Below, piece after piece: positions 1 to 57,650 of a stretch of 57,650 bases of DNA; the stretch's first letter is position 1; the number at the start of each line of letters is the position of its first letter. Both the position numbers and the translations under genes were made by a program. This stretch comes from a virus. The notes under the pieces were generated by a model. That model did no database searches. It was not told where the DNA came from and worked only from the letters and a program-made list of their open reading frames with translations. The stretch covers positions 1 to 57,650 of IMG/VR virus record IMGVR_UViG_3300023301_000010, one strand, 5' to 3'.

Positions 1-85
1 TTTTAGCGGAAGACTTTTGAGAAGAAGTCAGCTTTTTAGATGTGCCGAGATCCTTCGGGCGTTTCTTGTCCCAAACCTGTTTCAT
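1..85 (-). CDS. 5' end of a small basic protein (partial; complete copy at 57415-57615)
   Basis: This is the first 28 codons of a small lysine/arginine-rich protein, cut by the window edge. The whole gene is present at the other end of the window because the two ends are the same sequence. The ATG is at 85, and its upstream neighbour's stop lies just before it. The only difference from the other copy is position 8, which changes TCA to TCC and stays serine. Function unknown. Confidence 0.75.
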   Translation of the reverse strand, partial: MKQVWDKKRPKDLGTSKKLTSSQKSSAK

Positions 86-120
86 ATCAGCACCCCGAAC
101 GACGAACAGCACCACCCGCC
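1..120. repeat. Terminal direct repeat, left copy
   Basis: Bases 1-120 match 57531-57650 except at position 8 (G here, T at 57538). Positions 9-120 are identical. The duplicated segment lies inside coding sequence and reads in the same frame at both ends. The simplest reading is a circular assembly whose overlap was not trimmed, from a circularly permuted or circular genome. Confidence 0.95.
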
Positions 121-386
121 TTGTACCCTTTGCCCATCGCCATTTTCTTGCGAGGAGAGCACATGATACCGCCCTTGGCCATTTTGGCGGGAGCCTTTTT
201 GACCATACCACCCTTGTTGTACTTCTGAGCTTCGCCACTGACCAAAGAATCAAGGCGCTTGCGGTCTTCCGGAGAAATTTCGTCGCTACGCTTCATCTCG
301 CTCTTGCGACGTTCTTCCTCTTTACGAGCAGCATCACGGTCTTTGTCCGTGATGTTGTAAGGAGCGTTTTTGTACTTCGCGGCCAT
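87..386 (-). CDS. Small basic KGG-rich protein, unknown function
   Basis: A 99-residue protein. The N-terminal half is charged and probably helical; the C-terminal half is a run of KGG/GG motifs with many K, M and A residues (KGGMV, AKGGIM, AGGAV). It sits between another KGG-rich small protein and the small basic protein at the contig junction, downstream of the capsid block. Short lysine/glycine-rich proteins of this look are common among late genes of marine and freshwater podoviruses, but I know no demonstrated role. It could bind DNA or sit in the virion; this is inference from composition. Confidence 0.65.
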   Translation of the reverse strand: MAAKYKNAPYNITDKDRDAARKEEERRKSEMKRSDEISPEDRKRLDSLVSGEAQKYNKGGMVKKAPAKMAKGGIMCSPRKKMAMGKGYKAGGAVRRSGC

Positions 387-387
387 G

Positions 388-651
388 TCACTTACCCTTT
401 TTCATGGACTTGGGCTTGCCCAGTCCGATGACGAGCATCATGCCACCCTTGGTCATCTTGGGCTTTGTCTTTTTAGCCATGCCACCCTTCTTCATGCCCA
501 TCGGCATTTCGGACATTGCGGCAGGAGTAGCCATGCCCGAACTGCGACGCATGCCGTCCGGGACACCCTGCGGCATCGGACCTCGCTTCGGAGGCGGACC
601 CTTGCGCTTGCCCGGAGGCATGATTTCTTTGCCCATGGAAGAACGCTTCAT
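388..651 (-). CDS. Small Met/Lys/Pro-rich KGG protein, unknown function
   Basis: An 87-residue basic protein rich in M, P, K and G, with KKGGMAKK and TKGGMM segments like its neighbour at 87-386. The ATG at 651 overlaps the last base of the upstream stop (TGATG), which favours it over a GTG three bases earlier. The two KGG-rich neighbours may be ancient duplicates. No catalytic signature is visible. Virion-associated or DNA-binding roles are possible but unproven. Confidence 0.6.
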   Translation of the reverse strand: MKRSSMGKEIMPPGKRKGPPPKRGPMPQGVPDGMRRSSGMATPAAMSEMPMGMKKGGMAKKTKPKMTKGGMMLVIGLGKPKSMKKGK

Positions 652-917
652 CACTTTTCTCCAGTCATGCGGTCAAGTTTTTCTTCAAGGCGGTCAAACC
701 GTTGAAAAAGGCGGTTTAGATCGTTGTGCAGCTCGGCACGAGTAACGTAAGACTTAGCTATGTCTTCACGCGTCTCGGCGATTGTTTTCCACACACTATT
801 GAACGCGGCATCCGTACGATCAATTTTGGTGTTGATGTAAGAAAGCGCCCACACAATAGGTGCGACGACCAAAGTTAGGACAGCGTTCCACACAAACTCC
901 ACTCCGTTAGGTGTCAT
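651..917 (-). CDS. Small one-TM protein with coiled coil (holin- or spanin-like topology)
   Basis: An 88-residue protein. A hydrophobic segment at about residues 10-28 (AVLTLVVAPIVWAL) is followed by a charged, heptad-like helix ending in FDRLEEKLDRM. The start is the ATG at 917, which overlaps the preceding stop as ATGA. The topology is a short N-terminus, one membrane span and a long coiled coil. That resembles inner-membrane lysis accessory proteins as well as structural membrane proteins of podoviruses. A separate holin-like gene sits next to the muramidase at 40.2 kb, so this is not the only lysis candidate. Function is inferred from topology only. Confidence 0.65.
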   Translation of the reverse strand: MTPNGVEFVWNAVLTLVVAPIVWALSYINTKIDRTDAAFNSVWKTIAETREDIAKSYVTRAELHNDLNRLFQRFDRLEEKLDRMTGEK

Positions 918-1249
918 TTGAAACGAGATCCTTTCGGGGGAGCTTTTTTTGATCCACTTGGTCCAGCCCAAAGGAATTTTCGAGACCAGTGGTTTGCAGA
1001 AAACTTGTCGTCGGTGCCTTTGATTCCGCCGCTACGAGCCAGATAGCTCTTACGCGCAGCTTCGGAATAATTATGCCCCATAGAAGCATCGCCAAAGTGA
1101 ACGACCTTGATGTCATCGCCCTTCTTGGCGAGAACCATCTTTTTCTTCTTAGGGTTGGTGCTTTCGCGCGGGTTGTTGAACCCAGGATAAACGACGCCTC
1201 TATAAGAGACGCCGCTACCCGTGCGCTTTGCAGCGGTGGCCTTAGCCAT
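914..1249 (-). CDS. Conserved phage protein, DUF5754-like
   Basis: A 111-residue basic protein. It contains VVHFGDASM, a YLARSGGIKG segment and ANHWSRKFLW near the C-terminus. The order 'HFG... (R/K)xxYLxR... (A)xxWSRxxLW' is the pattern I associate with the small DUF5754-type family found in many phages and giant viruses, whose function is unknown. The family assignment is from memory of the pattern. It lies in the late gene chain three bases after the upstream stop and overlaps the next start, so it is probably expressed with virion genes. Confidence 0.65.
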   Translation of the reverse strand: MAKATAAKRTGSGVSYRGVVYPGFNNPRESTNPKKKKMVLAKKGDDIKVVHFGDASMGHNYSEAARKSYLARSGGIKGTDDKFSANHWSRKFLWAGPSGSKKAPPKGSRFK

Positions 1250-1252
1250 GGA

Positions 1253-1654
1253 TCACCCGTAGTTTTTCAAGCACTCTAGGATGATGGTGTATCGAGAACC
1301 GCTCGCAGCACCAACCGTAGTGAAAGAAACGTCTCCCGTTTTCCCTGCGCCCGCGTTGTTGGTCAACCCACCAAAACGACTGAAGTCGAACGTAAGAAAC
1401 TGATCCGGGCCGAGCGTCAGGGCGACAACGTCGGCCGTAGCATCCCAAAGGATGTCAACGCCCATACCGTCGGTGATCGCCTCTAGCTTTTCGATGCTGA
1501 CACTCGTACAGGCCGACCCCTGATAGGGAGCCAACGTCGAAACATCGACCTTCACGACGGCGGATTCGCCCGTGCTGTCCGAAATATCAGTGAACTTGAG
1601 GATAGCCCGACGGGCGGTATCTACAAGAACCTGTGTTGCTACTGCGTCAGCCAT
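1253..1654 (-). CDS. Putative virion structural protein
   Basis: A 133-residue protein rich in small and beta-forming residues (GDVSFTTVGAASGSRYTIILECLKN at the end is typical of a beta-sandwich strand pair). It follows the major capsid region and carries no enzyme motif. Proteins of this size and composition next to the capsid gene in marine podoviruses are usually virion components such as decoration or neck proteins. The ATG at 1654 follows a purine-rich GGAGG in its leader. The role is inferred from position and composition. Confidence 0.65.
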   Translation of the reverse strand: MADAVATQVLVDTARRAILKFTDISDSTGESAVVKVDVSTLAPYQGSACTSVSIEKLEAITDGMGVDILWDATADVVALTLGPDQFLTFDFSRFGGLTNNAGAGKTGDVSFTTVGAASGSRYTIILECLKNYG

Positions 1655-1682
1655 GTCGGCCTCCTGTCAAACGGGAAACTGA

Positions 1683-1952
1683 TCAGGTGGCAGAGATGTT
1701 GGCGAGGGTGTCGACGCGGAGCCAGTTGGTGCCGTTCGAGAAAGCCACGACAGGAGCTCCGGCAGCGCCGTTGGACACATAGATAAGCGCCCGCGCATTG
1801 GCAGAAGCAGTAGGGACGCCCGCAACCGTGTAGGTGGGGAGCTTTACGATACCCGTGACGGTACCCGTGACGTCGCCCGTGACATTACCCGTGAAGTCAC
1901 CGACAAAACCGTTCTGCGAGGTAACGGGACCGGAAAAAGTGGTGGAAGCCAT
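1683..1952 (-). CDS. Putative fibre/decoration protein with NVTGDVTG repeats
   Basis: An 89-residue protein. Residues 14-35 are a short repeat with glycine every few residues (DFTGNVTG, DVTGTVTG), typical of fibrous or beta-helical shafts. The C-terminal half ends in a WLRVDT-type segment that recurs in phage head-fibre and decoration proteins. It stands alone just downstream of the capsid terminator, so its expression may be reduced relative to the capsid. A head fibre or decoration role is inferred. Confidence 0.65.
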   Translation of the reverse strand: MASTTFSGPVTSQNGFVGDFTGNVTGDVTGTVTGIVKLPTYTVAGVPTASANARALIYVSNGAAGAPVVAFSNGTNWLRVDTLANISAT

Positions 1953-2060
1953 CTGCTTCTCTCCTGCACGATAGGGCCATATAGTCTGTGCAGCGTCCGC
2001 CGGGACGGTCTACATGGCCGGGTAGCCCCGGAATAGGCATACTCTGCAACAGTTCAAGTC

Positions 2061-2090
2061 AAAAAGAAAGGCCCGCCGAAGCGGGCCTTT
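2061..2090 (-). terminator. Rho-independent terminator after the major capsid gene
   Basis: Read on the minus strand, a GC-rich stem GGCCCGC, a TTCG loop and GCGGGCC, extended by AAA/TTT pairs, are followed by CTTTTT. It lies about 30 bases past the capsid stop. The UUCG tetraloop and U-tract make it one of the clearest terminators in the window. It probably limits read-through from the highly expressed capsid gene into the small late genes. Confidence 0.9.
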
Positions 2091-2119
2091 CCCTTACTCA
2101 CAACACAAGGTTGGGAATA

Positions 2120-3028
2120 TTACGCACCCGCAGAACCGTAGATCGCGCGGGGATCACTCCAACCGAACGAGTAACGCTCACGAGCCTTGTAACGCACGTT
2201 GCCCGTGTCAAAATCGCCTTCCATGGCGGTCTTGATCGCGGAACGAACGAAGTGCTTCAGGCCGTTCGGGGCGTCGGTCTTGATGAACCACGCGTTTGGA
2301 TCGGTCAGGAAGTGGTTGATCGTGTAACCACCCGGAAGCATTCCCATCGACTTCATCGCGTTGACGTCGTTGTCGGCAGTGCCAACGCGGAGATCCGACA
2401 CGAGGATACGCTCAGCGGTAAACTGGAGCGCCGGGGGAACGATGAGCTTCATGCCACGAAGAGCGATCTTCAGGCCGCGTTCATCAATAAACCCGGAGAT
2501 GTCGATAAGAGCCTGTTCGAGCGACGTCTCGTTCAAATCCGCCGGGGTGGCGGGGATGTTCGAGAAGTTGCCGCCACCGACGGTCGGATGGGCGCTCGAG
2601 CACAAAGCAACGTTGTCACCGCCCTTGTAGGACGAGGAGAAAGCGTTGTTCAGGACCGAAGAGGCCTTGACCTGCTTGGTGTTCGACATCGAACGAGCAA
2701 GCGCACGGGTATAGCGCGAGCTGAGTCGGTCGTAGAGGTTGTCCTCAACGGCTTCTTCAGTAATCGCGAACGCCAGAGCGATCGTCTCATGGGTGTAGCG
2801 AGCCGTGTACGCTTCGTTAGCCGAATCGTACGAGATCGCCGAACCTTCGCCCTTCACCGGGGCCTGACCGAAGCCAGAGAGCATGACCTCTTCTTCGAAC
2901 GCGCGGTCGGAGTTCTCCGTATCGAAGATTTCCGTATGCTCGTTGTCGTAGCGGTCGTACTCCAAACCGAAGAGCGCGTTGAGACCGGGCTCAAGCTCCT
3001 TCAGGAGTTGTGAACGAGTAATAGCCAT
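2120..3028 (-). CDS. Major capsid protein (Mu gpT-like/HK97-fold type)
   Basis: A 302-residue protein that assembles the icosahedral head. The N-terminus (ITRSQLLKELEPGLNALFGLEY), a central region with many alanines and 'CSSAHPTVGGG', and the C-terminal 'KTAMEGDFDTGNVRYKARERYSFGW' match the gpT-like major head subunit pattern I know from podoviruses and Mu-like phages. A good ribosome site (AGGAG) precedes the ATG, and a strong terminator follows the stop, as expected for an abundant protein. It follows scaffold and two structural genes in canonical order. Confidence 0.85.
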   Translation of the reverse strand: MAITRSQLLKELEPGLNALFGLEYDRYDNEHTEIFDTENSDRAFEEEVMLSGFGQAPVKGEGSAISYDSANEAYTARYTHETIALAFAITEEAVEDNLYDRLSSRYTRALARSMSNTKQVKASSVLNNAFSSSYKGGDNVALCSSAHPTVGGGNFSNIPATPADLNETSLEQALIDISGFIDERGLKIALRGMKLIVPPALQFTAERILVSDLRVGTADNDVNAMKSMGMLPGGYTINHFLTDPNAWFIKTDAPNGLKHFVRSAIKTAMEGDFDTGNVRYKARERYSFGWSDPRAIYGSAGA

Positions 3029-3042
3029 CTGTCAGACTCCTA

Positions 3043-3660
3043 TCAGACGCCCGCACCCGTACCGTTCGCAGAGTAACGGTAGAAGTGGTTGTTGAGGAGC
3101 ACAATAGCCAGACGACCCGCTACCGTTGCGTCGCTGTTCGAAGGCGAATCTTCGAAACCAATGACGCGGAGGTTCAGGGTATTCGTGGTATTGGCCGTGG
3201 AAACGGCGAGTTCGGCAGTCGAAATGCCGCTCGTCGCGTTACCCGAAGTCGCAGTGCCGAGATTGGCATTCGCGAAAACGAGGGTAACAGCCGCAGCAGC
3301 GTCGCAGTTGATCAGGAACAAGGCGTCCGGATCGTCGACGACTTCGCAGGTAGCAACCGAACCTGCCATGATGGCAGCGGTGCCGGGCCACTTCGGCGAC
3401 CAAACGGGCTTGCCCGTGAGATCGATAAAGTTGCAGCCAATGAACACGCCCAGAAGCGGGACCGTTCCACCGTTCGCATTTCCTACGATATCAACCAGAC
3501 CGTTCGCGAGGGGGATAACCGGAGTACCTTGATAGATAACCGAAGAAGTACCCGCCGTCGCTGCCGTCTGGATCGAGTAGGTCGTGCTGCCAGTGGAATT
3601 GGAGCCGCTACCGAGCATCTTGTACGGGCGGAGCCCGAAGGCGGAATCGATATTCGCCAT
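3043..3660 (-). CDS. Virion structural protein next to capsid
   Basis: A 205-residue, Thr/Ala/Gly-rich protein with an opening FGLRPYK-LGSGSNSTG signature. I recognise this signature from many uncultured marine podoviruses, where the gene always neighbours the major capsid. It has no cysteine-rich or catalytic motif and is probably all-beta. A minor capsid or decoration role is likely. It is separated from the capsid ATG by only 14 bases and is surely co-transcribed. Confidence 0.7.
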   Translation of the reverse strand: MANIDSAFGLRPYKMLGSGSNSTGSTTYSIQTAATAGTSSVIYQGTPVIPLANGLVDIVGNANGGTVPLLGVFIGCNFIDLTGKPVWSPKWPGTAAIMAGSVATCEVVDDPDALFLINCDAAAAVTLVFANANLGTATSGNATSGISTAELAVSTANTTNTLNLRVIGFEDSPSNSDATVAGRLAIVLLNNHFYRYSANGTGAGV

Positions 3661-3681
3661 TTGCTCAGATCCTTATTGACA

Positions 3682-4140
3682 TTATTCAGCGGAACGAGGT
3701 CCGCCGAACGTGACTCTGCTCTGCCGATCGGGTTTAAGGATCGGCATGGTGGGATTGCTCTCCCGCATGAGGTCATTATCAACCGCGGACAACTGATCAG
3801 TGGTCTGGCGGGTGTAATAAGCCTTGCGCTGACGAGCAAGTTCAAGAGGAATCCGGGCCAACATCAGTCCACCAACGCCAATCACTCCGGCGTGTTTTCC
3901 ATCTTGGACTGTAGGCAGCTCCCAATCCGGGAATTCCTCAGCGCGAACGAGTTCAAATCCTTCGCGGAGTCGAGCGGAGAGGTTCTTCCGATCATCTACA
4001 CCATTGGCTTCGTATCGAATCCAACGATGGGCATAACCCTCCGGTGCCGGAGGTGCGTCCAAAGAGGACGGGGGCTTCCACGCGGTAACACGGGAAGAAG
4101 AGGTGCGGCCTTCGGCCGAACGAGGGGTCTTGTCAATCAT
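3682..4140 (-). CDS. Conserved late protein, probably virion-associated
   Basis: A 152-residue charged protein with a central YAHRWIRYEANGVDDRKN segment, then a GGLMLARIP stretch and a basic tail. The W-I-R-Y-E pattern is found in small conserved proteins between scaffold and capsid in related phages. No known domain is identifiable. Between scaffold (upstream) and the structural pair (downstream), a head assembly role is the best guess. Confidence 0.6.
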   Translation of the reverse strand: MIDKTPRSAEGRTSSSRVTAWKPPSSLDAPPAPEGYAHRWIRYEANGVDDRKNLSARLREGFELVRAEEFPDWELPTVQDGKHAGVIGVGGLMLARIPLELARQRKAYYTRQTTDQLSAVDNDLMRESNPTMPILKPDRQSRVTFGGPRSAE

Positions 4141-4152
4141 TTGATGTCTCCC

Positions 4153-5064
4153 TTAACCGTTCAACCGCTGAAGTTGCCGTGCATAATCTTTTAGACTCAC
4201 TCCAAGCCTTTTGGCAATAGCCACCTGACTAGGAGAAAGTTTGATCTGTTTACGGGTTTCAGAACGCTGCGACCCATTGGCCGAAGCAACCATCGGTGAA
4301 GGCTTCTGTTTCTGGTCAGGTGCCGCAAACTTATGAGGGAAGTCGCGGCGGATACGCTTGTCCAATTCCACGTAGTACTCGTCGGAAGTGGGGTCAAAAC
4401 CTTCCATTTCCACAAGATTCTTGTGGATACTGAAAGCTGTAAACGTCATGGGCTCATCTTGGCCGAACCAAGAATTCCGGTCTGCCCAATCAGTCGCTTT
4501 CCTATCAGGAGCGGCGGGAGCAGGGGCCGGAGTAGGCTGAGTGACCGCGCGACGTTGCTGATCAGTTTCGTATTCGCGGCGGACCTGCGCCTGACGGACA
4601 CGATCGTTTTCAACTGCGAGATTGGCCAATTCACGCTGAGCAGAGATTTGACCATCGATATCGCCCCGATCAATCGCATGACGGAGACGGTCGTTGATCA
4701 ACTGGTCTTGAGTCTTAAGGCGGGTTTGCGCTTCGTTCAGCAGAGAAGTGTCCAACTGCTGAGACCGATGCTTGACCGAATCAAGCTCAGACTTCAGCCC
4801 CTTGGCAAACTCAAGCGCCGCCTGTTCACGACGCTCCGCTTCACGGTACTTGAAGGTAAGCTTTTCGATCCGCTTTTTGACAGAATCGCTGTAAACTTCA
4901 AGGTCGTCGTCTTTAGGAGTCTTGGTGGGCTCGGGCTCCTGCTCGGCAGCGGCCTCCTTTTCAGGGGGTGCTCCGGTGGAGGCTTTGCCACCTTCCTTTT
5001 CGTCGAGATCGATTTCGACCTCGTTCTCGTCGTCACCGATAGAGAACATTTTTTCTTCAGACAT
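4153..5064 (-). CDS. Head scaffolding protein
   Basis: A 303-residue acidic, helical protein. The N-terminus is strongly acidic (DDENEVEIDLDEKEGG). Residues about 60-165 form a long charged coiled coil (KKRIEKLTFKYREAERREQ onwards), followed by a Pro/Ala-rich linker and a basic C-terminus (SPSQVAIAKRLGVSLKDYARQ). Acidic start, coiled coil and small basic end are the usual scaffold architecture, and the gene sits just upstream of capsid as expected. The C-terminal helix probably contacts capsid subunits (inference from P22-type scaffolds). Confidence 0.75.
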   Translation of the reverse strand: MSEEKMFSIGDDENEVEIDLDEKEGGKASTGAPPEKEAAAEQEPEPTKTPKDDDLEVYSDSVKKRIEKLTFKYREAERREQAALEFAKGLKSELDSVKHRSQQLDTSLLNEAQTRLKTQDQLINDRLRHAIDRGDIDGQISAQRELANLAVENDRVRQAQVRREYETDQQRRAVTQPTPAPAPAAPDRKATDWADRNSWFGQDEPMTFTAFSIHKNLVEMEGFDPTSDEYYVELDKRIRRDFPHKFAAPDQKQKPSPMVASANGSQRSETRKQIKLSPSQVAIAKRLGVSLKDYARQLQRLNG

Positions 5065-5088
5065 GAGTGCCTCCTAAGGCGAGCGCCG

Positions 5089-5577
5089 TCAGACGTTTGT
5101 GATATCGTCCGGATCAGCGATGGTTGCGATGATTTCGTCATCGTTCAGAATGCGGACTTCCCCGCCTTCAATCTTGAAGCGGGCTCCGGCATACCGACCG
5201 ATCATGACCCAATCGCCCTTCTTGCACCACGGTCCGCCGGGAAACTTTTCCTTATCGGCGTAAGCGTCCGGTCCTACACAAAGGACATACGCAACCACGG
5301 AAGCGAGGGACTGCCGCTCCACATACTCGTCAGGGAGGTAAACATCGCCCTTAGTCTTTGCCTTGCCTCGGTAGGGGAGAACAAGAATTCTCCACCCGGT
5401 CGGCTGAGGAAGTCTGGCCAAGGCGGATTCAGGCAGCTTCGTGGGGTCTAAAACCCGCTCTTCTGCCTTAACATACGCCTCTTCCAACAGACCCTGTCGG
5501 GTCTCTACGACCTTTTCTGCGGTCGGCATCGTCTCTTTTGCGCGAGCTACATGCTCGGGCAGGATCAAGCTAGTCAT
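5089..5577 (-). CDS. groES: GroES-like co-chaperonin (Cpn10)
   Basis: A 162-residue protein whose C-terminal two thirds follow the Cpn10 beta-barrel pattern: GWRILVLPYRGKAKTKGDVYLPDE, then VAYVLCVGPDAYAD, KKGDWVMIGRYAGARF and a final ILNDDEIIATI. Phage GroES homologues (T4 gp31 is the classic case) replace or supplement host GroES so that GroEL can fold the capsid protein. The location next to scaffold and capsid fits. The N-terminal ~55 residues are an extension not found in bacterial GroES (about 95 residues). Confidence 0.85.
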   Translation of the reverse strand: MTSLILPEHVARAKETMPTAEKVVETRQGLLEEAYVKAEERVLDPTKLPESALARLPQPTGWRILVLPYRGKAKTKGDVYLPDEYVERQSLASVVAYVLCVGPDAYADKEKFPGGPWCKKGDWVMIGRYAGARFKIEGGEVRILNDDEIIATIADPDDITNV

Positions 5578-5767
5578 TCTGCGTAGCTTCCTGTTTCAGC
5601 ACAGAGCGCAGTTCAGAGTCAATTTCATCCCACACCTCGAGTTTACCCCGAAGGTGACGGAAAGCGGCGTAGTCCTGAACTGAGCCCTGTGTAATGGCCT
5701 CAACGACTACAGCCCGCCGCTCACGCATCACTTTACGCAAGCGGTCCACCAAGTAAAGGTCATCCAT
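5570..5767 (-). CDS. Small helical late protein, unknown
   Basis: A 65-residue charged helical protein. Its start overlaps the upstream stop by one base, and its end overlaps the GroES-like start by 8 bases, so translation is probably coupled. The C-terminal half (LRGKLEVWDEIDSELRSVL) looks like a short coiled coil. I recognise no family. A head assembly accessory role is only suggested by position. Confidence 0.6.
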   Translation of the reverse strand: MDDLYLVDRLRKVMRERRAVVVEAITQGSVQDYAAFRHLRGKLEVWDEIDSELRSVLKQEATQND

Positions 5768-5958
5768 CAGCGCACGCTGTAAGTAGTCGCTCGCAGCATG
5801 GCTCCCTTACCCTTCACCTCCTGCCGACCCTTGGGCGCGGGGGTGTTATGGGCGCACGGCTCCACCTGAGAATAAGGGACCATACCCTGACCGGAGATTT
5901 CCATCTTGGTCTGGACGGCCACGTTGCCTTGCTTGGTGCGCGGATCGGGGTTTCTCAT
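5767..5958 (-). CDS. Small late protein with GKGAM motif, unknown
   Basis: A 63-residue basic protein with an extended, proline-containing middle and a C-terminal KGKGAMLRATTY segment. Short proteins ending in a G-K-G-x-M/A-x-R motif occur next to portal/scaffold genes in several uncultured podoviruses. No function is known to me. It overlaps the next start by one base. Confidence 0.6.
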   Translation of the reverse strand: MRNPDPRTKQGNVAVQTKMEISGQGMVPYSQVEPCAHNTPAPKGRQEVKGKGAMLRATTYSVR

Positions 5959-5970
5959 AACGTTCTCCTA

Positions 5971-7347
5971 CTACGAGGGGGTGTACGAATAGGTTCCGGA
6001 AAGACTTCCGAGCCCAAAGTTGGGATTCATTGCGACGGAGTTCAGTCCGCGATACCCGATATAGGGCGACGGAGATGTTTGTGTCAACCCTCCATTGCTG
6101 GGAAGGTACCGAGAAAGGTCGTACCCGATAGGGGCGACACTGGCGATGCCTCCTCCGGAGGAAGTGCCGCTAACAGGAGTGGTTCCGCTCAAAGGACCAC
6201 CACCGTTGGGGGTGATGGCGTACCTGTTGTAAGGGGAAGTTCCGCCAGAACCGCCGTCTCCTCCACCCATAACGCCGTCAGGGTTGCTGAAACCATCCGG
6301 ATTTCCGAAACCGCTGAAGTCTCCGCTTGCGATCGCATCTGCCAAAGACTGTAAACCGCCGCCCACTGTGGGGCCTCCAAAAAGACCCGAAGCAGTGTTG
6401 ACCAGTCCAAGCCCCGGAACGAATGAAACAGCCATATTAGCGACAGTTTCGACAGGTCTGCCAAGAGCTTGAGAAAACTCGGCCCCAAAGTAACCAAGCG
6501 GGTCTGTAAGGAGGGAAGGCGTTTCAACCGTCGGAGTAGTCGCAGGGGCCGCAGCAACCGATGTGGTGCCGATAGCAGACGGAGCACTGGCAGTGGTGGT
6601 GGCAGAAGGCGACGTAGTCGCTCCATACGCCATAGACGCCCCGGCAATACCGGGATTACCCGCCATCATGCCGGGGGTACCCATCCCGATCGCTTCCTGC
6701 ATCCCCATAGCGACCTGTCCCGCCGGACCCATCATCGCAGCATTGGTCGCGGTGACGTTACCGTAGGCGTCAACCATTCCTAGGCCGATGCTCATCGGAG
6801 AAGGAGCGGCCATCATTCCGGAGTACTGGCTCATAGCGTAGCCGGGGACGGCAGTAGTAAGACCGACTTGAGGGCTAACCACCCCGAAAGCTTGACTCAT
6901 GTTGAAACTGCCGAGCATCCCGGCGGCTACCCCGCTCGGGTCACTAAGAGAAGTACCAAACCCGGTAGAAGTTCCGGCACCGAAACCTTCGGTGTCTGGT
7001 CCCGTTCCAGTAATACCCCCGAGGCCGAAGCCTCCCATGCTGATATCGCCAATACCCAAGTTGCCTACGGCATTGGAAACGTCCATGCTTGCGGGAGCAG
7101 TTCCGACTTGCCCAGTTACTCCACCGAGACCAAAAGAGCCGTACCCCGTATCTCCAAGGGCAGAACCGGCATTGTCTGCAGAGGCATATCCTGCGGTATT
7201 GTCTGCATACCCACCGACAACGCCCATCGCGGCGCTGTTGTCATACCCACCCCATCCGCCCGTGGTTTCTGCCGACAATCCGCCGTCAGAGTTGCTGCCG
7301 TCCCCCCCGCGAGGGATCTCAGTCAGAAGGAGACGTTTCCAGTTCAT
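5971..7347 (-). CDS. Large glycine-rich, low-complexity late protein
   Basis: A 458-residue protein dominated by G, A, S and T with scattered M, Y and N. It has no long hydrophobic span except around residues 295-320. The ATG at 7347 overlaps the acyltransferase stop (TGATG). Nearly all the sequence is imperfect GGxGG/MGxxG repeats; lysine is almost absent beyond the N-terminal MNWKRLL. I see no RTX-type calcium nonapeptides. Low complexity and a late position suggest a flexible virion component, perhaps internal. Its place directly after a HlyC-like acyltransferase makes it worth testing as partner, although its few lysines argue against it being the main substrate. Confidence 0.65.
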   Translation of the reverse strand: MNWKRLLLTEIPRGGDGSNSDGGLSAETTGGWGGYDNSAAMGVVGGYADNTAGYASADNAGSALGDTGYGSFGLGGVTGQVGTAPASMDVSNAVGNLGIGDISMGGFGLGGITGTGPDTEGFGAGTSTGFGTSLSDPSGVAAGMLGSFNMSQAFGVVSPQVGLTTAVPGYAMSQYSGMMAAPSPMSIGLGMVDAYGNVTATNAAMMGPAGQVAMGMQEAIGMGTPGMMAGNPGIAGASMAYGATTSPSATTTASAPSAIGTTSVAAAPATTPTVETPSLLTDPLGYFGAEFSQALGRPVETVANMAVSFVPGLGLVNTASGLFGGPTVGGGLQSLADAIASGDFSGFGNPDGFSNPDGVMGGGDGGSGGTSPYNRYAITPNGGGPLSGTTPVSGTSSGGGIASVAPIGYDLSRYLPSNGGLTQTSPSPYIGYRGLNSVAMNPNFGLGSLSGTYSYTPS

Positions 7348-7760
7348 CAAAGACAAACCCGGTTGATGCGGACCTTGCCACCGTATTTGCGGCGAAAGTA
7401 GATATTCTTTCCTTTGTAACCCAGTTCACAAAGCTTGGCACGCAGCAATCTTGCTACGGGAGTTCCGTTCCCTTGAGGGGACAAAACGTCTACTGCCCAA
7501 ATCCTTCCGCCCTCGGTAGTCCAGTCTGTAGGCTGAAGTTTTCGACTCCCGTCGATAAAACCACGCGATGCTTCCTCTGAAAAGAAGCCATAGGTGGCGA
7601 ATCCTGCAACACGGCCTTCCGTATTGGTGATGTAGACCACTTGTCCCAAAGAAACAGGGGGATACAGTAACCGAACAACGTCCGTAATCGTCCACGAGCG
7701 ATGGAGCGGGGACATCGTCATCAAAACAGATGCCTGAACCACAAACTCGGCGGCGATCAT
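7347..7760 (-). CDS. Toxin-activating lysine acyltransferase (HlyC/RtxC family)
   Basis: A 137-residue protein matching the HlyC fold from end to end. HlyC-type enzymes transfer a fatty acyl chain from acyl-ACP to lysines of RTX toxins. Visible hallmarks are SPLHRSW with the catalytic-type His at residue 20, a LGQVVYITN strand, GFATYGFFSEE, a DW at about 79-80, and RIWAVDVLSP with the second catalytic-type Asp at residue 91. In HlyC the equivalents are SPLHRNW (His23) and FIDWIAPFG (Asp92). The length is slightly short of the usual ~160-170. It lies in the structural operon between a 187-residue protein and the glycine-rich protein. No RTX toxin is visible, so the substrate may be a virion protein or a host protein (inference). 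Confidence 0.85.
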   Translation of the reverse strand: MIAAEFVVQASVLMTMSPLHRSWTITDVVRLLYPPVSLGQVVYITNTEGRVAGFATYGFFSEEASRGFIDGSRKLQPTDWTTEGGRIWAVDVLSPQGNGTPVARLLRAKLCELGYKGKNIYFRRKYGGKVRINRVCL

Positions 7761-8320
7761 TTTAGCGGCACGTTGGAAAAGCGGTCATAATAGGGGGCGA
7801 TGCCCTGAAACCGCGTCTGGGGGCTCATTTGTGACACTTCGGGGGCAACAAAAAGAGCATCTATACCGTTTACCATCCCACCTTCGGCAAAGCGGAAGTT
7901 ATATCCGGCTTTGACTCCGTAAGAAGGCTCCGTATAAGGAGACTGAGCGCCTTGCACACGTCCGTAGTTGCCACCAACGGACAAAATTCCCTGTCCCAAC
8001 GGCACTTCCGTCCCGGCAGAATATCCCCGGTACTTGCCCGCTTGCATAAATCCGGCATTTGCGGGCAATCCGGGGACGGCAAACTGCCCTTGGGTCGGTT
8101 CGTTTTGACTGAACTGCTGTTTTGTCTTAGAAATCAACTCTTCAGACCCCGGAATAGGGCCAAAAGGGATGCTTTGGTCGCCTTGGATCGGTTGATCCGT
8201 GTAACGGGGGTAATCAACTTGCGAAGGGTCAAATATCTGCCGTTCTAGCGGCAACGGACCGGAAACGTTCAGGTCCGGGGGCAACGATCCAAGATATCTA
8301 TACCAGTCTTCGCCTTGCAT
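7757..8320 (-). CDS. Late protein of unknown function with beta-rich C-terminus
   Basis: A 187-residue protein. The first ~100 residues are Pro/Gln/Gly-rich and look disordered. The second half (GILSVGGNYGRVQGAQ, then YGVKAGYNFRFAEGG) alternates glycine and aromatics as in outer-membrane-like or fibre beta hairpins. The ATG overlaps the portal stop (TGATG), and the end overlaps the acyltransferase start (ATGA). It is a possible substrate of the adjacent acyltransferase, because it has a lysine pair in a polar segment (ISKTKQQF). This is speculation from context. Confidence 0.6.
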   Translation of the reverse strand: MQGEDWYRYLGSLPPDLNVSGPLPLERQIFDPSQVDYPRYTDQPIQGDQSIPFGPIPGSEELISKTKQQFSQNEPTQGQFAVPGLPANAGFMQAGKYRGYSAGTEVPLGQGILSVGGNYGRVQGAQSPYTEPSYGVKAGYNFRFAEGGMVNGIDALFVAPEVSQMSPQTRFQGIAPYYDRFSNVPLK

Positions 8321-10740
8321 CACATTCCGCCCGTCCGTTGGAGCTGCGCCGCTACCCTCATCTCTGCGATTTGCTCAGTAGACATAAGACGCGCCTTTTC
8401 CATGGCGAGCTTCTCGGCATTACGCTGCTTATCTATCTGGATCTGTGCAGCGTCGCCCTGTGCCTTCCGCATATTGTCTTTTTCGCGGATATCCAGTTCG
8501 CGGGACTTCAAATCAACAAGCGCATCTTCGCCCTGACCCTTGGGAGTAAGCTGCTCGAGGGTTTCAGTGACAAGTTTCGCTTCGATGCGAGAGATTTCAA
8601 GCTGAAGCCGCTGCGGTTCGACCGCTTGTCCGGTTTCCTGCTGAACTTTTTCAGCTTCGCCTTGGACCTGAGTGGTCGCCAACATGGCGATGTGTTCCAT
8701 CACATGCCCGAGCAGGATACCGTACACCGGAGGTGAAGTCTGCACGATGGGCGTGAGGATGAACTTCATATGTGCCTGAATGTGCGACATATGGTCTTGT
8801 TCGGGAAACACTCGCAACGCCTTCTCACCCTGAGGGGAAGAAAGCGACCGAGCATTCTCCACCGCCGCGCTCTCCGCCTTGGGTTCTGTGGGAGGTACGA
8901 GCACCGCGTCGATATTCTGCACGCCTAGGGCCGAGTACATCCGGCGATAGGCTTCGTACATGTTGTGCATGTCGGGGGAGAGCTGAGCGAGTTTGAGCTG
9001 CTCCTGCGCCAAAGTGATGCGCTGCGTCATGCTGTAGATATTGGGATCGCTCACCGGAACGATGTCGATCCTGCGGTCGAAGTCCTGTGCCTTCACACTC
9101 TGCTCGGCACCCGGAACTTCGTAGGGGTACTCTTCGGGCAAATCTTCAGCAAACACACTGGCAAGAAGCTTCAATTCCTGCTTCTGCGCGTAGTGCAGCC
9201 GCTTGTGGACGGCAGACATCACACGACTACCACGCTCCAACAGAGCAATGGTAGTGCCGACGGGCATTTCCTGATTGCCTTCGCCCATGCCGAGGTCGGT
9301 CGTACCGATGAACTTTTGAGCAGCGCTGATGCAGAAACCCATCAAGCTGAACAAGGTGGCCGAAGGCTCCTTGTACGGCAACGGCATCAGGTTTTCGCGC
9401 AACGCGCCACCCGGAGCGTCAACGTCGCGCCACTCGCCCGGTTGCAGCGGGGACTCTTGGTCCTGAATCCGCATACCCTTGGCTTTGAATCCCGCCGGGA
9501 GGTTGCTGAGCGTTCCGGCGTCGATCAACTGACGCAACAGCGACGTAGAACTGCGCGACAAGTTGCCGATAAGGTGGACAAGCCCGAACCCGTAGAAACC
9601 GAGGCCCGGGAGAAACTTGTAGTGGACGAAATACTGGCGCTTGCGCTTGCGAGTGTCTTCTTCGCGGTAGTTGCGGCGGATGGAAAGGACTTCACCGCTC
9701 GTGGCTTCGATGGTCACGATGTACGGAAGCTTGACCCCCGTCGGTTCGCCTTCAGCATCTACATCCTCTGAACCTTCGATGTCCAGATTGCAGTGGCACT
9801 CGTAAAGGACAAACTCATCGGGGGTGGACGAAGGTTCAAGGCCCGTGATCTTGTCTTGTTTGTCCTTGATGATGTCGTCGCTGTTTTCCGTCGGATCCTG
9901 AAGTTCAACGTCGCGGTAAAAACCACTGACCTGTTGCTTCTTCAGAGTGTTTGAAGTGACTCGGACCACATGCGTAACACGCTCCGCCGTGGACAGATCC
10001 TTGGCGCTGTACGGAACGATAAGATCCTTCGCCTGAACGAAAGGACTCGTTGCACGGCCAAGATCACCGTCGTAATAAACTTTCTTAAATGCCGAACCGC
10101 CGTAGCCGACGTAGTACAGCATCTGGTCGAAATCAGGATCATATTCCTCCATGATTTCGGTGATTTGAAAGTTCATGTAGTTTTTGACGCGTTCGGCTTG
10201 AGCTTCCTTTTCAGGAGTCACCTTGCCGATCACTTGCGTACGAGTCGGACCCCCTGCTGGGAGAAGTTCCTTGTACGCCTGAGCCTGAAACTGCGTGACC
10301 GCTTCGTTCAAAATAGGGTGCGTAACACCCGTAGCCCCGTTGAACGGTTCAGTGCGTTCTTCGTACGTCAGCCCAAGGAGCGTGAGGCCTTCTTCGTAGG
10401 TCTTTTCCCACTCGGCCCTGCTCGACTTGTCTTCTTCAATGAGAGACGTGAGGTCCTTGCTGATGGAAGCAAGGTCGGTGTCATCCATCTCATCGGCAAG
10501 GTTCGCACCGAACCCCAAAGAACTGATTCGCTTTTCCGGTTCGTCAAAAACGATGGTGGCACCACCCTCGTCGTCTTCAACGATCTCAAAGCCTTCGTCG
10601 TCTTCAGGAAGCGTCTCTTCCAAATCTACTGTGGTCTCATCCGTCTGGTTCGGTACCGACGGGTATTCGTCCATCTGACCTTCAATGCTGAAAGCAGAAG
10701 GCAAAGGACGTTCAACGTTGTTGAAAGGACCAACGGCCAT
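8320..10740 (-). CDS. Portal protein
   Basis: An 806-residue protein, large like podovirus portals (P22 gp1 is 725). It forms the dodecameric DNA channel at one head vertex and docks the terminase. It opens with a very acidic N-terminus (residues ~30-70), then a conserved core including GATGVTHPILNEAV, YYVGYGGSAFKKVYYD, LPGLGFYGFGLVHLIGNLS and a long helical C-terminal region (LEQLTPKGQGEDALVDLKSRELDIREKD) resembling the portal barrel helix. It follows terL with a one-base overlap, the canonical order. I am confident from the core pattern and synteny. Confidence 0.85.
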   Translation of the reverse strand: MAVGPFNNVERPLPSAFSIEGQMDEYPSVPNQTDETTVDLEETLPEDDEGFEIVEDDEGGATIVFDEPEKRISSLGFGANLADEMDDTDLASISKDLTSLIEEDKSSRAEWEKTYEEGLTLLGLTYEERTEPFNGATGVTHPILNEAVTQFQAQAYKELLPAGGPTRTQVIGKVTPEKEAQAERVKNYMNFQITEIMEEYDPDFDQMLYYVGYGGSAFKKVYYDGDLGRATSPFVQAKDLIVPYSAKDLSTAERVTHVVRVTSNTLKKQQVSGFYRDVELQDPTENSDDIIKDKQDKITGLEPSSTPDEFVLYECHCNLDIEGSEDVDAEGEPTGVKLPYIVTIEATSGEVLSIRRNYREEDTRKRKRQYFVHYKFLPGLGFYGFGLVHLIGNLSRSSTSLLRQLIDAGTLSNLPAGFKAKGMRIQDQESPLQPGEWRDVDAPGGALRENLMPLPYKEPSATLFSLMGFCISAAQKFIGTTDLGMGEGNQEMPVGTTIALLERGSRVMSAVHKRLHYAQKQELKLLASVFAEDLPEEYPYEVPGAEQSVKAQDFDRRIDIVPVSDPNIYSMTQRITLAQEQLKLAQLSPDMHNMYEAYRRMYSALGVQNIDAVLVPPTEPKAESAAVENARSLSSPQGEKALRVFPEQDHMSHIQAHMKFILTPIVQTSPPVYGILLGHVMEHIAMLATTQVQGEAEKVQQETGQAVEPQRLQLEISRIEAKLVTETLEQLTPKGQGEDALVDLKSRELDIREKDNMRKAQGDAAQIQIDKQRNAEKLAMEKARLMSTEQIAEMRVAAQLQRTGGM

Positions 10741-12206
10741 CAGTAGTACACCCTTCGCACAGGAGCCCCGTTGCGCTCATAAACATAATCATCAGGATGA
10801 GTAACGAACCCTCCCTGACGGAACCGCATGAGGGCTTGCGTCATCGCGTCAACCATATCATCATGCTCGCCGAACGGAAAGGCGGCGGTTTCTTCTATTA
10901 CCTCATCGGCCCAACTCGCCTCCGGAGCCCAAACCAATCCGCTTTCGAACAACGGAGCCACGGCATTCGCGCGGCTGATCTTGTCATTCCCTCGACTGGG
11001 ACTGAAGTTCACAACCGGAATACCCGTGGCCCGTAGCTCTTGAGTCAAGGGCATTCCCGCCGCCTTGCTTTCGATCAAAACCGTATCGGGTTCCCAATAC
11101 TTGTATTCTTCGTAGGCTATCCGCTTCAGTTCAGGGAATTCCCATCGGCCTTTCTTCGCGTCCAACAGAATCAAGTTGGGCGGTGAATCTTCCGTCGGGT
11201 AAAACACGCCCCACGTTTGAATCGCGCTGAAGTCGGCCGTCTGCGTTTTCATAAAAGCGGTGTCGTAACTCTGCATCACATATTGCAGCTTCGGCACTTT
11301 TTCATGTGTCCACCTTTTCCACCACAACCGCTTGATGATGCTGGACGTATCAGAAGTCGGCTGCTGCATATACTGCGCTTGCCACTTGCTGAGCGCGATA
11401 GAAGCTCGCACCCCTTCAAGTTCGTCCAAACTCCAGTATTCCGACCACAACGGCGAACCATCCGGCATGATGGCCGGGAACTCGACCACTTCCCACTTGT
11501 CGGCCTTGGGGTCGTTCGCACTCTGCTTCAACAATCTTGCAGTAAGGTCCATCTCACCCCACCGCGTCATAACCACCACAATGGCCCCGCCCGGCTGCAA
11601 ACGCTGTCGCGGTCCACCCTGATACCACTCCCACGCGGCATCGAGCGCCGCAGGACTCATCGCATCCTGCTCACTGTGCGGGTCGTCTACAATAAACAAA
11701 TCCGCTCCGCGACCCGCGATGCTGCCCCCCACACCCGCCGCGTAATACTCGCCACCGCCATCTGTTTCCCAACGATACGCCGCCTTGGAATCGCTCTTCA
11801 ACTTGACGCCAAAAACGCTCTGGTATTCTTCAGTCTCCATAAGGGTCTTCACCTTACGGCCGAATCGTACCGACAAATCTGCCGTATGCGTCGCTTGCAT
11901 GATCTTCAAATCAGGCCGACGGCCCACCATCCATGCAGGGAACAAGAAGCTCGCAAATTCGCTCTTCGTATGGCGGGGCGGCATATTGATAATCAATCGC
12001 TTCAAATCACCACGCGCCACCGCTTCCAATTTCTCAGCTACAATCTTATGATGTCGTCCGGCAATGAATCCCGGCCACACATACCGCACGAACTCTAAAA
12101 ACCCGCCACGCGCATTCTCGCTCGCAAACAAATGCGCCGCCCGCTGACTGAGCTGAGCAAACCGCTTGACGGCATCTTCCGGCAACGCTTCGAGGCTATT
12201 GGTCAT
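10740..12206 (-). CDS. terL: Terminase large subunit
   Basis: A 488-residue packaging motor. The N-terminal ATPase shows a Walker A-type NMPPRHTKS (residues ~74-82), Walker B LFIVDD (170-175) and a coupling motif near VVVMTRWGEMDLTARLL. The C-terminal nuclease starts near SYDTAFMKTQTADFSA and ends with HDDMVDAMTQALMRF, a usual third acidic motif of TerL RNase H-like nucleases. It is preceded by a 640-bp repeat-rich gap and followed directly by portal. The ribosome site upstream of the ATG is weak. Confidence 0.93.
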   Translation of the reverse strand: MTNSLEALPEDAVKRFAQLSQRAAHLFASENARGGFLEFVRYVWPGFIAGRHHKIVAEKLEAVARGDLKRLIINMPPRHTKSEFASFLFPAWMVGRRPDLKIMQATHTADLSVRFGRKVKTLMETEEYQSVFGVKLKSDSKAAYRWETDGGGEYYAAGVGGSIAGRGADLFIVDDPHSEQDAMSPAALDAAWEWYQGGPRQRLQPGGAIVVVMTRWGEMDLTARLLKQSANDPKADKWEVVEFPAIMPDGSPLWSEYWSLDELEGVRASIALSKWQAQYMQQPTSDTSSIIKRLWWKRWTHEKVPKLQYVMQSYDTAFMKTQTADFSAIQTWGVFYPTEDSPPNLILLDAKKGRWEFPELKRIAYEEYKYWEPDTVLIESKAAGMPLTQELRATGIPVVNFSPSRGNDKISRANAVAPLFESGLVWAPEASWADEVIEETAAFPFGEHDDMVDAMTQALMRFRQGGFVTHPDDYVYERNGAPVRRVYY

Positions 12207-12411
12207 CGGTCCATCTTTCTGGGGAAATTGGAGTATGGGGCCATGCCCCGGTACCTTGCAACTCAGTTTGAGAAAAGGGGGCAGGCAAACCCGGTACCTT
12301 AACCGAGAATTAAGGATTCGGGGGCGAGTAACTTTTGAAAATTGACCACGAACCGTGGAAAACTTGGTTTAGGGTTTTGTGGTGGTTCCATGCACAGAGA
12401 AAGGGGGGGCC
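12207..12411. other. Noncoding leader of the terL operon
   Basis: This is the gap between terL and the iteron array. It carries a direct repeat CCCGGTACCTT at about 12247 and 12290, flanked by G-runs. I see no convincing promoter or gene. With the neighbouring array it forms the upstream region of the late operon, so it may hold the late promoter or a packaging signal. Confidence 0.4.
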
Positions 12412-12742
12412 GACTCTGGGATTCTACCGATGAGATTAGTAGATTGATAGAAACCACCGACACCGATTGTAGAACCGATGACCAGATTCCACTGATATAT
12501 GACGTAGATTGATTCCACTGATATATGACGTAGATTGATTCCACTGATATATGACGTAGATCATCCGATTCCACTGATATATCACGTGGATTGATTCAAC
12601 ATAGATCTTATGTAGATCATCCGGATTCCACAGATATATCACGTGGATAGAGACGATTTGACAGAGGACTTATGTGGAATCAATCCACATAGATCTTATG
12701 TGGTTAACCGGGATTCTACAGATATATCATGTGGTTTGATTC
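12412..12742. repeat. Array of ~26-bp iterons, each with a GANTC site
   Basis: Units begin GATTCCACTGATATAT and continue to (G/C)ACGTAGATT; starts are at 12485, 12511, 12537, 12567, 12593, 12624, 12712 and 12738. The first three are identical or nearly so; later ones vary, and some become imperfect palindromes of the form TCCAC-N11-GTGGA. Eleven GANTC sites lie at 12412, 12420, 12485, 12511, 12537, 12567, 12593, 12624, 12677, 12712 and 12738, against about one expected in 330 bp. The array lies directly upstream of terL. Possible roles are methylation-sensitive regulation, a packaging site or a replication origin. Confidence 0.85.
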
Positions 12743-12838
12743 CACATTCCCAAAGCGGGAATGGTTGGACAAATGAACCACATGCCGGGAATGTAGAATA
12801 CGGACAGAAAGAAAGCCCTACCCATAATGGGTAGGGCT
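12743..12838 (-). terminator. Hairpin region ending in a Rho-independent terminator for the 12845-13363 gene
   Basis: On the minus strand AGCCCTACCCAT and ATGGGTAGGGCT pair perfectly around one base (12814-12838) and are followed by TTTCTTTC, so it terminates the gene whose stop is at 12845. Further along, ATTCCC and GGGAAT at about 12746-12762 form a second small hairpin. The terminator insulates the orphan gene from the terL operon. Confidence 0.8.
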
Positions 12839-12844
12839 GACTGA

Positions 12845-13363
12845 TTACGCTGCGAGCGGGACTAGGTGGACAAACGGGGTGCCCCATGTCTTAGCGTTCG
12901 GGCTGTACCCGCCGTTGAGCAAGGCGAGCAGACAGACCGGATTGTTGGGAGTGTGTTGCTTGACCGTGCCGATAGCGGCCTTGTCGCCCGACTTGCACCA
13001 TGCCCAATGTGCACCGAGATTAGCACACGTGAACACATGGTTTTGGAGGAGCGCCCGAGTGCCGTTGGGATTGCCGTTGTAGCCGAACGGGACCGGACCT
13101 TTGAGGCCTTGCTTCTGCCAGTCGGACGCAACGTTGTTACGGACTGTAACTCCGGCGCGAGCCCAATGCCCCCCGCAATGCTGATTGACCCATGCGCGGA
13201 GCATTTGCACGTTGATGGGCGACTGAGCCGTGCCGAACAAGGCGTTGTTCGCGGGAGGGGCCGACGTGGCCACGGGAGCGGACTTGACCACGGGAGCGGA
13301 CTTGACCACGGGAGCGGGGGACTTGGCCACGGGAGCGGGGGACTTGGTAGCGGACTTGGACAT
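12845..13363 (-). CDS. Orphan protein with KSAPV repeats and a conserved-looking C-terminal domain
   Basis: A 172-residue protein. Residues 1-36 are a tandem run of KSPAPV/KSAPV units encoded by near-identical 15-18 bp repeats, so the linker is prone to length change. The rest (LRAWVNQHCGGHWARAGVTVRNN onwards) is a compact domain with three to four cysteines and several tryptophans. I do not recognise the family. It is monocistronic, between two repeat-rich gaps and its own terminator, in the interval between the small and large terminase. A packaging or DNA-binding role would fit the place but is unproven. Confidence 0.65.
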   Translation of the reverse strand: MSKSATKSPAPVAKSPAPVVKSAPVVKSAPVATSAPPANNALFGTAQSPINVQMLRAWVNQHCGGHWARAGVTVRNNVASDWQKQGLKGPVPFGYNGNPNGTRALLQNHVFTCANLGAHWAWCKSGDKAAIGTVKQHTPNNPVCLLALLNGGYSPNAKTWGTPFVHLVPLAA

Positions 13364-13739
13364 GACTTAACCCTTACGTTACATTAACCAGCAGCACCGT
13401 GCTGCCAGTAACCTCACCCTACGCCCATTAAAACTCTATTACAAGCACTTTTTTACATGTTGCGATGCGAAATAGTTTTTGCGCCGCACACAATCTACAT
13501 TCTCAGATGTAGATTGTTTTGACACACATCTGAGAACGTAGATTGTTTGAATCCACACGACGATCCTGTGGAATCGACGATTTGATGACCTTGAGCGGGC
13601 GCTCCCATGATCGTCAAACCGGTCTCCTCTGTCACAGGCAGAGGATTCGATGACCATGGACCTGTCTCCTCTGTCACAGGGAAAAGATGAAATGATGAGT
13701 TTGTGATCGTCTTATCATCATTTCTAGTCTTCAATGGAC
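13364..13739. repeat. Repeat- and hairpin-rich gap between orphan gene and nuclease
   Basis: This gap holds a perfect 9-bp hairpin AATCTACAT-TCTCAG-ATGTAGATT near 13490-13513, followed by a second CGTAGATTGTTTGA copy. The motif GTAGATTG recurs in the 12.4-12.7 kb array, so the two gaps are related. A 17-bp exact direct repeat GTCTCCTCTGTCACAGG lies at 13622-13638 and 13664-13680. GAAATGATGA (13689-13698) pairs with TCATCATTTC (13715-13724) and may terminate the nuclease gene on the minus strand, since ATCTTTTC follows. No gene is apparent. Confidence 0.75.
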
Positions 13740-14183
13740 CTATGACGACCGACGAAGCGAAGAGACGATGTATTCGACGCACTTGGCATGGGCTCCGGGG
13801 CCAGATATACTGAAACAAGGGACAACGGCGCACGGTCCCTTGACCATCGTTATTTCAGGGATCCTATACGCGGCAAATAAATATAGAGTCTTTGACTCTG
13901 GATGTCCTACCAAGTTGAAGACGTTGTCTTTTTGCCTTGATCTTAGGGTTTGCCACGCAATTTGGGCGGGACGCCAGAGGTTAGACAGTGACAAGGATTT
14001 GGTGCGGCATATTTTGAGCTCGAGCCAAAACTCGATCCCATCTCTTGCCCCTCCCGTCGGCGAGGAGACCACTCCATTCAAATCTGGTATGCCTGTACCT
14101 ACCCATGCCTCCAACCGAGTCCAGAGGACGTCCCTGTCAGTTGCCTTTTTTAAGTCGGCCCAGAGTTTCTTTTCCAGTGACAT
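13740..14183 (-). CDS. PD-(D/E)XK nuclease (VRR-NUC/Holliday-junction resolvase-like)
   Basis: A 147-residue protein with the compact nuclease signature: GIPDLNGV (Asp34), then EFWLELK (Glu55, Lys57), followed by LWRPAQIAWQTLRSRQ where QxxW/Q is a usual fourth motif. Such enzymes cut branched or structured DNA, for example recombination junctions that must be cleared before packaging. The ATG at 14183 lies 47 bases inside the small terminase gene, so a shorter overlap would need a later start and lose conserved residues. Adjacent terS suggests a role in processing concatemers; I infer this from position. Confidence 0.8.
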   Translation of the reverse strand: MSLEKKLWADLKKATDRDVLWTRLEAWVGTGIPDLNGVVSSPTGGARDGIEFWLELKICRTKSLSLSNLWRPAQIAWQTLRSRQKDNVFNLVGHPESKTLYLFAAYRIPEITMVKGPCAVVPCFSISGPGAHAKCVEYIVSSLRRSS

Positions 14184-14715
14184 GCGTAGCCTCAAGATCT
14201 ATGGTTGTTGCAGTCGCAGAGGCGAGGGCAGGGAACTCGGCCTGTAGGCGGCGGATCTCCGACATGACTTCCTCTTTGGACATCTGGTCGATCTTGCCCA
14301 CCAATATTTCCTGTCGGGTGATGTACAACCCTGCGGCTTGCCCTCTAGCCTTCTCTGCACTTACAGCTGCCGGATAATTACCATTCTGATAAGCCGCGTC
14401 TCGGATCTCAGCGAGCTTGCGAACGTGGTTATCAAAGTTGACCTCATACTTTCTAGCGAGCTCGCTCTTTACTTGTCGGATGTAATCCAATGCTTGCGGG
14501 TAATCCCGGCCGTTGAGCAGCGACGACGCCATACTGGCAGCGCTCGCCTCTGCATATCCCGCCATGCGGGCGGCATCCGTCTGAGTGACGTCTTCCGAGG
14601 CAAAGATCTCACAGAACTTCTTCTGCAGGGGTGTCAGTCCCATCGCCTGTTTAGGGTTGGGGACGATCTCAAGCGCGGACGTTTTCGGCTTCCACGTGAT
14701 CTTCGGTCTAGCCAT
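14137..14715 (-). CDS. terS: Terminase small subunit
   Basis: A 192-residue DNA-recognition subunit. The N-terminal LTPLQKKFCEIFASEDVTQTDAARMAGY is a typical terminase small-subunit helix-turn-helix of the Terminase_2 type. The centre is a charged oligomerisation helix (NHVRKLAEIRDAAYQNGNYPAAVSAEKARGQAAGLY), and residues ~140-165 resemble the TerL-binding tail. It opens the packaging module, separated from TerL by the nuclease, orphan gene and repeat array. The ATG at 14715 follows GGAG. Confidence 0.85.
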   Translation of the reverse strand: MARPKITWKPKTSALEIVPNPKQAMGLTPLQKKFCEIFASEDVTQTDAARMAGYAEASAASMASSLLNGRDYPQALDYIRQVKSELARKYEVNFDNHVRKLAEIRDAAYQNGNYPAAVSAEKARGQAAGLYITRQEILVGKIDQMSKEEVMSEIRRLQAEFPALASATATTIDLEATHVTGKETLGRLKKGN

Positions 14716-14810
14716 TGCGGTCTCCTCAACCGTGTCTTTCTAGCTTGCATAATAAGGACCGAAAAAGCCCCCGACAAGCACGTTCAAACGCCTCCTTAAC
14801 ACAGTTAAGG

Positions 14811-14841
14811 AACTCTCTCTATAAGAGGATCAATGATATTG
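14811..14841 (+). repeat. Left arm of 31-bp inverted repeat
   Basis: AACTCTCTCTATAAGAGGAT and the next 11 bases; pairs with the reverse complement of 15146-15176 with two adjacent mismatches (AG versus GA). Identical arms this far apart in a noncoding region suggest paired protein-binding sites. Confidence 0.85.
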
Positions 14842-15145
14842 AGGTGATATTGAATAAGATATTGAAATTACAAATATATTGGGATAGTGTCTTTTTCGAC
14901 AGAGACATCAATTTTCAATGACCATCTTTCGCGTACGCGCAGGGGTTTAAAAGTTCTGTTTTGATGGATTGGAGATAGTGTGATAGTTAAGATAATTTTA
15001 AGATATCGGGTTAACCCTTTGAAACTGTTCACTGATAGTGAGATATCGGTTATTGGCCCTTTCACAATGACCCATAATTCTCTCACCCGGAAAACACGCT
15101 ATATGGATATCTCCTTATTTTTCAACTACTTCCCCTAATATCTTC

Positions 15146-15176
15146 CAATATCATTGATCTCCTTATAGAGAGAGTT
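15146..15176 (-). repeat. Right arm of 31-bp inverted repeat
   Basis: Reverse complement begins AACTCTCTCTATAAGGAGAT and matches the left arm at 29 of 31 positions. It lies about 130 bases past the terminator of the small-gene operon. Confidence 0.85.
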
Positions 15177-15298
15177 GCGAACGAACAGGGAACACCGAAC
15201 ACCACCCCAATGATATCAAGCACTTACCCGAAACCCGCGAGCGACCCCCGAGCCGAAACCCTATTGAAAACCCCGTTGAAATCCACCCGAAAAACCAT

Positions 15299-15334
15299 GA
15301 AAAAAGGGGCCACGGACATGCGCCCGTGGCCCCT
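15299..15334 (-). terminator. Rho-independent terminator ending the early small-gene operon
   Basis: On the minus strand GGGGCCACGG and CCGTGGCCCC form a perfect 10-bp stem (15307-15334) with an 8-base loop, followed by TTTTTTT. It lies 13 bases beyond the stop of the 15347-15604 gene and closes the leftward early transcript. Confidence 0.9.
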
Positions 15335-15346
15335 GAGAACGACAGC

Positions 15347-15604
15347 CTACCCGCGAGAGCTGTCGTTCCGTCCGTTGAAATCGATGTGAACTCGAGCAAA
15401 GAATTCTTGGTGTTGCCCGGTCTCACGAAACTGCTTGTTCACACGAAAAGCTTTTTCGACGGCTTCGCTGCCGGATGAGTATGCACCACAGCATGTGACG
15501 TATTCCCCCTCTTTGGGAGGGAGAGGCGGTTGATCATTCGCGATCCGATAGATATTGACATATAAGAATTTTGACACGGCTTGTTTATCCTTCTTACAGT
15601 GCAT
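15347..15604 (-). CDS. Small protein, unknown
   Basis: An 85-residue protein, last gene of the early chain. It has two adjacent cysteines (VTCCGAYSSGSEA) and a C-terminal ARVHIDFNGRND segment. The start overlaps the end of the upstream gene (shared ATGCACTG region), implying coupling. I recognise no family. The GC-rich terminator follows immediately. Confidence 0.6.
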   Translation of the reverse strand: MHCKKDKQAVSKFLYVNIYRIANDQPPLPPKEGEYVTCCGAYSSGSEAVEKAFRVNKQFRETGQHQEFFARVHIDFNGRNDSSRG

Positions 15605-15824
15605 GTAGAACGAACTGACGAACGTTGTCGTCGTTCGCGGTATCGTAGAATTCCACTCGAGACCCGTCTACAATTACCACCCATTTTTCGTACTCTCCTA
15701 TGAATGGAGATTGCGAACTTACCCCCGGAAAGAGGGCGTAGTCTTCGGTCTCGAATGGACGAAGGCCCGTATTCCCAAGAACGCGGAAAACATTCTCCGG
15801 CTCCAAGCGCCTACGCTTTTCCAT
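15594..15824 (-). CDS. Small protein, unknown
   Basis: A 76-residue protein with a basic start (MEKRRRLEPENVF) and a beta-like middle (KWVVIVDGSRVEFYDTA). It overlaps the next gene by 11 bases. The ribosome site AGGAG lies just upstream. No family is recognised. It may be translated from a promoter within the 15.8-16.1 kb gap. Confidence 0.55.
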   Translation of the reverse strand: MEKRRRLEPENVFRVLGNTGLRPFETEDYALFPGVSSQSPFIGEYEKWVVIVDGSRVEFYDTANDDNVRQFVLHAL

Positions 15825-16115
15825 CCGTTTGCTCCTTCTCCTAGCTACACCCTAAGCGTAATACCTAGAAACACCGACTACAACGCTCGTTTTGTCGCCC
15901 CCGCATCATCTCCCTATCGCTTCACGCCACGAGAGAGGGCTCCTACAGGCCTCCACCGCTTTTTAGCTATACGGGTAGCGGCCCCCACCTCCACAGGCCT
16001 CCTTGAGCCTCCTACGCGCGGCACGTAAAAACATCCGTTGCCGTAACCTTGCTCAAAAACGGTTTCACCCCCCGTCTTGGACGGAGGTGATTGTTCAGTG
16101 GTGTATGGAACAGTT
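15825..16115. other. Gene-poor gap with duplicated CAGGCCTCC element
   Basis: No convincing gene. Two copies of CTCC(T)ACAGGCCTCC occur at about 15940 and 15990 flanking a GCGG-CCGC stem around TTTTTAGCTATACGGG. On the minus strand CACCTCCGTC/GACGGGGGGTG (about 16065-16090) could form a weak hairpin after the 16116 gene. I found no tRNA-like T-loop. Confidence 0.4.
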
Positions 16116-16706
16116 TCAGTCGGTAGAACCATCCATGACTACATGGAAGGTTTTGTTCTTCATCACTTCTGCAAAGCGGTCGTCCCAGTACGCACACAAT
16201 GCCGTCACGCTATGGTACTCTTGCAGAGCGTCAGACACTTTGTCGTCCCAGTCGATGTCATCCATTGCACATTCAACTTTGTCCGAAGCATCAAAGTCTT
16301 CCAAAGCCGACTCGATCTTGGAGTCGACATCGGCCATTACGTTTTCAACTATGCTGTCGGTCATTGCTTCGGTGGCGTTCTCTACGGCAATGCTTACGTA
16401 GCTCTGTACCATCAGCTCCAACTTGGCGCGGTCAAACGCTTCGAGCTTTTCGGTAAGGGCGACAATTTGGCTCTCCAACTGAGCCAAGTGTCGTACCGCC
16501 GCCGTTTCTTCCGTTATGGCCGGAGAATTGGAAGCCACCATACGCTCTAACTCTGTAACCCGCTCGTTGAGCCAACGTGTAGAGTCGATCAAAGAGACGA
16601 TGGCACGTAGTCCAAGGTTATGCACCTCATAGGCATAGTCACGGGCTTTGTCCAAACCTTGGTCTATTGCACCACGCAGGTCGTTTGCTTCTTTTGCTTC
16701 AGTCAT
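16116..16706 (-). CDS. Acidic coiled-coil protein, unknown
   Basis: A 196-residue, acidic, largely helical protein. Residues ~40-100 form a coiled coil (WLNERVTELERM... HLAQLESQIVALTEKLEAF), and the second half is strongly acidic (DVDSKIESALEDFDASDKVECAMDDIDWDD). It has its own leader: an inverted repeat with AGACGC/GCGTCT arms and TAGAAAGGGG before the ATG. DNA-mimic or scaffolding roles are conceivable from the charge, but nothing specific is recognised. Confidence 0.65.
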   Translation of the reverse strand: MTEAKEANDLRGAIDQGLDKARDYAYEVHNLGLRAIVSLIDSTRWLNERVTELERMVASNSPAITEETAAVRHLAQLESQIVALTEKLEAFDRAKLELMVQSYVSIAVENATEAMTDSIVENVMADVDSKIESALEDFDASDKVECAMDDIDWDDKVSDALQEYHSVTALCAYWDDRFAEVMKNKTFHVVMDGSTD

Positions 16707-16767
16707 AGTCAGTTCCCCTTTCTATGGAAATCGGGCAGAGCACCACCCTAGGCTTTAGCATAAGCTA

Positions 16768-16790
16768 AGACGCGTTGAAGTAAAGCGTCT
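16768..16790 (-). promoter_or_regulatory. Operator-like inverted repeat upstream of 16116-16706
   Basis: AGACGC and GCGTCT arms separated by 11 bases; the same arrangement occurs at 18579-18601. On the minus strand it is followed by a (T)AAGC-type AT-rich patch (TAGCTTATGCTAAAGC) that may serve as a -10 region, and then by TAGAAAGGGG in front of the ATG. The pair suggests a shared regulator or promoter. Confidence 0.5.
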
Positions 16791-17040
16791 AAGCCTCGGA
16801 AGTCGTAAGTGGGGTGACCATAGTAAAGATCGGCTCAAACCCCTCTTGTTCAAGTAGATAGTTGATTTCGCGTGCGTAACGTGTCCAGTCGGGTTCGGCG
16901 GAGTCACCCCGCCTGAACTTTTCAACGTGGCCCATTATTTCTTGGTTGATGGTCCGCAGCTCGATGCAGAGCCATTCGGGCATGTCGGGCAGCAAGCTAT
17001 GAAGATACCGATAGACGAGCATAAATTCTTTTTCGGTCAT
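16789..17040 (-). CDS. Small protein, unknown
   Basis: An 83-residue helical protein (MTEKEFMLVYRYLHSLLPDMPEWLC...). The ATG at 17040 is preceded by GGGAGGGG, a strong ribosome site; a longer in-frame version would run through a hairpin and a neighbouring gene and is unlikely. The C-terminus reads TMVTPLTTSEA, and the stop lies inside the operator-like repeat of the next gene. No family is recognised. Confidence 0.65.
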   Translation of the reverse strand: MTEKEFMLVYRYLHSLLPDMPEWLCIELRTINQEIMGHVEKFRRGDSAEPDWTRYAREINYLLEQEGFEPIFTMVTPLTTSEA

Positions 17041-17098
17041 TGTTGCGACCCCTCCCTTTTGTTGTAGACTAGAGAAGTTCCTACTGACTCCTCCCCTT

Positions 17099-17135
17099 GC
17101 CCCGGAGCGCGCATCCGCTGCTCCGGGGCTTTTTT
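17099..17135 (+). terminator. Plus-strand-oriented Rho-independent hairpin in a minus-strand operon
   Basis: GCCCCGGAGC and GCTCCGGGGC pair (10 bp, 11-base loop) and are followed by TTTTTT on the plus strand. On the minus strand the hairpin has only an upstream A-run and no U-tract. All nearby genes are minus-strand, so it would stop antisense transcripts, or mark the end of an unseen plus-strand RNA. Confidence 0.75.
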
Positions 17136-17138
17136 GGT

Positions 17139-17204
17139 TTATTTGGTCAGCACTTTGTAGACGGCGTAAGTGCCGATGGCGAGAACCACCACGTAAAGAA
17201 TCAT
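17139..17204 (-). CDS. 21-residue membrane micropeptide
   Basis: A 22-codon reading frame coding for MILYVVVLAIGTYAVYKVLTK. It is a single hydrophobic span with a basic C-terminus. The ATG at 17204 overlaps the upstream stop (TGATG), the same coupling seen throughout this genome, which is the main reason to believe it. Single-span micropeptides in early phage operons often target host membrane proteins, but no target can be named. Confidence 0.55.
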   Translation of the reverse strand: MILYVVVLAIGTYAVYKVLTK

Positions 17205-17437
17205 CAGTAGCACTCGCTCCAGTGTTCGCCTGTTTCCTCACCCCATTGCGAGCGAGGAGCCAACCTATGCCCGGATTGGTTGTAGTCGGCCTCGCAACTG
17301 TCGCATGTGGTGGTGAAGCGGTTAGACACGTTGAGCCATGTACCGCAGCACTTGACCTCAACCGTTTGACGGGGGTAAGTGGTCCCCGGATACTGAGCAG
17401 ATTCTACCATTTCGGTGGTCACGCGGCGGTTACTCAT
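17204..17437 (-). CDS. Small zinc-ribbon-like protein
   Basis: A 77-residue protein with a CC...C-x2-C arrangement (EVKCCGTWLNVSN then TTTCDSCEADYN), consistent with a small zinc ribbon. The ATG at 17437 has AGGAGG six bases upstream and overlaps the end of the previous gene by 8 bases. Small zinc-binding proteins of this kind are frequent in phage early regions; the exact role is unknown. Confidence 0.7.
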   Translation of the reverse strand: MSNRRVTTEMVESAQYPGTTYPRQTVEVKCCGTWLNVSNRFTTTCDSCEADYNQSGHRLAPRSQWGEETGEHWSECY

Positions 17438-17618
17438 CGGTACCCTCCTTTGTGGGCTCTTGCTCGGCGACCTTTTGGAAGTCGTCGATGATCCGGCCCA
17501 TGCGAACAATCTCATTGCGAGCGAAAGCGATAGACTCAGGGTTGGTGCTGCTTTCCAAGATGGTGACGAGCATCTTGGCAGTTTCTGCCCATGTGGGCGT
17601 AAGTGTGAGCTGACGCAT
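17430..17618 (-). CDS. Small helical protein, unknown
   Basis: A 62-residue protein (MRQLTLTPTWAETAKMLV...), helical with a C-terminal acidic tail. The ATG at 17618 is preceded by AGGAGGACGAG, so the ribosome site is strong. That RBS block (17614-17639) is identical to the block at 20157-20182, where it encodes the end of an acidic protein. No family is recognised. Confidence 0.65.
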   Translation of the reverse strand: MRQLTLTPTWAETAKMLVTILESSTNPESIAFARNEIVRMGRIIDDFQKVAEQEPTKEGTDE

Positions 17619-17736
17619 CACTCGTCCTCCTCTTCAAACCCTGCAAGCGGCACTCAAACGCATACTGCATCCGCAGTTCGGCGTTTTGCTCTGCATCCTG
17701 CGAGAAAACGGGCATTGATTCATAACGCGGTGCCAT
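17536..17736 (-). CDS. Small protein, probably frameshifted near its C-terminus
   Basis: The frame starts with MAPRYESMPVFSQDAEQNAE and reaches ECRLQG, then runs 83 bases into the next gene in a non-matching frame. If one T were restored in the T-run near 17633 the protein would end FEEEDE-stop, exactly overlapping the next ATG, as the identical 26-bp block does at 20157-20182. So a one-base deletion (real or an assembly error) is likely. The intact protein would be about 39 residues. Function unknown. Confidence 0.5.
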   Translation of the reverse strand: MAPRYESMPVFSQDAEQNAELRMQYAFECRLQGLKRRTSDASAHTYAHMGRNCQDARHHLGKQHQP

Positions 17737-17739
17737 TGG

Positions 17740-17991
17740 TCAGTCCTCCGTGCTTTCTTCCACGTAGTTGATAAAGACCCTCGTGCATTCACCTACGGGG
17801 TCTAGCTCTATGCTGTCGCCGTAGTCCACGGGAGGCCTATGCCTACCTTGCAAGCCTAGGGCTGATTTGCCTCTACGGACAAGCAAGGCGCGCGAAGCAT
17901 GACTAGGAGCCGTAAACTCGGCGCGACGCACCCATGAGTAGTTGGCCTGACCCCCGAACGTGTCGGTGTATTCTGCGAGATACTTGGGCAT
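17740..17991 (-). CDS. Conserved small phage protein
   Basis: An 83-residue protein with the pattern YLAEYTDTFGGQANYSWVRR near its start, an A/L-rich R-R-K middle and YGDSIELDPVGECTRVFI near its end. I know this pattern from several alphaproteobacterial and uncultured phages, without function. It is beta-rich and probably a small globular domain. The ATG at 17991 follows a purine-rich leader. Confidence 0.65.
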   Translation of the reverse strand: MPKYLAEYTDTFGGQANYSWVRRAEFTAPSHASRALLVRRGKSALGLQGRHRPPVDYGDSIELDPVGECTRVFINYVEESTED

Positions 17992-18004
17992 TGGTCTTAT
18001 GTCC

Positions 18005-18163
18005 TTACGTAAAGAGCGGCTGCTCAGTGAGATAAACCGTTATATTTCGGCTCTGCTTCTGCTTGAGCCGTAGCCGACGCGCGGCCTGTTGCTGCGCGTC
18101 GTAACTCGTAGCGGCTGCTATCAGCAGCTTCTGGTCGCGATACATACAAGCGTAGACAAGCAC
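18005..18163 (-). CDS. Conserved small phage protein with GTG start
   Basis: A 52-residue protein: VYACMYRDQKLLIAAATSYDAQ then QAARRLRLKQKQSRN and a final VYLTEQPLFT. The 'Y-A-x-x-x-D-x-x-L-I-x-A-x-T-S/P-Y-x-A-Q-x-x-A' layout is a recurring small phage protein family. The GTG at 18163 has GAGGAGG five bases upstream and extends the match to the family start; the first ATG is six codons later. Function unknown. Confidence 0.65.
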   Translation of the reverse strand: MLVYACMYRDQKLLIAAATSYDAQQQAARRLRLKQKQSRNITVYLTEQPLFT

Positions 18164-18176
18164 GGCGACCTCCTCA

Positions 18177-18524
18177 CTACGTGTGGATCTGCCAACGGTG
18201 CTCGTTGCCCTTGCGAAGTATGGCGTCGGCGGAAGGGTTTTGCCCCGGACCGTGATACTCGATGCCGCCGTACAGCAGCGTACCTATCACTAGGTCTGTG
18301 TCGTTCTCAACTTCCTGAATGCGCCACACGAAATCGTTCGTGCGGCTACCAAGATCGTTACCGATGGTGACTTCAATCTTGCGACCGTCGTTCGCATAGT
18401 TCATGGCGAGAAACGAGATACGCATGAAGCAGTGGTTGAAAGATTCGGTGGCCCCGAGATGCTCGGCAAGCCGCGCTTGCTCTACGTAAAAGTCGGGATC
18501 AAAGTACTCGAACGTCACTTTCAT
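18177..18524 (-). CDS. Early protein, unknown
   Basis: A 115-residue protein (MKVTFEYFDPDFYVEQARL...), mixed alpha/beta, ending in GNEHRWQIHT. It has its own leader with the operator-like repeat and TAGAAAGGGG ribosome site, as at 16.7 kb. No family is recognised. It may head a short transcript covering 18524 to 16768. Confidence 0.6.
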   Translation of the reverse strand: MKVTFEYFDPDFYVEQARLAEHLGATESFNHCFMRISFLAMNYANDGRKIEVTIGNDLGSRTNDFVWRIQEVENDTDLVIGTLLYGGIEYHGPGQNPSADAILRKGNEHRWQIHT

Positions 18525-18578
18525 TGGAAGCCCCTTTCTACAGGCTCTGGCATTGTGCCTAGTTATAGCTTAACTGTA

Positions 18579-18601
18579 GGACGCGGCGACACAAAGCGTC
18601 T
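18579..18601 (-). promoter_or_regulatory. Operator-like inverted repeat upstream of 18177-18524
   Basis: On the minus strand TAGACGC, 11 bases, GCGTCCTA, then AGTTAAGCTATAACTAGG, where TATAAC may be a -10 element, and TGTAGAAAGGGG before the ATG. It matches the block at 16768-16790 in arm sequence and spacing. Probably the same protein binds both. Confidence 0.5.
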
Positions 18602-18622
18602 ATTTGTACCGCCGCGTAAGAG

Positions 18623-18817
18623 TTACTGTTCGTAGTGAGAACGGACTCGTTCCCTCGCCCGTTTGAATCGTTCCGTCACGCAAGATTGACAGAGCACGAG
18701 ACATCCTACGAGAAAATTTACCCCGTCGCTCTCACAGTCGTCACAGGGTATGCGAAACGTGAACCCCTTTCTCTCTTCAGTAGGGAAGCCGTTCACTGCA
18801 TCTTGTTCGTCACCCAT
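18623..18817 (-). CDS. Small cysteine-pair (zinc-ribbon-like) protein
   Basis: A 64-residue protein with C-x2-C (PCDDCESDG) and a second C-x5-C-x2-C (GCLVLCQSC), and a basic helix at the end (ERFKRARERVRSHYEQ). The layout suggests a small zinc ribbon with a nucleic-acid-contacting tail. It overlaps the preceding gene by 25 bases. Function unknown. Confidence 0.6.
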   Translation of the reverse strand: MGDEQDAVNGFPTEERKGFTFRIPCDDCESDGVNFLVGCLVLCQSCVTERFKRARERVRSHYEQ

Positions 18818-19086
18818 TCCCCGCCCCTTTGCATCAGCAACATCTCGTCATAGCCGATAGTTGCCAGTTTGATGAATTCTTCTTTCGTAATCACTTCCAC
18901 TGCCGTGGCACATGTTACGAAAAGAGAGCACTTAAAGATGAGAGCATTGACTTCTGCTTCTTCCATCCGCTCCGCGCATAGCGAATGAACCGCTGTCGCC
19001 GCGCAAGACATCAGTTCAGCTGCCATTTCCTCCAATTGCTCTTCCGAGAACCCATGCTCTGCGTCCATTTTCGTAACTACGTCCAT
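18793..19086 (-). CDS. Small acidic helical protein, unknown
   Basis: A 97-residue protein (MDVVTKMDAEHGFSEEQLEE...), helical and acidic with several cysteines in the middle (MSCAATAVHSLCAE, FKCSLFVTCATA). GAGAGGAG precedes the ATG at 19086. It overlaps the gcrA-like gene by 71 bases, unusually long here, and an in-frame ATG at 19068 would reduce this to 53. No family is recognised. Confidence 0.6.
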   Translation of the reverse strand: MDVVTKMDAEHGFSEEQLEEMAAELMSCAATAVHSLCAERMEEAEVNALIFKCSLFVTCATAVEVITKEEFIKLATIGYDEMLLMQRGGEWVTNKMQ

Positions 19087-19597
19087 GGGACGCTCCTCTC
19101 TCCCGCACAGGCACGTAGACCAGTTCACGATGATAAGAACACCATGACGTGTCCGCGTGAACAAGTTCTCCGCAGCACAGGGTCTTCTCGGCATTAGGCG
19201 CACCGAGTATGTAGGCACACTGGAGCCGATGCCTGTTGACCAACAGCACACCGTCACCCTTGCCCAAGAACCGATGGACGACGGGCTTGGGCAGATGCAC
19301 CACCTTGCCGTTATCATCCACCGGAATGTTCACGAACGAAAGGGACGGTTTCGGTTTTGCCGTCGGGTTAAGCTCCACCACAACGTTCTCATGTGTAGGC
19401 TTGGACCTGTCCCTTTTCTTGGCCAAAGGTTCAGGCCGCTTGACAGAAAGTCCCAGACGGAACTTCATCCCCATGAAGGAGTTGCGAGTTCGCCCCGGCA
19501 AACCGTCGGCGATCTTTTGCGCGGTCAAGCCTGACTCAAACCCTTCACGCATCTTGCGGATTTCTTCATACGTCCAAGGCTTGATAAACACACCCAT
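19016..19597 (-). CDS. gcrA: GcrA-family cell-cycle regulator homologue
   Basis: A 193-residue protein. The N-terminus PWTYEEIRKMREGFESGLTA and QKIADGLPGRTRNSFMGMKFRLGL is the GcrA DNA-binding pattern (W-T-x-E, GLSAxxIA, TRNAVIGxxxRLGL). The C-terminus LQCAYILGAPN and LCCGELVHADTSWCSYH matches the paired C/H motif of GcrA tails. GcrA is an alphaproteobacterial activator that works with sigma-70 at GANTC sites methylated by CcrM. Phage copies could redirect host transcription or read methylated phage promoters (inference; note the GANTC array at 12.4-12.7 kb). Start ATG 19597 overlaps the expected end of the upstream gene. The last ~30 residues read through the next gene's leader and may reflect a small frameshift. 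Confidence 0.8.
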   Translation of the reverse strand: MGVFIKPWTYEEIRKMREGFESGLTAQKIADGLPGRTRNSFMGMKFRLGLSVKRPEPLAKKRDRSKPTHENVVVELNPTAKPKPSLSFVNIPVDDNGKVVHLPKPVVHRFLGKGDGVLLVNRHRLQCAYILGAPNAEKTLCCGELVHADTSWCSYHRELVYVPVRERGASHGRSYENGRRAWVLGRAIGGNGS

Positions 19598-20063
19598 CAC
19601 TCTACCCCTTCGTAACGAGCGGGCTGAGCCCCCGCTTCCTGATTTTGATATTTGCCCGTGTACGGGCTTTCGGTCGGGGTATCCATTTGCAGCAGAATAA
19701 TCTGAGCAATGGGAGTACCCTCCCTAATAGAAAGTACCATCGAACCGTTATCGAACCGTTGTTGACAAGCTCAAGTGTGAGCCACCCGTGCCACCCCGGC
19801 TCTATCACGGTGTTGAACAGGCTCAAACCACGGCGAGCCCATGTAGATTTGTCATGCACCATGCCGACAAGGTCCTCCGGCATTTCGAACCGCTCGACGG
19901 TCGAAGCCAGAGTGAAGTCCCCCGGTTTGAGCTCGACATCTTCGGCGATGCGAACGTCGTATCCGGCATGGCTCAACCCGTAGGTGAGTCCATTGGCGAA
20001 GGACTTTTCACAAAAGGGAGTGAAGATTCCGCGCTTACGGATAGACTGTGCTGAAAGGATCAT
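19597..20063 (-). pseudogene. dcd: dCTP deaminase/dUTPase-family gene, frameshifted by an 11-bp tandem duplication
   Basis: The first ~100 residues match the Dcd/dUTPase trimer fold: HAGYDVRIAEDVELKPGDF, MPEDLVGMVHDKSTWARRGL and the active-site-like VIEPGWHGWLTLELVNNG. After that the frame breaks. ATCGAACCGTT is present twice in tandem (19739-19749, 19750-19760). Deleting one copy restores SMVLSIREGTPIAQIILLQ and a tail with KYQNQ, then a TGA exactly overlapping the gcrA ATG. As it stands the frame runs to 19602 with a 46-residue unrelated tail. The intact enzyme (about 150 residues) would make dUMP or clear dUTP, feeding the ThyA-family enzyme. Confidence 0.8.
19739..19760. repeat. 11-bp tandem duplication inside the dcd-like gene
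   Basis: Two exact adjacent copies of ATCGAACCGTT. Eleven is not a multiple of three, so the duplication shifts the frame of a conserved enzyme at its C-terminal third. It may be a real slip mutation, a strain mixture or an assembly error. Confidence 0.95.
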
Positions 20064-20161
20064 TCTTCATTTTCCCCAAAGATGGCGCACGGGTAGCGTA
20101 CGTTTTCCCATTCCATCACCGCCTCTGACCATGAAGCTAGCTCTCGCGGCGTCACCCGCAT
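20060..20161 (-). CDS. 33-residue protein, unknown
   Basis: A 34-codon frame coding for MRVTPRELASWSEAVMEWEN then VRYPCAIFGENEE. Its ATG overlaps the upstream stop (TGATG at 20161), its stop overlaps the dcd start (ATGA at 20060-20063), and GAGGAGGACGAG precedes it as a ribosome site. The double overlap strongly supports translation despite the small size. Function unknown. Confidence 0.65.
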   Translation of the reverse strand: MRVTPRELASWSEAVMEWENVRYPCAIFGENEE

Positions 20162-20490
20162 CACTCGTCCTCCTCTTCAAACTCTTCGCATTCTTCATCG
20201 AAGTCTTCCCAAGCGTCCGGATCGTCATCATCCGTATCGCCCGCATAGTGTGGGTCTAAACCCTGCAAATTGATCATCGCCAACAGGATAGCGTGCATAC
20301 CGTCTGCAGGGTGCGTCTTGCGGTAAGCCAAAGCCACCCGCTCCAACGCTTCGGCTACAGCGCCACGGCTACGGTCGTCGTCGGACACGTCTTCGACGAA
20401 CGTCTCAACGATCCCGTCCCAATGATGTGTGACGTGCACGGTGTACGTCACGGGCTTACGTTTCTTGTTCAGGTCCACGATGTCGGTCAT
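20161..20490 (-). CDS. Acidic-tailed small protein, MTDIV family
   Basis: A 109-residue protein. It opens with MTDIVDLNKKRKPVTYTVHV and ends with an extreme acidic tail (DDDDPDAWEDFDEECEEFEEEDE). The N-terminal MTDIV and its 5' flank are shared with the next two genes. The acidic tail could mimic nucleic acid or bind basic proteins. No known family. Confidence 0.6.
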   Translation of the reverse strand: MTDIVDLNKKRKPVTYTVHVTHHWDGIVETFVEDVSDDDRSRGAVAEALERVALAYRKTHPADGMHAILLAMINLQGLDPHYAGDTDDDDPDAWEDFDEECEEFEEEDE

Positions 20491-20702
20491 CACTTGTTCT
20501 CCCCAAGTACGGCGCGGGCGGTTTTCGCCATTCGTTGATGCGCCGCGTCGGTGTCACCCCATTCAGTTTCCTCGGCTACGATTTCCCGCAGCGCATCGCG
20601 CAGCCGTTCAATTTCATCGGCGGCTTTAAGCATACGCACTGCTCGCTTGATCGGTGCGAGACCTTGTGCTTCCTCGCGCAGCCATTCAACGATGTCGGTC
20701 AT
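20490..20702 (-). CDS. Small helical protein, MTDIV/EIERLR family
   Basis: A 70-residue protein, a single long helix region with ADEIERLRDALREIVAEE and a terminal ARAVLGENK. It is clearly related to the genes at 20699-20920 (AAEIERLRAEL) and 21046-21315 (IRATLGDDK end). Such short EIERLR proteins are common in phages of Alphaproteobacteria, with no known function. It overlaps both neighbours by one to four bases. Confidence 0.65.
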   Translation of the reverse strand: MTDIVEWLREEAQGLAPIKRAVRMLKAADEIERLRDALREIVAEETEWGDTDAAHQRMAKTARAVLGENK

Positions 20703-20920
20703 CGCTTGATATCATGGAGTGCCTCGAACGCGATGTTACGCATTCTCGATACGACCCAGTAGTCGCCCAGATGTTCGGGCGAATAGTCGTGAATGGATTG
20801 CAGCTCGGCACGCAGCCGTTCGATCTCGGCGGCGCTCAACACACCCCACACCTCGGAGCGGGCTTCGCGCTCGGACTGGGAGCTGCCCTCGTCGCGCAGT
20901 TGGTCAACGATGTCGATCAT
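20699..20920 (-). CDS. Small helical protein, MIDIV/EIERLR family
   Basis: A 73-residue paralogue of the preceding gene: MIDIVDQLRDEG, then AAEIERLRAELQSI and a C-terminal RNIAFEALHDIKR. The ribosome site AGGAGACAGG lies before the ATG at 20920. The three paralogues differ mostly in their middles, suggesting serial duplication and divergence. Function unknown. Confidence 0.65.
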   Translation of the reverse strand: MIDIVDQLRDEGSSQSEREARSEVWGVLSAAEIERLRAELQSIHDYSPEHLGDYWVVSRMRNIAFEALHDIKR

Positions 20921-20932
20921 TTATCCTGTCTC

Positions 20933-21046
20933 CTAGAAATGAGTGGTCAGACACCAGACGCCGACGGCCATAAAGCCGATCAGCGTAAAGGCTCCGATTG
21001 CTGTACATCACATGACGAGCACGAAAAGAAATCCGTTGTCGATCAT
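20933..21046 (-). pseudogene. Small two-span membrane protein with an in-frame TGA
   Basis: Starting at an ATG that overlaps the upstream stop (TGATG, 21046), the frame reads MIDNGFLFVLVM, TGA at 21008-21010, then CTAIGAFTLIGFMAVGVWCL and TTHF, TAG. Everything on both sides of the TGA is hydrophobic and in one frame, and the final TAG is followed by the ribosome site of the next gene. One base change (TGA to TGG or TGT) would give a 37-residue membrane protein. It is probably a nonsense mutation; the stop could also be read through. Confidence 0.55.
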
Positions 21047-21315
21047 CACTTGTCATCCCCGAGAGTCGCGCGGATAATTTGCAAGGTCTCACGGATTGCT
21101 TTTTCCGTGGCGGGATACTGCTTTAGGTATTCAGCCGCAGCCTGTTTGTTAAGAGAACTGACGCCATGCTCGCAGTCAGACATCATGGCGTCGTGCAGCA
21201 TGTTTTCGATTTCTGAGAACGCGTCTTTCAGTCGCAAAACGTCGCTAGCGTTGTCTATCGCAAGCGAGGCCATACGCTGAACATTGCTTTCCAACCGTTT
21301 GATAGCGTCGGTCAT
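21046..21315 (-). CDS. Small helical protein related to the MTDIV family
   Basis: An 89-residue protein: MTDAIKRLESNVQRMASLAI, a helical middle, and IIRATLGDDK at the end, which mirrors ARAVLGENK of the 20490-20702 protein. Its C-terminal coding sequence and following bases (GACAAGTGATGA) are similar to the same stretch of that gene, pointing to duplication. Function unknown. Confidence 0.65.
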   Translation of the reverse strand: MTDAIKRLESNVQRMASLAIDNASDVLRLKDAFSEIENMLHDAMMSDCEHGVSSLNKQAAAEYLKQYPATEKAIRETLQIIRATLGDDK

Positions 21316-21590
21316 GCGTCTTCTCCACCACAGTCGTATCGGTCAGGGGTCAACGCTTTGTCGGCGTTGTATTCCATGGATAACCGAGCAGCGTCGTCAC
21401 TGTAGTAGCGGTTTTTCCCTATGAACCGGATGTGCCAGAGGGCCTCCCGCAACTGTTCAATTTCCTGCTTCTGCTCGGCCATGCGTGCTCTGCCCCTACT
21501 GATTTCAGCAAGGGCCATACGGAGCTCTTCAGGCCCCGGCGAACAGACGGCTCCTTGAGCCGTCTGCACCGTGTCCCCCATAAGGGTCAT
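21312..21590 (-). CDS. Small helical protein, unknown
   Basis: A 92-residue protein with PEELRMALAEISRGRARMAEQ and QKQEIEQLREALWHIRFIG, then a tail with DAARLSMEYNADKALTPD. The Q-E-I-E-Q-L-R-E-A-L part resembles the EIERLR proteins downstream. The ATG at 21590 overlaps the upstream stop (ATGA). The N-terminus contains a GAVCSPGPEE stretch. No function known. Confidence 0.6.
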   Translation of the reverse strand: MTLMGDTVQTAQGAVCSPGPEELRMALAEISRGRARMAEQKQEIEQLREALWHIRFIGKNRYYSDDAARLSMEYNADKALTPDRYDCGGEDA

Positions 21591-21820
21591 GCTACTCTCC
21601 ACACCCGCACGCCTTCTTCCAGAGTCCGCAGAGTGAACTTTTTCCCGACGCGCTTGGCATGGGTGCCGATGTTCCCCGAAACCTTGGCCATAGTGCCGTG
21701 GGGGACGGGGATAAGGAAGCTTTCGCCTATCTCGAGCTGTTGAAGACAAACCTGAATGGGAGAACGCTTCCTGTTCTGGGGGACGGGGATAGGAATGTTC
21801 TTTTCAATCGACAGTTGCAT
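21587..21820 (-). CDS. Conserved small phage protein (beta-rich)
   Basis: A 77-residue protein with the pattern IEKNIPIPVPQNRKRSPI, then LEIGESFLIPVP, KVSGNIGTHAKRVGKKFTLR and VRVWRVA at the end. The 'GDSFxVP... KFTxR... GVRVWR' layout is a widespread small phage protein of unknown function (I believe a DUF7303-type family, from memory). It probably folds as a small DNA-binding-like domain. The start ATG 21820 lies 17 bases inside the upstream gene. Confidence 0.65.
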   Translation of the reverse strand: MQLSIEKNIPIPVPQNRKRSPIQVCLQQLEIGESFLIPVPHGTMAKVSGNIGTHAKRVGKKFTLRTLEEGVRVWRVA

Positions 21821-22091
21821 CAGACTTCTCCTTGTTGAGTTTCGCCGCCGCGCCACCCTTGGCACCGCTGCTCTTCGCCAGTTCGGGATAGCGAGAGAAA
21901 GATCGTTTTTCGGGAGGCACCGCAAACCCTCCTTTGATACCGCTGCTCACTGCGAGATCACGGTCCCTTGAGTATGTGCGGTTTTCCGGTTTGACAGCTT
22001 TGCCGCCGCTTGCCGCGACTTCTTTGCGGCGCTCCGGTGTCAACGAGGCGAAACCCCGTAGGAGCACTCGGCTTTCTTTCTTTTCAGACAT
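21804..22091 (-). CDS. KGG-repeat (stress-induced/GsiB-like) protein
   Basis: A 95-residue protein with three copies of a ~22-residue GG(K)A... FSRxxxLAxSSGxKGG repeat (ASGGKAVKPENRTYSRDRDL, SSGIKGGFAVPPEKRSFSRY, SSGAKGGAA). It begins RGFASLTPERRKEVA. This is the KGG motif of general-stress proteins, which are hydrophilic and disordered, and is also common in phages of Alphaproteobacteria. The phage role is unknown. The ATG at 22091 overlaps the previous stop by a few bases. Confidence 0.75.
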   Translation of the reverse strand: MSEKKESRVLLRGFASLTPERRKEVAASGGKAVKPENRTYSRDRDLAVSSGIKGGFAVPPEKRSFSRYPELAKSSGAKGGAAAKLNKEKSDATVD

Positions 22092-22554
22092 AGTACCCCA
22101 TCTCCTGTAGTTTCTTCAGCATACGCCGAGCCTGTTTTTGGGCGCTCTCGTCGAGGGCCTTTTCTTCAAACACATGCTCAATCATAGGAAGGTACAGTTC
22201 CGCCGCCTCTGCCACGGGCGACCCTTCCCATAATTCCAAATAACCGCTGTCGGTCAGCTCTTTGAGGAAGTAGAACACCGCCGCCGCAACTTTGTCTGCG
22301 CGCTGCTCGTTGTACTCCTCCATCATCTTCGTGTGAAGCCTGTCCACCTTGTTCCCGATCACTCGGGCCACAGGCGGGGCCATCCCTTTCAGGGGTTCTA
22401 AACACGCCACCCGTAGAAGAGCCTTCATCCGCTCCAAGCGGAGAGGCCCTTCTACGTCATCTACGAACACGAACGCATCGAGGTTCGCCACCGCGAACAT
22501 CATCCTCGCAGGGAGGGCGCACTCTGTCCTTTCTTTGAAGAGCACGACGGCCAT
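22084..22554 (-). CDS. Conserved protein, unknown
   Basis: A 156-residue protein starting MAVVLFKERTECALPARM. It is helical, with an acidic middle and a basic C-terminus (KQARRMLKKLQEMGYYV). The ATG at 22554 has GGAG seven to ten bases upstream, inside the end of the membrane micropeptide gene. No domain is recognised. Confidence 0.6.
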   Translation of the reverse strand: MAVVLFKERTECALPARMMFAVANLDAFVFVDDVEGPLRLERMKALLRVACLEPLKGMAPPVARVIGNKVDRLHTKMMEEYNEQRADKVAAAVFYFLKELTDSGYLELWEGSPVAEAAELYLPMIEHVFEEKALDESAQKQARRMLKKLQEMGYYV

Positions 22555-22558
22555 CTGT

Positions 22559-22640
22559 TTACTCCATGAAAATGACAACAAGCACCAACAAGCACCAACA
22601 GGAGAAGAAGGTAGAACATCAGAATTCCACCCCAGTACAT
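22559..22640 (-). pseudogene. Membrane micropeptide frameshifted by a 10-bp tandem duplication
   Basis: From the ATG at 22640 (AGGGAAG upstream) the frame reads MYWGGILMFYLLLLLVLV. The bases AGCACCAACA occur twice in tandem (22581-22590, 22591-22600). As present, the frame changes and runs on to 22500 through the next gene. Without one copy it ends VVIFME-stop at 22559-22561, just before the next gene's ATG and donating its ribosome site. A 23-residue single-span protein is the likely ancestral form. Confidence 0.55.
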
Positions 22641-22647
22641 CGCTTCC

Positions 22648-23004
22648 CTATAATCCATCAGACATCACCTGCTTGATCTTTGCTTTGTCCTCGGACGACA
22701 GGTAGTAGCCTAGCCCCGTCTTGGTCAACACCTGAACACCATACGGAGCCAAAGCCTTGCGGAGCCGCCACATGAGGACATTGTGGGCCGCATGACTGTA
22801 GATTTCTTTGTTTTGACCGTGGACGGCCATCAGTGTTTCCAAAGAACTCTTGGAAAGATAGTCTCTCTCCAAGAGCACCTTGAACACTGAATTGAGCTGT
22901 TTCTTCAGCCCGAAGCGGATAGCCGTTTCGGGAGAGCCGTCCAGAGCTTCTTCAAGTTCACGGACACGCTCACGAAGAACTATCAGTTCAGATTGCTGTA
23001 CCAA
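22648..23004 (-). CDS. Winged-helix transcriptional regulator
   Basis: A 118-residue protein. The N-terminus is a short coiled coil (LRERVRELEEALDG), and the C-terminal ~80 residues follow the OmpR-type winged helix: LLERDYLSKSSLETLMAVHG, then VLMWRLRKALAPYGVQVLTK and TGLGYYL. Phage proteins with this wing usually regulate early gene expression. The likely start is TTG at 23004, with AGAGGACGACA upstream; an ATG at 23052 lies well inside the previous gene. No sensor domain is present, so it is not a two-component regulator. Confidence 0.75.
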   Translation of the reverse strand: MVQQSELIVLRERVRELEEALDGSPETAIRFGLKKQLNSVFKVLLERDYLSKSSLETLMAVHGQNKEIYSHAAHNVLMWRLRKALAPYGVQVLTKTGLGYYLSSEDKAKIKQVMSDGL

Positions 23005-23440
23005 TGTCGTCCTCTTTCTTTGACTTGACCTTCCACGAGGGCGGAAGGTCAATGCCCAATGGCGCGAGCTTGGAAGCCAACGCGGCGGCGGAATCCGTTT
23101 CCAGTTCCGATTCCATGCTCATCTTGATGGTTTCAGTCACGTCGACCAGATTGGTCCCGGCATAGTTTTCGCTTTTGATGGTGCTGAACTGTGCCGCAAG
23201 CGACGAAAGCACCGCAAGCCTTGCATAGCTTTCGAAGTCCGTCCTGTTGAGGGCGATCTTGCTTTCGATCACGGACATCTCAACAAGAATAATGTCGTAC
23301 TCGCTCACTTCGCGGTTGAGCTTGTGCGAAGCGGTTACGGCAGCACGCCGATAGAACCCTTCGATAGACTCGTACTTCTTTTGGTGGTCAGTGATGAGCC
23401 GTGACGCTTCATCAAAAGTGTCTTTGTAACTACGGGTCAT
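22988..23440 (-). CDS. Conserved phage protein (possibly DUF6378-like)
   Basis: A 150-residue, mostly helical protein. The segment SEYDIILVEMSVIESKIALN then SYARLAVLSSLAAQ resembles 'yDvxxxMxxxKiARi...DxxxYaxL', which I associate with a DUF6378-type family of small phage proteins possibly related to nucleotide pyrophosphohydrolases. The match is weak. It overlaps the next TTG-started gene by 17 bases. Confidence 0.55.
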   Translation of the reverse strand: MTRSYKDTFDEASRLITDHQKKYESIEGFYRRAAVTASHKLNREVSEYDIILVEMSVIESKIALNRTDFESYARLAVLSSLAAQFSTIKSENYAGTNLVDVTETIKMSMESELETDSAAALASKLAPLGIDLPPSWKVKSKKEDDIGTAI

Positions 23441-23982
23441 TCCGCAAGCTCCTGTGCGATGTAGTCGCTGCGCCCGGAAATATCAGGGCTCATCAGAACG
23501 CGGACCCGTGTGCCGATGGGGATAACCTTCAGCCGCTCAAGAATACGGTCAGTCGTGTGCGGCGGGACAAACACATTGCCGCCGTTGTAGTCGGCGAAAA
23601 TTATCCGCATCCCCGATTTGGCATAGGCGTGACGGGCGATGGTGATCTCACCGGAAATAATGTTGTTCGGGCGGTTGTAGGTTTCCCTGCCCTTTTTCAC
23701 ACCCGCGAGCAGCTCTGTCAGCCCCGCTCCGGGCGTTGCTATGGGCAGTGCAACAGGCGCAACCACCGGAGCAACCACGGCCTTATCAGAAGTTTCCATG
23801 AAGTCGATGTATTCCTGCATGATCTCGACCGCTTCTTGCGAAGGACCGTTGCGGAAGTCGCACCACAGATAGATCGAGTTGCGGGTGAACCCAGTCTCGT
23901 CGGAAAGCTTAGCCACACTTCCGGCCCTCTGCAGAGCCTTGGCAATAATCATCAACCGGGATTCAGTCATAACGTTCTTCAT
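23437..23982 (-). CDS. DNA-binding-like protein with N-terminal HTH
   Basis: A 181-residue protein. Residues ~15-50 (IIAKALQRAGSVAKLSDETG, FTRNSIYLWCDFRNGPSQEA) form a helix-turn-helix of the Cro/YdaS kind. After an Ala/Pro/Val linker comes a second domain (NRPNNIISGEITIARHAYAK onwards) with a beta-rich end. The start at 23982 has GGAG six bases upstream; a later ATG at 23970 overlaps the upstream stop instead. It may be an early repressor or activator. The second domain is unrecognised. Confidence 0.6.
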   Translation of the reverse strand: MKNVMTESRLMIIAKALQRAGSVAKLSDETGFTRNSIYLWCDFRNGPSQEAVEIMQEYIDFMETSDKAVVAPVVAPVALPIATPGAGLTELLAGVKKGRETYNRPNNIISGEITIARHAYAKSGMRIIFADYNGGNVFVPPHTTDRILERLKVIPIGTRVRVLMSPDISGRSDYIAQELAE

Positions 23983-24454
23983 ACTTGTCTCCACCACACA
24001 TGAACTCAGGCGGGTTACGTCTCCGCCACGTAGCTATCCTTGCTTTTTCTCCTAGATAGTAGGCACGGTAGGCAAGCGTCGTTTCGCGACACTTGTATTC
24101 GTCAGGCATGGCCTGAGCGAACGGGGTAAACCCTCGAGCAGTTAAGCTTATGGGAGCGCACCTGACCAATGCGAGAACCTCAGCGCACGCATGTATTTTA
24201 TCATAGCGGTGCTGATATTCTTTGCAGAGGGCGACGCCCAAACGCCAGAGCCATCGGTAGTTTTCCACAGACCGACTAGCCCACTGCGTACAGGGGTGAT
24301 TTTGATGACAGGGCTTGTAGGGGGCTTCTTCACCGTACAGGTGGTAGACCGTGCAAAGCATCTGCGCGGTTTCCAACGGCATCTTCACTACGTGCTTGTC
24401 GCAGTGGAACTGAGCTGCTGTAACGGGGTCGTAGTCTAGAACGAAGATGTTCAT
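23963..24454 (-). CDS. Conserved phage protein of the MNIFVLDxDP...DKHVVKM family
   Basis: A 163-residue protein with MNIFVLDYDPVTAAQFHCDK, HVVKMPLETAQML, then KPCHQNHPCTQW, a helical middle and AMPDEYKCRETTLAYRAYYL. The start motif is shared by many phage and giant-virus proteins. Conserved D, H, K, H and C residues suggest an enzyme acting on nucleotides or DNA, but I know no proven function. The ATG at 24454 overlaps the upstream stop (ATGA). Confidence 0.75.
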   Translation of the reverse strand: MNIFVLDYDPVTAAQFHCDKHVVKMPLETAQMLCTVYHLYGEEAPYKPCHQNHPCTQWASRSVENYRWLWRLGVALCKEYQHRYDKIHACAEVLALVRCAPISLTARGFTPFAQAMPDEYKCRETTLAYRAYYLGEKARIATWRRRNPPEFMCGGDKYEERYD

Positions 24455-24690
24455 TCCACCCACACCGAACGCGTCGGGCCGAGCGGTCCCACTATAACCC
24501 CGTAGATCATGATGCGTGCATTAGGCACGGCACTCATAATGCGGGCTTTTTCTTCCTGCGCCTCGGCAAGCGAAGGAAAATAATTGGTGGTGTAAGTACC
24601 GCGACCCCGAAACCAACAGCATGAAAATGCGTTGGCCGAAGACAGTATCTCAGCGTCGAAGTCGGCGCGGCTTTTGTCCGCGTATTCCAT
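24451..24690 (-). CDS. Conserved small phage protein
   Basis: A 79-residue protein. SCCWFRGRGTYTTNYFPSLA and a following EAQEEKARIMS helix form a pattern found in phages of Alphaproteobacteria, function unknown. The ATG at 24690 is preceded by CAAGAAAGGAACGC, a variant of the shared TAGAAAGGGG leader. It probably starts a transcript of its own. Confidence 0.65.
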   Translation of the reverse strand: MEYADKSRADFDAEILSSANAFSCCWFRGRGTYTTNYFPSLAEAQEEKARIMSAVPNARIMIYGVIVGPLGPTRSVWVE

Positions 24691-24732
24691 AGCAGCGTTC
24701 CTTTCTTGAACACCGTAAAGCTTAACTACCGT
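24691..24732 (-). promoter_or_regulatory. Short leader with TTAAGCTTTACGG element
   Basis: On the minus strand CGGTAGTTAAGCTTTACGG then CAAGAAAGGAACGC before the ATG. The AGTTAAGCT part repeats the element at 18.56 kb, and CGGTAGTT recurs at 30.87 kb. I read these as related promoter regions, without a clear -35/-10 pair. Confidence 0.4.
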
Positions 24733-25272
24733 TTAATCCGTGGACAAACGGTTTTTGTTCCTGTTGTCCGCTGCCCATGCGACCACTGTGAAGATCTTTT
24801 TGTACTCTTCTTCTTGGCGGTAACGATCCCACAGATATTTGACACCGTTCTCAAACACGACCTCAAAATAGTGGTTGCCGAGTTTGATCTGTTCACTGGC
24901 GAAGATGACCAGTTCCAACATGTCACATATTTTCAGCCGCTTCTTTTCTTCAGGGTTCAAGATGATCGCCAAGCCGAGCTTCTTTTCCGCTTCAGCTTCG
25001 ACACGAGCTACCGCTTCGGCAAACTCGGGGTAAGCCCACTTGGTCGTGGCCGGAATATCCCCTATGAGGATTTCAGCAACGTCATGGTAAAGCGTAGCTA
25101 AAAGAAGACCTTTAGTGCTATGCGGCCAAAGCTCATTGAGCAAAGTCGCAACACCCCACGAGTGTGCTCCCACGGTTTGACTATCCCCTACTGTCGGTAC
25201 TGTATGAAAACGTTTGATGTACGCTGCACGACGAACATTTCCGATCCTTTCGATGAGCGGAAGACTTTCCAT
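24733..25272 (-). CDS. HD-domain 5'-deoxynucleotidase (YfbR/HDDC2-like)
   Basis: A 179-residue metal-dependent phosphohydrolase. The signature is complete: RFHTV (Arg21/His23), GAHSWGVA (His37), YHDVAE (His63-Asp64, Glu67) and GDIPATTKWA. YfbR-type enzymes dephosphorylate dNMPs. In phages with modified DNA, such nucleotidases often remove the canonical nucleotide so the modified one is used. It lies directly after polymerase, ThyA-family enzyme and modification-type genes, fitting that job (inference). Confidence 0.82.
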   Translation of the reverse strand: MESLPLIERIGNVRRAAYIKRFHTVPTVGDSQTVGAHSWGVATLLNELWPHSTKGLLLATLYHDVAEILIGDIPATTKWAYPEFAEAVARVEAEAEKKLGLAIILNPEEKKRLKICDMLELVIFASEQIKLGNHYFEVVFENGVKYLWDRYRQEEEYKKIFTVVAWAADNRNKNRLSTD

Positions 25273-25273
25273 G

Positions 25274-27193
25274 TCACACTTCCATTTCGCTATGGTTTTC
25301 GCTCAAACCGCGAGTCCAAGGTTTGTCTGCAAAGGTGAGCTTCGCCTCACCCCAGTTGGGGCCGAACTCTGCGTCAACAATTGAAGGAACGCCGAGATTG
25401 ACACAGTTTTCCATGACCTGTTGAATACGTGCCGCCGTTTCGGGGTCGCCCACGCTGATGTCAAGTTCATCGTGAACCTGAATCATAGGCAAGATGCCCT
25501 GTTCGTATAGGGCTACCATTGCCGCCTTGGTTTGATCGGCTGCTGAACCCTGTATAAGCCTGTTCAGAGCCTTGTAGGTAAACGCGCGCCGTATACCGCT
25601 ACCGTGTTCGTTGAAGGCGTCCTTGTGGCTCAAGGGCTTGTGAATACCGTACCGGGAAGGTTCCCACATATCGAAGCGACAACGCCGCCCCAACAACGTC
25701 CGTATCACGCCCTTCTGCGCCGCCCTGTTCATGGTGTACTCGCTGAGCTGACGCACAAACGGCACGCGATCGTGATAGACCTTGAACAGTTCTTCGGCTT
25801 CGTCCAGTGCCAGACCCAAGCTTGCCGCAAGCTTGTTTTTCCCCATGCCGTAGAACAAACCCAGATTGATGTCCTTGGCCTGTTTACGGGGTACCCCTAC
25901 GATGGATGCCGCAAGCGCATGAAAATCCGTACGAGGATCCTTCTCGTACTGCTCGACAAATGCTCGAGCCCCTTCAAAATCCAAGAGACTTGCGTAATGC
26001 ACCACAAGGCGAGGCTCTTGACTGCTGTAGTCAAACGCGCCCCACTGTTCTCCAACTTCTGGTAGAAATAGGCTCCGGATAATCGGTCCGATCTCAGCAT
26101 TCCTTGCAGGAATTTGCTGAAGGTTAGGATCGCTATAACTGAATCGGCCCGTAACAGTGCCACCTTCGTCTGAGCGAAGTGAATGAATTTCCGCATGGAT
26201 ACGACCCTTGTGTGCGTGTTTCAGAATCGTGTCGATAAACGTGGTCCGCGCTTTGTTGAGCTCTCTCGCGTACACGATCTTCTTGGGCAGTGGATGATTA
26301 TGCGTTTTGAGGAACAGCTTGCCGAAGCTCGGTGCTCCCGTTTTCTCGGTCACCCCGTAGCTGATGCCCGCAACATCAAACGCCTTGGCTACACTCTGCG
26401 CCGCCCAGATGTCGACCGACACCCCATATTCCTGTTTCACTTCATGTAGGATAGCAGCTTCGCGCTTTTCCAAATCGGTTTTGATAAGGGCCGCACGTTC
26501 CAAGTCGACACGCACCCCTTTGGATCGCATATCGATAATGACTTTCTGCACCTTCAGCTCAAGATCGACAATGCTGCTGATGTCTTCTTTGATCACCAAT
26601 CCTTTGAAGTGGTTCCAAAGTTTCAGCGTCAGTGCCGCATCCTGCTCTGCATAGGCACCCACCATCGTAGCGGGGAGTTTGTACATTTCGGCTTTGGCAT
26701 CAACGCCGAAGTCGCGTGCAGACTCTTGCAACAGGCGTTCGTCTTTGCGTTCGTTCAGGTAATCGCGCCCCAACGAGTTGAGCGCGTAACTGAAACGGTT
26801 CTCGTCGAGCAAAGGTGCAACCACCATCGTGTCAACCACGCGGCCCTTTACTTCGATGCCTTCAGCTCTTAGCCAACCGACATCGTATCCCGCGTTATGA
26901 AAGATGAAAGTTTTTTCAGGGTCACTGCACAAATCACGAACCCAAGCCATAGTCCGCTTAGGATCGAGATTAGGGCCAAGACGATGACGAATGGGAAAGT
27001 ACCAAGCATCGCCTTCAACAGCGACGGCAACTCCGATAATTTCTCCGTCGCCTCGCGGCCAACCGCTGCCCCGGACTTTGAGGTTTGGGTCGTAGGTTTC
27101 AAGGTCAATCGATATTTCCTTTGCCCACTTGAGGTTCGGGTAGCCGTCTGGCATCACCCATTCCGTCGGCTGCGTGAAGAGGGGCAACTCCAT
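25274..27193 (-). CDS. polA: DNA polymerase I-type replicative polymerase (family A) with 3'-5' exonuclease
   Basis: A 639-residue replicase. The exonuclease has DLE (Asp30, Glu32), FHNAGYDVGWL and YAEQDAALTL motifs. The polymerase has motif A AFDYSSQEPRL (Asp388), motif B RKQAKDINLGLFYG (Lys440, Tyr448) and motif C QVHDELD (His574-Glu576). The residue matching E. coli Phe762 is Leu444, a natural variant linked in viral ecology studies to slower, more faithful synthesis. No 5'-3' exonuclease domain. It ends two bases before the HD gene. Confidence 0.93.
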   Translation of the reverse strand: MELPLFTQPTEWVMPDGYPNLKWAKEISIDLETYDPNLKVRGSGWPRGDGEIIGVAVAVEGDAWYFPIRHRLGPNLDPKRTMAWVRDLCSDPEKTFIFHNAGYDVGWLRAEGIEVKGRVVDTMVVAPLLDENRFSYALNSLGRDYLNERKDERLLQESARDFGVDAKAEMYKLPATMVGAYAEQDAALTLKLWNHFKGLVIKEDISSIVDLELKVQKVIIDMRSKGVRVDLERAALIKTDLEKREAAILHEVKQEYGVSVDIWAAQSVAKAFDVAGISYGVTEKTGAPSFGKLFLKTHNHPLPKKIVYARELNKARTTFIDTILKHAHKGRIHAEIHSLRSDEGGTVTGRFSYSDPNLQQIPARNAEIGPIIRSLFLPEVGEQWGAFDYSSQEPRLVVHYASLLDFEGARAFVEQYEKDPRTDFHALAASIVGVPRKQAKDINLGLFYGMGKNKLAASLGLALDEAEELFKVYHDRVPFVRQLSEYTMNRAAQKGVIRTLLGRRCRFDMWEPSRYGIHKPLSHKDAFNEHGSGIRRAFTYKALNRLIQGSAADQTKAAMVALYEQGILPMIQVHDELDISVGDPETAARIQQVMENCVNLGVPSIVDAEFGPNWGEAKLTFADKPWTRGLSENHSEMEV

Positions 27194-27326
27194 CAGTAGT
27201 GACCTTCATTGATTGTTTGCACTGGCACCGAGGCCATTTGTTTTTCAACTGTCTAAAAGTAACGGTGCGGGATTCTTTCCCGCACTCGCATACTGCCAGA
27301 ACACGATCATCCAGAGCCAAACTCAT
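27105..27326 (-). CDS. Small zinc-ribbon-like protein overlapping polymerase start
   Basis: As read, 73 residues. MSLALDDRVLAVCECGKE then KWPRCQCKQ gives a C-x-C...C-x-C zinc-ribbon-like pair. Beyond this, the frame runs 89 bases into the polymerase gene, unusual for this genome. A one-base change near the AAA at about 27218 would give a stop before or overlapping the polymerase ATG (for example ...TINEGHY-stop at TGATG). So the C-terminus may be wrong. Function unknown. Confidence 0.5.
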   Translation of the reverse strand: MSLALDDRVLAVCECGKESRTVTFRQLKNKWPRCQCKQSMKVTTDGVAPLHAADGMGDARRLPEPQVGKGNID

Positions 27327-27612
27327 TTTCACACCCGAGCATCTCTGCTTCAACGAGCAGAAGGTAGCGACGCAAGTCGCGGATGTCATCGAGAATACCA
27401 GTGTTCGACGGATCAAGCTTTATCGCCTTGAACACATCGTACCCTTGCTTTCCGGTTTGGTTTTCAATGCGGTCCCACTTACGGGCCAACATCATAAACG
27501 CCCCGACACCACCACGGCGCTTCCAACTGTCGCCGTAGCTTTCGCGGGCCTTGAGCAACCCCTTGCAATCCTGCTCGACAAGCTCGGGGAGATGGTCATA
27601 CAGAGTAATCAT
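27307..27612 (-). CDS. Conserved phage protein, nucleotide-modification-associated (DUF1599-like)
   Basis: A 101-residue protein. ARESYGDSWKRRGGVGAFMML then ARKWDRIENQ and ILDDIRDLRRYLLLVEAEM is a highly recurrent phage pattern. YGDSW...R...M..K..RI resembles the 'nucleotide modification associated domain 1' (DUF1599) and MazG-type folds; this assignment is tentative. Its ATG overlaps the ThyA stop (ATGA), and its end overlaps the zinc-ribbon gene. Adjacent to a ThyA-family enzyme, a nucleotide-pool function is plausible. Confidence 0.7.
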   Translation of the reverse strand: MITLYDHLPELVEQDCKGLLKARESYGDSWKRRGGVGAFMMLARKWDRIENQTGKQGYDVFKAIKLDPSNTGILDDIRDLRRYLLLVEAEMLGCENEFGSG

Positions 27613-28580
27613 TTCACCCTCCGTTCGAGCCACTCGACACACGCCTTGCGCCAGTCGTCGGCTTGGATTTCTTTGGCCACACTGATTGCCTCGATAAGGT
27701 CGCCACCCTTCCACACTCGCCACGCGCGGCGCATGGGGTCGGCTACCTCGTGAAAGAACGGATTATGGTACGGCGTCATCTGTTCACGCTTTTCGTCCGC
27801 CAAGAAACGAGAAAGGTCCATGTCAAACCGTTTGGCGTCCTTAACGAGCGGATAGTGCTTCAGGTTGTTGGTGGCGTAGGGGTCGTAGTCGGCCACCAAT
27901 CCATCGAGCTTTTTCAGCACTTCCGTATACGCATGAAAGCTGTCGGAGACCTGCGTGTAGCGACCGACTCCCACCCCGACCTGCGCCGCCATATATTCCA
28001 ACAGGAAACTGAAGTGGACGGCGTTGGCCCCATACGCTCCCCAGATCATATCGTTGCTGCGACAGCAAACCGTCATATGCAGGAGATCATCCCGCACCTT
28101 GAAGTAGATGTGCGTATTGCAGGGGATGTCATTGCTTTCATTGTTATCCATCAGATCCAGACTAGGATCCCAGATACCGACCACGGTACGGCGGTCGTTC
28201 TTGAAGTTCTTGAGGCGATACGCTGCCGTGACGAGTTGATCAGTTTCGAACCAGTTACGCCACCGATACCCGTAGGCTCCCCAAAAGCTTTGTCCGTCGT
28301 TGGAATACTCGGCGATACGCTTGTTGTACGGAGTCAACCACGCGACGTCCTTCCTACCACCCAACATCCACAAGCTTTCGAGCATGTGAAAGAAAGGGTT
28401 AGCGTCACGTTGCGGATAGAAAAGCACCCGCTCACACGGGTTCATGTAAGTAGTGGCCACGGGCATCGGCATTTCTAGGGTTTCCCCTGCCCGCGTCTGC
28501 ACTATATTTCCAGTATTCCGGATACGCAGTACCCCTAGATAGAGCGCTTCAGACACATTTTGGACGTTGATCGCGTGCAT
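27609..28580 (-). CDS. ThyA-family thymidylate synthase or dUMP/dCMP hydroxymethylase
   Basis: A 323-residue enzyme that methylates or hydroxymethylates a pyrimidine dNMP using methylene-tetrahydrofolate. HMLESLWMLGG is the N-terminal Glu helix, IPCNTHIYF holds the catalytic Cys154, CRSNDMIWGAYGANAVHF gives the phosphate-binding Arg/Ser and Asn186 at the position that reads uracil (Asp there would favour dCMP), and SDSFHAY closes the site. Sequence is well diverged from cellular ThyA, as in hydroxymethylases. Neighbours of the glycosyltransferase and aGPT-Pplase types favour dUMP hydroxymethylase, but plain thymidylate synthase cannot be excluded. The start at 28580 follows a purine-rich leader. 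Confidence 0.85.
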   Translation of the reverse strand: MHAINVQNVSEALYLGVLRIRNTGNIVQTRAGETLEMPMPVATTYMNPCERVLFYPQRDANPFFHMLESLWMLGGRKDVAWLTPYNKRIAEYSNDGQSFWGAYGYRWRNWFETDQLVTAAYRLKNFKNDRRTVVGIWDPSLDLMDNNESNDIPCNTHIYFKVRDDLLHMTVCCRSNDMIWGAYGANAVHFSFLLEYMAAQVGVGVGRYTQVSDSFHAYTEVLKKLDGLVADYDPYATNNLKHYPLVKDAKRFDMDLSRFLADEKREQMTPYHNPFFHEVADPMRRAWRVWKGGDLIEAISVAKEIQADDWRKACVEWLERRVK

Positions 28581-28581
28581 G

Positions 28582-29331
28582 TCAGCCCCCGAAAGCTTTC
28601 TTCCAATAAACGGTGACTTCGACGCGCTCGCCGAACTCTCCACCCGTCTTGTTCTTTTTGTTTCGCAGCTTGACGCAATCAGGATGACGATTGTGCAATG
28701 CGATAGCAGCGGCTTCGTGCTTTTCAACGTTGCGGTGAATACTGCATCCGCCCTTGGCCTGAGTGCCCGACTGATTCTGCGCGTAGTCTGTGAAAATGTA
28801 GCTCGGCTTCCCCTTTTTCAGGAGTTGCAGTGCAACATCAAAGTCTTCCATGTACTCAGCGCGGTGGTCGCACTCGAGGTATGCGCTCCGTTGGTAGCCG
28901 AGCACCCTCATGTACCGTTGGTTTTTCACATGGGGGTAGGGCAGTCGGTTTTGGCCTTCGCGAGCACTGATGCCGACATGCGCGTAAAGCTGCAACGCCA
29001 TTTCCATCTCGCGGAACAGGAACGAGTCCTCGTTCTTTTCCAAGGCCCGTAGGTGGTAGTCCACGTCTGACTTGCGCTTGTAGAAGGTAAGGTCGTCATC
29101 AAGCATGACGAAACTTTCCCCTGCGAGCTCTTTGGCAATGGTCAGGCGCTTTTCTCCAATGGTGTGGTACGGAATAGCGACCGCCTTGCACCCGTGCTGT
29201 TGAATAAGAGGGAGATACTTGTCCTTCTCATCCTCGTGCAGAACGAGTGTGACGTCTTGCTTCACACCCGGCAGTGACTCTAGCGTAGGGCAGCGATCCC
29301 ATCGCCCCCTGCTTACGACAAAGATATTCAT
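28582..29331 (-). CDS. TET-associated-type glycosyltransferase (GT-A fold)
   Basis: A 249-residue protein. MNIFVVSRGRWDRCPTLESL is a GT-A-like start, then a beta strand reading FVMLDDDLTFYKR with the metal-binding DDD, and MEDFDVALQLLKKGKPSYIF as the acceptor-site acidic motif. The layout matches the 'TET-associated glycosyltransferase' group, which modifies oxidised or hydroxymethylated bases in phage DNA. The gene is directly upstream of the ThyA-family gene, so I infer it glycosylates 5-hydroxymethyl-pyrimidine. A protein or wall acceptor is the alternative. Confidence 0.72.
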   Translation of the reverse strand: MNIFVVSRGRWDRCPTLESLPGVKQDVTLVLHEDEKDKYLPLIQQHGCKAVAIPYHTIGEKRLTIAKELAGESFVMLDDDLTFYKRKSDVDYHLRALEKNEDSFLFREMEMALQLYAHVGISAREGQNRLPYPHVKNQRYMRVLGYQRSAYLECDHRAEYMEDFDVALQLLKKGKPSYIFTDYAQNQSGTQAKGGCSIHRNVEKHEAAAIALHNRHPDCVKLRNKKNKTGGEFGERVEVTVYWKKAFGG

Positions 29332-29349
29332 ACCCCATACTCGCTTTCT

Positions 29350-30213
29350 TCAGAGCGTTGGTTTGAACAGGCTTCGCGGTCTGCCTTGATCTAGCAGTAC
29401 TCGCATGTACTTATCCCACTCGCAGAGTGAATGTTCAATAGAGCGCATGTCGAACTCGGCTTGTGGCACATGGTTTCCCAAGTACTCTGCGCTACGCTGC
29501 AAAAGCTCGTACATTTCAGCATTCCAATCGCGAGCCTTGATACTGTTCAGGTCGCGACCGTGAATGCGATTTAGTCCGCGCTTGGCACCGGGTCCGGCAT
29601 TGGCCCATTTCATGCGGTCTTTGGCGAGCGCCAGAACCGGAGTGTGGTTAAGGTCGGTGATCACCTCATACGCCATGAAACCACCACCACCCCACCCTCT
29701 GAACTGTCCAAGGACACCGTGCATCGCTTGGAGCGAGTTGGTCTCCCTAGCCATATCGGCAAGGTACTTTCGGTTTTCCCACAGAGGGTTCAGAAAAAGG
29801 TCGACCACCACCTGTTCCTTCGGGTCTTTGAGCCCTTGGTTGGTGATGATGTAAGCCCCCGTGAAGACCTTTTTACCACTGTTGAGCCGATTGCGGGCGA
29901 GCGCCTTGGCATAGTTGGGATTCCACTTCTTGGTCCACCCATGCTGTTCGGCAAACTCCATCGTACCGAACATCCGAAACAGGCAGCAGTTGAAGATGAT
30001 CTCTTCAGCTGGGCTGTCATGGTTCGGGTTGGTCCAGTGCTTCCGCATCCAAAGGGTAGTGCGGTCATATTCACGAAACACGTTCGTGAACTTATATGTT
30101 TGAAGGATTTTGTCCTCGGTCCAAGGCGCGGCGTCACCCGCTCTACGCTTGGCGTAGATCAGATGACGCTCGTTGATCCAATAGAAAAACTTTTCGAGGT
30201 TTTCCTGAATCAT
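29350..30213 (-). CDS. Alpha-glutamyl/putrescinyl-thymine pyrophosphorylase-like protein (HMUDK helical-domain superfamily)
   Basis: A 287-residue protein. Signature: FFYWINERHLIYAKRRAG, PWTEDKILQTYKFTNVFRE and YDRTTLW in the first 80 residues, then GQFRGWGGGGFMAYEVITDL and GPGAKRGLNRIHGRDL. This is the helical domain shared by 5-hmdU DNA kinases and aGPT-Pplases, enzymes of thymine hypermodification. No P-loop kinase domain is fused, so the transferase/pyrophosphorylase type is more likely. Start ATG 30213 lies just after the upstream stop. The family roles are known from modified phages; this phage's product is unknown. Confidence 0.75.
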   Translation of the reverse strand: MIQENLEKFFYWINERHLIYAKRRAGDAAPWTEDKILQTYKFTNVFREYDRTTLWMRKHWTNPNHDSPAEEIIFNCCLFRMFGTMEFAEQHGWTKKWNPNYAKALARNRLNSGKKVFTGAYIITNQGLKDPKEQVVVDLFLNPLWENRKYLADMARETNSLQAMHGVLGQFRGWGGGGFMAYEVITDLNHTPVLALAKDRMKWANAGPGAKRGLNRIHGRDLNSIKARDWNAEMYELLQRSAEYLGNHVPQAEFDMRSIEHSLCEWDKYMRVLLDQGRPRSLFKPTL

Positions 30214-30221
30214 GGCCGTGC

Positions 30222-30845
30222 TCAATACTTGGCGATCAGTCCGATGTAGCCGCTTTTCGTGGCCCACCGAACGAAGTCGCGCGCAACCTTTTCTTGGTTG
30301 TCCGCATCCTGCAACCGACGCACGGCTTCTTCTACCGTTGCGGAAGCCTGAATCAGCATCATGTTCTTGTAACGGAGAGAGGCCTCACGACCTTCGAAGT
30401 TTTTAAGAACCTTGATGGCTTCATCCCCGTGAATACGGAGGTTGTTGGGGTTAGGCAAAGGAGACTCCACTTTGGCTTTGGGTTGCGCCTTGGGCCGTGT
30501 AGCAGCCCTAACAGGCGAAGGGTCCACAGGGGCTTCCTGCGGGGTCGGTACGGTAGCGGTTGCCCGCTTCAGCACCATGCTATGCAAGGCTTCCGCCGCG
30601 ACGCTCGGTGAAGGAAATCCGTTGGTTCCGTAAGGGAACGAACGCTTGCCCCCGTTGAGAGCAAGCCAGACGGCATCGAGCTCGTCTTTGCGGAAGAAAT
30701 CTACAAGCTGTTTTATTTCAGAGTACACCACCGCCGTCTCACTTACGACCTTAGCGGTATGTGCATCTTTCAAACTCTTGAACTTGTAGACGTTGTAGGG
30801 CTTGCCGTCACTGGCGGGTTGCCCCTCGGCGATAACGTAGTACAT
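30222..30845 (-). CDS. Unknown protein with Pro/Ala-rich linker, in the modification cluster
   Basis: A 207-residue protein. N-terminal ~100 residues are a mixed domain (MYYVIAEGQPASDGKPYNVY...), then a Pro/Lys/Ala-rich linker and a helical C-terminal domain (LKNFEGREASLRYKNMMLIQ, DADNQEKVARDFVRWATKSG) resembling a winged-helix or HTH. TAGAAAGGGACAGC precedes the ATG at 30845. It lies between the methyltransferase and aGPT-Pplase-like genes, so it could belong to the pathway. No match recognised. Confidence 0.6.
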   Translation of the reverse strand: MYYVIAEGQPASDGKPYNVYKFKSLKDAHTAKVVSETAVVYSEIKQLVDFFRKDELDAVWLALNGGKRSFPYGTNGFPSPSVAAEALHSMVLKRATATVPTPQEAPVDPSPVRAATRPKAQPKAKVESPLPNPNNLRIHGDEAIKVLKNFEGREASLRYKNMMLIQASATVEEAVRRLQDADNQEKVARDFVRWATKSGYIGLIAKY

Positions 30846-30907
30846 GCTGTCCCTTTCTACGACAGAGTGTGCAACTACCGTAAACGGTGCCGTTGCACTG
30901 ACAAGAG
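30846..30907 (-). promoter_or_regulatory. Leader with possible promoter before 30222-30845
   Basis: On the minus strand TTGTCAGTGCAACGGCACCG then TTTACGGTAGTTGCACACTC, and CGTAGAAAGGGACAGC before the ATG. TTGTCA and CAACGGCA recur in the leader at 32987-33055, implying a common promoter. The -10 is uncertain. Confidence 0.45.
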
Positions 30908-31573
30908 CTACCTTCTCCACCCTCCAAGCGTGTGCCACAGTTTCTCATTGCGCTTAGGAGGAACTACCGTTTCCCAATCGGCAAAGCCTTCGATGACTTT
31001 TTCTGCCAGTTGGAACCAAGGAATGTACTGACTAGCGGGAGTATTGTAGTGCAGCTCCATACTAAATTCACGTACAGAGTCCGGGAGTGTGAAGGTGCCG
31101 CCGTTCAACAGCAAGTCATACTCGGCCCCTTCGCAATCCATCTTGATCGCTTCGGGCAGTACACTCCCCAACACCTTGCTGAAGTTGGAAGCGCCGACAG
31201 TAACCTTTTCGCGGCCACGAATGGAGTACATGCTGTAGTTGCCGTGATTGGTGCCGTCGGTGAGGAAGAAGTCGATAGACTTTGCATCACTGGAAACCAG
31301 AGCCGAGTTATGCAGCTTGGCCCGAGCATCACTGCCTACGTTCTTGGTCAGCAGTTCGAAGTTTTCTTTGTCGGGCTCAAACGCCCAAACTTCCTTCGCG
31401 CCATTGGCCAGAGCCCAATGTGTGAACGCGCCGATGTTGGCACCGACATCGAGAACAACGCGGTCCTTAACGGCCATCCAACCGTAACTACGGTTGATTT
31501 CACGAATGATTGAATGGTCATAGGTGTCTGGACGAATGAACATCCCGTTGGGATGTTGAATGAGATTGGTCAT
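30908..31573 (-). CDS. FkbM-family SAM-dependent methyltransferase
   Basis: A 221-residue enzyme. SAM motif I is VLDVGANIGAFTHWALANGA, motif II is VWAFEPDKENFELL, and IKMDCEGAEYDLL is the FkbM-typical acidic signature. FkbM enzymes usually O-methylate sugars or hydroxyls. With a glycosyltransferase and hydroxymethylase-type enzyme nearby, it may methylate a sugar on modified DNA; methylation of a host glycan is the alternative. The ATG at 31573 follows AAGG. A strong hairpin precedes it (31596-31626). Confidence 0.85.
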   Translation of the reverse strand: MTNLIQHPNGMFIRPDTYDHSIIREINRSYGWMAVKDRVVLDVGANIGAFTHWALANGAKEVWAFEPDKENFELLTKNVGSDARAKLHNSALVSSDAKSIDFFLTDGTNHGNYSMYSIRGREKVTVGASNFSKVLGSVLPEAIKMDCEGAEYDLLLNGGTFTLPDSVREFSMELHYNTPASQYIPWFQLAEKVIEGFADWETVVPPKRNEKLWHTLGGWRR

Positions 31574-31595
31574 GTCTGCGCCTTCTTTCTTAGGG

Positions 31596-31626
31596 GGCGG
31601 GGACCATTTTGCACATGGTCCCCGCC
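31596..31626 (-). other. 12-bp perfect hairpin in the FkbM leader
   Basis: GGCGGGGACCAT and ATGGTCCCCGCC pair with a 7-base loop. There is no U-tract on either strand, so it is not a classic terminator. It lies between the DUF932-like stop (31641) and the methyltransferase ATG, where it could stabilise or process the transcript, or act as an attenuator with help from other factors. Confidence 0.75.
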
Positions 31627-31640
31627 GCGACAAGACTTGA

Positions 31641-32681
31641 TTACGCTACGTTGGCGTATTCCATCGCCTTAGTCAACGCCTTGCGCTTGATGTTGGCTCC
31701 TGAGCCGAACCACGCGCTGTAGAGGGAATTGCCTTCCTGTGAGGAGCGGCGGGGGTGGTCAACGGCGTAGGTCACGGCGTTGAAGGCACCCCACCACGTA
31801 CCACGGGCCGACTTCATGTCGCTGCCGGGAGACATCTCAAAAGCCTCGGCAACGGTCAAGGCGTTGCGCTTGAACTCATCACGCAACGGCGGGAGGTCAT
31901 TGGCCGCTTTGCCCTGCGCCTTCGCCCTTTCGATAAGGGTCGTAGGCTGAAGCAACTCGGCAATGAAGTTATCGACATCGAACGTTTTGGCGCTCTTAGA
32001 CGAAAGGTACTCCGACTGCTGCTTGAAGGTTTCCATGCAGTTATGACTCAATCCGAGCGCTTCTTCTGCCGCACGCATAACTTCATCGTTGAACATTTGC
32101 AGGTGAAGAACGCGGAAGCGGTTTTGCGATGCAGCATCGCCCAAAGCAAGGGTCAGCGTGTTATTGCAAACCACTCGGATCGGCGTGAACATGATGGTCA
32201 TCGCCTTGCCGACTTGGTGGCTGTTGTTGAGCAGCAAGTAGCCCTCAACTTCGTCGCCCCCCGCAAGCTTGAAGCCTTCTTTCAGCTTGGCGAGGCCCCA
32301 CACTTCTTTACCGAGCTTGAGGCTTCCGGCGGTTTCCATGTTCATGTGGCCCGCTTCGGTAAACTTCTTGAAGAAGCCCATCACCTCACGGTTTTGAAAC
32401 GGGTTGTACCCCGTACCGCAATGCGAAAGAACGCTGTTGTCGCTGTCCCGCACCACGAAGAAGCTGTCTTCTATGAGCATCATATCTCCGCTCGCCTTCG
32501 GGTTGTACTGGTTGTCGACAGAAGGCAGCGTAGACACGTAAGCGGACCGCTTGCTTACCGTCCAGTCCAGTTCGGCCGCAACCAACATTTCCTCAGGGGT
32601 CATGTTGCTGTCAACGTGCTTGCCGAGGCCGTGCCACGGAACTGCATTGGCATAGGCCATAGTTTCAACGAGATGTGCCAT
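31641..32681 (-). CDS. DUF932 (phage/plasmid-like TIGR03299) protein
   Basis: A 346-residue protein. The family start is visible (MAHLVETMAYANAVPWHGLG) with the following WTVSKRSAY, FVVRDSDNSVLSHCGTGYNPFQNRE and RVVCNNTLTLAL signatures, and the C-terminal SARGTWWGAFNAVTYAVDH. It is one of the commonest phage/plasmid families, function unproven but linked to DNA metabolism. Length is normal for the family. It is downstream of a small acidic gene with a 14-base gap. Confidence 0.88.
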   Translation of the reverse strand: MAHLVETMAYANAVPWHGLGKHVDSNMTPEEMLVAAELDWTVSKRSAYVSTLPSVDNQYNPKASGDMMLIEDSFFVVRDSDNSVLSHCGTGYNPFQNREVMGFFKKFTEAGHMNMETAGSLKLGKEVWGLAKLKEGFKLAGGDEVEGYLLLNNSHQVGKAMTIMFTPIRVVCNNTLTLALGDAASQNRFRVLHLQMFNDEVMRAAEEALGLSHNCMETFKQQSEYLSSKSAKTFDVDNFIAELLQPTTLIERAKAQGKAANDLPPLRDEFKRNALTVAEAFEMSPGSDMKSARGTWWGAFNAVTYAVDHPRRSSQEGNSLYSAWFGSGANIKRKALTKAMEYANVA

Positions 32682-32695
32682 GATACTTTCTCCTA

Positions 32696-32986
32696 TCAGT
32701 TGGCTTTGCCGAGGTTAACCTCGGCGGTCATGGTAGGCAGCGCGTCAAACACTGCCTGTTCGAAGTCGATACACACTTGTTCACAGTTGGCGCTAAGAAT
32801 AACCAAAGCTCTCACCATGCCGCGAACTGCACATGTTTCTACGATCGGGTACTTTGTTTCCGGCCGCAGGAATAATTCAAGGTCTTTGTGGCTTACATGG
32901 CCACCGTGACCATGTTCTGACGCGTGTTCGTTGGCGTTCAAAAACGCTTCCTTTGTAAGATAAGGAAACGTTACCACTTTGAGCAT
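32696..32986 (-). CDS. Small protein, unknown
   Basis: A 96-residue protein with a histidine-rich stretch (ANEHASEHGHGGHVSHKD) and a C-terminal beta-like part. The ATG at 32986 is preceded by AAGGAGGG. The histidines could bind metal. It follows the promoter region at 32987-33055 and precedes DUF932. No family recognised. Confidence 0.6.
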   Translation of the reverse strand: MLKVVTFPYLTKEAFLNANEHASEHGHGGHVSHKDLELFLRPETKYPIVETCAVRGMVRALVILSANCEQVCIDFEQAVFDALPTMTAEVNLGKAN

Positions 32987-33055
32987 ACCCACACCCTCCT
33001 TGTACTTACCCCCCTACTACACCCCGCGCCGTTGCCGTTGACAAAAGCTATTTTA
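32987..33055 (-). promoter_or_regulatory. Likely promoter for 32986-31641
   Basis: On the minus strand TTGTCA, 17 bases (ACGGCAACGGCGCGGGG) and TGTAGT form a sigma-70-like pair, followed by AAGGAGGG before the ATG. The same TTGTCA...CAACGGCA block occurs at 30.9 kb. The gap between helicase stop and this gene is small, so the site is economical. Confidence 0.5.
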
Positions 33056-34582
33056 TCAATGCGGTACGCTAAAGCCTCTGGTACGCATGGGATGTATCAG
33101 GTGAAGATTGGTTTTGGCTCTTGTCAACCCAACGTAGAACACCCGCACCTCGTCATCGTCTGCGGTCATGGTCTTGCGCCACATCGACGTTTGCAGGTTA
33201 GAGTCGGTGGTGAGCATTACGTTTTCAGCCTCGCGACCCTTTGCAGCATGGATAGTGCTGATGGTAATGCGCGGGCTTGCGTCTAACCGCTGTCCTTTTG
33301 CAAAGCACGCCTTGAGGTAACGGCGGTCTTTTTCGGGGATACGACCCAGTCCTTCTTCCCACGATAGAGTATGCAGTAGGCCGTGGTGCATCATTAGGTC
33401 TTCAATGCCGAAGAACTGCTCTTCCTTCACATTGTTCATAGCCTTGTACCCGTAGGCGACTTGGGTATTCAACAGCATGAACTTGTAGATTGTTCTAACG
33501 TCTGCTGCCCTCAACCGTTCCCCACTACGGAGAGCTTCCCACAACCGAACCGCTTGCAAGACTTCCCCGTCGATAGACCTGCTCCCGTTGAAGTTATAGA
33601 GCATACCCCGTTGTCGAACTTCTTCTTCCAACTGTTGAGCACCCTTGCGGGTACGCGACATGAGCAACCACTCGCCATTGTCCAATGAAACTTCTTCACT
33701 GTGACGGTGCCAGAAGATGCCGCCTTCGCCCTCCCGTGGAAGAAAGATCTTGTCGCGCCGCTTTGGTATCCGCGAGACGACCTTTTGGCTGACTTTGTGG
33801 TGGTTGATGGGTATGCGGTAACTTTGCCCAAGGACTTCGACGTTGCCTTCAAGTCCGATAAAGTGCTCAACGTCGGCACCCGCCCAACGGTAGATAGCTT
33901 GGTCATCGTCGCCCGCGATGTAGACCGTTTTGGCACGGGCCGCTATCTGCTCGACCATCATCCATTGCAGAGCACTAAGGTCTTGGGCTTCGTCGATGAA
34001 CACTACCTCGAGCTTCGGGGCAAGGTTGCGCTTGACGAACTGTTCCAATAGATCAGTGTAGTCGTACAGACCCACCGTGTCTTTGAAGTGTCTTATCCCA
34101 CGGTTGACATAGTCAACTCTTGCCCAGTCTGTTTTCAGCGGAACGGTCGAATAATTGTAGACCTCCCGCAGTGGCTTGCATGTTATCCGGCTCATCGTGA
34201 TGAGCTCCAGGAACTTGTCGCCGTAACCGAAGTCTAAGAACGGTCCTTGGTCCTGTTCCGAAGAAGGAACAAACCCTCCAATCTTCAACCACTTGGCGAC
34301 CTCCGCGTAGTGGTCTTGCGTCATCATCTGTTGCCGCGTGATACCGATTTGACCGTAGGCGAGGCTATGCAGTGTTTTGAAGTATGGAAGGTCTTTGTCT
34401 GTCAACCTGAACCGGGCCATCGCCCGGCTCATCGCTTCGTTTGCTGCCGCCCGTGTGAAGGCGAAATAGCCGATGCGATCTGGAGGCGCACCTTTCTCCA
34501 AATGCTCCTCCACAAGCGACAACAGTTTTGTTGTCTTGCCTGTGCCGGGAGGACCGAGAATGATGTTGAACTCAGATGACAT
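33056..34582 (-). CDS. SF1 (UvrD/Rep-type) DNA helicase
   Basis: A 508-residue ATP-dependent helicase. Walker A GPPGTGKTTK (residues ~10-19), motif Ia ending in FTRAAANEAM, motif II FIDEAQDLS, motif III AGDDDQAIYRWAGA, motif IV-like LGQSYRIP, motif V TISTIHAAKGREAENV and motif VI YVGLTRAKTNLHL are all present. It unwinds DNA at forks or helps recombination; phages use such helicases together with primase and polymerase. It overlaps the primase end by 11 bases. There is no nuclease domain. Confidence 0.9.
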   Translation of the reverse strand: MSSEFNIILGPPGTGKTTKLLSLVEEHLEKGAPPDRIGYFAFTRAAANEAMSRAMARFRLTDKDLPYFKTLHSLAYGQIGITRQQMMTQDHYAEVAKWLKIGGFVPSSEQDQGPFLDFGYGDKFLELITMSRITCKPLREVYNYSTVPLKTDWARVDYVNRGIRHFKDTVGLYDYTDLLEQFVKRNLAPKLEVVFIDEAQDLSALQWMMVEQIAARAKTVYIAGDDDQAIYRWAGADVEHFIGLEGNVEVLGQSYRIPINHHKVSQKVVSRIPKRRDKIFLPREGEGGIFWHRHSEEVSLDNGEWLLMSRTRKGAQQLEEEVRQRGMLYNFNGSRSIDGEVLQAVRLWEALRSGERLRAADVRTIYKFMLLNTQVAYGYKAMNNVKEEQFFGIEDLMMHHGLLHTLSWEEGLGRIPEKDRRYLKACFAKGQRLDASPRITISTIHAAKGREAENVMLTTDSNLQTSMWRKTMTADDDEVRVFYVGLTRAKTNLHLIHPMRTRGFSVPH

Positions 34583-36101
34583 TTGAGTTTTGTTTCAACT
34601 CGGGAAGATCGATCTGCTCGCCATCTGCACCCTCTACATGGAAGAACTCTTCAGGTAGTGACCACACATGGATACCCTTGCTCTTAATCCGCCAGTACAT
34701 CTTGTCGGCACCCGCATCGGTCAAACGAAGAGTGATCTTGTTGGAAGAGTACGAGTTGAATTTGTTCACTTCCAGATGCTTTTTCACATCCTTGATTTGG
34801 AACCAAACTCGACCCTCTGTCCAAACGGCGATGCCCTGCAAAATGTCATCACGAGTTTCACCCCGCGCACGGTCACAACAGAAAGCAGTGAGCAGTTCTT
34901 CAAACTCACCCCGCAACGTGGCATCGGGCGGAACTTCAACAACGGTTACGTTGTCCAACAAAGTCTGCATACGCGTCTGCCATGCACGGGCGTTCACCGT
35001 AATGGGGTAGCGATTAATCTGCCCAACGCATTCTTTCTGGAACTGCACTTGGCTGACCAGTGCCTCGGTGCTGAGCTCTACCCGCTTGCCGTCAACGTTG
35101 AGGATCCAAATAGGCGGATCACCGTTGATCTTGATCAGAGACGAAAGGTCATTGTTTGACTGCCCCGGCCCTACCCCGAACTTACGGGTCAGGCACAAAG
35201 CCTTGTTGCAGAAGCTTGCGATGGGTTGGTCATCACACTTGTAGAAGTAGTCCTTCTTCTGCAACTGTTTGATGATAGTCGACACTTCGCCGTGGCCCAA
35301 GGGCGGCTTCATGTAGTCCATATTGTATTTGACGATCAGCTGTTCCCAGTTGTCCGAATCGCTCTGCCGCGCGTACACCCCTAGGTCGAACAAAGCGTTG
35401 TTTCTGCCGCCTTCGCCAAAGCCCTGAGCGCAAAGGTGCTGAAGGCAGGGTGGTCCTTCGGGCAGCAGCTCTTGCGCCTTCGCGGGGCTCAGCTTTACCT
35501 TGAAGAAGGTATCGGGGGCTATTACCCGGCCTTCTGCAAAAGGTATGAACTCGTCGAGGCTGAGGGAGTCACCTTCCAAGCCGAAACCGTAGCGGGTTGT
35601 CATATCCCCGCCGAAGTACGGCATGTTCAGAAAGTTGCCAGTATCGCCACGCTCAACCAACAGGTGAGTCTGTTTGGGGAAGATTTCGCTGCCCGCGTAG
35701 CCGATGGCTCCGGACACCCCCTGAAGCTTTTCCTGCAAATCTTCTGCAGAAACTTCTTCCGTAAAGAAGAAGTACACATGCGCTCCGCCCGACTTGGAGC
35801 GGCACACCACCGCGTTCAAACCCATCTTTTCCAGTTTGGCGATGAGCTTCTTGTGGTTGACATCGTACTTGTCGATATCAATGGCACCCCAATGACAATG
35901 GTCATTGTCTTTGATTGGAATGATGCCAAGGCCGACCTCACCTTCTAGGTGGTCTAGCCAATGCTGCAATCCAGTCTCCTCGCGGAGAACCTTTGCGTTA
36001 CCTTTCTGTTTTCCTTCACCTTTATCGGTCGAAGGTTGAAAGGTACCGTGCGCGCGGTCATTTCCCCTGAACAGGGACATCAGTCTTTCTGCTTGATCCA
36101 T
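34572..36101 (-). CDS. Archaeo-eukaryotic-type primase (AEP/PrimPol-like)
   Basis: A 509-residue protein. AEP hallmarks are WGAIDIDKYD with Asp74 and Asp76, and CRSKSGGAHVYFFF with the S-x-x-H nucleotide motif at about 104-108. A PriCT-like segment RNNALFDLGVYARQSD follows at about residue 230, and the C-terminal half (RGEFEELLTAFCCDRARGET...) resembles a helicase-like or regulatory domain without a clear Walker A. AEPs make primers or small DNA pieces at the fork. AGGGATGGGG lies before the ATG at 36101. Confidence 0.82.
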   Translation of the reverse strand: MDQAERLMSLFRGNDRAHGTFQPSTDKGEGKQKGNAKVLREETGLQHWLDHLEGEVGLGIIPIKDNDHCHWGAIDIDKYDVNHKKLIAKLEKMGLNAVVCRSKSGGAHVYFFFTEEVSAEDLQEKLQGVSGAIGYAGSEIFPKQTHLLVERGDTGNFLNMPYFGGDMTTRYGFGLEGDSLSLDEFIPFAEGRVIAPDTFFKVKLSPAKAQELLPEGPPCLQHLCAQGFGEGGRNNALFDLGVYARQSDSDNWEQLIVKYNMDYMKPPLGHGEVSTIIKQLQKKDYFYKCDDQPIASFCNKALCLTRKFGVGPGQSNNDLSSLIKINGDPPIWILNVDGKRVELSTEALVSQVQFQKECVGQINRYPITVNARAWQTRMQTLLDNVTVVEVPPDATLRGEFEELLTAFCCDRARGETRDDILQGIAVWTEGRVWFQIKDVKKHLEVNKFNSYSSNKITLRLTDAGADKMYWRIKSKGIHVWSLPEEFFHVEGADGEQIDLPELKQNSNVI

Positions 36102-36126
36102 AACCCCATCCCTAAACGCATTAGAG

Positions 36127-36156
36127 GGACAGGTTGCCCTGTCCCCCCCTTTTTTA
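36127..36156 (+). terminator. Plus-strand-oriented hairpin-U tract between SSB-like and primase genes
   Basis: GGGACAGG-TTGC-CCTGTCCC, then CCCC and TTTTTT on the plus strand. Minus-strand transcripts would see the stem preceded by A/G-runs and no U-tract. This is the second such hairpin in reversed orientation (with 17099-17135). Confidence 0.65.
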
Positions 36157-36172
36157 TTTGTTTACCGACCCA

Positions 36173-36970
36173 TCAGAAAGGAACGTCGTCGTCAAGCACA
36201 GGACCACTGTGTTCCTGCTCTTCCTTCACCTTGACATCACCCGCCCGGACAGATTGGGCAAAGCCGTAGGCGAGCTCAAACATTTCAACGTCGTCAGAAA
36301 CAGACTCGTCGAGCGCACGCGCACGGCTGACTTCCCAACCGAACCACGAACCCTTGTCATTGCGCTCCTCTACCGTGCGAAGCGTATAAACACTGGACAT
36401 CATTGGCATGGTGTAGAGGCGACCGTTGGCATCACGCCCCGTAAGGGACTGCATCTGAGTGAGCCACTTACGGGCCTTTTTCAACTGCGTCGACGTCATC
36501 GTGATAAGGCAACGCTGCGGACCCAGATCGGGATGCATCAGCAATACAAAGAACTGCGCCGTATTGGTCAACAAGTTGCCGTTGGGCAAAATGTCGTTGC
36601 CACGGTCGTCCTTGGTCGTGCGCTTGATAATGGGGTCATCAGCGGAATAGCTGCCCACATACCCGCCGCCCTGATCCCGAGGACGCCATTCAACCATGCG
36701 ACGGCTGTAGTGGCACGGCACAACCAGAATACCCTTTTCACCGTCGTACGCTTCGTTGGCGACAGTGTTGAAGATCATTCCGGCTTCGGCACCCTGCACA
36801 TAGGCACCGTCACGCTTGTTGACCTGCGGGCTGAGCTGAGCCAAAATGCGGAGGAAAGGAACAGAAAGATCCTGTGCCGTAATTTCCTCAAACCCGCTTC
36901 CGGCAGCAGCGGCAAACCCACCACTGAGGGCAATGGCAGTTTCTTTCTTCACTGCAACTTGCTTAGACAT
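36173..36970 (-). CDS. Single-stranded DNA-binding protein-like
   Basis: A 265-residue protein. The end is VLDDDVPF, the acidic D-D-D-x-P-F tip typical of SSBs that recruit partners. The middle shows beta-strand patterns (GILVVPCHYSRRMVEWRPRD, TAQFFVLLMHPDLGPQRCLI) consistent with an OB-like fold, as in podovirus SSB-type proteins. The start at 36970 (MSKQVAVKKETAIALSGG) avoids a long, arginine-rich extension. It sits directly upstream of the primase with a similar-function neighbour at 36972. Confidence 0.72.
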   Translation of the reverse strand: MSKQVAVKKETAIALSGGFAAAAGSGFEEITAQDLSVPFLRILAQLSPQVNKRDGAYVQGAEAGMIFNTVANEAYDGEKGILVVPCHYSRRMVEWRPRDQGGGYVGSYSADDPIIKRTTKDDRGNDILPNGNLLTNTAQFFVLLMHPDLGPQRCLITMTSTQLKKARKWLTQMQSLTGRDANGRLYTMPMMSSVYTLRTVEERNDKGSWFGWEVSRARALDESVSDDVEMFELAYGFAQSVRAGDVKVKEEQEHSGPVLDDDVPF

Positions 36971-36971
36971 C

Positions 36972-37517
36972 TCACTTCCCCTTGATCTTGGCCTTGCGGC
37001 CCGTAAAGATACCGAATAGGTCCGACGGGATACCATTACCCGCTTCTACCTGTTCCTTGACAAACGCCTTCAAAGTCATGGGTTCGACCCATTCCTTCTG
37101 CGACGTAGCAAACCCCTTAGACTGGAGTTCTCCGGCCACGGACTTTGCAACGTTGTCCTCGTTGCGGCCGAAGCTTACACTGACCACGTTCTTGATCAGA
37201 TCGCCGTGGCTATTGGACCGTAGCCAGTTGAACGCTTCTTCAGTGCGGTCCTTGGGTATAGAAGCCCCGTAGAACGTCTGCACGCTGACGGTAGAACCAT
37301 CGTCCATGCGAAGTTCTTTCAAGCCGTACTCTTCAAGCGCGGAAGGCAGCATGTCTTCGGCAATAGACCGAAACTCTTCCTTCTTCTGCTTGAGCAGCTC
37401 TTCCAAGCCTTCAATATCCATTTCCAATGCCAACTGTCGGCGCACCAACCCGGCAACACTGGACAACCCGTCTTCGTCCAGACGACTCAGCTCGTTTGCA
37501 GCTTCTGCAAAGCGCAT
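36972..37517 (-). CDS. Conserved phage DNA-metabolism protein
   Basis: A 181-residue protein with a coiled-coil start (DIEGLEELLKQKKEEFRSIA) and a conserved-looking end (EWVEPMTLKAFVKEQVEAG, IPSDLFGIFTGRKAKIK). I recognise the end motif as common beside SSB genes in podoviruses, with no defined function. It ends one base before the SSB-like ATG. Probably acts with it on ssDNA (inference). Confidence 0.65.
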   Translation of the reverse strand: MRFAEAANELSRLDEDGLSSVAGLVRRQLALEMDIEGLEELLKQKKEEFRSIAEDMLPSALEEYGLKELRMDDGSTVSVQTFYGASIPKDRTEEAFNWLRSNSHGDLIKNVVSVSFGRNEDNVAKSVAGELQSKGFATSQKEWVEPMTLKAFVKEQVEAGNGIPSDLFGIFTGRKAKIKGK

Positions 37518-37521
37518 CTTT

Positions 37522-37845
37522 CTACTCCACCTCTGGCCTGTGAAACAGGTTCACGGCAATGGGTAGGTAACGGTTGTCTATCCGGTCCCACTTCAACACC
37601 TTGAATCTGCCGTTATTGCTCACCGCTGCAAGAGCACAAGCGATACCGATACAAACGGGGTCGCCCGCTAGTATAAGGTAGTCCTTGTCTGTGAACTTGC
37701 TGAGCTTCCGTTCCATGCGGCGAACGGTAGGCATTGCGGAGAGTGCTATCTGGTCCTTTGCAGGAACCAGAATATCCAGCTCGCCGAACACCACTGCGTC
37801 GGAAAGATCCCGACCACGCATTTCTTGAGTGATGTACACCGTCAC
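37522..37845 (-). CDS. Conserved early phage protein
   Basis: A 107-residue protein with VYITQEMRGRDLSDAVVFGE, LDILVPAKDQIALS, MERKLSKFTDKDYLILAGDP and CALAAVSNNGRFKVLKWDR. This is a very frequent phage pattern, often first in the early operon. The start is GTG at 37845 with GGAGAAA six bases upstream; an earlier ATG lacks a ribosome site. Function is unknown, although the DYLILAGDP strand resembles a nucleotide-binding fold. Confidence 0.72.
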   Translation of the reverse strand: MTVYITQEMRGRDLSDAVVFGELDILVPAKDQIALSAMPTVRRMERKLSKFTDKDYLILAGDPVCIGIACALAAVSNNGRFKVLKWDRIDNRYLPIAVNLFHRPEVE

Positions 37846-37896
37846 GGCTTTCTCCCCGTTAGTGAGCCATAGTACGCAGCCCAAGCTTTCGGGCAA

Positions 37897-38117
37897 GCCT
37901 CATTTTGTCGAGCACTTTCCTATTAAGGCAGTTTTTCAAACAGAGAGTGAAAAATAACGCTTTAGGGTTCACTATCAAATATACGATATCTTAACTGGTT
38001 TAAGGATACGAACTATTTCCGTCGGCAGCAAATTGAGTAGAAGAGAAAATAATTTTTGTCGGCTTGGAAACCTCCCTTATAGTGAAAGTGCGACCGACCA
38101 GAAAGGGCAGTTTTCAC
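37897..38117. promoter_or_regulatory. Divergent early promoter region
   Basis: An AT-rich gap of about 220 bp between outward-facing genes. On the plus strand TTGTCG (38056-38061), 16 bases, TATAGT (38078-38083) forms a sigma-70-like promoter for the helicase, and AGAAAGGGCAG precedes its ATG. Leftward signals are less clear, though TTAAGG, TTCACTATCAAATATACGAT and other AT-rich stretches at about 37950-38000 could hold the early leftward promoter. This is the only divergent point in the genome and probably the entry point for host RNA polymerase. Confidence 0.6.
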
Positions 38118-39557
38118 ATGCTACGATACAACTTCAAACTGAAGCCCTTCGCGCATCAGTTAGAGGCTCTTGAACGTTCGCACGACAAGGAAGAATATGC
38201 CTTGTTCTGTGAGATGGGAACGGGCAAGTCCAAGATTCTTATCGACACGATGAGTATGTTGTACGATCGTGGTGAGATCGCAGCGGCGTTGATCGTTGCT
38301 CCCAAGGGCGTTTACAAGAACTGGGAGCAGAACGAGCTACCCGTTCACCTGCCAGACCATATTGTACACCGCACAACGGTCTGGTCGCCTTCGACCACCG
38401 CTTCCAATCTGGGGAAGCTTGCCGATTCTCTCAAAAAGTGCGACGCGCTGCATATTCTGGTCATGAATATTGAAGCCTTCAGCACCGACAAAGGTACTGA
38501 TTTCGCCATCAAGTTCGCCAAGGCACACCGTTTGTTGATGGTAGTGGACGAAAGCACCACCATCAAGTCGCGCACGGCCAAGCGCACCAAGAATGTGATC
38601 AAGGTCGGGAAGCTCTCCAAGTACCGCCGGATCATGACTGGTTCGCCCATCACCCAATCTCCTTTGGACCTGTACAGTCAGTGCGACTTTTTGCACCCTG
38701 ACTTGTTGGGGTTCACAAGCTTCTGGACGTTTCAGAGCCGCTACGCCGTCACCGTTAAGCGAAGCGTAGGCTCGCACAGTTTCAATAAGATCACGGGCTA
38801 CCAGAACCTGAGCGAACTGGGTGACATGCTGGAAAAGTTCAGCTATCGTGTTCGCAAAGAAGACTGTTTGGATCTGCCCGATAAGATCTACACCAAAAGG
38901 ACTGTAGAATTAACGGACGAACAGGCTAAGATCTACGGTCAGCTGAAACGCCAAGCCCTTGCCGACCTTGAAAACGGTACGGTAACGGCGCAGCATATTC
39001 TCACTCAACTGCTGAGGCTTCAACAGGTGTGTAGCGGCTTCGTCCGGTTGGATGACGGCACTATTCAAGAGTTTCCCGCTCGCAAGTTGGACGAGCTTTT
39101 GGACACCATCGAAGAAATACCCGGAAAAGCTATCATCTGGGCAAACTTCACCCATGATATATTACGGATAGAAGCAGCATTGGCGAAGGTCTATGGTCGG
39201 GATTCTGTACGTGCGTATTACGGGGGCACTGCCGTTGAAGACAGGCAGCAGATGGTTCGGGACTTCCAAAACATGGACCATCCCCTTCGGTTCTTCGTGG
39301 GGCAACCCCGCACGGGCGGATACGGACTCACCCTTACGGCAGCAACCACCATCGTCTACTTCAGCAACGGGTACGACTTAGAAGTCCGTTTGCAGAGTGA
39401 AGACCGGGCGCACCGTATTGGACAGAAGAACAACGTGACTTACGTAGACATTATCGCTGAAAACACAGTCGATGAGAAGATTCTACGGGCATTGCGCGGT
39501 AAAATCAACATCGCTACTCAGGTGATGGCCGAAGACTATAAGCAGTGGCTCATTTGA
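38118..39557 (+). CDS. SNF2-type (SF2) DNA helicase/translocase
   Basis: A 479-residue enzyme, the only gene on the plus strand. Walker A is EMGTGKSK (residues ~32-39), motif Ia is LIVAPKGVYKNWEQ, motif II is VVDESTTIKS (DExx box), motif III is MTGSPITQSPLDLYSQ, motif V is GYGLTLTAATTIVYFSN and motif VI is QSEDRAHRIGQKN. The QxxxRxHRIGQ and layout are SNF2-like, common in phages and thought to support replication or remodel DNA-bound proteins. The ATG at 38118 has AAAGGG upstream; a longer frame from 38064 would contain the -10 element and is unlikely. Confidence 0.9.
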   Translation: MLRYNFKLKPFAHQLEALERSHDKEEYALFCEMGTGKSKILIDTMSMLYDRGEIAAALIVAPKGVYKNWEQNELPVHLPDHIVHRTTVWSPSTTASNLGKLADSLKKCDALHILVMNIEAFSTDKGTDFAIKFAKAHRLLMVVDESTTIKSRTAKRTKNVIKVGKLSKYRRIMTGSPITQSPLDLYSQCDFLHPDLLGFTSFWTFQSRYAVTVKRSVGSHSFNKITGYQNLSELGDMLEKFSYRVRKEDCLDLPDKIYTKRTVELTDEQAKIYGQLKRQALADLENGTVTAQHILTQLLRLQQVCSGFVRLDDGTIQEFPARKLDELLDTIEEIPGKAIIWANFTHDILRIEAALAKVYGRDSVRAYYGGTAVEDRQQMVRDFQNMDHPLRFFVGQPRTGGYGLTLTAATTIVYFSNGYDLEVRLQSEDRAHRIGQKNNVTYVDIIAENTVDEKILRALRGKINIATQVMAEDYKQWLI

Positions 39558-40152
39558 ACTTGGCATAAGCTTGCGCGAGCTTAATATCGTAAGCGTTCTT
39601 GGCAAATCCCGGACCGTTGTAGCCTCGCGCAAATCCCGCCCAGTCGCGTGTTCGTAGCTCGTCCATAAGGCCGGAGCTCCGTATGAAGTTCAACATCATG
39701 CGGATGTGGTTGGCCTCGTTGTCCAAACAAGCGAGGACCATCGTTTCAACGTCACCGTAACCGACCATCCGGTGGTTGAACCCCATAATCTGCCCCATCC
39801 CCCATGAAGCGGAGCAGAGTGCGGCAGACTGGTTTATCTCCATCGCCTTGTTGAGCCGTTCGTACTGAGCGTTGCCGCCTTTGGGATAGGGCTTATCGCC
39901 CCATTTTCCATAGGCCAACCCTTGCTCAACCGCTCGCGAACGTTGTTCACCACTCAACCGCTTGAAGAAAATGTGCGGTTCGAACAGGATCTTTGGCCTT
40001 CCGGCAGAGTCAAAGCCCGAACCCGAGGATTCCACTGCAATGACGGCACGTAGGGCCGCAGTTTCTATTTCGGCTTCCGCTGCTAGAAGGTCCAAATCGC
40101 GTGGATCAAGTTTGATGGCGGCTCCGCAGAAGTCACCAAAGATAGGGTTCAC
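39550..40152 (-). CDS. Endolysin: N-acetylmuramidase (DUF3380 type)
   Basis: A 200-residue lysis enzyme. AVIAVESSGSGFDSAGRP (Glu is the catalytic-type residue), ILFEPHIFFKRL, a central SWGMGQIMGFNH and WAGFARGYNGPGF are the muramidase signature. It cuts the glycan strands of peptidoglycan. The GTG at 40152 overlaps the holin stop (GTGA), and an earlier GTG at 40182 lies inside the holin gene. No signal peptide is visible, so it needs the holin. It ends tail-to-tail with the helicase, overlapping by 8 bases. Confidence 0.85.
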   Translation of the reverse strand: MNPIFGDFCGAAIKLDPRDLDLLAAEAEIETAALRAVIAVESSGSGFDSAGRPKILFEPHIFFKRLSGEQRSRAVEQGLAYGKWGDKPYPKGGNAQYERLNKAMEINQSAALCSASWGMGQIMGFNHRMVGYGDVETMVLACLDNEANHIRMMLNFIRSSGLMDELRTRDWAGFARGYNGPGFAKNAYDIKLAQAYAKFK

Positions 40153-40319
40153 GACCGAGACTTCTTTTCGTATATGGACCACCCAATACCAATCAGAGTG
40201 ACCAAAGCCCCGGCGATCGCTTCAAACGAAGCAGCGTCGATCCAACCTTTACCGATGACAAAACCCCCGCCCGCCGTGAGAACGTGGCGGACAATTCCGG
40301 TAGTCATTTCTTTAGACAT
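40149..40319 (-). CDS. Small holin (Pam3-gp28-like)
   Basis: A 56-residue protein starting MSKEMTTGIVRHVLTAGGGF. It has a first short hydrophobic part (TAGGGFVIGKGW), then ASFEAIAGALVTLIGIGWSIY and a basic tail (EKKSRS). The 'L-x-A-x-G-G-x-x-V-x-K-G-x-x-D... E-A-I-x-G-A-L-V-T-L-I-G-x-x-W-S' pattern is the Pam3-gp28 putative holin family. It should form the membrane lesion that releases the muramidase. Direct overlap with endolysin supports the role. Confidence 0.82.
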   Translation of the reverse strand: MSKEMTTGIVRHVLTAGGGFVIGKGWIDAASFEAIAGALVTLIGIGWSIYEKKSRS

Positions 40320-40323
40320 CGTG

Positions 40324-43300
40324 TCACCCTTGCTTGGAGATCATGCTGCCGAGAGAATCACCCGGGAACAGTGATTCATAGTCAACCGAAGAACGCGGAC
40401 CCGGAGGCCGAACCGTGATGGTATTGCCAGTAGGTTCTACCAGAGCCGAAGGGACCGTCGGCACAGTAGCGGGCGGGGTCGGTACCGGGGCACGGGCCGG
40501 AACAGGCTGAGGAGGCCTAGGAGCCACGTCAAACTCTGGTATGCCCCGTGCCGGAGGCGTTGCAGAACCTTCGCCCTGCACGCGCATCGGGGCACCGTTG
40601 TCCAACCGCCTGAACCGTTTGGTTTCGGGGTCGTAAGTGACTTCTACAGGTTCGGCATCTTTGCTCAAATCTGGAACAAGGCTTTCGAACATGTAGGCAC
40701 GCATCCGGCGTTCAATCGGACCCGGCACAACTCCCGTTTTGCCGACCGGAGTAGCGAGCGTTGCTGCAAATTCAGTGTCGTACATCGAACGGGTCATCAT
40801 CTGGTCAAAGGCCCGCTGCTGTTGCGCGGAGATGAAGTTCTTACCCAACAGAGCAGCAAGGAAGGTTGCCGACTGCTTATTGGTCGCCATGCCTCGCATG
40901 TACGAACCGATCGAAGGAATCTTAGTGCCGATGTAGTCTTCGATATCCTTGATAACGGAGCCAACGTCGATGCCCCCGCCCTCTACACCCTTCTCAGCAA
41001 AACGGATGCGATAAAGAGCGTCGTTCACAACGGCTACGTTGCGGAACCCTTCCGGCGTAAGGATCTTTTCCAAAGCCTTACGGTTGTTGATCATCGCATC
41101 GGCGAAGGCATTTGGTCCGTCTTCCATGGAAGACAAAACACGGTTCATCGCGGCGGCGCGGAAACCTTCAACCAACCCGTCGTCATCAAAAGACTGGATA
41201 CGAGTGTAGAATCGCCCAAGCTGATCGGGGCTCTTCAACAGGACATCCATGAACTCTTCGGGCGTCTGCCCCTTTTCAGAGTAGGCGTCCAAAAGCTTGA
41301 CCACTTGGTCCTTTTTGATCGCCTTGGTCCGTTCGTTCAATGCCGTGGCACGGGTAGAAAGTACCGAAGCAGCCGTATTGGCATCGACCAGTTCTTCCAT
41401 GATGCCGAGCTGTTCAAGAACAGGCTTGTTCCTGTTGACGAATGTCTGCAGTCGAGTAGGATCGACCACACCGTCTTTCACAGAAGTTTCAAGGGCCTTG
41501 TCCAAAATGACGTTTCGCATGTTGTTCATGGAAGGAACGTCATCACCGATCATGCGGATATATTCCTGCACGTCGCCCAAACGACCGCTATCCGCCTGTT
41601 TGAAGATCTCGTCAGCAACGAGCTCCCCCTGCAACGCATAGCGGGTTTTCCCCGGACGACTGCCCGGAAGCTGCTCGGTGACCTTGTATACGATGCCGTT
41701 TTCAAACGGGATCTGATACTTGTTCAGGTACTCTTCGCGCCACTTGCCGTAGTTGGGGCCGAAGTTCTTTTCAGCCCACCCATCGAGCTCCCGCTTGGCG
41801 ATTTCCAGCTTGCCGAGAAGCTGCGACTGGCCCTTGGCGGCGGCATCGCCCATCAAACCACCGATGTTCTCACGCATCTCACGGTATTGGGAAAAGTTCA
41901 TTCCTTCTCCATTGAAGTCACGCAACGTGCGGACAACACTGGGAACACCACCTTCTGTGATGGCCGTATCGGGAAACTTTTCTTTGAGAACGGTTTGCAA
42001 TTCACCGAGGGATTTCAACTCGGTTTGAGCGTTCAAACCCAGATCATCAGCGGTCTTCAGTAGGTCTGCCTTGGCAGCGTCCTTCATCTGAACAAGCTGA
42101 TCTTGAATTGCCTGTCCACGCTCTACACGAGTTTGGCGGTCGGACGAGGGGAACTTGCTGATCAGAGTACGGGTTTCGTTGGCAATGCCTTCACCCTCGG
42201 AGGCAAGCTCCTTAGACATCACATCGCGACGTTCAGTAAGAGCATCGACAAACCGCTCGGGGAAATTTTTCTGTACGATCACTTCAGCCGGAACATCTCC
42301 CGTCGAAGGGAAAGTTTTCACAGCGAATTCAAACGCCCGACGGATGTTTTCCTGCATACGCTGCATGTTGTTGCGAGCGTCGCCGCTTGTCGCACGCTGC
42401 TGGAAAATTTCTTGGGTCTTGCGGAGAGGAGAATCCAAAGTCTTTTCAGCAAGCGTCAGCGCCGGGGCGGTAACACCGACGGCTTCAAACGCGTCTGCAA
42501 TTTCTTGCGCCCGCTGCATGTCACCGCGAGAAACTGCTTCATCAACGGCCTTTTGGAACTCCGGGCCGATACGGCTACGCACTACGGCAGCAGCCTTTTC
42601 GGGATCGTTGGCTTGATCAATACGGTTCTTAACGAACTCGTATCCCTTCCGCGCGACATACGTAGTAGGGGTTTTCAGAGCTATCGCTTTGAGAGTGTTC
42701 AGTGGTTCTTCAACCAAGGACGAAGTGAAAGCTCCGCTGATCAACGCAGGAATACCCGTGTTGAAACCGAGCTTTTCCTTTTCAACTTCACCCACGGCCC
42801 CTGCGACAGCAGACGAAGCCACTTCGGCAGCAACATAGGCCGCAGGACGGTTTGCAAATGATGCGACGGACTGCCGCACCATTTCTTGAGCGATGTTGGT
42901 CTTGTTCGGGTCGGCCATCACACGGCGCGAAATCTCGCCCGCCAACGGTCCGGCAAAGGCCGAACCCTGAGCACCCCTGCTTACCGCCCCGATCACGGGA
43001 AGAGCAAAGGCAGCGCCGACGCCCGCTGCTCCAGCAGCCTTTTCGGTAAGGCTAACCTCAGGAATTTCAGTCCCGGGGACACCCATGTTTAAGAAACCGA
43101 GGATCTGCTCTTTTTCTTTGAAGTTCGCAGCATTGAAAGTGCGCTCCAAGAAGTTCCGGTTGTTTCCAGACTCTTTGGGAGCATCTACAATGCCCGCTGC
43201 TTCCAACCCACGAACAGCAGTGTTGATAGCGGCGTCGGGAAGAAAGGAAACGGCGCGGTTGAACGCACCGAAAAACGCACGCTGCGCGCCAAGCTCCGGT

Positions 43301-43443
43301 TCAGGCGCTGCCTGATAGACAAGTTCGCCCCGAGCCATGATAGGCACTTTGGGGGTCTTCTTGGTCTCCGTCGGAGGAGATATTTCTTCAATAGAGAAAC
43401 CGGGCAGAAGGTTAGCTGCCGAAACGGGTGTTTCTTCTGCCAC
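40324..43443 (-). CDS. Large internal virion/ejection protein
   Basis: A 1039-residue protein. It has hydrophobic glycine/alanine-rich patches at about residues 135-165 and 210-235 (AAGAAGVGAAFALPVIGAVS, AAEVASSAVAGAVGE), long helices in the middle, and a Pro-rich C-terminus. Such proteins are packed in podovirus heads and injected to carry DNA across the envelope. No transglycosylase motif is visible. It is the last virion gene before lysis. Assignment is by size, composition and position. Confidence 0.75.
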   Translation of the reverse strand: MAEETPVSAANLLPGFSIEEISPPTETKKTPKVPIMARGELVYQAAPEPELGAQRAFFGAFNRAVSFLPDAAINTAVRGLEAAGIVDAPKESGNNRNFLERTFNAANFKEKEQILGFLNMGVPGTEIPEVSLTEKAAGAAGVGAAFALPVIGAVSRGAQGSAFAGPLAGEISRRVMADPNKTNIAQEMVRQSVASFANRPAAYVAAEVASSAVAGAVGEVEKEKLGFNTGIPALISGAFTSSLVEEPLNTLKAIALKTPTTYVARKGYEFVKNRIDQANDPEKAAAVVRSRIGPEFQKAVDEAVSRGDMQRAQEIADAFEAVGVTAPALTLAEKTLDSPLRKTQEIFQQRATSGDARNNMQRMQENIRRAFEFAVKTFPSTGDVPAEVIVQKNFPERFVDALTERRDVMSKELASEGEGIANETRTLISKFPSSDRQTRVERGQAIQDQLVQMKDAAKADLLKTADDLGLNAQTELKSLGELQTVLKEKFPDTAITEGGVPSVVRTLRDFNGEGMNFSQYREMRENIGGLMGDAAAKGQSQLLGKLEIAKRELDGWAEKNFGPNYGKWREEYLNKYQIPFENGIVYKVTEQLPGSRPGKTRYALQGELVADEIFKQADSGRLGDVQEYIRMIGDDVPSMNNMRNVILDKALETSVKDGVVDPTRLQTFVNRNKPVLEQLGIMEELVDANTAASVLSTRATALNERTKAIKKDQVVKLLDAYSEKGQTPEEFMDVLLKSPDQLGRFYTRIQSFDDDGLVEGFRAAAMNRVLSSMEDGPNAFADAMINNRKALEKILTPEGFRNVAVVNDALYRIRFAEKGVEGGGIDVGSVIKDIEDYIGTKIPSIGSYMRGMATNKQSATFLAALLGKNFISAQQQRAFDQMMTRSMYDTEFAATLATPVGKTGVVPGPIERRMRAYMFESLVPDLSKDAEPVEVTYDPETKRFRRLDNGAPMRVQGEGSATPPARGIPEFDVAPRPPQPVPARAPVPTPPATVPTVPSALVEPTGNTITVRPPGPRSSVDYESLFPGDSLGSMISKQG

Positions 43444-43460
43444 GATAAACCTCTTTAAAC

Positions 43461-45524
43461 TTACTTCCCAAGCCGCACTGTACTGCCGTCAGGCATCCGC
43501 ACAACCTTTCTGTAGAACAAGTCGCCGTGACCCTGTTTTGTCATCTCGTTGATATACGGGATGAAATCAGAGGTAATGGGCTCGCTTTCAGTCCCCGGAG
43601 GGACGCGCTTCATTTCAAGCGGAGGCCTGTTTTCAAGCGTGGCCTTCTGCCGCTCAACTTCGTTGGCGATGAGGCGGTGCAGTTCTTTCATCTGCGAAAG
43701 AGCTGTCATTGGGCTAGCGAACCACTTTTCAGGATCGGGTCCAAGCGTTTTTAGAATTTGCTGCTCATAAACAGACACACGGTCGGGGTTCTGAGAGAAC
43801 CCCGCAATGACCTTGCGTTCTAGATTACGAAGCTCTGTTTTCTTGGCTTCGTTTTCAGTGAATGCCAGATCAACGCCGGGGATAAGCGGGTCGAAAACGT
43901 TGGTCGAAATGGACTTCAGCTTGGGACCAAAACCCACGGCCTCATAAGCGTTTTGAGTCGCGCTGCTGAGCGTAGCCAGAAGGTCTTCACCCTGAATGAT
44001 CTTCTTGCTGATGTCCTCGCGCTGTCCGGTAGTAAGCTCAAACGCCCGTTGCGAAGACGGAGGCTGAGCTTCTACGATAAAGCGTTGAGCACCCTGACCA
44101 GTGATATCGCCGATGGAGGCCGGACGTTGGCCACGAGACTGCGTTTTGATCGCAATGGCTTCGTCACGCAGCTTCGCCGCTTCCGGAGTAAACGTCCCAA
44201 GCACCGCCGGGTCCGTAACGGCAGGAACAGTCGGTGCCGGAGCAGGAGCAACGGTTGTGGTTTGATCGGGCACGGCGGGGGCAGCCGGGGGAGCGTTCGG
44301 CGCGGCAGGAGCGTTCGGCACGGCGGGAGCACCCGAAGCACCCGAAGCACCCGGAGCCGTAAAGCCGCGAATCTTGGTGGGATCAACGCCGAGAGCACCA
44401 AACACTTCGGGGTTCTGAATCTTACCCGAAAGGTCGGTGATCACGGTGATTCCTTGGAACGGACCTTCCTTGACCGTTCGAGTAATCAAGCCCTTTTCAA
44501 CCTTGAGGTCGACCACTTCGTTCGGACCACGGAGGATGGTTCCGGCAGGGGTGGGCGAACGAGTACCGTCCGGGTTCAGCATGACGGTAGTGTCTTTTTT
44601 CTTGTCCGTCTGAACCATGACCTGACGCAAACCAGTGGGGTCTGTCGTATCGGGCACATACGCCATTTTGGGTTCGCCGTAGTCCGGCGTAAAGATCTTT
44701 GCAGTGCGCTCGTTGAAGGGCAATGCATCAGCAGGCTTGGGCTTACCGTTTTCGTCGACGTACTTGCCGTCACGATTCAGCTTGTACGTTCCCAAGAAAG
44801 TGTACTTTTCAGGATTGGTGGGATCAACCTGAATAAAGGGCAAAGGTTCTTGGGTAAGGAGCTTGAAGTCTTGGTCGCCGATGCGTTCGCCCGTGCGGAA
44901 CTCCTTGTCTTTGAGAGACTGAGCTTCTGCAAATGCACGCTGTTCCACTGACTGCTGCATGTTGAATTCGCGAGTAAGCACGCTTTCACGCAACTGAAAG
45001 GCACGACCCGCCGCCGCCTGACCTTCGCTAAAGGACTGACTGATTGCAGTACGGAGGCTTTCCAAGCCGAGGGCGGAACGCTGCGCCCGGTCACGTTCTA
45101 CTGCTTCTATTGCCCCCATACGGAGCGCACCCTGACGCTGCTCTTGCTCGTTCGCAGCTTTGCCTACCGTGGAGCTGAACTCGGGAAGGCTTTTGCCGAC
45201 AGAACTCATCAAGCTGCCGGGGGTAGAAGCGATGCGGCCACCGAGCGCCATGATTGCAAGAGCCGTCTGCAATCCCATGTCTCCGTCGCCCAGTGCCTTC
45301 TTACGCTCGTTGAGGATTTCCTCGTACGATCGCTGCGGACCAGACATAGACTGGAACATCTGAGCGTACTTGCCCGCAAGCGCCGGAACACCCGCAACGG
45401 CTTCGCCGCCGTCGGCAAAACCCTGCTCTTCTTCACCCATCGCCAATCGGGTGATTCCAGTGCCATGCGCTTTCTGCGGGCGGTTGCCACGGGAAAACAG
45501 GGAACGGCCGAGAACCTTGTTCAT
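43461..45524 (-). CDS. Internal virion protein
   Basis: A 687-residue protein with a basic start, a glutamine-rich helical region at about residues 110-230 (QQSVEQRAFAEAQSLKDKEF), an Ala/Pro-rich linker at about 400-450, and a helical end (TELRNLERKVIAGFSQNPDR, MTALSQMKELHRLIANEVER). This is the usual shape of podovirus internal core or ejection proteins. The linker is coded by GGAGC/CCGAAGC-type short repeats, so lengths may vary between relatives. Confidence 0.72.
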   Translation of the reverse strand: MNKVLGRSLFSRGNRPQKAHGTGITRLAMGEEEQGFADGGEAVAGVPALAGKYAQMFQSMSGPQRSYEEILNERKKALGDGDMGLQTALAIMALGGRIASTPGSLMSSVGKSLPEFSSTVGKAANEQEQRQGALRMGAIEAVERDRAQRSALGLESLRTAISQSFSEGQAAAGRAFQLRESVLTREFNMQQSVEQRAFAEAQSLKDKEFRTGERIGDQDFKLLTQEPLPFIQVDPTNPEKYTFLGTYKLNRDGKYVDENGKPKPADALPFNERTAKIFTPDYGEPKMAYVPDTTDPTGLRQVMVQTDKKKDTTVMLNPDGTRSPTPAGTILRGPNEVVDLKVEKGLITRTVKEGPFQGITVITDLSGKIQNPEVFGALGVDPTKIRGFTAPGASGASGAPAVPNAPAAPNAPPAAPAVPDQTTTVAPAPAPTVPAVTDPAVLGTFTPEAAKLRDEAIAIKTQSRGQRPASIGDITGQGAQRFIVEAQPPSSQRAFELTTGQREDISKKIIQGEDLLATLSSATQNAYEAVGFGPKLKSISTNVFDPLIPGVDLAFTENEAKKTELRNLERKVIAGFSQNPDRVSVYEQQILKTLGPDPEKWFASPMTALSQMKELHRLIANEVERQKATLENRPPLEMKRVPPGTESEPITSDFIPYINEMTKQGHGDLFYRKVVRMPDGSTVRLGK

Positions 45525-45525
45525 A

Positions 45526-46584
45526 TTACGATCCCAACATTCCGGACTTGTTCAGTGCGGCAACTCCGCCAAGCGCAGCGATACCCGTACCCACCACTTG
45601 ATTGAGCGGCGAAGCAGACGGGGCGGAAACCTGACTGAGAGTTTGCTGCGAGCTCGGCGCACCTTTGTAGATATCGCTGAGGAACGATATACGCTGAAAC
45701 GGCTCGTACTGCTGCTGAAGTGTCGTTTGACGAGCAGCGTCCAGTTCGCGCTGCTGCTGCGCCTGTTGCTGACCGCCGATGTTGTACAGGAAGCTGATGT
45801 CGCCCTGCTGAAGCGCCGAAAGCTGTTGGCCAAGGCCCGCCGTCTGCTGTCCAAGAGCGCCGATACCCGCCGCCGAAGCCTGTTGCAACTGCCCTGCGCT
45901 GATCCCCGACTGACCAACGGCGGTCCCTGCCTGAAGCGCCTGTTGTGCCGCCTGAAGCTGCCGAGCCTGTTGGTTTTGGAACGAACCCTGAGCGGCAGTC
46001 TGAGCCTGAGAATAGTTGGTGTACAGGTCTTCAAAGATCCGCTTGGACTGCATGTCCATAAGGTTGCGGTCCATCTCGGCCCGCTGAACACCCGAACGGC
46101 TCCCGCCGAACGCGCCAGACCTAATAGCCTGAGCGTCGGTTGTCTGGCGCTGAATACCCGCCTGACGCGCCATTTCACGCAGGGCTTCTTGCGTGACGTT
46201 TTGCTGATACGGGTTCATAAACTGCGCTGCGGAATACGGGTTGTATCCCTGCGCGCCGCCCATCGCCATCTGCGTAGAGAGTGCCCCCGCATCGGCCACG
46301 TTGTTCATGGCGTACTGCCCGTACTGAGGCAGACCCGCGAAACCCTGCGAGGCAGCGCCGTAGGCATCCCCCGCCTGAGACAGATACGGAAGGTACGAAC
46401 CGATACCGTCCCCGGCCATCGAAATGGCCTGTTGTTGCTGAGGGGCAAGCCCCGCAACCTGAACACCGGGGATGTCTACCGGGATATTGGAACGGTCGCG
46501 AGCGAGTTGAAGTAGCCCAAGCTTATAGGCTTCAATCTCTGGGGATTCGCGAACGATCTGTTCTTGGGTGGTGGTTTCGGCCAT
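45526..46584 (-). CDS. Internal virion protein (Gln/Ala-rich)
   Basis: A 352-residue protein rich in Q and A with long helical stretches (SFQNQQARQLQAAQQALQAG, GISAGQLQQASAAGIGALGQ). A conserved GAFGGSRSGVQRAEMDRNLMD segment at about residue 160 is common in marine podovirus internal proteins. It lies between two other internal proteins and probably forms part of the core stack or ejection channel. Confidence 0.75.
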   Translation of the reverse strand: MAETTTQEQIVRESPEIEAYKLGLLQLARDRSNIPVDIPGVQVAGLAPQQQQAISMAGDGIGSYLPYLSQAGDAYGAASQGFAGLPQYGQYAMNNVADAGALSTQMAMGGAQGYNPYSAAQFMNPYQQNVTQEALREMARQAGIQRQTTDAQAIRSGAFGGSRSGVQRAEMDRNLMDMQSKRIFEDLYTNYSQAQTAAQGSFQNQQARQLQAAQQALQAGTAVGQSGISAGQLQQASAAGIGALGQQTAGLGQQLSALQQGDISFLYNIGGQQQAQQQRELDAARQTTLQQQYEPFQRISFLSDIYKGAPSSQQTLSQVSAPSASPLNQVVGTGIAALGGVAALNKSGMLGS

Positions 46585-46586
46585 CG

Positions 46587-48266
46587 TTACGCCATCCGTT
46601 CAAATTGATTCATGAGAGAGTACATTTTCTTTGCACCCTTCATGCGGTCGCCGCCTCCGGCACCACGAACGGCTTCCGCCGTCAGTACGAACTCACCGTC
46701 ACTGAGGCGAGCGGGAATAGAGTCACTGGTCCCCGTACCTTCGCCCTTGATGTGTCCACCCGAGTGAGCAAGGACAGGGTACCGAACGTCGCGGAAATTG
46801 TACGGAACACCTTGCGGAATCTGCCTCTGCGGGGCGGAGACGATGTACACCGGAGCCTGAGCAGAACCTTGTGCAGAGGCGGGGCGGAAGTTGTTGACGT
46901 CAAACCCGTACGTGCCGGGGTTTTGACGCAACAGGTCTGTTCCACTGGGACCACTGAAGGAGGGCGACGGAGGAGTGCCGGGACGGTCGCTTGCGCCCAT
47001 CCCTGAAAGAAGGGCCGCACCACCACCAAGAAGTGCTGCCGTTTTCCACTTGCTGTCAAACAAGCCGCCCAGACCGCCGCCGCTGCCCGAAGCCGCTGCC
47101 TTACCCGCTTCTACCGTCGTTGTTCCAAGTCCCGTAGGAGCGTTTATGATTCGCCCCGGAACTTCCGCAAACGTGGTGTCCGTCGCAACGCTCGACCAAT
47201 CTGTTCCAATAGGGGCAGAAGGGGGCATCGGGATGTTAGAGGTAGGAAGGCCCGGAGCACCGGGAACACCCCCCGCCATGCCCGCCTGAGAAGCCCCTTC
47301 GCCAAGTAATTTCTGTTGAAGGTTGCCCATCAGGTCGTAGGAACCGGGCGCTCCTGAGCTACCACCCATCCAAGAGGGGAAGGCAGAACTGAAGCCGTCG
47401 GTAAACGAACCACCGCCCATGTAAGAGCCAATACCAGAGGCCACCCCGGCACCGATACCGCCGATAAGGGCAGACTTGAGTGCATCAGCAGGCTTGGCAC
47501 CCGCAATCAAGGAACCGACGCCAGAACCTACGGCACCAATGACGGCAGGGCTAAGACCAAGCCCAAGACCACCCGAAACGATACCAAGAGCCACAGTACC
47601 GATAACAGGGGCAGCCTGTTTGAAGAAGTTTCTGGCGCTCTTCCAGAACCCGTATTCCCTCAAACCCGTGTTCGGGTTGATAGTGCCGGAACCACCCATG
47701 CGCCGCAGAGCAGCGACTTCATCGGGGCGAACATGTGCGAGCATCGTGTCGCCATACCGTCCGGCGGACGCAACCTGACGCGCCATTTCCGGCAGGGAAA
47801 CGATGCCACCCTTGGCAAAGCCCTGCGGAGCCATCATTTCAGGGGGCAGACCCTGCGGAGCAGCATCCATCATTTCAGGAGGCATACCTCCTTGCGCGGG
47901 TTGCGACTGGACAACACTCATCGCCTGTTGGACCATGCTTTTCAGCATACCGAAGAAAACCGCGTTGTACTCTTGCGGTAGATCTTCAGGGTCGATACCC
48001 GTTTCCTGCGCCGCTATCTGCAGATTCTGAGCGTAGTTTTCCGGGTTTCTTTCGAGAATAGAAATGACCTTGAGGATTTCAGTCAGTTCTTCTGGGCTCA
48101 TCGTGGTGAGCTGATCAGCAATCTCTTTCAACTGCGCCCTGTACTCGGGGTTCATCCCGTTCACGGCACCGTTCATACCCTTGCCGATGACCGCAGCATC
48201 TTGCTCAGAAAAAGGGTTTCCCTGAGGAGGAGCGGCTTGAGGAGCGAGAGCGGCAATTCCCTGCAT
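46587..48266 (-). CDS. Internal virion/tail-associated protein with SDSIPARLSDGEFV motif
   Basis: A 559-residue protein. A helical N-terminus precedes a Met/Pro/Gly-rich region, a hydrophobic glycine-rich core at about residues 220-290 (VIGTVALGIVSGGLGLGLSP, SALIGGIGAGVASGIGSYMG) and a C-terminus GTGTSDSIPARLSDGEFVLT...VRGAGGGDRM. The last motif is widespread in phage structural proteins and often processed or anchored. The core resembles membrane-active ejection proteins. Start ATG 48266 has AAAGGGAC upstream. Confidence 0.75.
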   Translation of the reverse strand: MQGIAALAPQAAPPQGNPFSEQDAAVIGKGMNGAVNGMNPEYRAQLKEIADQLTTMSPEELTEILKVISILERNPENYAQNLQIAAQETGIDPEDLPQEYNAVFFGMLKSMVQQAMSVVQSQPAQGGMPPEMMDAAPQGLPPEMMAPQGFAKGGIVSLPEMARQVASAGRYGDTMLAHVRPDEVAALRRMGGSGTINPNTGLREYGFWKSARNFFKQAAPVIGTVALGIVSGGLGLGLSPAVIGAVGSGVGSLIAGAKPADALKSALIGGIGAGVASGIGSYMGGGSFTDGFSSAFPSWMGGSSGAPGSYDLMGNLQQKLLGEGASQAGMAGGVPGAPGLPTSNIPMPPSAPIGTDWSSVATDTTFAEVPGRIINAPTGLGTTTVEAGKAAASGSGGGLGGLFDSKWKTAALLGGGAALLSGMGASDRPGTPPSPSFSGPSGTDLLRQNPGTYGFDVNNFRPASAQGSAQAPVYIVSAPQRQIPQGVPYNFRDVRYPVLAHSGGHIKGEGTGTSDSIPARLSDGEFVLTAEAVRGAGGGDRMKGAKKMYSLMNQFERMA

Positions 48267-48361
48267 AGAATGTCCCTTTTAAGACTTCAGCGCCAAGTTG
48301 GGCGGAGCAGGACGTGCCTGAGAGCAACGGAATCTTACTGCGCTACCACGTTCAAAACAAG

Positions 48362-48655
48362 TCATACTGTCACTGTTACGATACCTACAGAACCAGAACA
48401 GGAAACACCTTCGGGGTAGGGGGTGTAAATCACGCTGACGCGCAACGCACCACCGACCTCGAAAATAGTTCCAGGCTCTAATCCGTAGTCGTTGTTCTGC
48501 AACCCGGTAAGCACGATGGTCGTTTGCCGACCTTCACCCGGCGCACGCACCACGTCGACAAATGAAGCCAACGCACGTACAAGGTCGGAAAAGTACCGCT
48601 GATCGTACTCACCCGGAGGACGAGGAAACGTAGGGAATACAACCCTGTAGTCCAT
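48362..48655 (-). CDS. Small virion protein
   Basis: A 97-residue protein: MDYRVVFPTFPRPPGEYDQR, a helical middle and LEPGTIFEVGGALRVSVIYT with a final GSVGIVTVTV. The end resembles the VGIVTVVTG end of the 56418-56729 protein, an ending that recurs among late genes of this phage. The ATG at 48655 overlaps the tail gene's stop (TGATG). The role is unknown, probably structural. Confidence 0.65.
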   Translation of the reverse strand: MDYRVVFPTFPRPPGEYDQRYFSDLVRALASFVDVVRAPGEGRQTTIVLTGLQNNDYGLEPGTIFEVGGALRVSVIYTPYPEGVSCSGSVGIVTVTV

Positions 48656-50508
48656 CAGCGACCACCGTCGGTACGGACCTCGATGCGCGGTGAGCCAAGC
48701 GACCACCGAGTACCCACCGTGTCGCTTTCCACTCGTAGCACGAGAGAACGACCCCGAAGGCGGATATCCCGCACTTGCGTATATTGGTCAACCGGAACAG
48801 TTGCCGTGCGTGCAACGGCAGAGTCTGAACCCGAAGCGTAATTGGACCCCGGATAGTTCTGAGTTTTCAACACGAACCGAAGCGAAGGCGACTGTTCTGA
48901 GTTGAAAAAGTTCACATCCGGGATCAAACGTCGTACGAAAGCGAACTTGTCGCCTTCGCCGATGTCAAAGGGCGAACTTTCAATGAAGGCGTTCAACGGA
49001 GTTTCAGGGGTCGTGCTTCCGTCGTTGACCCCGAACTCTTGGTTGTAGATGTACCCTTCGGGCGAGGCCGCTTGCGGGTAGTCACGCACGCCACGGTCCA
49101 GCCATGCCGTGCGGTTCAATACCCCGTAAGACCAAGCCTTGTCCGCATAGCAGTAGGTCACGTAGCGGTCGTTTTCCGACGAAGAAGCAGACGGGTAGAA
49201 CCACGTCACTTCGCTGAACTCGGAATTATGCGCCGCGTAGACCTTGTCTGACTGCTGATCGTTGTAGTCGTTGAACACGAAGTTCAAAATCGGGCAGGGC
49301 AGTTCCTGCGTCTGACCCGAATAGATATAGAAGTCTTTCTTGCCCATCCAGAACACGCTGTCGTCCACGGCTACAAAGCTGTTGAACCCGTTGACCGTGA
49401 TGTTGGAGGCAAGCTGCTGAATGCCGAAGGTGTACGGAGGGCCGAGGTACTGCATGGAGTACATGGCAACGTCCGTGAACACGACGATTTCGCGCTTGGT
49501 TTCCACGGCGCGCACGATCTTGGACCCTGATCCAAGGCGCAAGTCGCCCGCCGTATTGGTCGCGGTCGGCGTCCAAGTATACGGGTCTTCCTGCGAGGAG
49601 AACCGAATCCGCAGTGGGTCGATGGGCGTGGAACCACCGCTGTTTGCTCCGAACACGATAACGTGGCGGTCACGATCACTGACCATGACTTGATAAGCTA
49701 CGGTCGGCGTTTCAAGATCCGACGACAAACTGGCAAGTGTGGGGGCGCGCGTAACACCCGGAGACGAGGCACTCCAGTAGTAGACACCGCCGCCGCGCAC
49801 GTTGAAAATGAGGTCTTCCCCGTAATTGTCCTGCGTCCAGATGCGGATTTGATTGCTGATGCTGAGATTGGTGCCGCTGCCCCAACCGCCGCGCGACCAA
49901 CCGCCCGCACCCCACCCGGTCCCGCCGACTTGGTTGTCCAAGCCGACGTTGATCTGATAGGCGGCAGTGACATTGCCCCCGCCGGGCGAACCGGAAACGT
50001 CCGTCGCGTCGGCCAGTACAGGCAACGCGATGCTGTAGCTGTTTGGATCGAGGAAGGTGATTTCGTATTCTTGGTTCAGCACATCCGCCGTGACATTGCC
50101 GCCGAGGCTCGTCGCACCGCTATAGGTGACGAAGTCCCCCTCCACGCAGCCGTGCAAAAGTTCCGTGACGAGTAGGACGTTTGATCCCGCCGTCGCAGTG
50201 AAGGGGTTCGTCAGAACGACGGTAGCGCGAAGCGGCGTGATATCGTTATAAAAGCCGCCCTCTTCCACGTAATACTTGAGGGTGGTCCCCATGCCGAGGT
50301 AGTTGGACCCGTTAAGCGCGATCCAGTTCAGCATGGAGCGACACGCTCCGAGGAACGTGGTGGTGGAGTATTTTTGCCAACCGCCCACTGTTTCGGGCAA
50401 GCCGAACCGGAACCTTACGAGGTTGCCGTCGCGCCATCCGTTCTCGTTCGTATACCCGGTAATGTCACGAACGAGGCCGGGACGAAACTGGAGCTTCTGG
50501 AGCGGCAT
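48655..50508 (-). CDS. Tail hub/tail-tube protein (podovirus, beta-propeller-like)
   Basis: A 617-residue beta-rich protein. It opens LQKLQFRPGLVRDITGYTNE then GNLVRFRFGLPETVGGWQKY, a start shared with the major tail or stabilisation proteins of marine podoviruses (HMO-2011-like). Repeated strands (SSPGVTRAPTLASLSSDLET, GPPYTFGIQQLASNITVNGF, DDSVFWMGKKDFYIYSG) suggest a propeller. It probably forms the distal tail tube or nozzle. It is directly followed by the small virion gene. Confidence 0.75.
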   Translation of the reverse strand: MPLQKLQFRPGLVRDITGYTNENGWRDGNLVRFRFGLPETVGGWQKYSTTTFLGACRSMLNWIALNGSNYLGMGTTLKYYVEEGGFYNDITPLRATVVLTNPFTATAGSNVLLVTELLHGCVEGDFVTYSGATSLGGNVTADVLNQEYEITFLDPNSYSIALPVLADATDVSGSPGGGNVTAAYQINVGLDNQVGGTGWGAGGWSRGGWGSGTNLSISNQIRIWTQDNYGEDLIFNVRGGGVYYWSASSPGVTRAPTLASLSSDLETPTVAYQVMVSDRDRHVIVFGANSGGSTPIDPLRIRFSSQEDPYTWTPTATNTAGDLRLGSGSKIVRAVETKREIVVFTDVAMYSMQYLGPPYTFGIQQLASNITVNGFNSFVAVDDSVFWMGKKDFYIYSGQTQELPCPILNFVFNDYNDQQSDKVYAAHNSEFSEVTWFYPSASSSENDRYVTYCYADKAWSYGVLNRTAWLDRGVRDYPQAASPEGYIYNQEFGVNDGSTTPETPLNAFIESSPFDIGEGDKFAFVRRLIPDVNFFNSEQSPSLRFVLKTQNYPGSNYASGSDSAVARTATVPVDQYTQVRDIRLRGRSLVLRVESDTVGTRWSLGSPRIEVRTDGGR

Positions 50509-50521
50509 TAGGCACCCCTGT

Positions 50522-51679
50522 TCAGGTCGGTTCCGCCGGAGCTATGGTCAACTCACCCGCCGCTACGAGCGCCATGATGCGGGCGTAGTCGCTGTTGGCC
50601 GGGTCGAGCGGGATGACAAGCGTCGTGCGGCCGGACATGCTGTTGACCCGCGCGCCATACTGGTTGACGGAACCGTTCACCCCGAGAGTGTCCATCTGGG
50701 CGTTTTGGGAGCCGCCGATGATTTCGATGCTGACTGAACCGCCCGTGTAGGAAAGCGTCGGGTTGGCGCGCATCGAAGCCGGGAACTTAAATGTCATGGC
50801 GGCGTCGGTGCTGTTCCAGCACTGCCCCGTCTGTCCTTTGAAGCCCGTGCAGTAGTAGCGTTGCGCGAGCATCGTTTCGCGCCCGTAATCCCTGCGCTCG
50901 AAAGGCGTGGCGACGCTGCCGACCTCAAGCTGCACGTTGGTCAAGTAGAAGGTCGCGCCAGCATTTGCGACCCAGTTGACGGACCCAGACGTGCGAAGCG
51001 TGGAAGTCGTCACCGCTTGCCATAAACCCGCTGTCACGTTGGACGCGCTGCCGGAACCGAGGTCCACGGCAAGCTGCAAGCCGATCCCGTTGTCGGTCAC
51101 CCACGTTCCCGCCGTGTCGCCGGGAACCGTGATGGTTTTGTATTCCCACGTGTTGGCCGCACTGACCGCAAACGTGCCGACATACCCTCGATTGAAGGCG
51201 GCATTGCTCAAGCCCACGGAATAGGTGCCGGTGACACTCGACCGAACCCAAAAGCTGAGGGTGATGGTCTGCGCACTCGCCGTTCCGAAGCCAAGATCGG
51301 CAATGTTGAAGCCTTCGATCTTCTGAAACAGTTGATACGCGTCGGTCGAGCCGATGCTGCTGTCGGCGCTCGTAACCGTCAGGGCGAGGCTGTTCGTAGA
51401 CCCGGCAGGTGCCACCGTGCTGCGCTGCGAGGACCAGACGCCTCCGCCGAAGCATTGATAGCCCCAACGGTCCACGCCGTATCCGTAAGACGAAATGCTG
51501 ATGATCGCGCCAGCCTTCCTCTGGTCCAGAATTGCCGACCCGTTAATGATCCGATTTCTCCACCCCATCGACGACCCGGCGACCACGGTCCCGGCGATAT
51601 TCGCGTTGCCGTTGGCGTCGAGCGCGAGGCCCGTCGATGCGGAGGGGTGCTGTACGTTGATCGCCTTGATCGTGCTCAC
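50522..51679 (-). CDS. Tail fibre with carbohydrate-binding-like domain
   Basis: A 385-residue protein. MGWRNRIINGSAILDQRKAG, then YGYGVDRWGYQCF is the 'NRIINGDFxxDQR...VDRW' hallmark of phage tail proteins with a lectin-like jelly-roll. Strands such as QTITLSFWVRSSVTGTYSVG and ATFYLTNVQLEVGSVATPFE fit this fold. It most likely binds surface sugars. The GTG start at 51679 overlaps the upstream stop (GTGA). It ends the receptor-binding cassette. Confidence 0.75.
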   Translation of the reverse strand: MSTIKAINVQHPSASTGLALDANGNANIAGTVVAGSSMGWRNRIINGSAILDQRKAGAIISISSYGYGVDRWGYQCFGGGVWSSQRSTVAPAGSTNSLALTVTSADSSIGSTDAYQLFQKIEGFNIADLGFGTASAQTITLSFWVRSSVTGTYSVGLSNAAFNRGYVGTFAVSAANTWEYKTITVPGDTAGTWVTDNGIGLQLAVDLGSGSASNVTAGLWQAVTTSTLRTSGSVNWVANAGATFYLTNVQLEVGSVATPFERRDYGRETMLAQRYYCTGFKGQTGQCWNSTDAAMTFKFPASMRANPTLSYTGGSVSIEIIGGSQNAQMDTLGVNGSVNQYGARVNSMSGRTTLVIPLDPANSDYARIMALVAAGELTIAPAEPT

Positions 51680-51861
51680 TGTGCGACCTCCGCAAGCTGT
51701 TCGTCGGTGGGGCGGGGCAGCGTGGGGTGATCCCACACCTCGATGTAGTCGCCGCGTCCGTCCGCATCGTTGCGGAGACGGATGGTGCCGCCGAACGGGC
51801 CGAAATCCGCGTCGGTCAGCGCGGGGTAGAGCGCGAGGATTTTGTCGTAGAGCGTCATCAT
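51676..51861 (-). CDS. Small tail-fibre-associated protein (copy 1)
   Basis: A 61-residue protein: MMTLYDKILALYPALTDADF, GGTIRLRNDADGRGDYIEVW and DHPTLPRPTDEQL. It is a clear paralogue of 52414-52596. The pattern matches small proteins after tail fibres in siphoviruses and podoviruses, possibly fibre assembly factors. ATG at 51861 overlaps the C1q-like stop. Confidence 0.7.
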   Translation of the reverse strand: MMTLYDKILALYPALTDADFGPFGGTIRLRNDADGRGDYIEVWDHPTLPRPTDEQLAEVAQ

Positions 51862-52430
51862 GCGGCCCTCACGAGTACGCCGGAAAAATACGTATTGGAC
51901 GGGGAGTCCCATGTGTTCTGAGCGGACGACAGAGCGCCATAGAGTTCAATGTAATCCGTCGTTCCGTTCATGTAGACGATGGCCGAGCCGTGAGCGCCGT
52001 TCGTCGTGCCAGAAATGGAAAGATGCAGCGAAACGAAAGAGCTTCCATTTTTGTAAGCAACCGTGGTCGCGCCGCACGCCGAAGACAACATGGCGAAGCC
52101 GCCCGTGATGAGGTAATACCCGGCGATGCCGGGGGTGAAGCGCGAGTTCGTCGTGTCGTAGCAGTTTCCAAAATCGAAACGCTCCGTTTGAAACAGGAGC
52201 TTCGTGTCTGTGTACGCGGCAACGTACTGCTGAGACGATTGATACGCCGAGAACGCCGGACCATTGCCCGCCACCCCTGACGCGATCATCGTCTGAGACA
52301 CAACAGCCGTGCTGCCCGTCGTTACGACGGTGCCGCTGACAGCCGGAACCGTGACGGTGAGCGCGCTTGCGGTGCTTGGCACGTCAAGGGTGACGGACCC
52401 GCCGCCCGTGGAATTAAGCTTCAAGGGCAT
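51858..52430 (-). CDS. C1q/TNF-like receptor-binding protein (copy 1)
   Basis: A 190-residue protein. The N-terminal ~50 residues (GGGSVTLDVPSTASALTVTV, VVTTGSTAVVSQTM) are a fibre-attachment-like segment. The rest is the C1q-like fold: NGPAFSAYQSSQQYV, then RFTPGIAGYYLITGGFAM and YMNGTTDYIELYGAL. Trimeric C1q-like domains are used by phages for host attachment. ATG at 52430 has AGGAGC upstream. Paired with the next small protein and duplicated in 52598-53089. Confidence 0.78.
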   Translation of the reverse strand: MPLKLNSTGGGSVTLDVPSTASALTVTVPAVSGTVVTTGSTAVVSQTMIASGVAGNGPAFSAYQSSQQYVAAYTDTKLLFQTERFDFGNCYDTTNSRFTPGIAGYYLITGGFAMLSSACGATTVAYKNGSSFVSLHLSISGTTNGAHGSAIVYMNGTTDYIELYGALSSAQNTWDSPSNTYFSGVLVRAA

Positions 52431-52596
52431 CAAGCTGCTCCTGTGTCGGCTGCGGCAGCGTCGGATGATCCCATCGCTCGATGTAGTCGCCGCGTCCGTC
52501 GCTGTCGTTGCGGAGACGGATTGTGCCCGTCACCGGGTTGAAATCGGCGTTGGTCAGGGACGGGTAGAGCGCGCGGATTTTGTCGTAGAGCGACAT
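52414..52596 (-). CDS. Small tail-fibre-associated protein (copy 2)
   Basis: A 60-residue protein: MSLYDKIRALYPSLTNADFN, TGTIRLRNDSDGRGDYIERW and DHPTLPQPTQEQLDALEA. It aligns along its whole length with 51676-51861. The two genes each follow a C1q-like gene, so the pair forms a duplicated module. Probably a fibre assembly or tip protein (inference). Confidence 0.7.
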   Translation of the reverse strand: MSLYDKIRALYPSLTNADFNPVTGTIRLRNDSDGRGDYIERWDHPTLPQPTQEQLDALEA

Positions 52597-52597
52597 G

Positions 52598-53089
52598 TTA
52601 TGCAGCCCTCACAAGTACGCCGTTGAACGACGAGTCAACGCCGCCAAAAATGGAAGTTGAAGGCGATAAATATGCGTAGCATTCAACGTAGTCAGTTGAA
52701 CCGTTCATATAAAGTAATGTAGATACGATGGTTGACTGAGTGCTCGCACCAGCAATGACGGTCTGTACTCCGTTTTTGTAGATGCCAGAGTAATTATCAG
52801 CGGTCGTCGTAAACACTGAATTTGCGTGGATGATGTAGTAGCCTGCCACTTGCGGCGTAAACCGCCCCGTCGTCGTGTTGTACGCCGTTGCAGTGTCGAA
52901 CTGCTTGGTGTTGTAGACGACTTTCGTCCACGTCCCAGTGGAAAACGACAGACCCGCGCTCGGATACGCCGAGAACGCCGGGCCGTTGCCCGCCACGCCC
53001 GCCGCAAGATCGACCTGTGCAACCGCGCCGTCTTGGATGTTTGCCGAGGTGATCCCGGTCGTGCCGTTAAGGACGAGAGCCATTGGCAT
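52598..53089 (-). CDS. C1q/TNF-like receptor-binding protein (copy 2)
   Basis: A 163-residue protein. The head LNGTTGITSANIQDGAVAQV is typical of fibre ends, and the domain reads AFSAYPSAGLSFSTGTWTKV, RFTPQVAGYYIIHANSVF, YMNGSTDYVECYAYL. It shares GVAGNGPAFSAY and the final GVLVRAA with copy 1. It likely recognises a different epitope. AGGAGG precedes the ATG at 53089. Duplication followed by divergence is evident. Confidence 0.78.
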   Translation of the reverse strand: MPMALVLNGTTGITSANIQDGAVAQVDLAAGVAGNGPAFSAYPSAGLSFSTGTWTKVVYNTKQFDTATAYNTTTGRFTPQVAGYYIIHANSVFTTTADNYSGIYKNGVQTVIAGASTQSTIVSTLLYMNGSTDYVECYAYLSPSTSIFGGVDSSFNGVLVRAA

Positions 53090-53101
53090 GTTCGGTCCTC
53101 C

Positions 53102-54115
53102 TTAAACGATGGTCCACGTCGCGCCGCTAGGCACGGTGACGGTGATGCCAGAATTGATGGTGATCGGACCCGCCGACATAGCGTTCTTGCCCGAGGTCAG
53201 CGTGTAATCCACGGTCACGGCTTGGTCGTTCTCATAGAAGACCGGGTTGCCTACGCCGCCCGTCGCGCCGCCGCCGACCGTACCCCACGCCGAGCCGTTG
53301 TAGCCTTCGAAGCCGAGGGTCGTGGTGTTGAAACGGAAGTAGCCCGTTGCGGGCGTCGGGCGCTGAGCCGAGGTTCCGACCGGAACCAAGACGGCGTCTG
53401 TCGAGGATATGGCAAGTTTGACGGCGGGAGTGGCCGTGCCGATGCCAAGGCGATTGTTCGTATCGTCCCAAAAGAAGCTCGCGTTGTCCTGAGCGTAGAC
53501 GCCCGAACCCCCCGCGAACACGATGGAGCCCGTGGTGAAAGCCGTCGCCGTTCCCGTTCCGCCATTGGTGACAGGCAGCGTTCCGGTCACGCCCGTTGTC
53601 AGGGGAAGACCCGTGACATTGGTCATGACACCGGAGGCCGGAGTGCCAAGCGCCGGAGCGACGAAGGTCTTGTTGGTGAGCGTCTGTGTTCCGGCCTCGG
53701 AGACCGGGGCGTTCACGACTTCGATGACATCGGTCGAGTTGGTGTAGACGATGGCTTTTTTGCCATTGGCGATGGTGACGCCCGTCTGACCAGTGACCTT
53801 GACGGTGACGGCAAAGCCACCCGTGGTGTTGTTGAAGAAGATGTAGGGCTTATCGACGGCGGGAACTTCGACAGTCCGTGCTCCCGTCAGAGCACCCGTC
53901 AACTCGATGACGTAATTACGTCCGTTGGAACTTGCGCCGTTCGGGATCGTGAGCACCGTCGCAGCGCCGTTCGTGACGGCTTGCGTGACAAAACCCGCAA
54001 TGGCCTCTTCGATAAGAGCGCCAAGGTTGGTATTGGTCGTGGTTCCCCAAGTGCCGGACTGGTCTCCAGTACCGATCAACTCGATCTTCAGGTTAGTTGA
54101 ATAGGTACTTGCCAC
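53102..54115 (-). CDS. Tail fibre shaft protein
   Basis: A 337-residue protein with GTGDQSGTWGTTTNTNLGAL, ETGTQTLTNKTF-type (SEAGTQTLTNKTFVAPALGT) and TGLPLTTGVTGTLPVTNGGT repeats, all familiar from phage fibre shafts and attachment regions. The end (GKNAMSAGPITINSGITVTV, ATWTIV) resembles a short beta-helix cap. Start is GTG at 54115 with AGGAGG six bases upstream. It probably connects the receptor-binding proteins to the tail. Confidence 0.78.
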   Translation of the reverse strand: MASTYSTNLKIELIGTGDQSGTWGTTTNTNLGALIEEAIAGFVTQAVTNGAATVLTIPNGASSNGRNYVIELTGALTGARTVEVPAVDKPYIFFNNTTGGFAVTVKVTGQTGVTIANGKKAIVYTNSTDVIEVVNAPVSEAGTQTLTNKTFVAPALGTPASGVMTNVTGLPLTTGVTGTLPVTNGGTGTATAFTTGSIVFAGGSGVYAQDNASFFWDDTNNRLGIGTATPAVKLAISSTDAVLVPVGTSAQRPTPATGYFRFNTTTLGFEGYNGSAWGTVGGGATGGVGNPVFYENDQAVTVDYTLTSGKNAMSAGPITINSGITVTVPSGATWTIV

Positions 54116-54125
54116 TCAAAGCCTC

Positions 54126-55028
54126 CTAAGCGGTGATAGGCGTCCAGTTTGGGGAGTCGGACGGCGTGACCTCAACCCAGAAGTCGCCATGCGCCGGAGT
54201 AATCTCATTCCAGTTGGTCGGAGGACCAGGAACGATTTGACCCCAAACGAGAACGGCCCCAACATAACCTGTTGCAGAGATTCCCGCAACATAGACATTG
54301 GCGTTCGTCGTAACCGCGACTGATCCGACAGCAGTAGTCGCGCTGACACCCGTAACGGAAAAGATAATCGGAAAGGCGACATCGACAGTGCCAACCTCAC
54401 CCGCAGCTTCTACTCCGGAAAGGTCAACAAAAGCGTCGGCTTCTACTGTGGCGGTGCCTACCTGAGCGGAGGCAGAAACGCCTACAACGGAAACGAACGC
54501 TGAAGCGGTTACGTCAACAGTACCTACCTGACCTTGGGCTTCTACACCCGTCAGTACAACTAGGGCAGAAGAAACAACCGACGCTGCTCCAACAAAACCC
54601 TCGGCCGCTGCCCCCGAAACAAGAACATTGGCACTCTGGTCAACCCGTACTGTGCCGACCTGCCCCGTAGCGGAAAGGCCCGTGACGTTGACGTTGGCAG
54701 ACAACGAAACCGTCGTAGTTCCTATGGCACCCGTAGCGGAAAGGCCCGTGACCGGGACAACGGCCGACAAGGCAACCATCGTAGTACCGACGGCACCCGT
54801 AGCGGAAAGGCCCGTGACCGGGACAACGGCACTTGCAGTAACCGTAGTGACACCGACCTGCCCCGCGCAGGAAAGGCCCGTGACAATCGCCGTGGCGTTT
54901 GCCGTAACAACAACGGTTCCAACCGCACCCGTGGCAAGCCCAATAGTGACCGCGCCCTGTCCGAACGGGAGTTCACCCCATCCGGCAGAACGTGACCAAC
55001 CTTCAAAGGCTACAACGGCATCGGCCAC
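54126..55028 (-). CDS. Repeat-built fibre protein (22-residue VTGLSATGxVGT repeats)
   Basis: A 300-residue protein with about 10 copies of a 22-residue repeat of form V-T-G-L-S-A-T-G-x-V-G-T-x-x-V-x-x-x-A-x-V, then a Trp-rich end (PTNWNEITPAHGDFWVEVTP). Two repeat copies share 39 identical bases 66 bp apart (54726-54764, 54792-54830), so the gene is prone to length change. Similar proteins occur in marine podoviruses and probably form a fibrous shaft. Start is GTG at 55028. Confidence 0.72.
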   Translation of the reverse strand: MADAVVAFEGWSRSAGWGELPFGQGAVTIGLATGAVGTVVVTANATAIVTGLSCAGQVGVTTVTASAVVPVTGLSATGAVGTTMVALSAVVPVTGLSATGAIGTTTVSLSANVNVTGLSATGQVGTVRVDQSANVLVSGAAAEGFVGAASVVSSALVVLTGVEAQGQVGTVDVTASAFVSVVGVSASAQVGTATVEADAFVDLSGVEAAGEVGTVDVAFPIIFSVTGVSATTAVGSVAVTTNANVYVAGISATGYVGAVLVWGQIVPGPPTNWNEITPAHGDFWVEVTPSDSPNWTPITA

Positions 55029-55037
55029 GATGACCTA

Positions 55038-55490
55038 TCACGCGATTCGAATGATCGCGTTCGTCGCATCCGCCGTCGGGAACACGACGGTGAAGTCGCC
55101 GTTCGAGGCGGTCTTATCCGAACCGAAATCGAGAATGACTACGGAAGGATTGGTGTAGGTGTGTGCCGGGGTACTGTTGTAGATCATAGCTCCGCGCGCC
55201 GTAAACGATGCCGAAGACCACGTCTCATCAGAAAAGTCCGTCAAAGCAGTCGTGCCTGAGGCCGAAGGATTGACGTTGGCCAAAGCCCCGCCGCCCGCGA
55301 CGTAAGCCGTACCAGAGGTATTGGTGATCTCGTTGGTCGCCGTATACGCCGTTGTCGCCGCCGTAAAGGATGCGCTGTTGGTGTAAAGGGCGATGTAGAA
55401 CGTGTCTCCGCCAGTCGCGCGGAAGTCGTGAACGCCTTCAAGCAACTGCTGCTTGAAAGACGTAGCCATGAAATTGCCCGTAAACGCCAT
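55038..55490 (-). CDS. Conserved virion protein
   Basis: A 150-residue beta-rich protein: FKQQLLEGVHDFRATGGDTF, YIALYTNSASFTAATTAYTA, and SVVILDFGSDKTASNGDFTV with an AIIRIA end. The pattern is common in tail regions of marine podoviruses and some siphoviruses, function unknown but structural. It overlaps the next gene's start by one base. Confidence 0.68.
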   Translation of the reverse strand: MAFTGNFMATSFKQQLLEGVHDFRATGGDTFYIALYTNSASFTAATTAYTATNEITNTSGTAYVAGGGALANVNPSASGTTALTDFSDETWSSASFTARGAMIYNSTPAHTYTNPSVVILDFGSDKTASNGDFTVVFPTADATNAIIRIA

Positions 55491-55783
55491 TACAGCCTCC
55501 TAAGAAGATCAGCCAGTCCCGGTTGCCCTGCTTCCGTCACTGCATGGCTAACGGTAGTTCTATCACTCTGTATAGCACGTTTCATATGGAGGAGTATGAC
55601 TTGCTCCATACGATTCTGGTAAGCCAGAGCTTGCTCACGAAGTTCGGGAGGAGCCGAATCAGCAACGCTGATCAACCGCTCAACACACCGTTTCGCCCAA
55701 AACTCAGGGGCATGGCCCGCGCCGTCAGTGGTGACGACGTCCACTTTGAAAGCACCCGTTTGTCCGGCATTGACCCAAGACAT
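55490..55783 (-). CDS. Small conserved virion/tail assembly protein
   Basis: A 97-residue protein: VDVVTTDGAGHAPEFWAKRC, VERLISVADSAPPELREQAL, RRAIQSDRTTVSHAV and LADLLRRL. The pattern APEFWAxR...SVADxAPPxLREQA is frequent in phage tail modules. No function assigned. It lies between the adaptor and beta-rich virion genes with one-base overlaps. Confidence 0.65.
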   Translation of the reverse strand: MSWVNAGQTGAFKVDVVTTDGAGHAPEFWAKRCVERLISVADSAPPELREQALAYQNRMEQVILLHMKRAIQSDRTTVSHAVTEAGQPGLADLLRRL

Positions 55784-56421
55784 CAGTTGGCCTTCACGCG
55801 AATAAGCCCGTCACGGTAAGCATCCACGTTTTCACGTCCTTCGCCGAAGTTCTTCAGGCGCTGAACGGCTTCCGTGAACCGCTGACTGTATAGGTTCAGT
55901 ATGTCGGCATCGCCCTTCATGTAGGTGTAGGCTTCAAACAACGAGCCGTACAGCATGGCTTGTTCAGCATTGTCGCCGAGCCACGTCGTTCCTACGTCTA
56001 CAATGGAAGGAGGCTTGTAGTAGTAGTGCATTTCCACCGGATAGGCACTTGCCGGAGTAGGCGACAAAAGAAGGTTGTTCGTGTCGAACATCGCGTAATA
56101 CTTCGGGACGCCCGTAACACCGTCCGGGTTATATTCCTGAAGATACTCCACATCTTTGTTCAGCAGGAACGTTTGCGACCCGCTTGCCGTGACAGCAAAA
56201 GAAAACGGGGACAAGAAATCTGACGGAAGACCCAGATACTTGTTTCCAGGGATCGCATTTGTAGTCGCGTTCCTACGGAAGTAGTCCAGATCTACAAGGT
56301 ACAGGAGCCGCTCTTCGCAGTTGCGAACAAACGTAGGGATGTTGCTGTTGAACGACTGTTCGTCGTACTCACAAAAATCCTTGATCGCTTGGGTCAGCGT
56401 GGCATACGTCCAAGCCATCAT
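55783..56421 (-). CDS. Head-tail adaptor protein
   Basis: A 212-residue protein: TYATLTQAIKDFCEYDEQSF, FVRNCEERLLYLVDLDYFRR, GLPSDFLSPFSFAV, YLQEYNPDGVTGVPKYYAMF and MHYYYKPPSIV. I recognise it as the phage adaptor family that sits between portal and tail. It starts at ATG 56421 (or the next ATG, 56418), overlapping the upstream stop. Genes on both sides are head-tail components. Confidence 0.78.
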   Translation of the reverse strand: MMAWTYATLTQAIKDFCEYDEQSFNSNIPTFVRNCEERLLYLVDLDYFRRNATTNAIPGNKYLGLPSDFLSPFSFAVTASGSQTFLLNKDVEYLQEYNPDGVTGVPKYYAMFDTNNLLLSPTPASAYPVEMHYYYKPPSIVDVGTTWLGDNAEQAMLYGSLFEAYTYMKGDADILNLYSQRFTEAVQRLKNFGEGRENVDAYRDGLIRVKAN

Positions 56422-56729
56422 TCTTCTCCCGTTACGACAGTCACAATACCGACACTTGTGATGCCCTGCAAAGACTTATTCTGAATGAACGGAAAAATCT
56501 CCTGACCGACAGGGACATCCATCGGCTCATTACGATCGGGGCGCGGTTCCCACAAAGACTGAGGTTCAGTCGGGGGGAAAATCGGGTCAAGCTGAGGATG
56601 CTTGGATTCCCAACATTCCAAGCACGTTTTGAACCCCGTCCACTCTTTACGCAAAGTCGTGTACGAGTACATAAACCCGCAGCGGTCGCAGATTGCTTCA
56701 GAGTAGGAGCCGCTTGCGTGACGAGCCAT
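56418..56729 (-). CDS. Zinc-ribbon virion/tail-assembly protein
   Basis: A 103-residue protein with C-x2-C (AICDRCGFMYSY) and C-x2-C (KTCLECWESKHPQLDP), a zinc ribbon. Related phage proteins carry the same Y-x-E/S-x-x-x-D/C-R-S/C-G-F-x-Y...KHPQLxP pattern, often without the cysteines. A neighbouring connector and adaptor place it in tail assembly. It ends VGIVTVVTG. Confidence 0.7.
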   Translation of the reverse strand: MARHASGSYSEAICDRCGFMYSYTTLRKEWTGFKTCLECWESKHPQLDPIFPPTEPQSLWEPRPDRNEPMDVPVGQEIFPFIQNKSLQGITSVGIVTVVTGEE

Positions 56730-57418
56730 TACACCACCCTGTAGAAGTCTCGGGAAGGTGTGAGCTGAAGGGCCGCACGATCACGGTCTTCAGACATAGC
56801 CCGGTCAAACTCTTCCTCGTAAACAGCCTTCAGAAGCTGAACACGTTCGGGGGAGCGCTTCATGGCGAGGTAATACGCCAGTCCTGCGGCAAGGCACGGG
56901 TAGAACCGGAACGGAATTTCGAGAGTATTCACACCCGCGCGAGCGTCGTCCATACGAACAAGCTTGTCCAAAACAATCGTGTACGGCTTGTCCGGCTTTG
57001 GCCAGACGTACAGAACCGGATTGATCTGACGGTTGAGGAAGTACTGAGAAGGACGAGCCTGAACGAGCTTGTTCGGAATATTGAGGTAGTAGTCTCGACT
57101 GATGCGGTCGACACTGTAGTCCGTCTGGTTGGTGGTATCTAGCCCCTGTTCCATACGGCAAACGACCGACAAAATGTCGATAGTAGTGGAAGACATCGGG
57201 TAGCTGACGCCCAGATCTGGAGTAACCAGAATAGACTCTTGAGCGATTGTCCACTGGTTCAACCCACGGTTGGACCATTCGGCAAGAAGCAGATTCAAGC
57301 TTCGACGCGCCGTGCGCTGATCGTAGCCCGTACGGACTTCGATACCACACCGCTCAAACGCCTCTTCGATATACTCGGCGACATCGAGCTCAAACGTCTT
57401 CGTACCAGAAACAGTCAT
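56729..57418 (-). CDS. Head-tail connector / tail-tube protein
   Basis: A 229-residue protein: FELDVAEYIEEAFERCGIEV, RTGYDQRTARRSLNLLLAEW, RGLNQWTIAQESILVTPDLG and PSQYFLNRQINPVLYVWPKP. The pattern is a near-universal connector protein in uncultured podoviruses, similar in role to T7 gp11 or P22 gp4. The end (SEDRDRAALQLTPSRDFYRV) is helical. It is the first gene of the tail module. Confidence 0.75.
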   Translation of the reverse strand: MTVSGTKTFELDVAEYIEEAFERCGIEVRTGYDQRTARRSLNLLLAEWSNRGLNQWTIAQESILVTPDLGVSYPMSSTTIDILSVVCRMEQGLDTTNQTDYSVDRISRDYYLNIPNKLVQARPSQYFLNRQINPVLYVWPKPDKPYTIVLDKLVRMDDARAGVNTLEIPFRFYPCLAAGLAYYLAMKRSPERVQLLKAVYEEEFDRAMSEDRDRAALQLTPSRDFYRVV

Positions 57419-57615
57419 CCGTTCCGCCTGTCTTCCAGTCGAGCCCTGCGCTTGCTGACGCGCTTGGCTCCTGCTGCCCGCATGTTGTCTACAAGATTAG
57501 GGTAAGGCCGACCCGCTTTTTCTGCAGCCTTTTTAGCTGAAGACTTTTGAGAAGAAGTCAGCTTTTTAGATGTGCCGAGATCCTTCGGGCGTTTCTTGTC
57601 CCAAACCTGTTTCAT
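57415..57615 (-). CDS. Small basic protein
   Basis: A 66-residue, strongly basic protein (MKQVWDKKRPKDLGTSKKLT, SSQKSSAKKAAEKAGR, KRVSKRRARLEDRRNG). Start ATG 57615 overlaps the small KGG protein's end at the junction, and the stop overlaps the connector ATG. The high charge suggests DNA binding or virion interior. The left window end carries its 5' part. Confidence 0.75.
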   Translation of the reverse strand: MKQVWDKKRPKDLGTSKKLTSSQKSSAKKAAEKAGRPYPNLVDNMRAAGAKRVSKRRARLEDRRNG

Positions 57616-57650
57616 ATCAGCACCCCGAACGACGAACAGCACCACCCGCC
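57531..57650. repeat. Terminal direct repeat, right copy
   Basis: Matches 1-120, single mismatch at 57538. Together with the left copy it shows circular closure of the contig. Confidence 0.95.

Follow-up and report, generated by a model that had tools for sequence, protein, structure and literature searches.

Which modified base does a phage make when its ThyA-family synthase and HMUDK_hel genes stand beside a glycosyltransferase and an FkbM methyltransferase, with no kinase in the cluster? The question is raised by a virus contig of 57,650 nucleotides (IMG/VR record IMGVR_UViG_3300023301_000010), called the window here and classed without end repeats; statements below that a gene is absent apply to this contig only. 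A sequence-only reading had described a thymine or cytosine hypermodification cluster within 7 kb, and profile searches show that the cluster is real. They suggest that it encodes the M6-type thymine hypermodification pathway in a form that glycosylates DNA, a reading to which we give a probability of roughly 68%.

The window comes from a podovirus of the HTVC023P-type lineage. This is marked by its family A DNA polymerase gene, polA (25274..27193, on the minus strand, as is every feature below; PF00476, E = 1.4e-58), whose best phage matches are 023Pt_psg01 (55%), DSL-LC04 (53%), HTVC027P (52%) and HTVC023P (51%). Next to polA is a YfbR-like HD 5'-deoxynucleotidase (24733..25272; PF12917, 1.7e-14), correctly recognized from sequence, which probably trims competing dNMPs; an HD protein also adjoins the synthase in M6 (gp59), PaMx11 (gp52) and MW202897. 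A dCTP deaminase-like gene (19602..20063; DCD PF22769, 1.3e-15; phrog_1663, 1e-34) has an interrupted reading frame, with the C-terminal motif of its family in another frame, and could possibly contribute to dUMP supply.

The ThyA-family synthase (27609..28580; PF00303, 5.8e-19; phrog_5131, 2.9e-108) is a predicted dUMP 5-hydroxymethylase, or 5-hmdUMP synthase. Its nearest relatives are the M6 group, and it is 43.5% identical to the M6 synthase over 99% of its length; the start was placed at ATG 28580 because the full-length relatives are M6/YuA-type synthases. Alignment with E. coli thymidylate synthase (TS) bears out the claim of a diverged ThyA with Asn186 in the uracil-reading position: this residue aligns with Asn177 of the E. 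coli enzyme, and Cys146, Arg166, Asp169, His207 and Tyr209 are also retained. The position of TS Trp80 is Ile in the window and is something other than Trp in all the phage synthases that cover it. At the base-reading position, Asn is common to the window, M6, PaMx11, MW202897 and E. coli TS; in MilA, a CMP hydroxymethylase, the residue is Asp. The mark of dCMP hydroxymethylases, Asp replacing Asn, is absent from the window protein in an alignment that covers T4 gp42 only partly. Based on these alignments, the protein is predicted to be a diverged 5-hmdU synthase of the phage M6 type, and the cytosine half of the earlier proposal finds no backing.

One base from the synthase gene and 18 bases from HMUDK_hel lies a glycosyltransferase gene (28582..29331) whose predicted GT-A product matches the TET-associated glycosyltransferase (TAGT) family PF20691 at 3.9e-22, with 79.6 bits against a cut-off of 27.5 and across the whole profile (1-205 of 205). 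It also matches phrog_842, beta-glucosyl-HMC-alpha-glucosyltransferase, at 2.3e-48. The DDD motif noted earlier (residues 78-80; 29092..29100) is invariant in 17 of 17 aligned TAGT sequences and is predicted to be the metal and nucleotide-sugar site. TAGTs of known role target hmC or glucosyl-hmC (PMC13216743); the window's TAGT is predicted to glycosylate 5-hmdU in DNA. A nucleotide-sugar epimerase/dehydratase gene adjoins the TAGT gene in two related loci, L091 and L125.

The stand-alone HMUDK_hel protein (29350..30213) matches PF18723 at 8.1e-56 (189.9 bits against a cut-off of 25), so both it and the TAGT fall above cut-off in the families proposed for them. Its open reading frame (29350-30267) opens at GTG 30267, and ATG 30213 is the likely start. 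It is 35% identical to the M6 HMUDK_hel. Profile search found no solved HMUDK_hel structure; the predicted model (pLDDT 93.7) has as its top PDB match a DNA-bound 8-oxoguanine glycosylase, a weak match (probability 0.82, E 0.73). We infer a DNA-glycosylase-like partner that reads the base.

A small protein beside ThyA (27307..27612) had been called DUF1599-like; it has no match to PF07659 at E<=10 or to any other Pfam family, and instead represents a conserved family found in 80 loci, with the motif YGdSWkkRGGvgAFMMLARKwDR. Upstream of HMUDK_hel is a protein (30222..30938) with no Pfam or PHROGs family above cut-off, Bac_transf matching it only below; roughly half of the related loci have a diverged relative (26-36%, tblastn) in the corresponding position. 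The FkbM-type methyltransferase (30908..31573, start ATG 31573; PF05050, 5.7e-12) is as first described and is a candidate sugar O-methyltransferase. An FkbM gene also adjoins HMUDK_hel or the glycosyltransferase in L005, L047, L049, L127 and L131 and, by Pfam, in L072.

The absence of a P-loop kinase also held up. Neither of the 5-hmdU kinase families PF18748 and PF18751 has a match in the whole 57,650-base record, and a Walker-A scan for a hidden kinase returned only a UvrD helicase and two overlapping minor-frame ORFs. Whole-record searches with PF18748 matched 2 of 50 records, M6 and Sonora only, and, among a further 35, mostly M6-type ones; it is absent from every searched record having an above-cut-off TAGT. 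ADDT (PF18724) was not found above cut-off in 47 related virus records, a set that leaves out the window's own, while M6 and Sonora were positive in the same search. Among the scanned proteins of the window there was no Pfam match to ADDT, and the amination once considered for the base is thus not supported. Eight weak matches in relatives fell below cut-off, and the one placed by coordinates (G025/L056) is HMUDK_hel itself.

To call a kinase missing and a sugar transferase added is right for the window and understates the pattern, as the two replace each other across the HMUDK_hel family. Among 132 HMUDK_hel loci, a 5-hmdU kinase lies within 8 kb in 26 and a predicted glycosyltransferase in 90, and no locus has both. 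The glycosyltransferase usually sits between HMUDK_hel and ThyA. Relative to HMUDK_hel, the kinase is always upstream and most glycosyltransferases are downstream; therefore it is function, not position, that has been exchanged. The partner glycosyltransferases come from unrelated families: the GT-A TAGTs, GT4-like GT-B proteins and an unnamed GT-B family (GTc3). A further family, GTc4 (3 loci), is taken as a glycosyltransferase by position and general sequence pattern only. GTc3 has no Pfam name and a predicted GT-B fold; its best PDB match is HepE with UDP-glucose (E 2.6e-10), and its matches include T4 alpha-GT bound to HMU DNA (1y6g) and T4 beta-GT (1bgt). The fold was assigned from structure; hhalign aligned GTc3 with one GT4 protein end to end at low probability.

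Partners have changed repeatedly, five times on a careful HMUDK_hel tree and four to five times in bootstraps, and constraining the kinase-linked proteins to one group was rejected (p-AU 0.016). The window's own sister, L005, gives a close view: its HMUDK_hel is 68% identical (support 98/92) and its operon is the same, but a GTc3 protein stands where the window has the TAGT. Both partner groups of HMUDK_hel retain the same core residues. A single residue that would tell the partner was sought, and position 38 of the aligned domain is suggestive (C in 16 of 17 kinase-linked proteins, T in 34 of 37 glycosyltransferase-linked ones), but three TAGT-linked proteins and one kinase-linked protein break the rule and ancestry confounds it. 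No account of this kinase/glycosyltransferase exchange was found in the searchable literature.

Altogether this suggests the following route. The hypermodification of thymine by way of 5-hmdU proposed at first sight is supported, as are the lack of a kinase and the extra sugar transferase, a gene pattern that recurs systematically in relatives. ThyA would convert dUMP to 5-hydroxymethyl-dUMP, the HD nucleotidase would trim competing nucleotides, and the phage polymerase would incorporate 5-hmdU into DNA, as inferred from the M6/SPO1 pathway. The hydroxymethyl group would then receive a sugar from the TAGT, rather than phosphate from a 5-hmdU DNA kinase and an amino acid from ADDT, and FkbM may O-methylate that sugar. 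HMUDK_hel would locate the modified base and present it to the catalytic partner, kinase or glycosyltransferase, and such a job would be why both sets of phages retain it. MW202897 has the TAGT, the synthase and the HD protein and no HMUDK_hel, so HMUDK_hel is not always needed.

FkbM and GT4-type genes are common in polysaccharide clusters, and the two added enzymes of the window might act on the host envelope, for superinfection exclusion, leaving 5-hmdU or an HMUDK_hel-altered 5-hmdU as the final base. Three contigs (L128-L130) that have HMUDK_hel and ThyA with no glycosyltransferase within 8 kb fit that idea, and pelagiphage glycosyltransferases have been discussed as possible lipopolysaccharide modifiers (PMC9599517). 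It is nevertheless unlikely: in dozens of phages the glycosyltransferase is inside the HMUDK_hel-ThyA operon with the kinase excluded, in HTVC023P-type phages without ThyA or HMUDK_hel such a glycosyltransferase is absent around polA, and the window's own enzyme is a TAGT, a family known to act on DNA.

Less likely again, HMUDK_hel could itself be the enzyme, an ADDT relative adding a small molecule to 5-hmdU, with the TAGT glycosylating the added group to give an amino or other linker plus a sugar. Its 18 invariant positions, mostly charged or aromatic, could mark a catalyst rather than a presenter, and the ADDT profile matches the HMUDK_hel of this lineage weakly, below cut-off. Against this, neither a PLP enzyme nor a decarboxylating one was found in the cluster, which also lacks a kinase for activating the hydroxyl, and M6-type phages carry kinase and ADDT as separate genes beside HMUDK_hel. 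The least likely of these alternatives is that the TAGT glycosylates a modified cytosine (hmC or 5-hydroxy-C) produced by the synthase, as in T6-type or TET-carrying phages. Characterized TAGTs do target glucosyl-hmC (PMC13216743), and some Mosigvirus ThyA homologues yield 5-hydroxy-dCMP (PMC13390438), but the shared Asn186, the M6 kinship of the synthase and the company of HMUDK_hel and the HD protein, both thymine-pathway members, speak for uracil.

If glycosylation of 5-hmdU is correct, an abundant aquatic phage lineage carries a modification known from kinetoplastids, and sugar-bearing thymine probably protects its DNA. The role of HMUDK_hel would be explained too, because nature has run the partner swap several times. 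More tentatively, and at somewhat less than even odds, HMUDK_hel may be a general 5-hmdU-reading base flipper with interchangeable partners (kinases and at least three glycosyltransferase families), and the products would form a family of glycosylated thymines in which some of the sugars are O-methylated or altered by radical SAM enzymes. That glycosyltransferase families have replaced one another repeatedly at a single genomic slot looks like an arms race over the sugar; T4-like phages show a comparable diversity, of glucose and arabinose, on hmC.

The nearest known system is the M6/YuA/PaMx11 operon, which shares the synthase, HMUDK_hel, HD nucleotidase and polA neighbourhood; the order HMUDK_hel-(x)-TS-HD/polA is common to the window, M6 and PaMx11. 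The window cluster differs in having no kinase, ADDT, radical SAM or PLP partner, and TAGT and FkbM instead. A 2022 study had reported TS and HMUDK_hel with a nearby glycosyltransferase in HTVC023P-type pelagiphages of clades V, VIII and IX, the window's own lineage, and placed the cluster with the M6 route; the part consulted does not mention that a kinase is missing, that glycosyltransferase families have been exchanged or that an FkbM gene is present (PMC9599517). The T2/T6 beta-glucosyl-HMC-alpha-glucosyltransferases and TET-TAGT systems share the Pfam family of the window's TAGT and have DNA as substrate, but they act on (glucosyl-)hmC, while the window synthase is predicted to read uracil; no TET was seen among the window proteins scanned. 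Base J of kinetoplastids, glucosyl-5-hmdU, resembles the predicted product, but its 5-hmdU is formed within the DNA, where JBP oxidizes T, and its sugar is added by the glucosyltransferase JGT, where the window would use the ThyA route and another enzyme. Glycosylated 5-hmdU in a phage was stated to be unreported in 2019 (PMC6449724), and none was found in the accessible literature. Finally, the cultured Brevibacterium phage LuckyBarnes (NC_047851), which grows on B. iodinum ATCC 15728, has HMUDK_hel (PF18723, 4.6e-68), two TAGTs and TS in a row, with no kinase of either tested family. It is unlike the window in being an actinobacterial siphovirus with two TAGTs, a longer TS and distant sequences, and, being in culture, it makes the glycosylated-5-hmdU reading directly testable.

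The sequence-only reading took 24733-31573 for a base hypermodification cluster, and as an observation this was confirmed: the HD nucleotidase, ThyA, TAGT (PF20691, a predicted GT-A glycosyltransferase), HMUDK_hel (PF18723) and FkbM proteins all score above Pfam curated cut-offs. The profile searches upheld the proposed TAGT and HMUDK_hel identities; that of a DUF1599 protein was unsupported. The genes lie on the minus strand and, in transcription order, encode FkbM (30908-31573), a protein without family assignment (30222-30938), HMUDK_hel (29350-30213 or 30267), TAGT (28582-29331), ThyA (27609-28580), a small conserved protein (27307-27612), polA and the HD nucleotidase (24733-25272). Only 1 to 18 bases separate the tightly packed HMUDK_hel, TAGT and ThyA genes. 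The viral record (57,650 bases, without end repeats) also encodes a terminase (10740-12206), a portal (8320-10740), a DNA-ejection-like protein, a primase and a UvrD helicase. Based on these genes, polA, and the closest polA relatives, which are 023Pt_psg01 (55%) and DSL-LC04 (53%), then HTVC027P and HTVC023P, the window was assigned to the HTVC023P-type podovirus lineage, known from pelagiphages. Two other minus-strand genes were seen. One, at 19602-20063, is dCTP deaminase-like with a broken frame, its C-terminal family motif lying in a different frame, which is either an assembly error or a decayed gene. The other, at 23963-24463, resembles pyrimidine-dimer DNA glycosylases (PF03013, 7.5e-6; phrog_624, 1.7e-64) and most related loci have it on the downstream side of HD/polA.

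The synthases of Pseudomonas phage M6 and its relatives are full-length relatives of the window ThyA (43.5%, E 3e-76), as is the "pyrimidine hmase" of MW202897. Aligned to E. coli TS, the window ThyA retains Arg21, Glu58, Cys146, Arg166, Asp169, Asn177, His207 and Tyr209, and Trp80 is substituted in every full-length phage synthase aligned. Asn177, the uracil-reading residue first numbered Asn186, is Asp in the CMP hydroxymethylase MilA. These relationships and residues support 5-hmdUMP rather than hmdCMP as the predicted product. Of the bases first proposed, thymine was the right one and cytosine was unsupported. In LuckyBarnes, a cultured Brevibacterium phage of another lineage, the TS is long (L133:10456-12009, minus strand, 517 aa), and its C-terminal part weakly (E 0.026) resembles the small ThyA-adjacent protein of the window.

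Searching viral contigs with the window HMUDK_hel as query gave 109 relatives, of which 80 loci were kept, and a TAGT scan added 7 more. The slot between HMUDK_hel and ThyA nearly always holds one to three genes from few families: TAGT, usually accompanied by a radical SAM/SPASM protein; a GT4-like protein with weak Glycos_transf_1 matches (1.7e-5); GTc3, without a Pfam name; and the small GTc4. The L027 locus carries a diverged TAGT, whereas L077 and L081 have no gene in the slot and instead have a GT4-like gene about 6 kb away. The GTc3 structure model (pLDDT 77.2, pTM 0.81) matches GT-B glycosyltransferases, including HepE with UDP-glucose (E 2.6e-10), T4 beta-GT, and T4 alpha-GT complexed with HMU-containing DNA.

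M6-type and other HMUDK_hel loci were then added and scored by local profiles, making 132 loci: TAGT 40, GT4 29, GTc3 18, GTc4 3, kinase 26 and neither 16. Kinase and glycosyltransferase never occur together (0/132). Most of the 16 are truncated by a contig end, but within the available DNA L107 and L128-L130 are true exceptions. In L107 (2164-2901), an M6-type contig whose record yielded no kinase, a PIG-L-like deacetylase gene adjoins HMUDK_hel. L128-L130 have HMUDK_hel and ThyA with neither partner within 8 kb, and with a Methyltransf_23 protein upstream, as shown for L128. MW202897, a circular 40 kb phage genome, encodes TAGT, a pyrimidine hydroxymethylase and an HD protein, with HMUDK_hel not detected.

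M6 and Sonora encode the 5-hmdU DNA kinase (PF18748), HMUDK_hel and the amino acid:DNA transferase (ADDT, PF18724), and PaMx11 has the same layout. In whole-record searches of 50 relatives and controls, the PF18748 kinase was found, and ADDT scored above cut-off, in M6 and Sonora only. The amination first raised as an option was unsupported. Guetzie, one of the 16 loci scored as neither, has an adjacent P-loop kinase of another family, PF18751. The absence of a P-loop kinase first noticed in the window was upheld by PF18748, PF18751 and motif searches.

Partners have been exchanged repeatedly. With near-copies removed, 64 HMUDK_hel proteins (17 kinase, Guetzie included; 39 glycosyltransferase; 8 neither) need 6 kinase/glycosyltransferase changes and 19 partner-family changes on their tree. 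A careful tree of 33 proteins, with the longest branches left out, needs 5 (4-5 in bootstraps), at least 2 of them forced by well-supported branches, and constraining the kinase-linked proteins together was rejected (p-AU 0.016). The sister of the window HMUDK_hel is that of the related locus L005 (support 98/92), whose operon likewise has DUF932, FkbM and ThyA, followed in the list of shared genes by the small protein, polA and HD, with GTc3 at the window's TAGT position. LuckyBarnes carries consecutive HMUDK_hel, TAGT, TAGT and TS, and neither PF18748 nor PF18751 was found there.

The HMUDK_hel structure model is confident (pLDDT 93.7), and archaeal 8-oxoguanine DNA glycosylases are all that it sensibly matches in the PDB. 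The modelled fold is suggestive of a DNA glycosylase, not firmly so, because the best match, a DNA complex, has prob 0.82 and E 0.73, with Pa-AGOG lower. Core residues are identical between kinase-linked and glycosyltransferase-linked members. HMUDK_hel may recognise or flip 5-hmdU for whichever enzyme adjoins it; that it is a catalyst in its own right is a live alternative.

Glycosylation, first offered as one option, is probably the right interpretation, with 5-hmdU in DNA as the predicted substrate. An NAD-dependent epimerase/dehydratase immediately before TAGT in two related loci (L091:8916-9959, L125:10488-11531) suggests a dedicated nucleotide sugar. Six related loci have an FkbM-type gene beside HMUDK_hel or the glycosyltransferase, which, judging from the FkbM family, fits O-methylation of the sugar. 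A radical SAM/SPASM gene directly follows TAGT in 25 loci (L006, L007, L009 and 22 more) and occurs with GTc3 in L058; its product is a candidate modifier of either the sugar or the base.

Neither the kinase/glycosyltransferase exclusion nor the exchange of glycosyltransferase families was found in the searchable literature, with several key papers outside that search. Solitary TAGTs without a known role are numerous in phages (PMC13216743, 2026), and in phage YerA41 the thymidine substitution is large, probably an oligosaccharide (PMC9023294).
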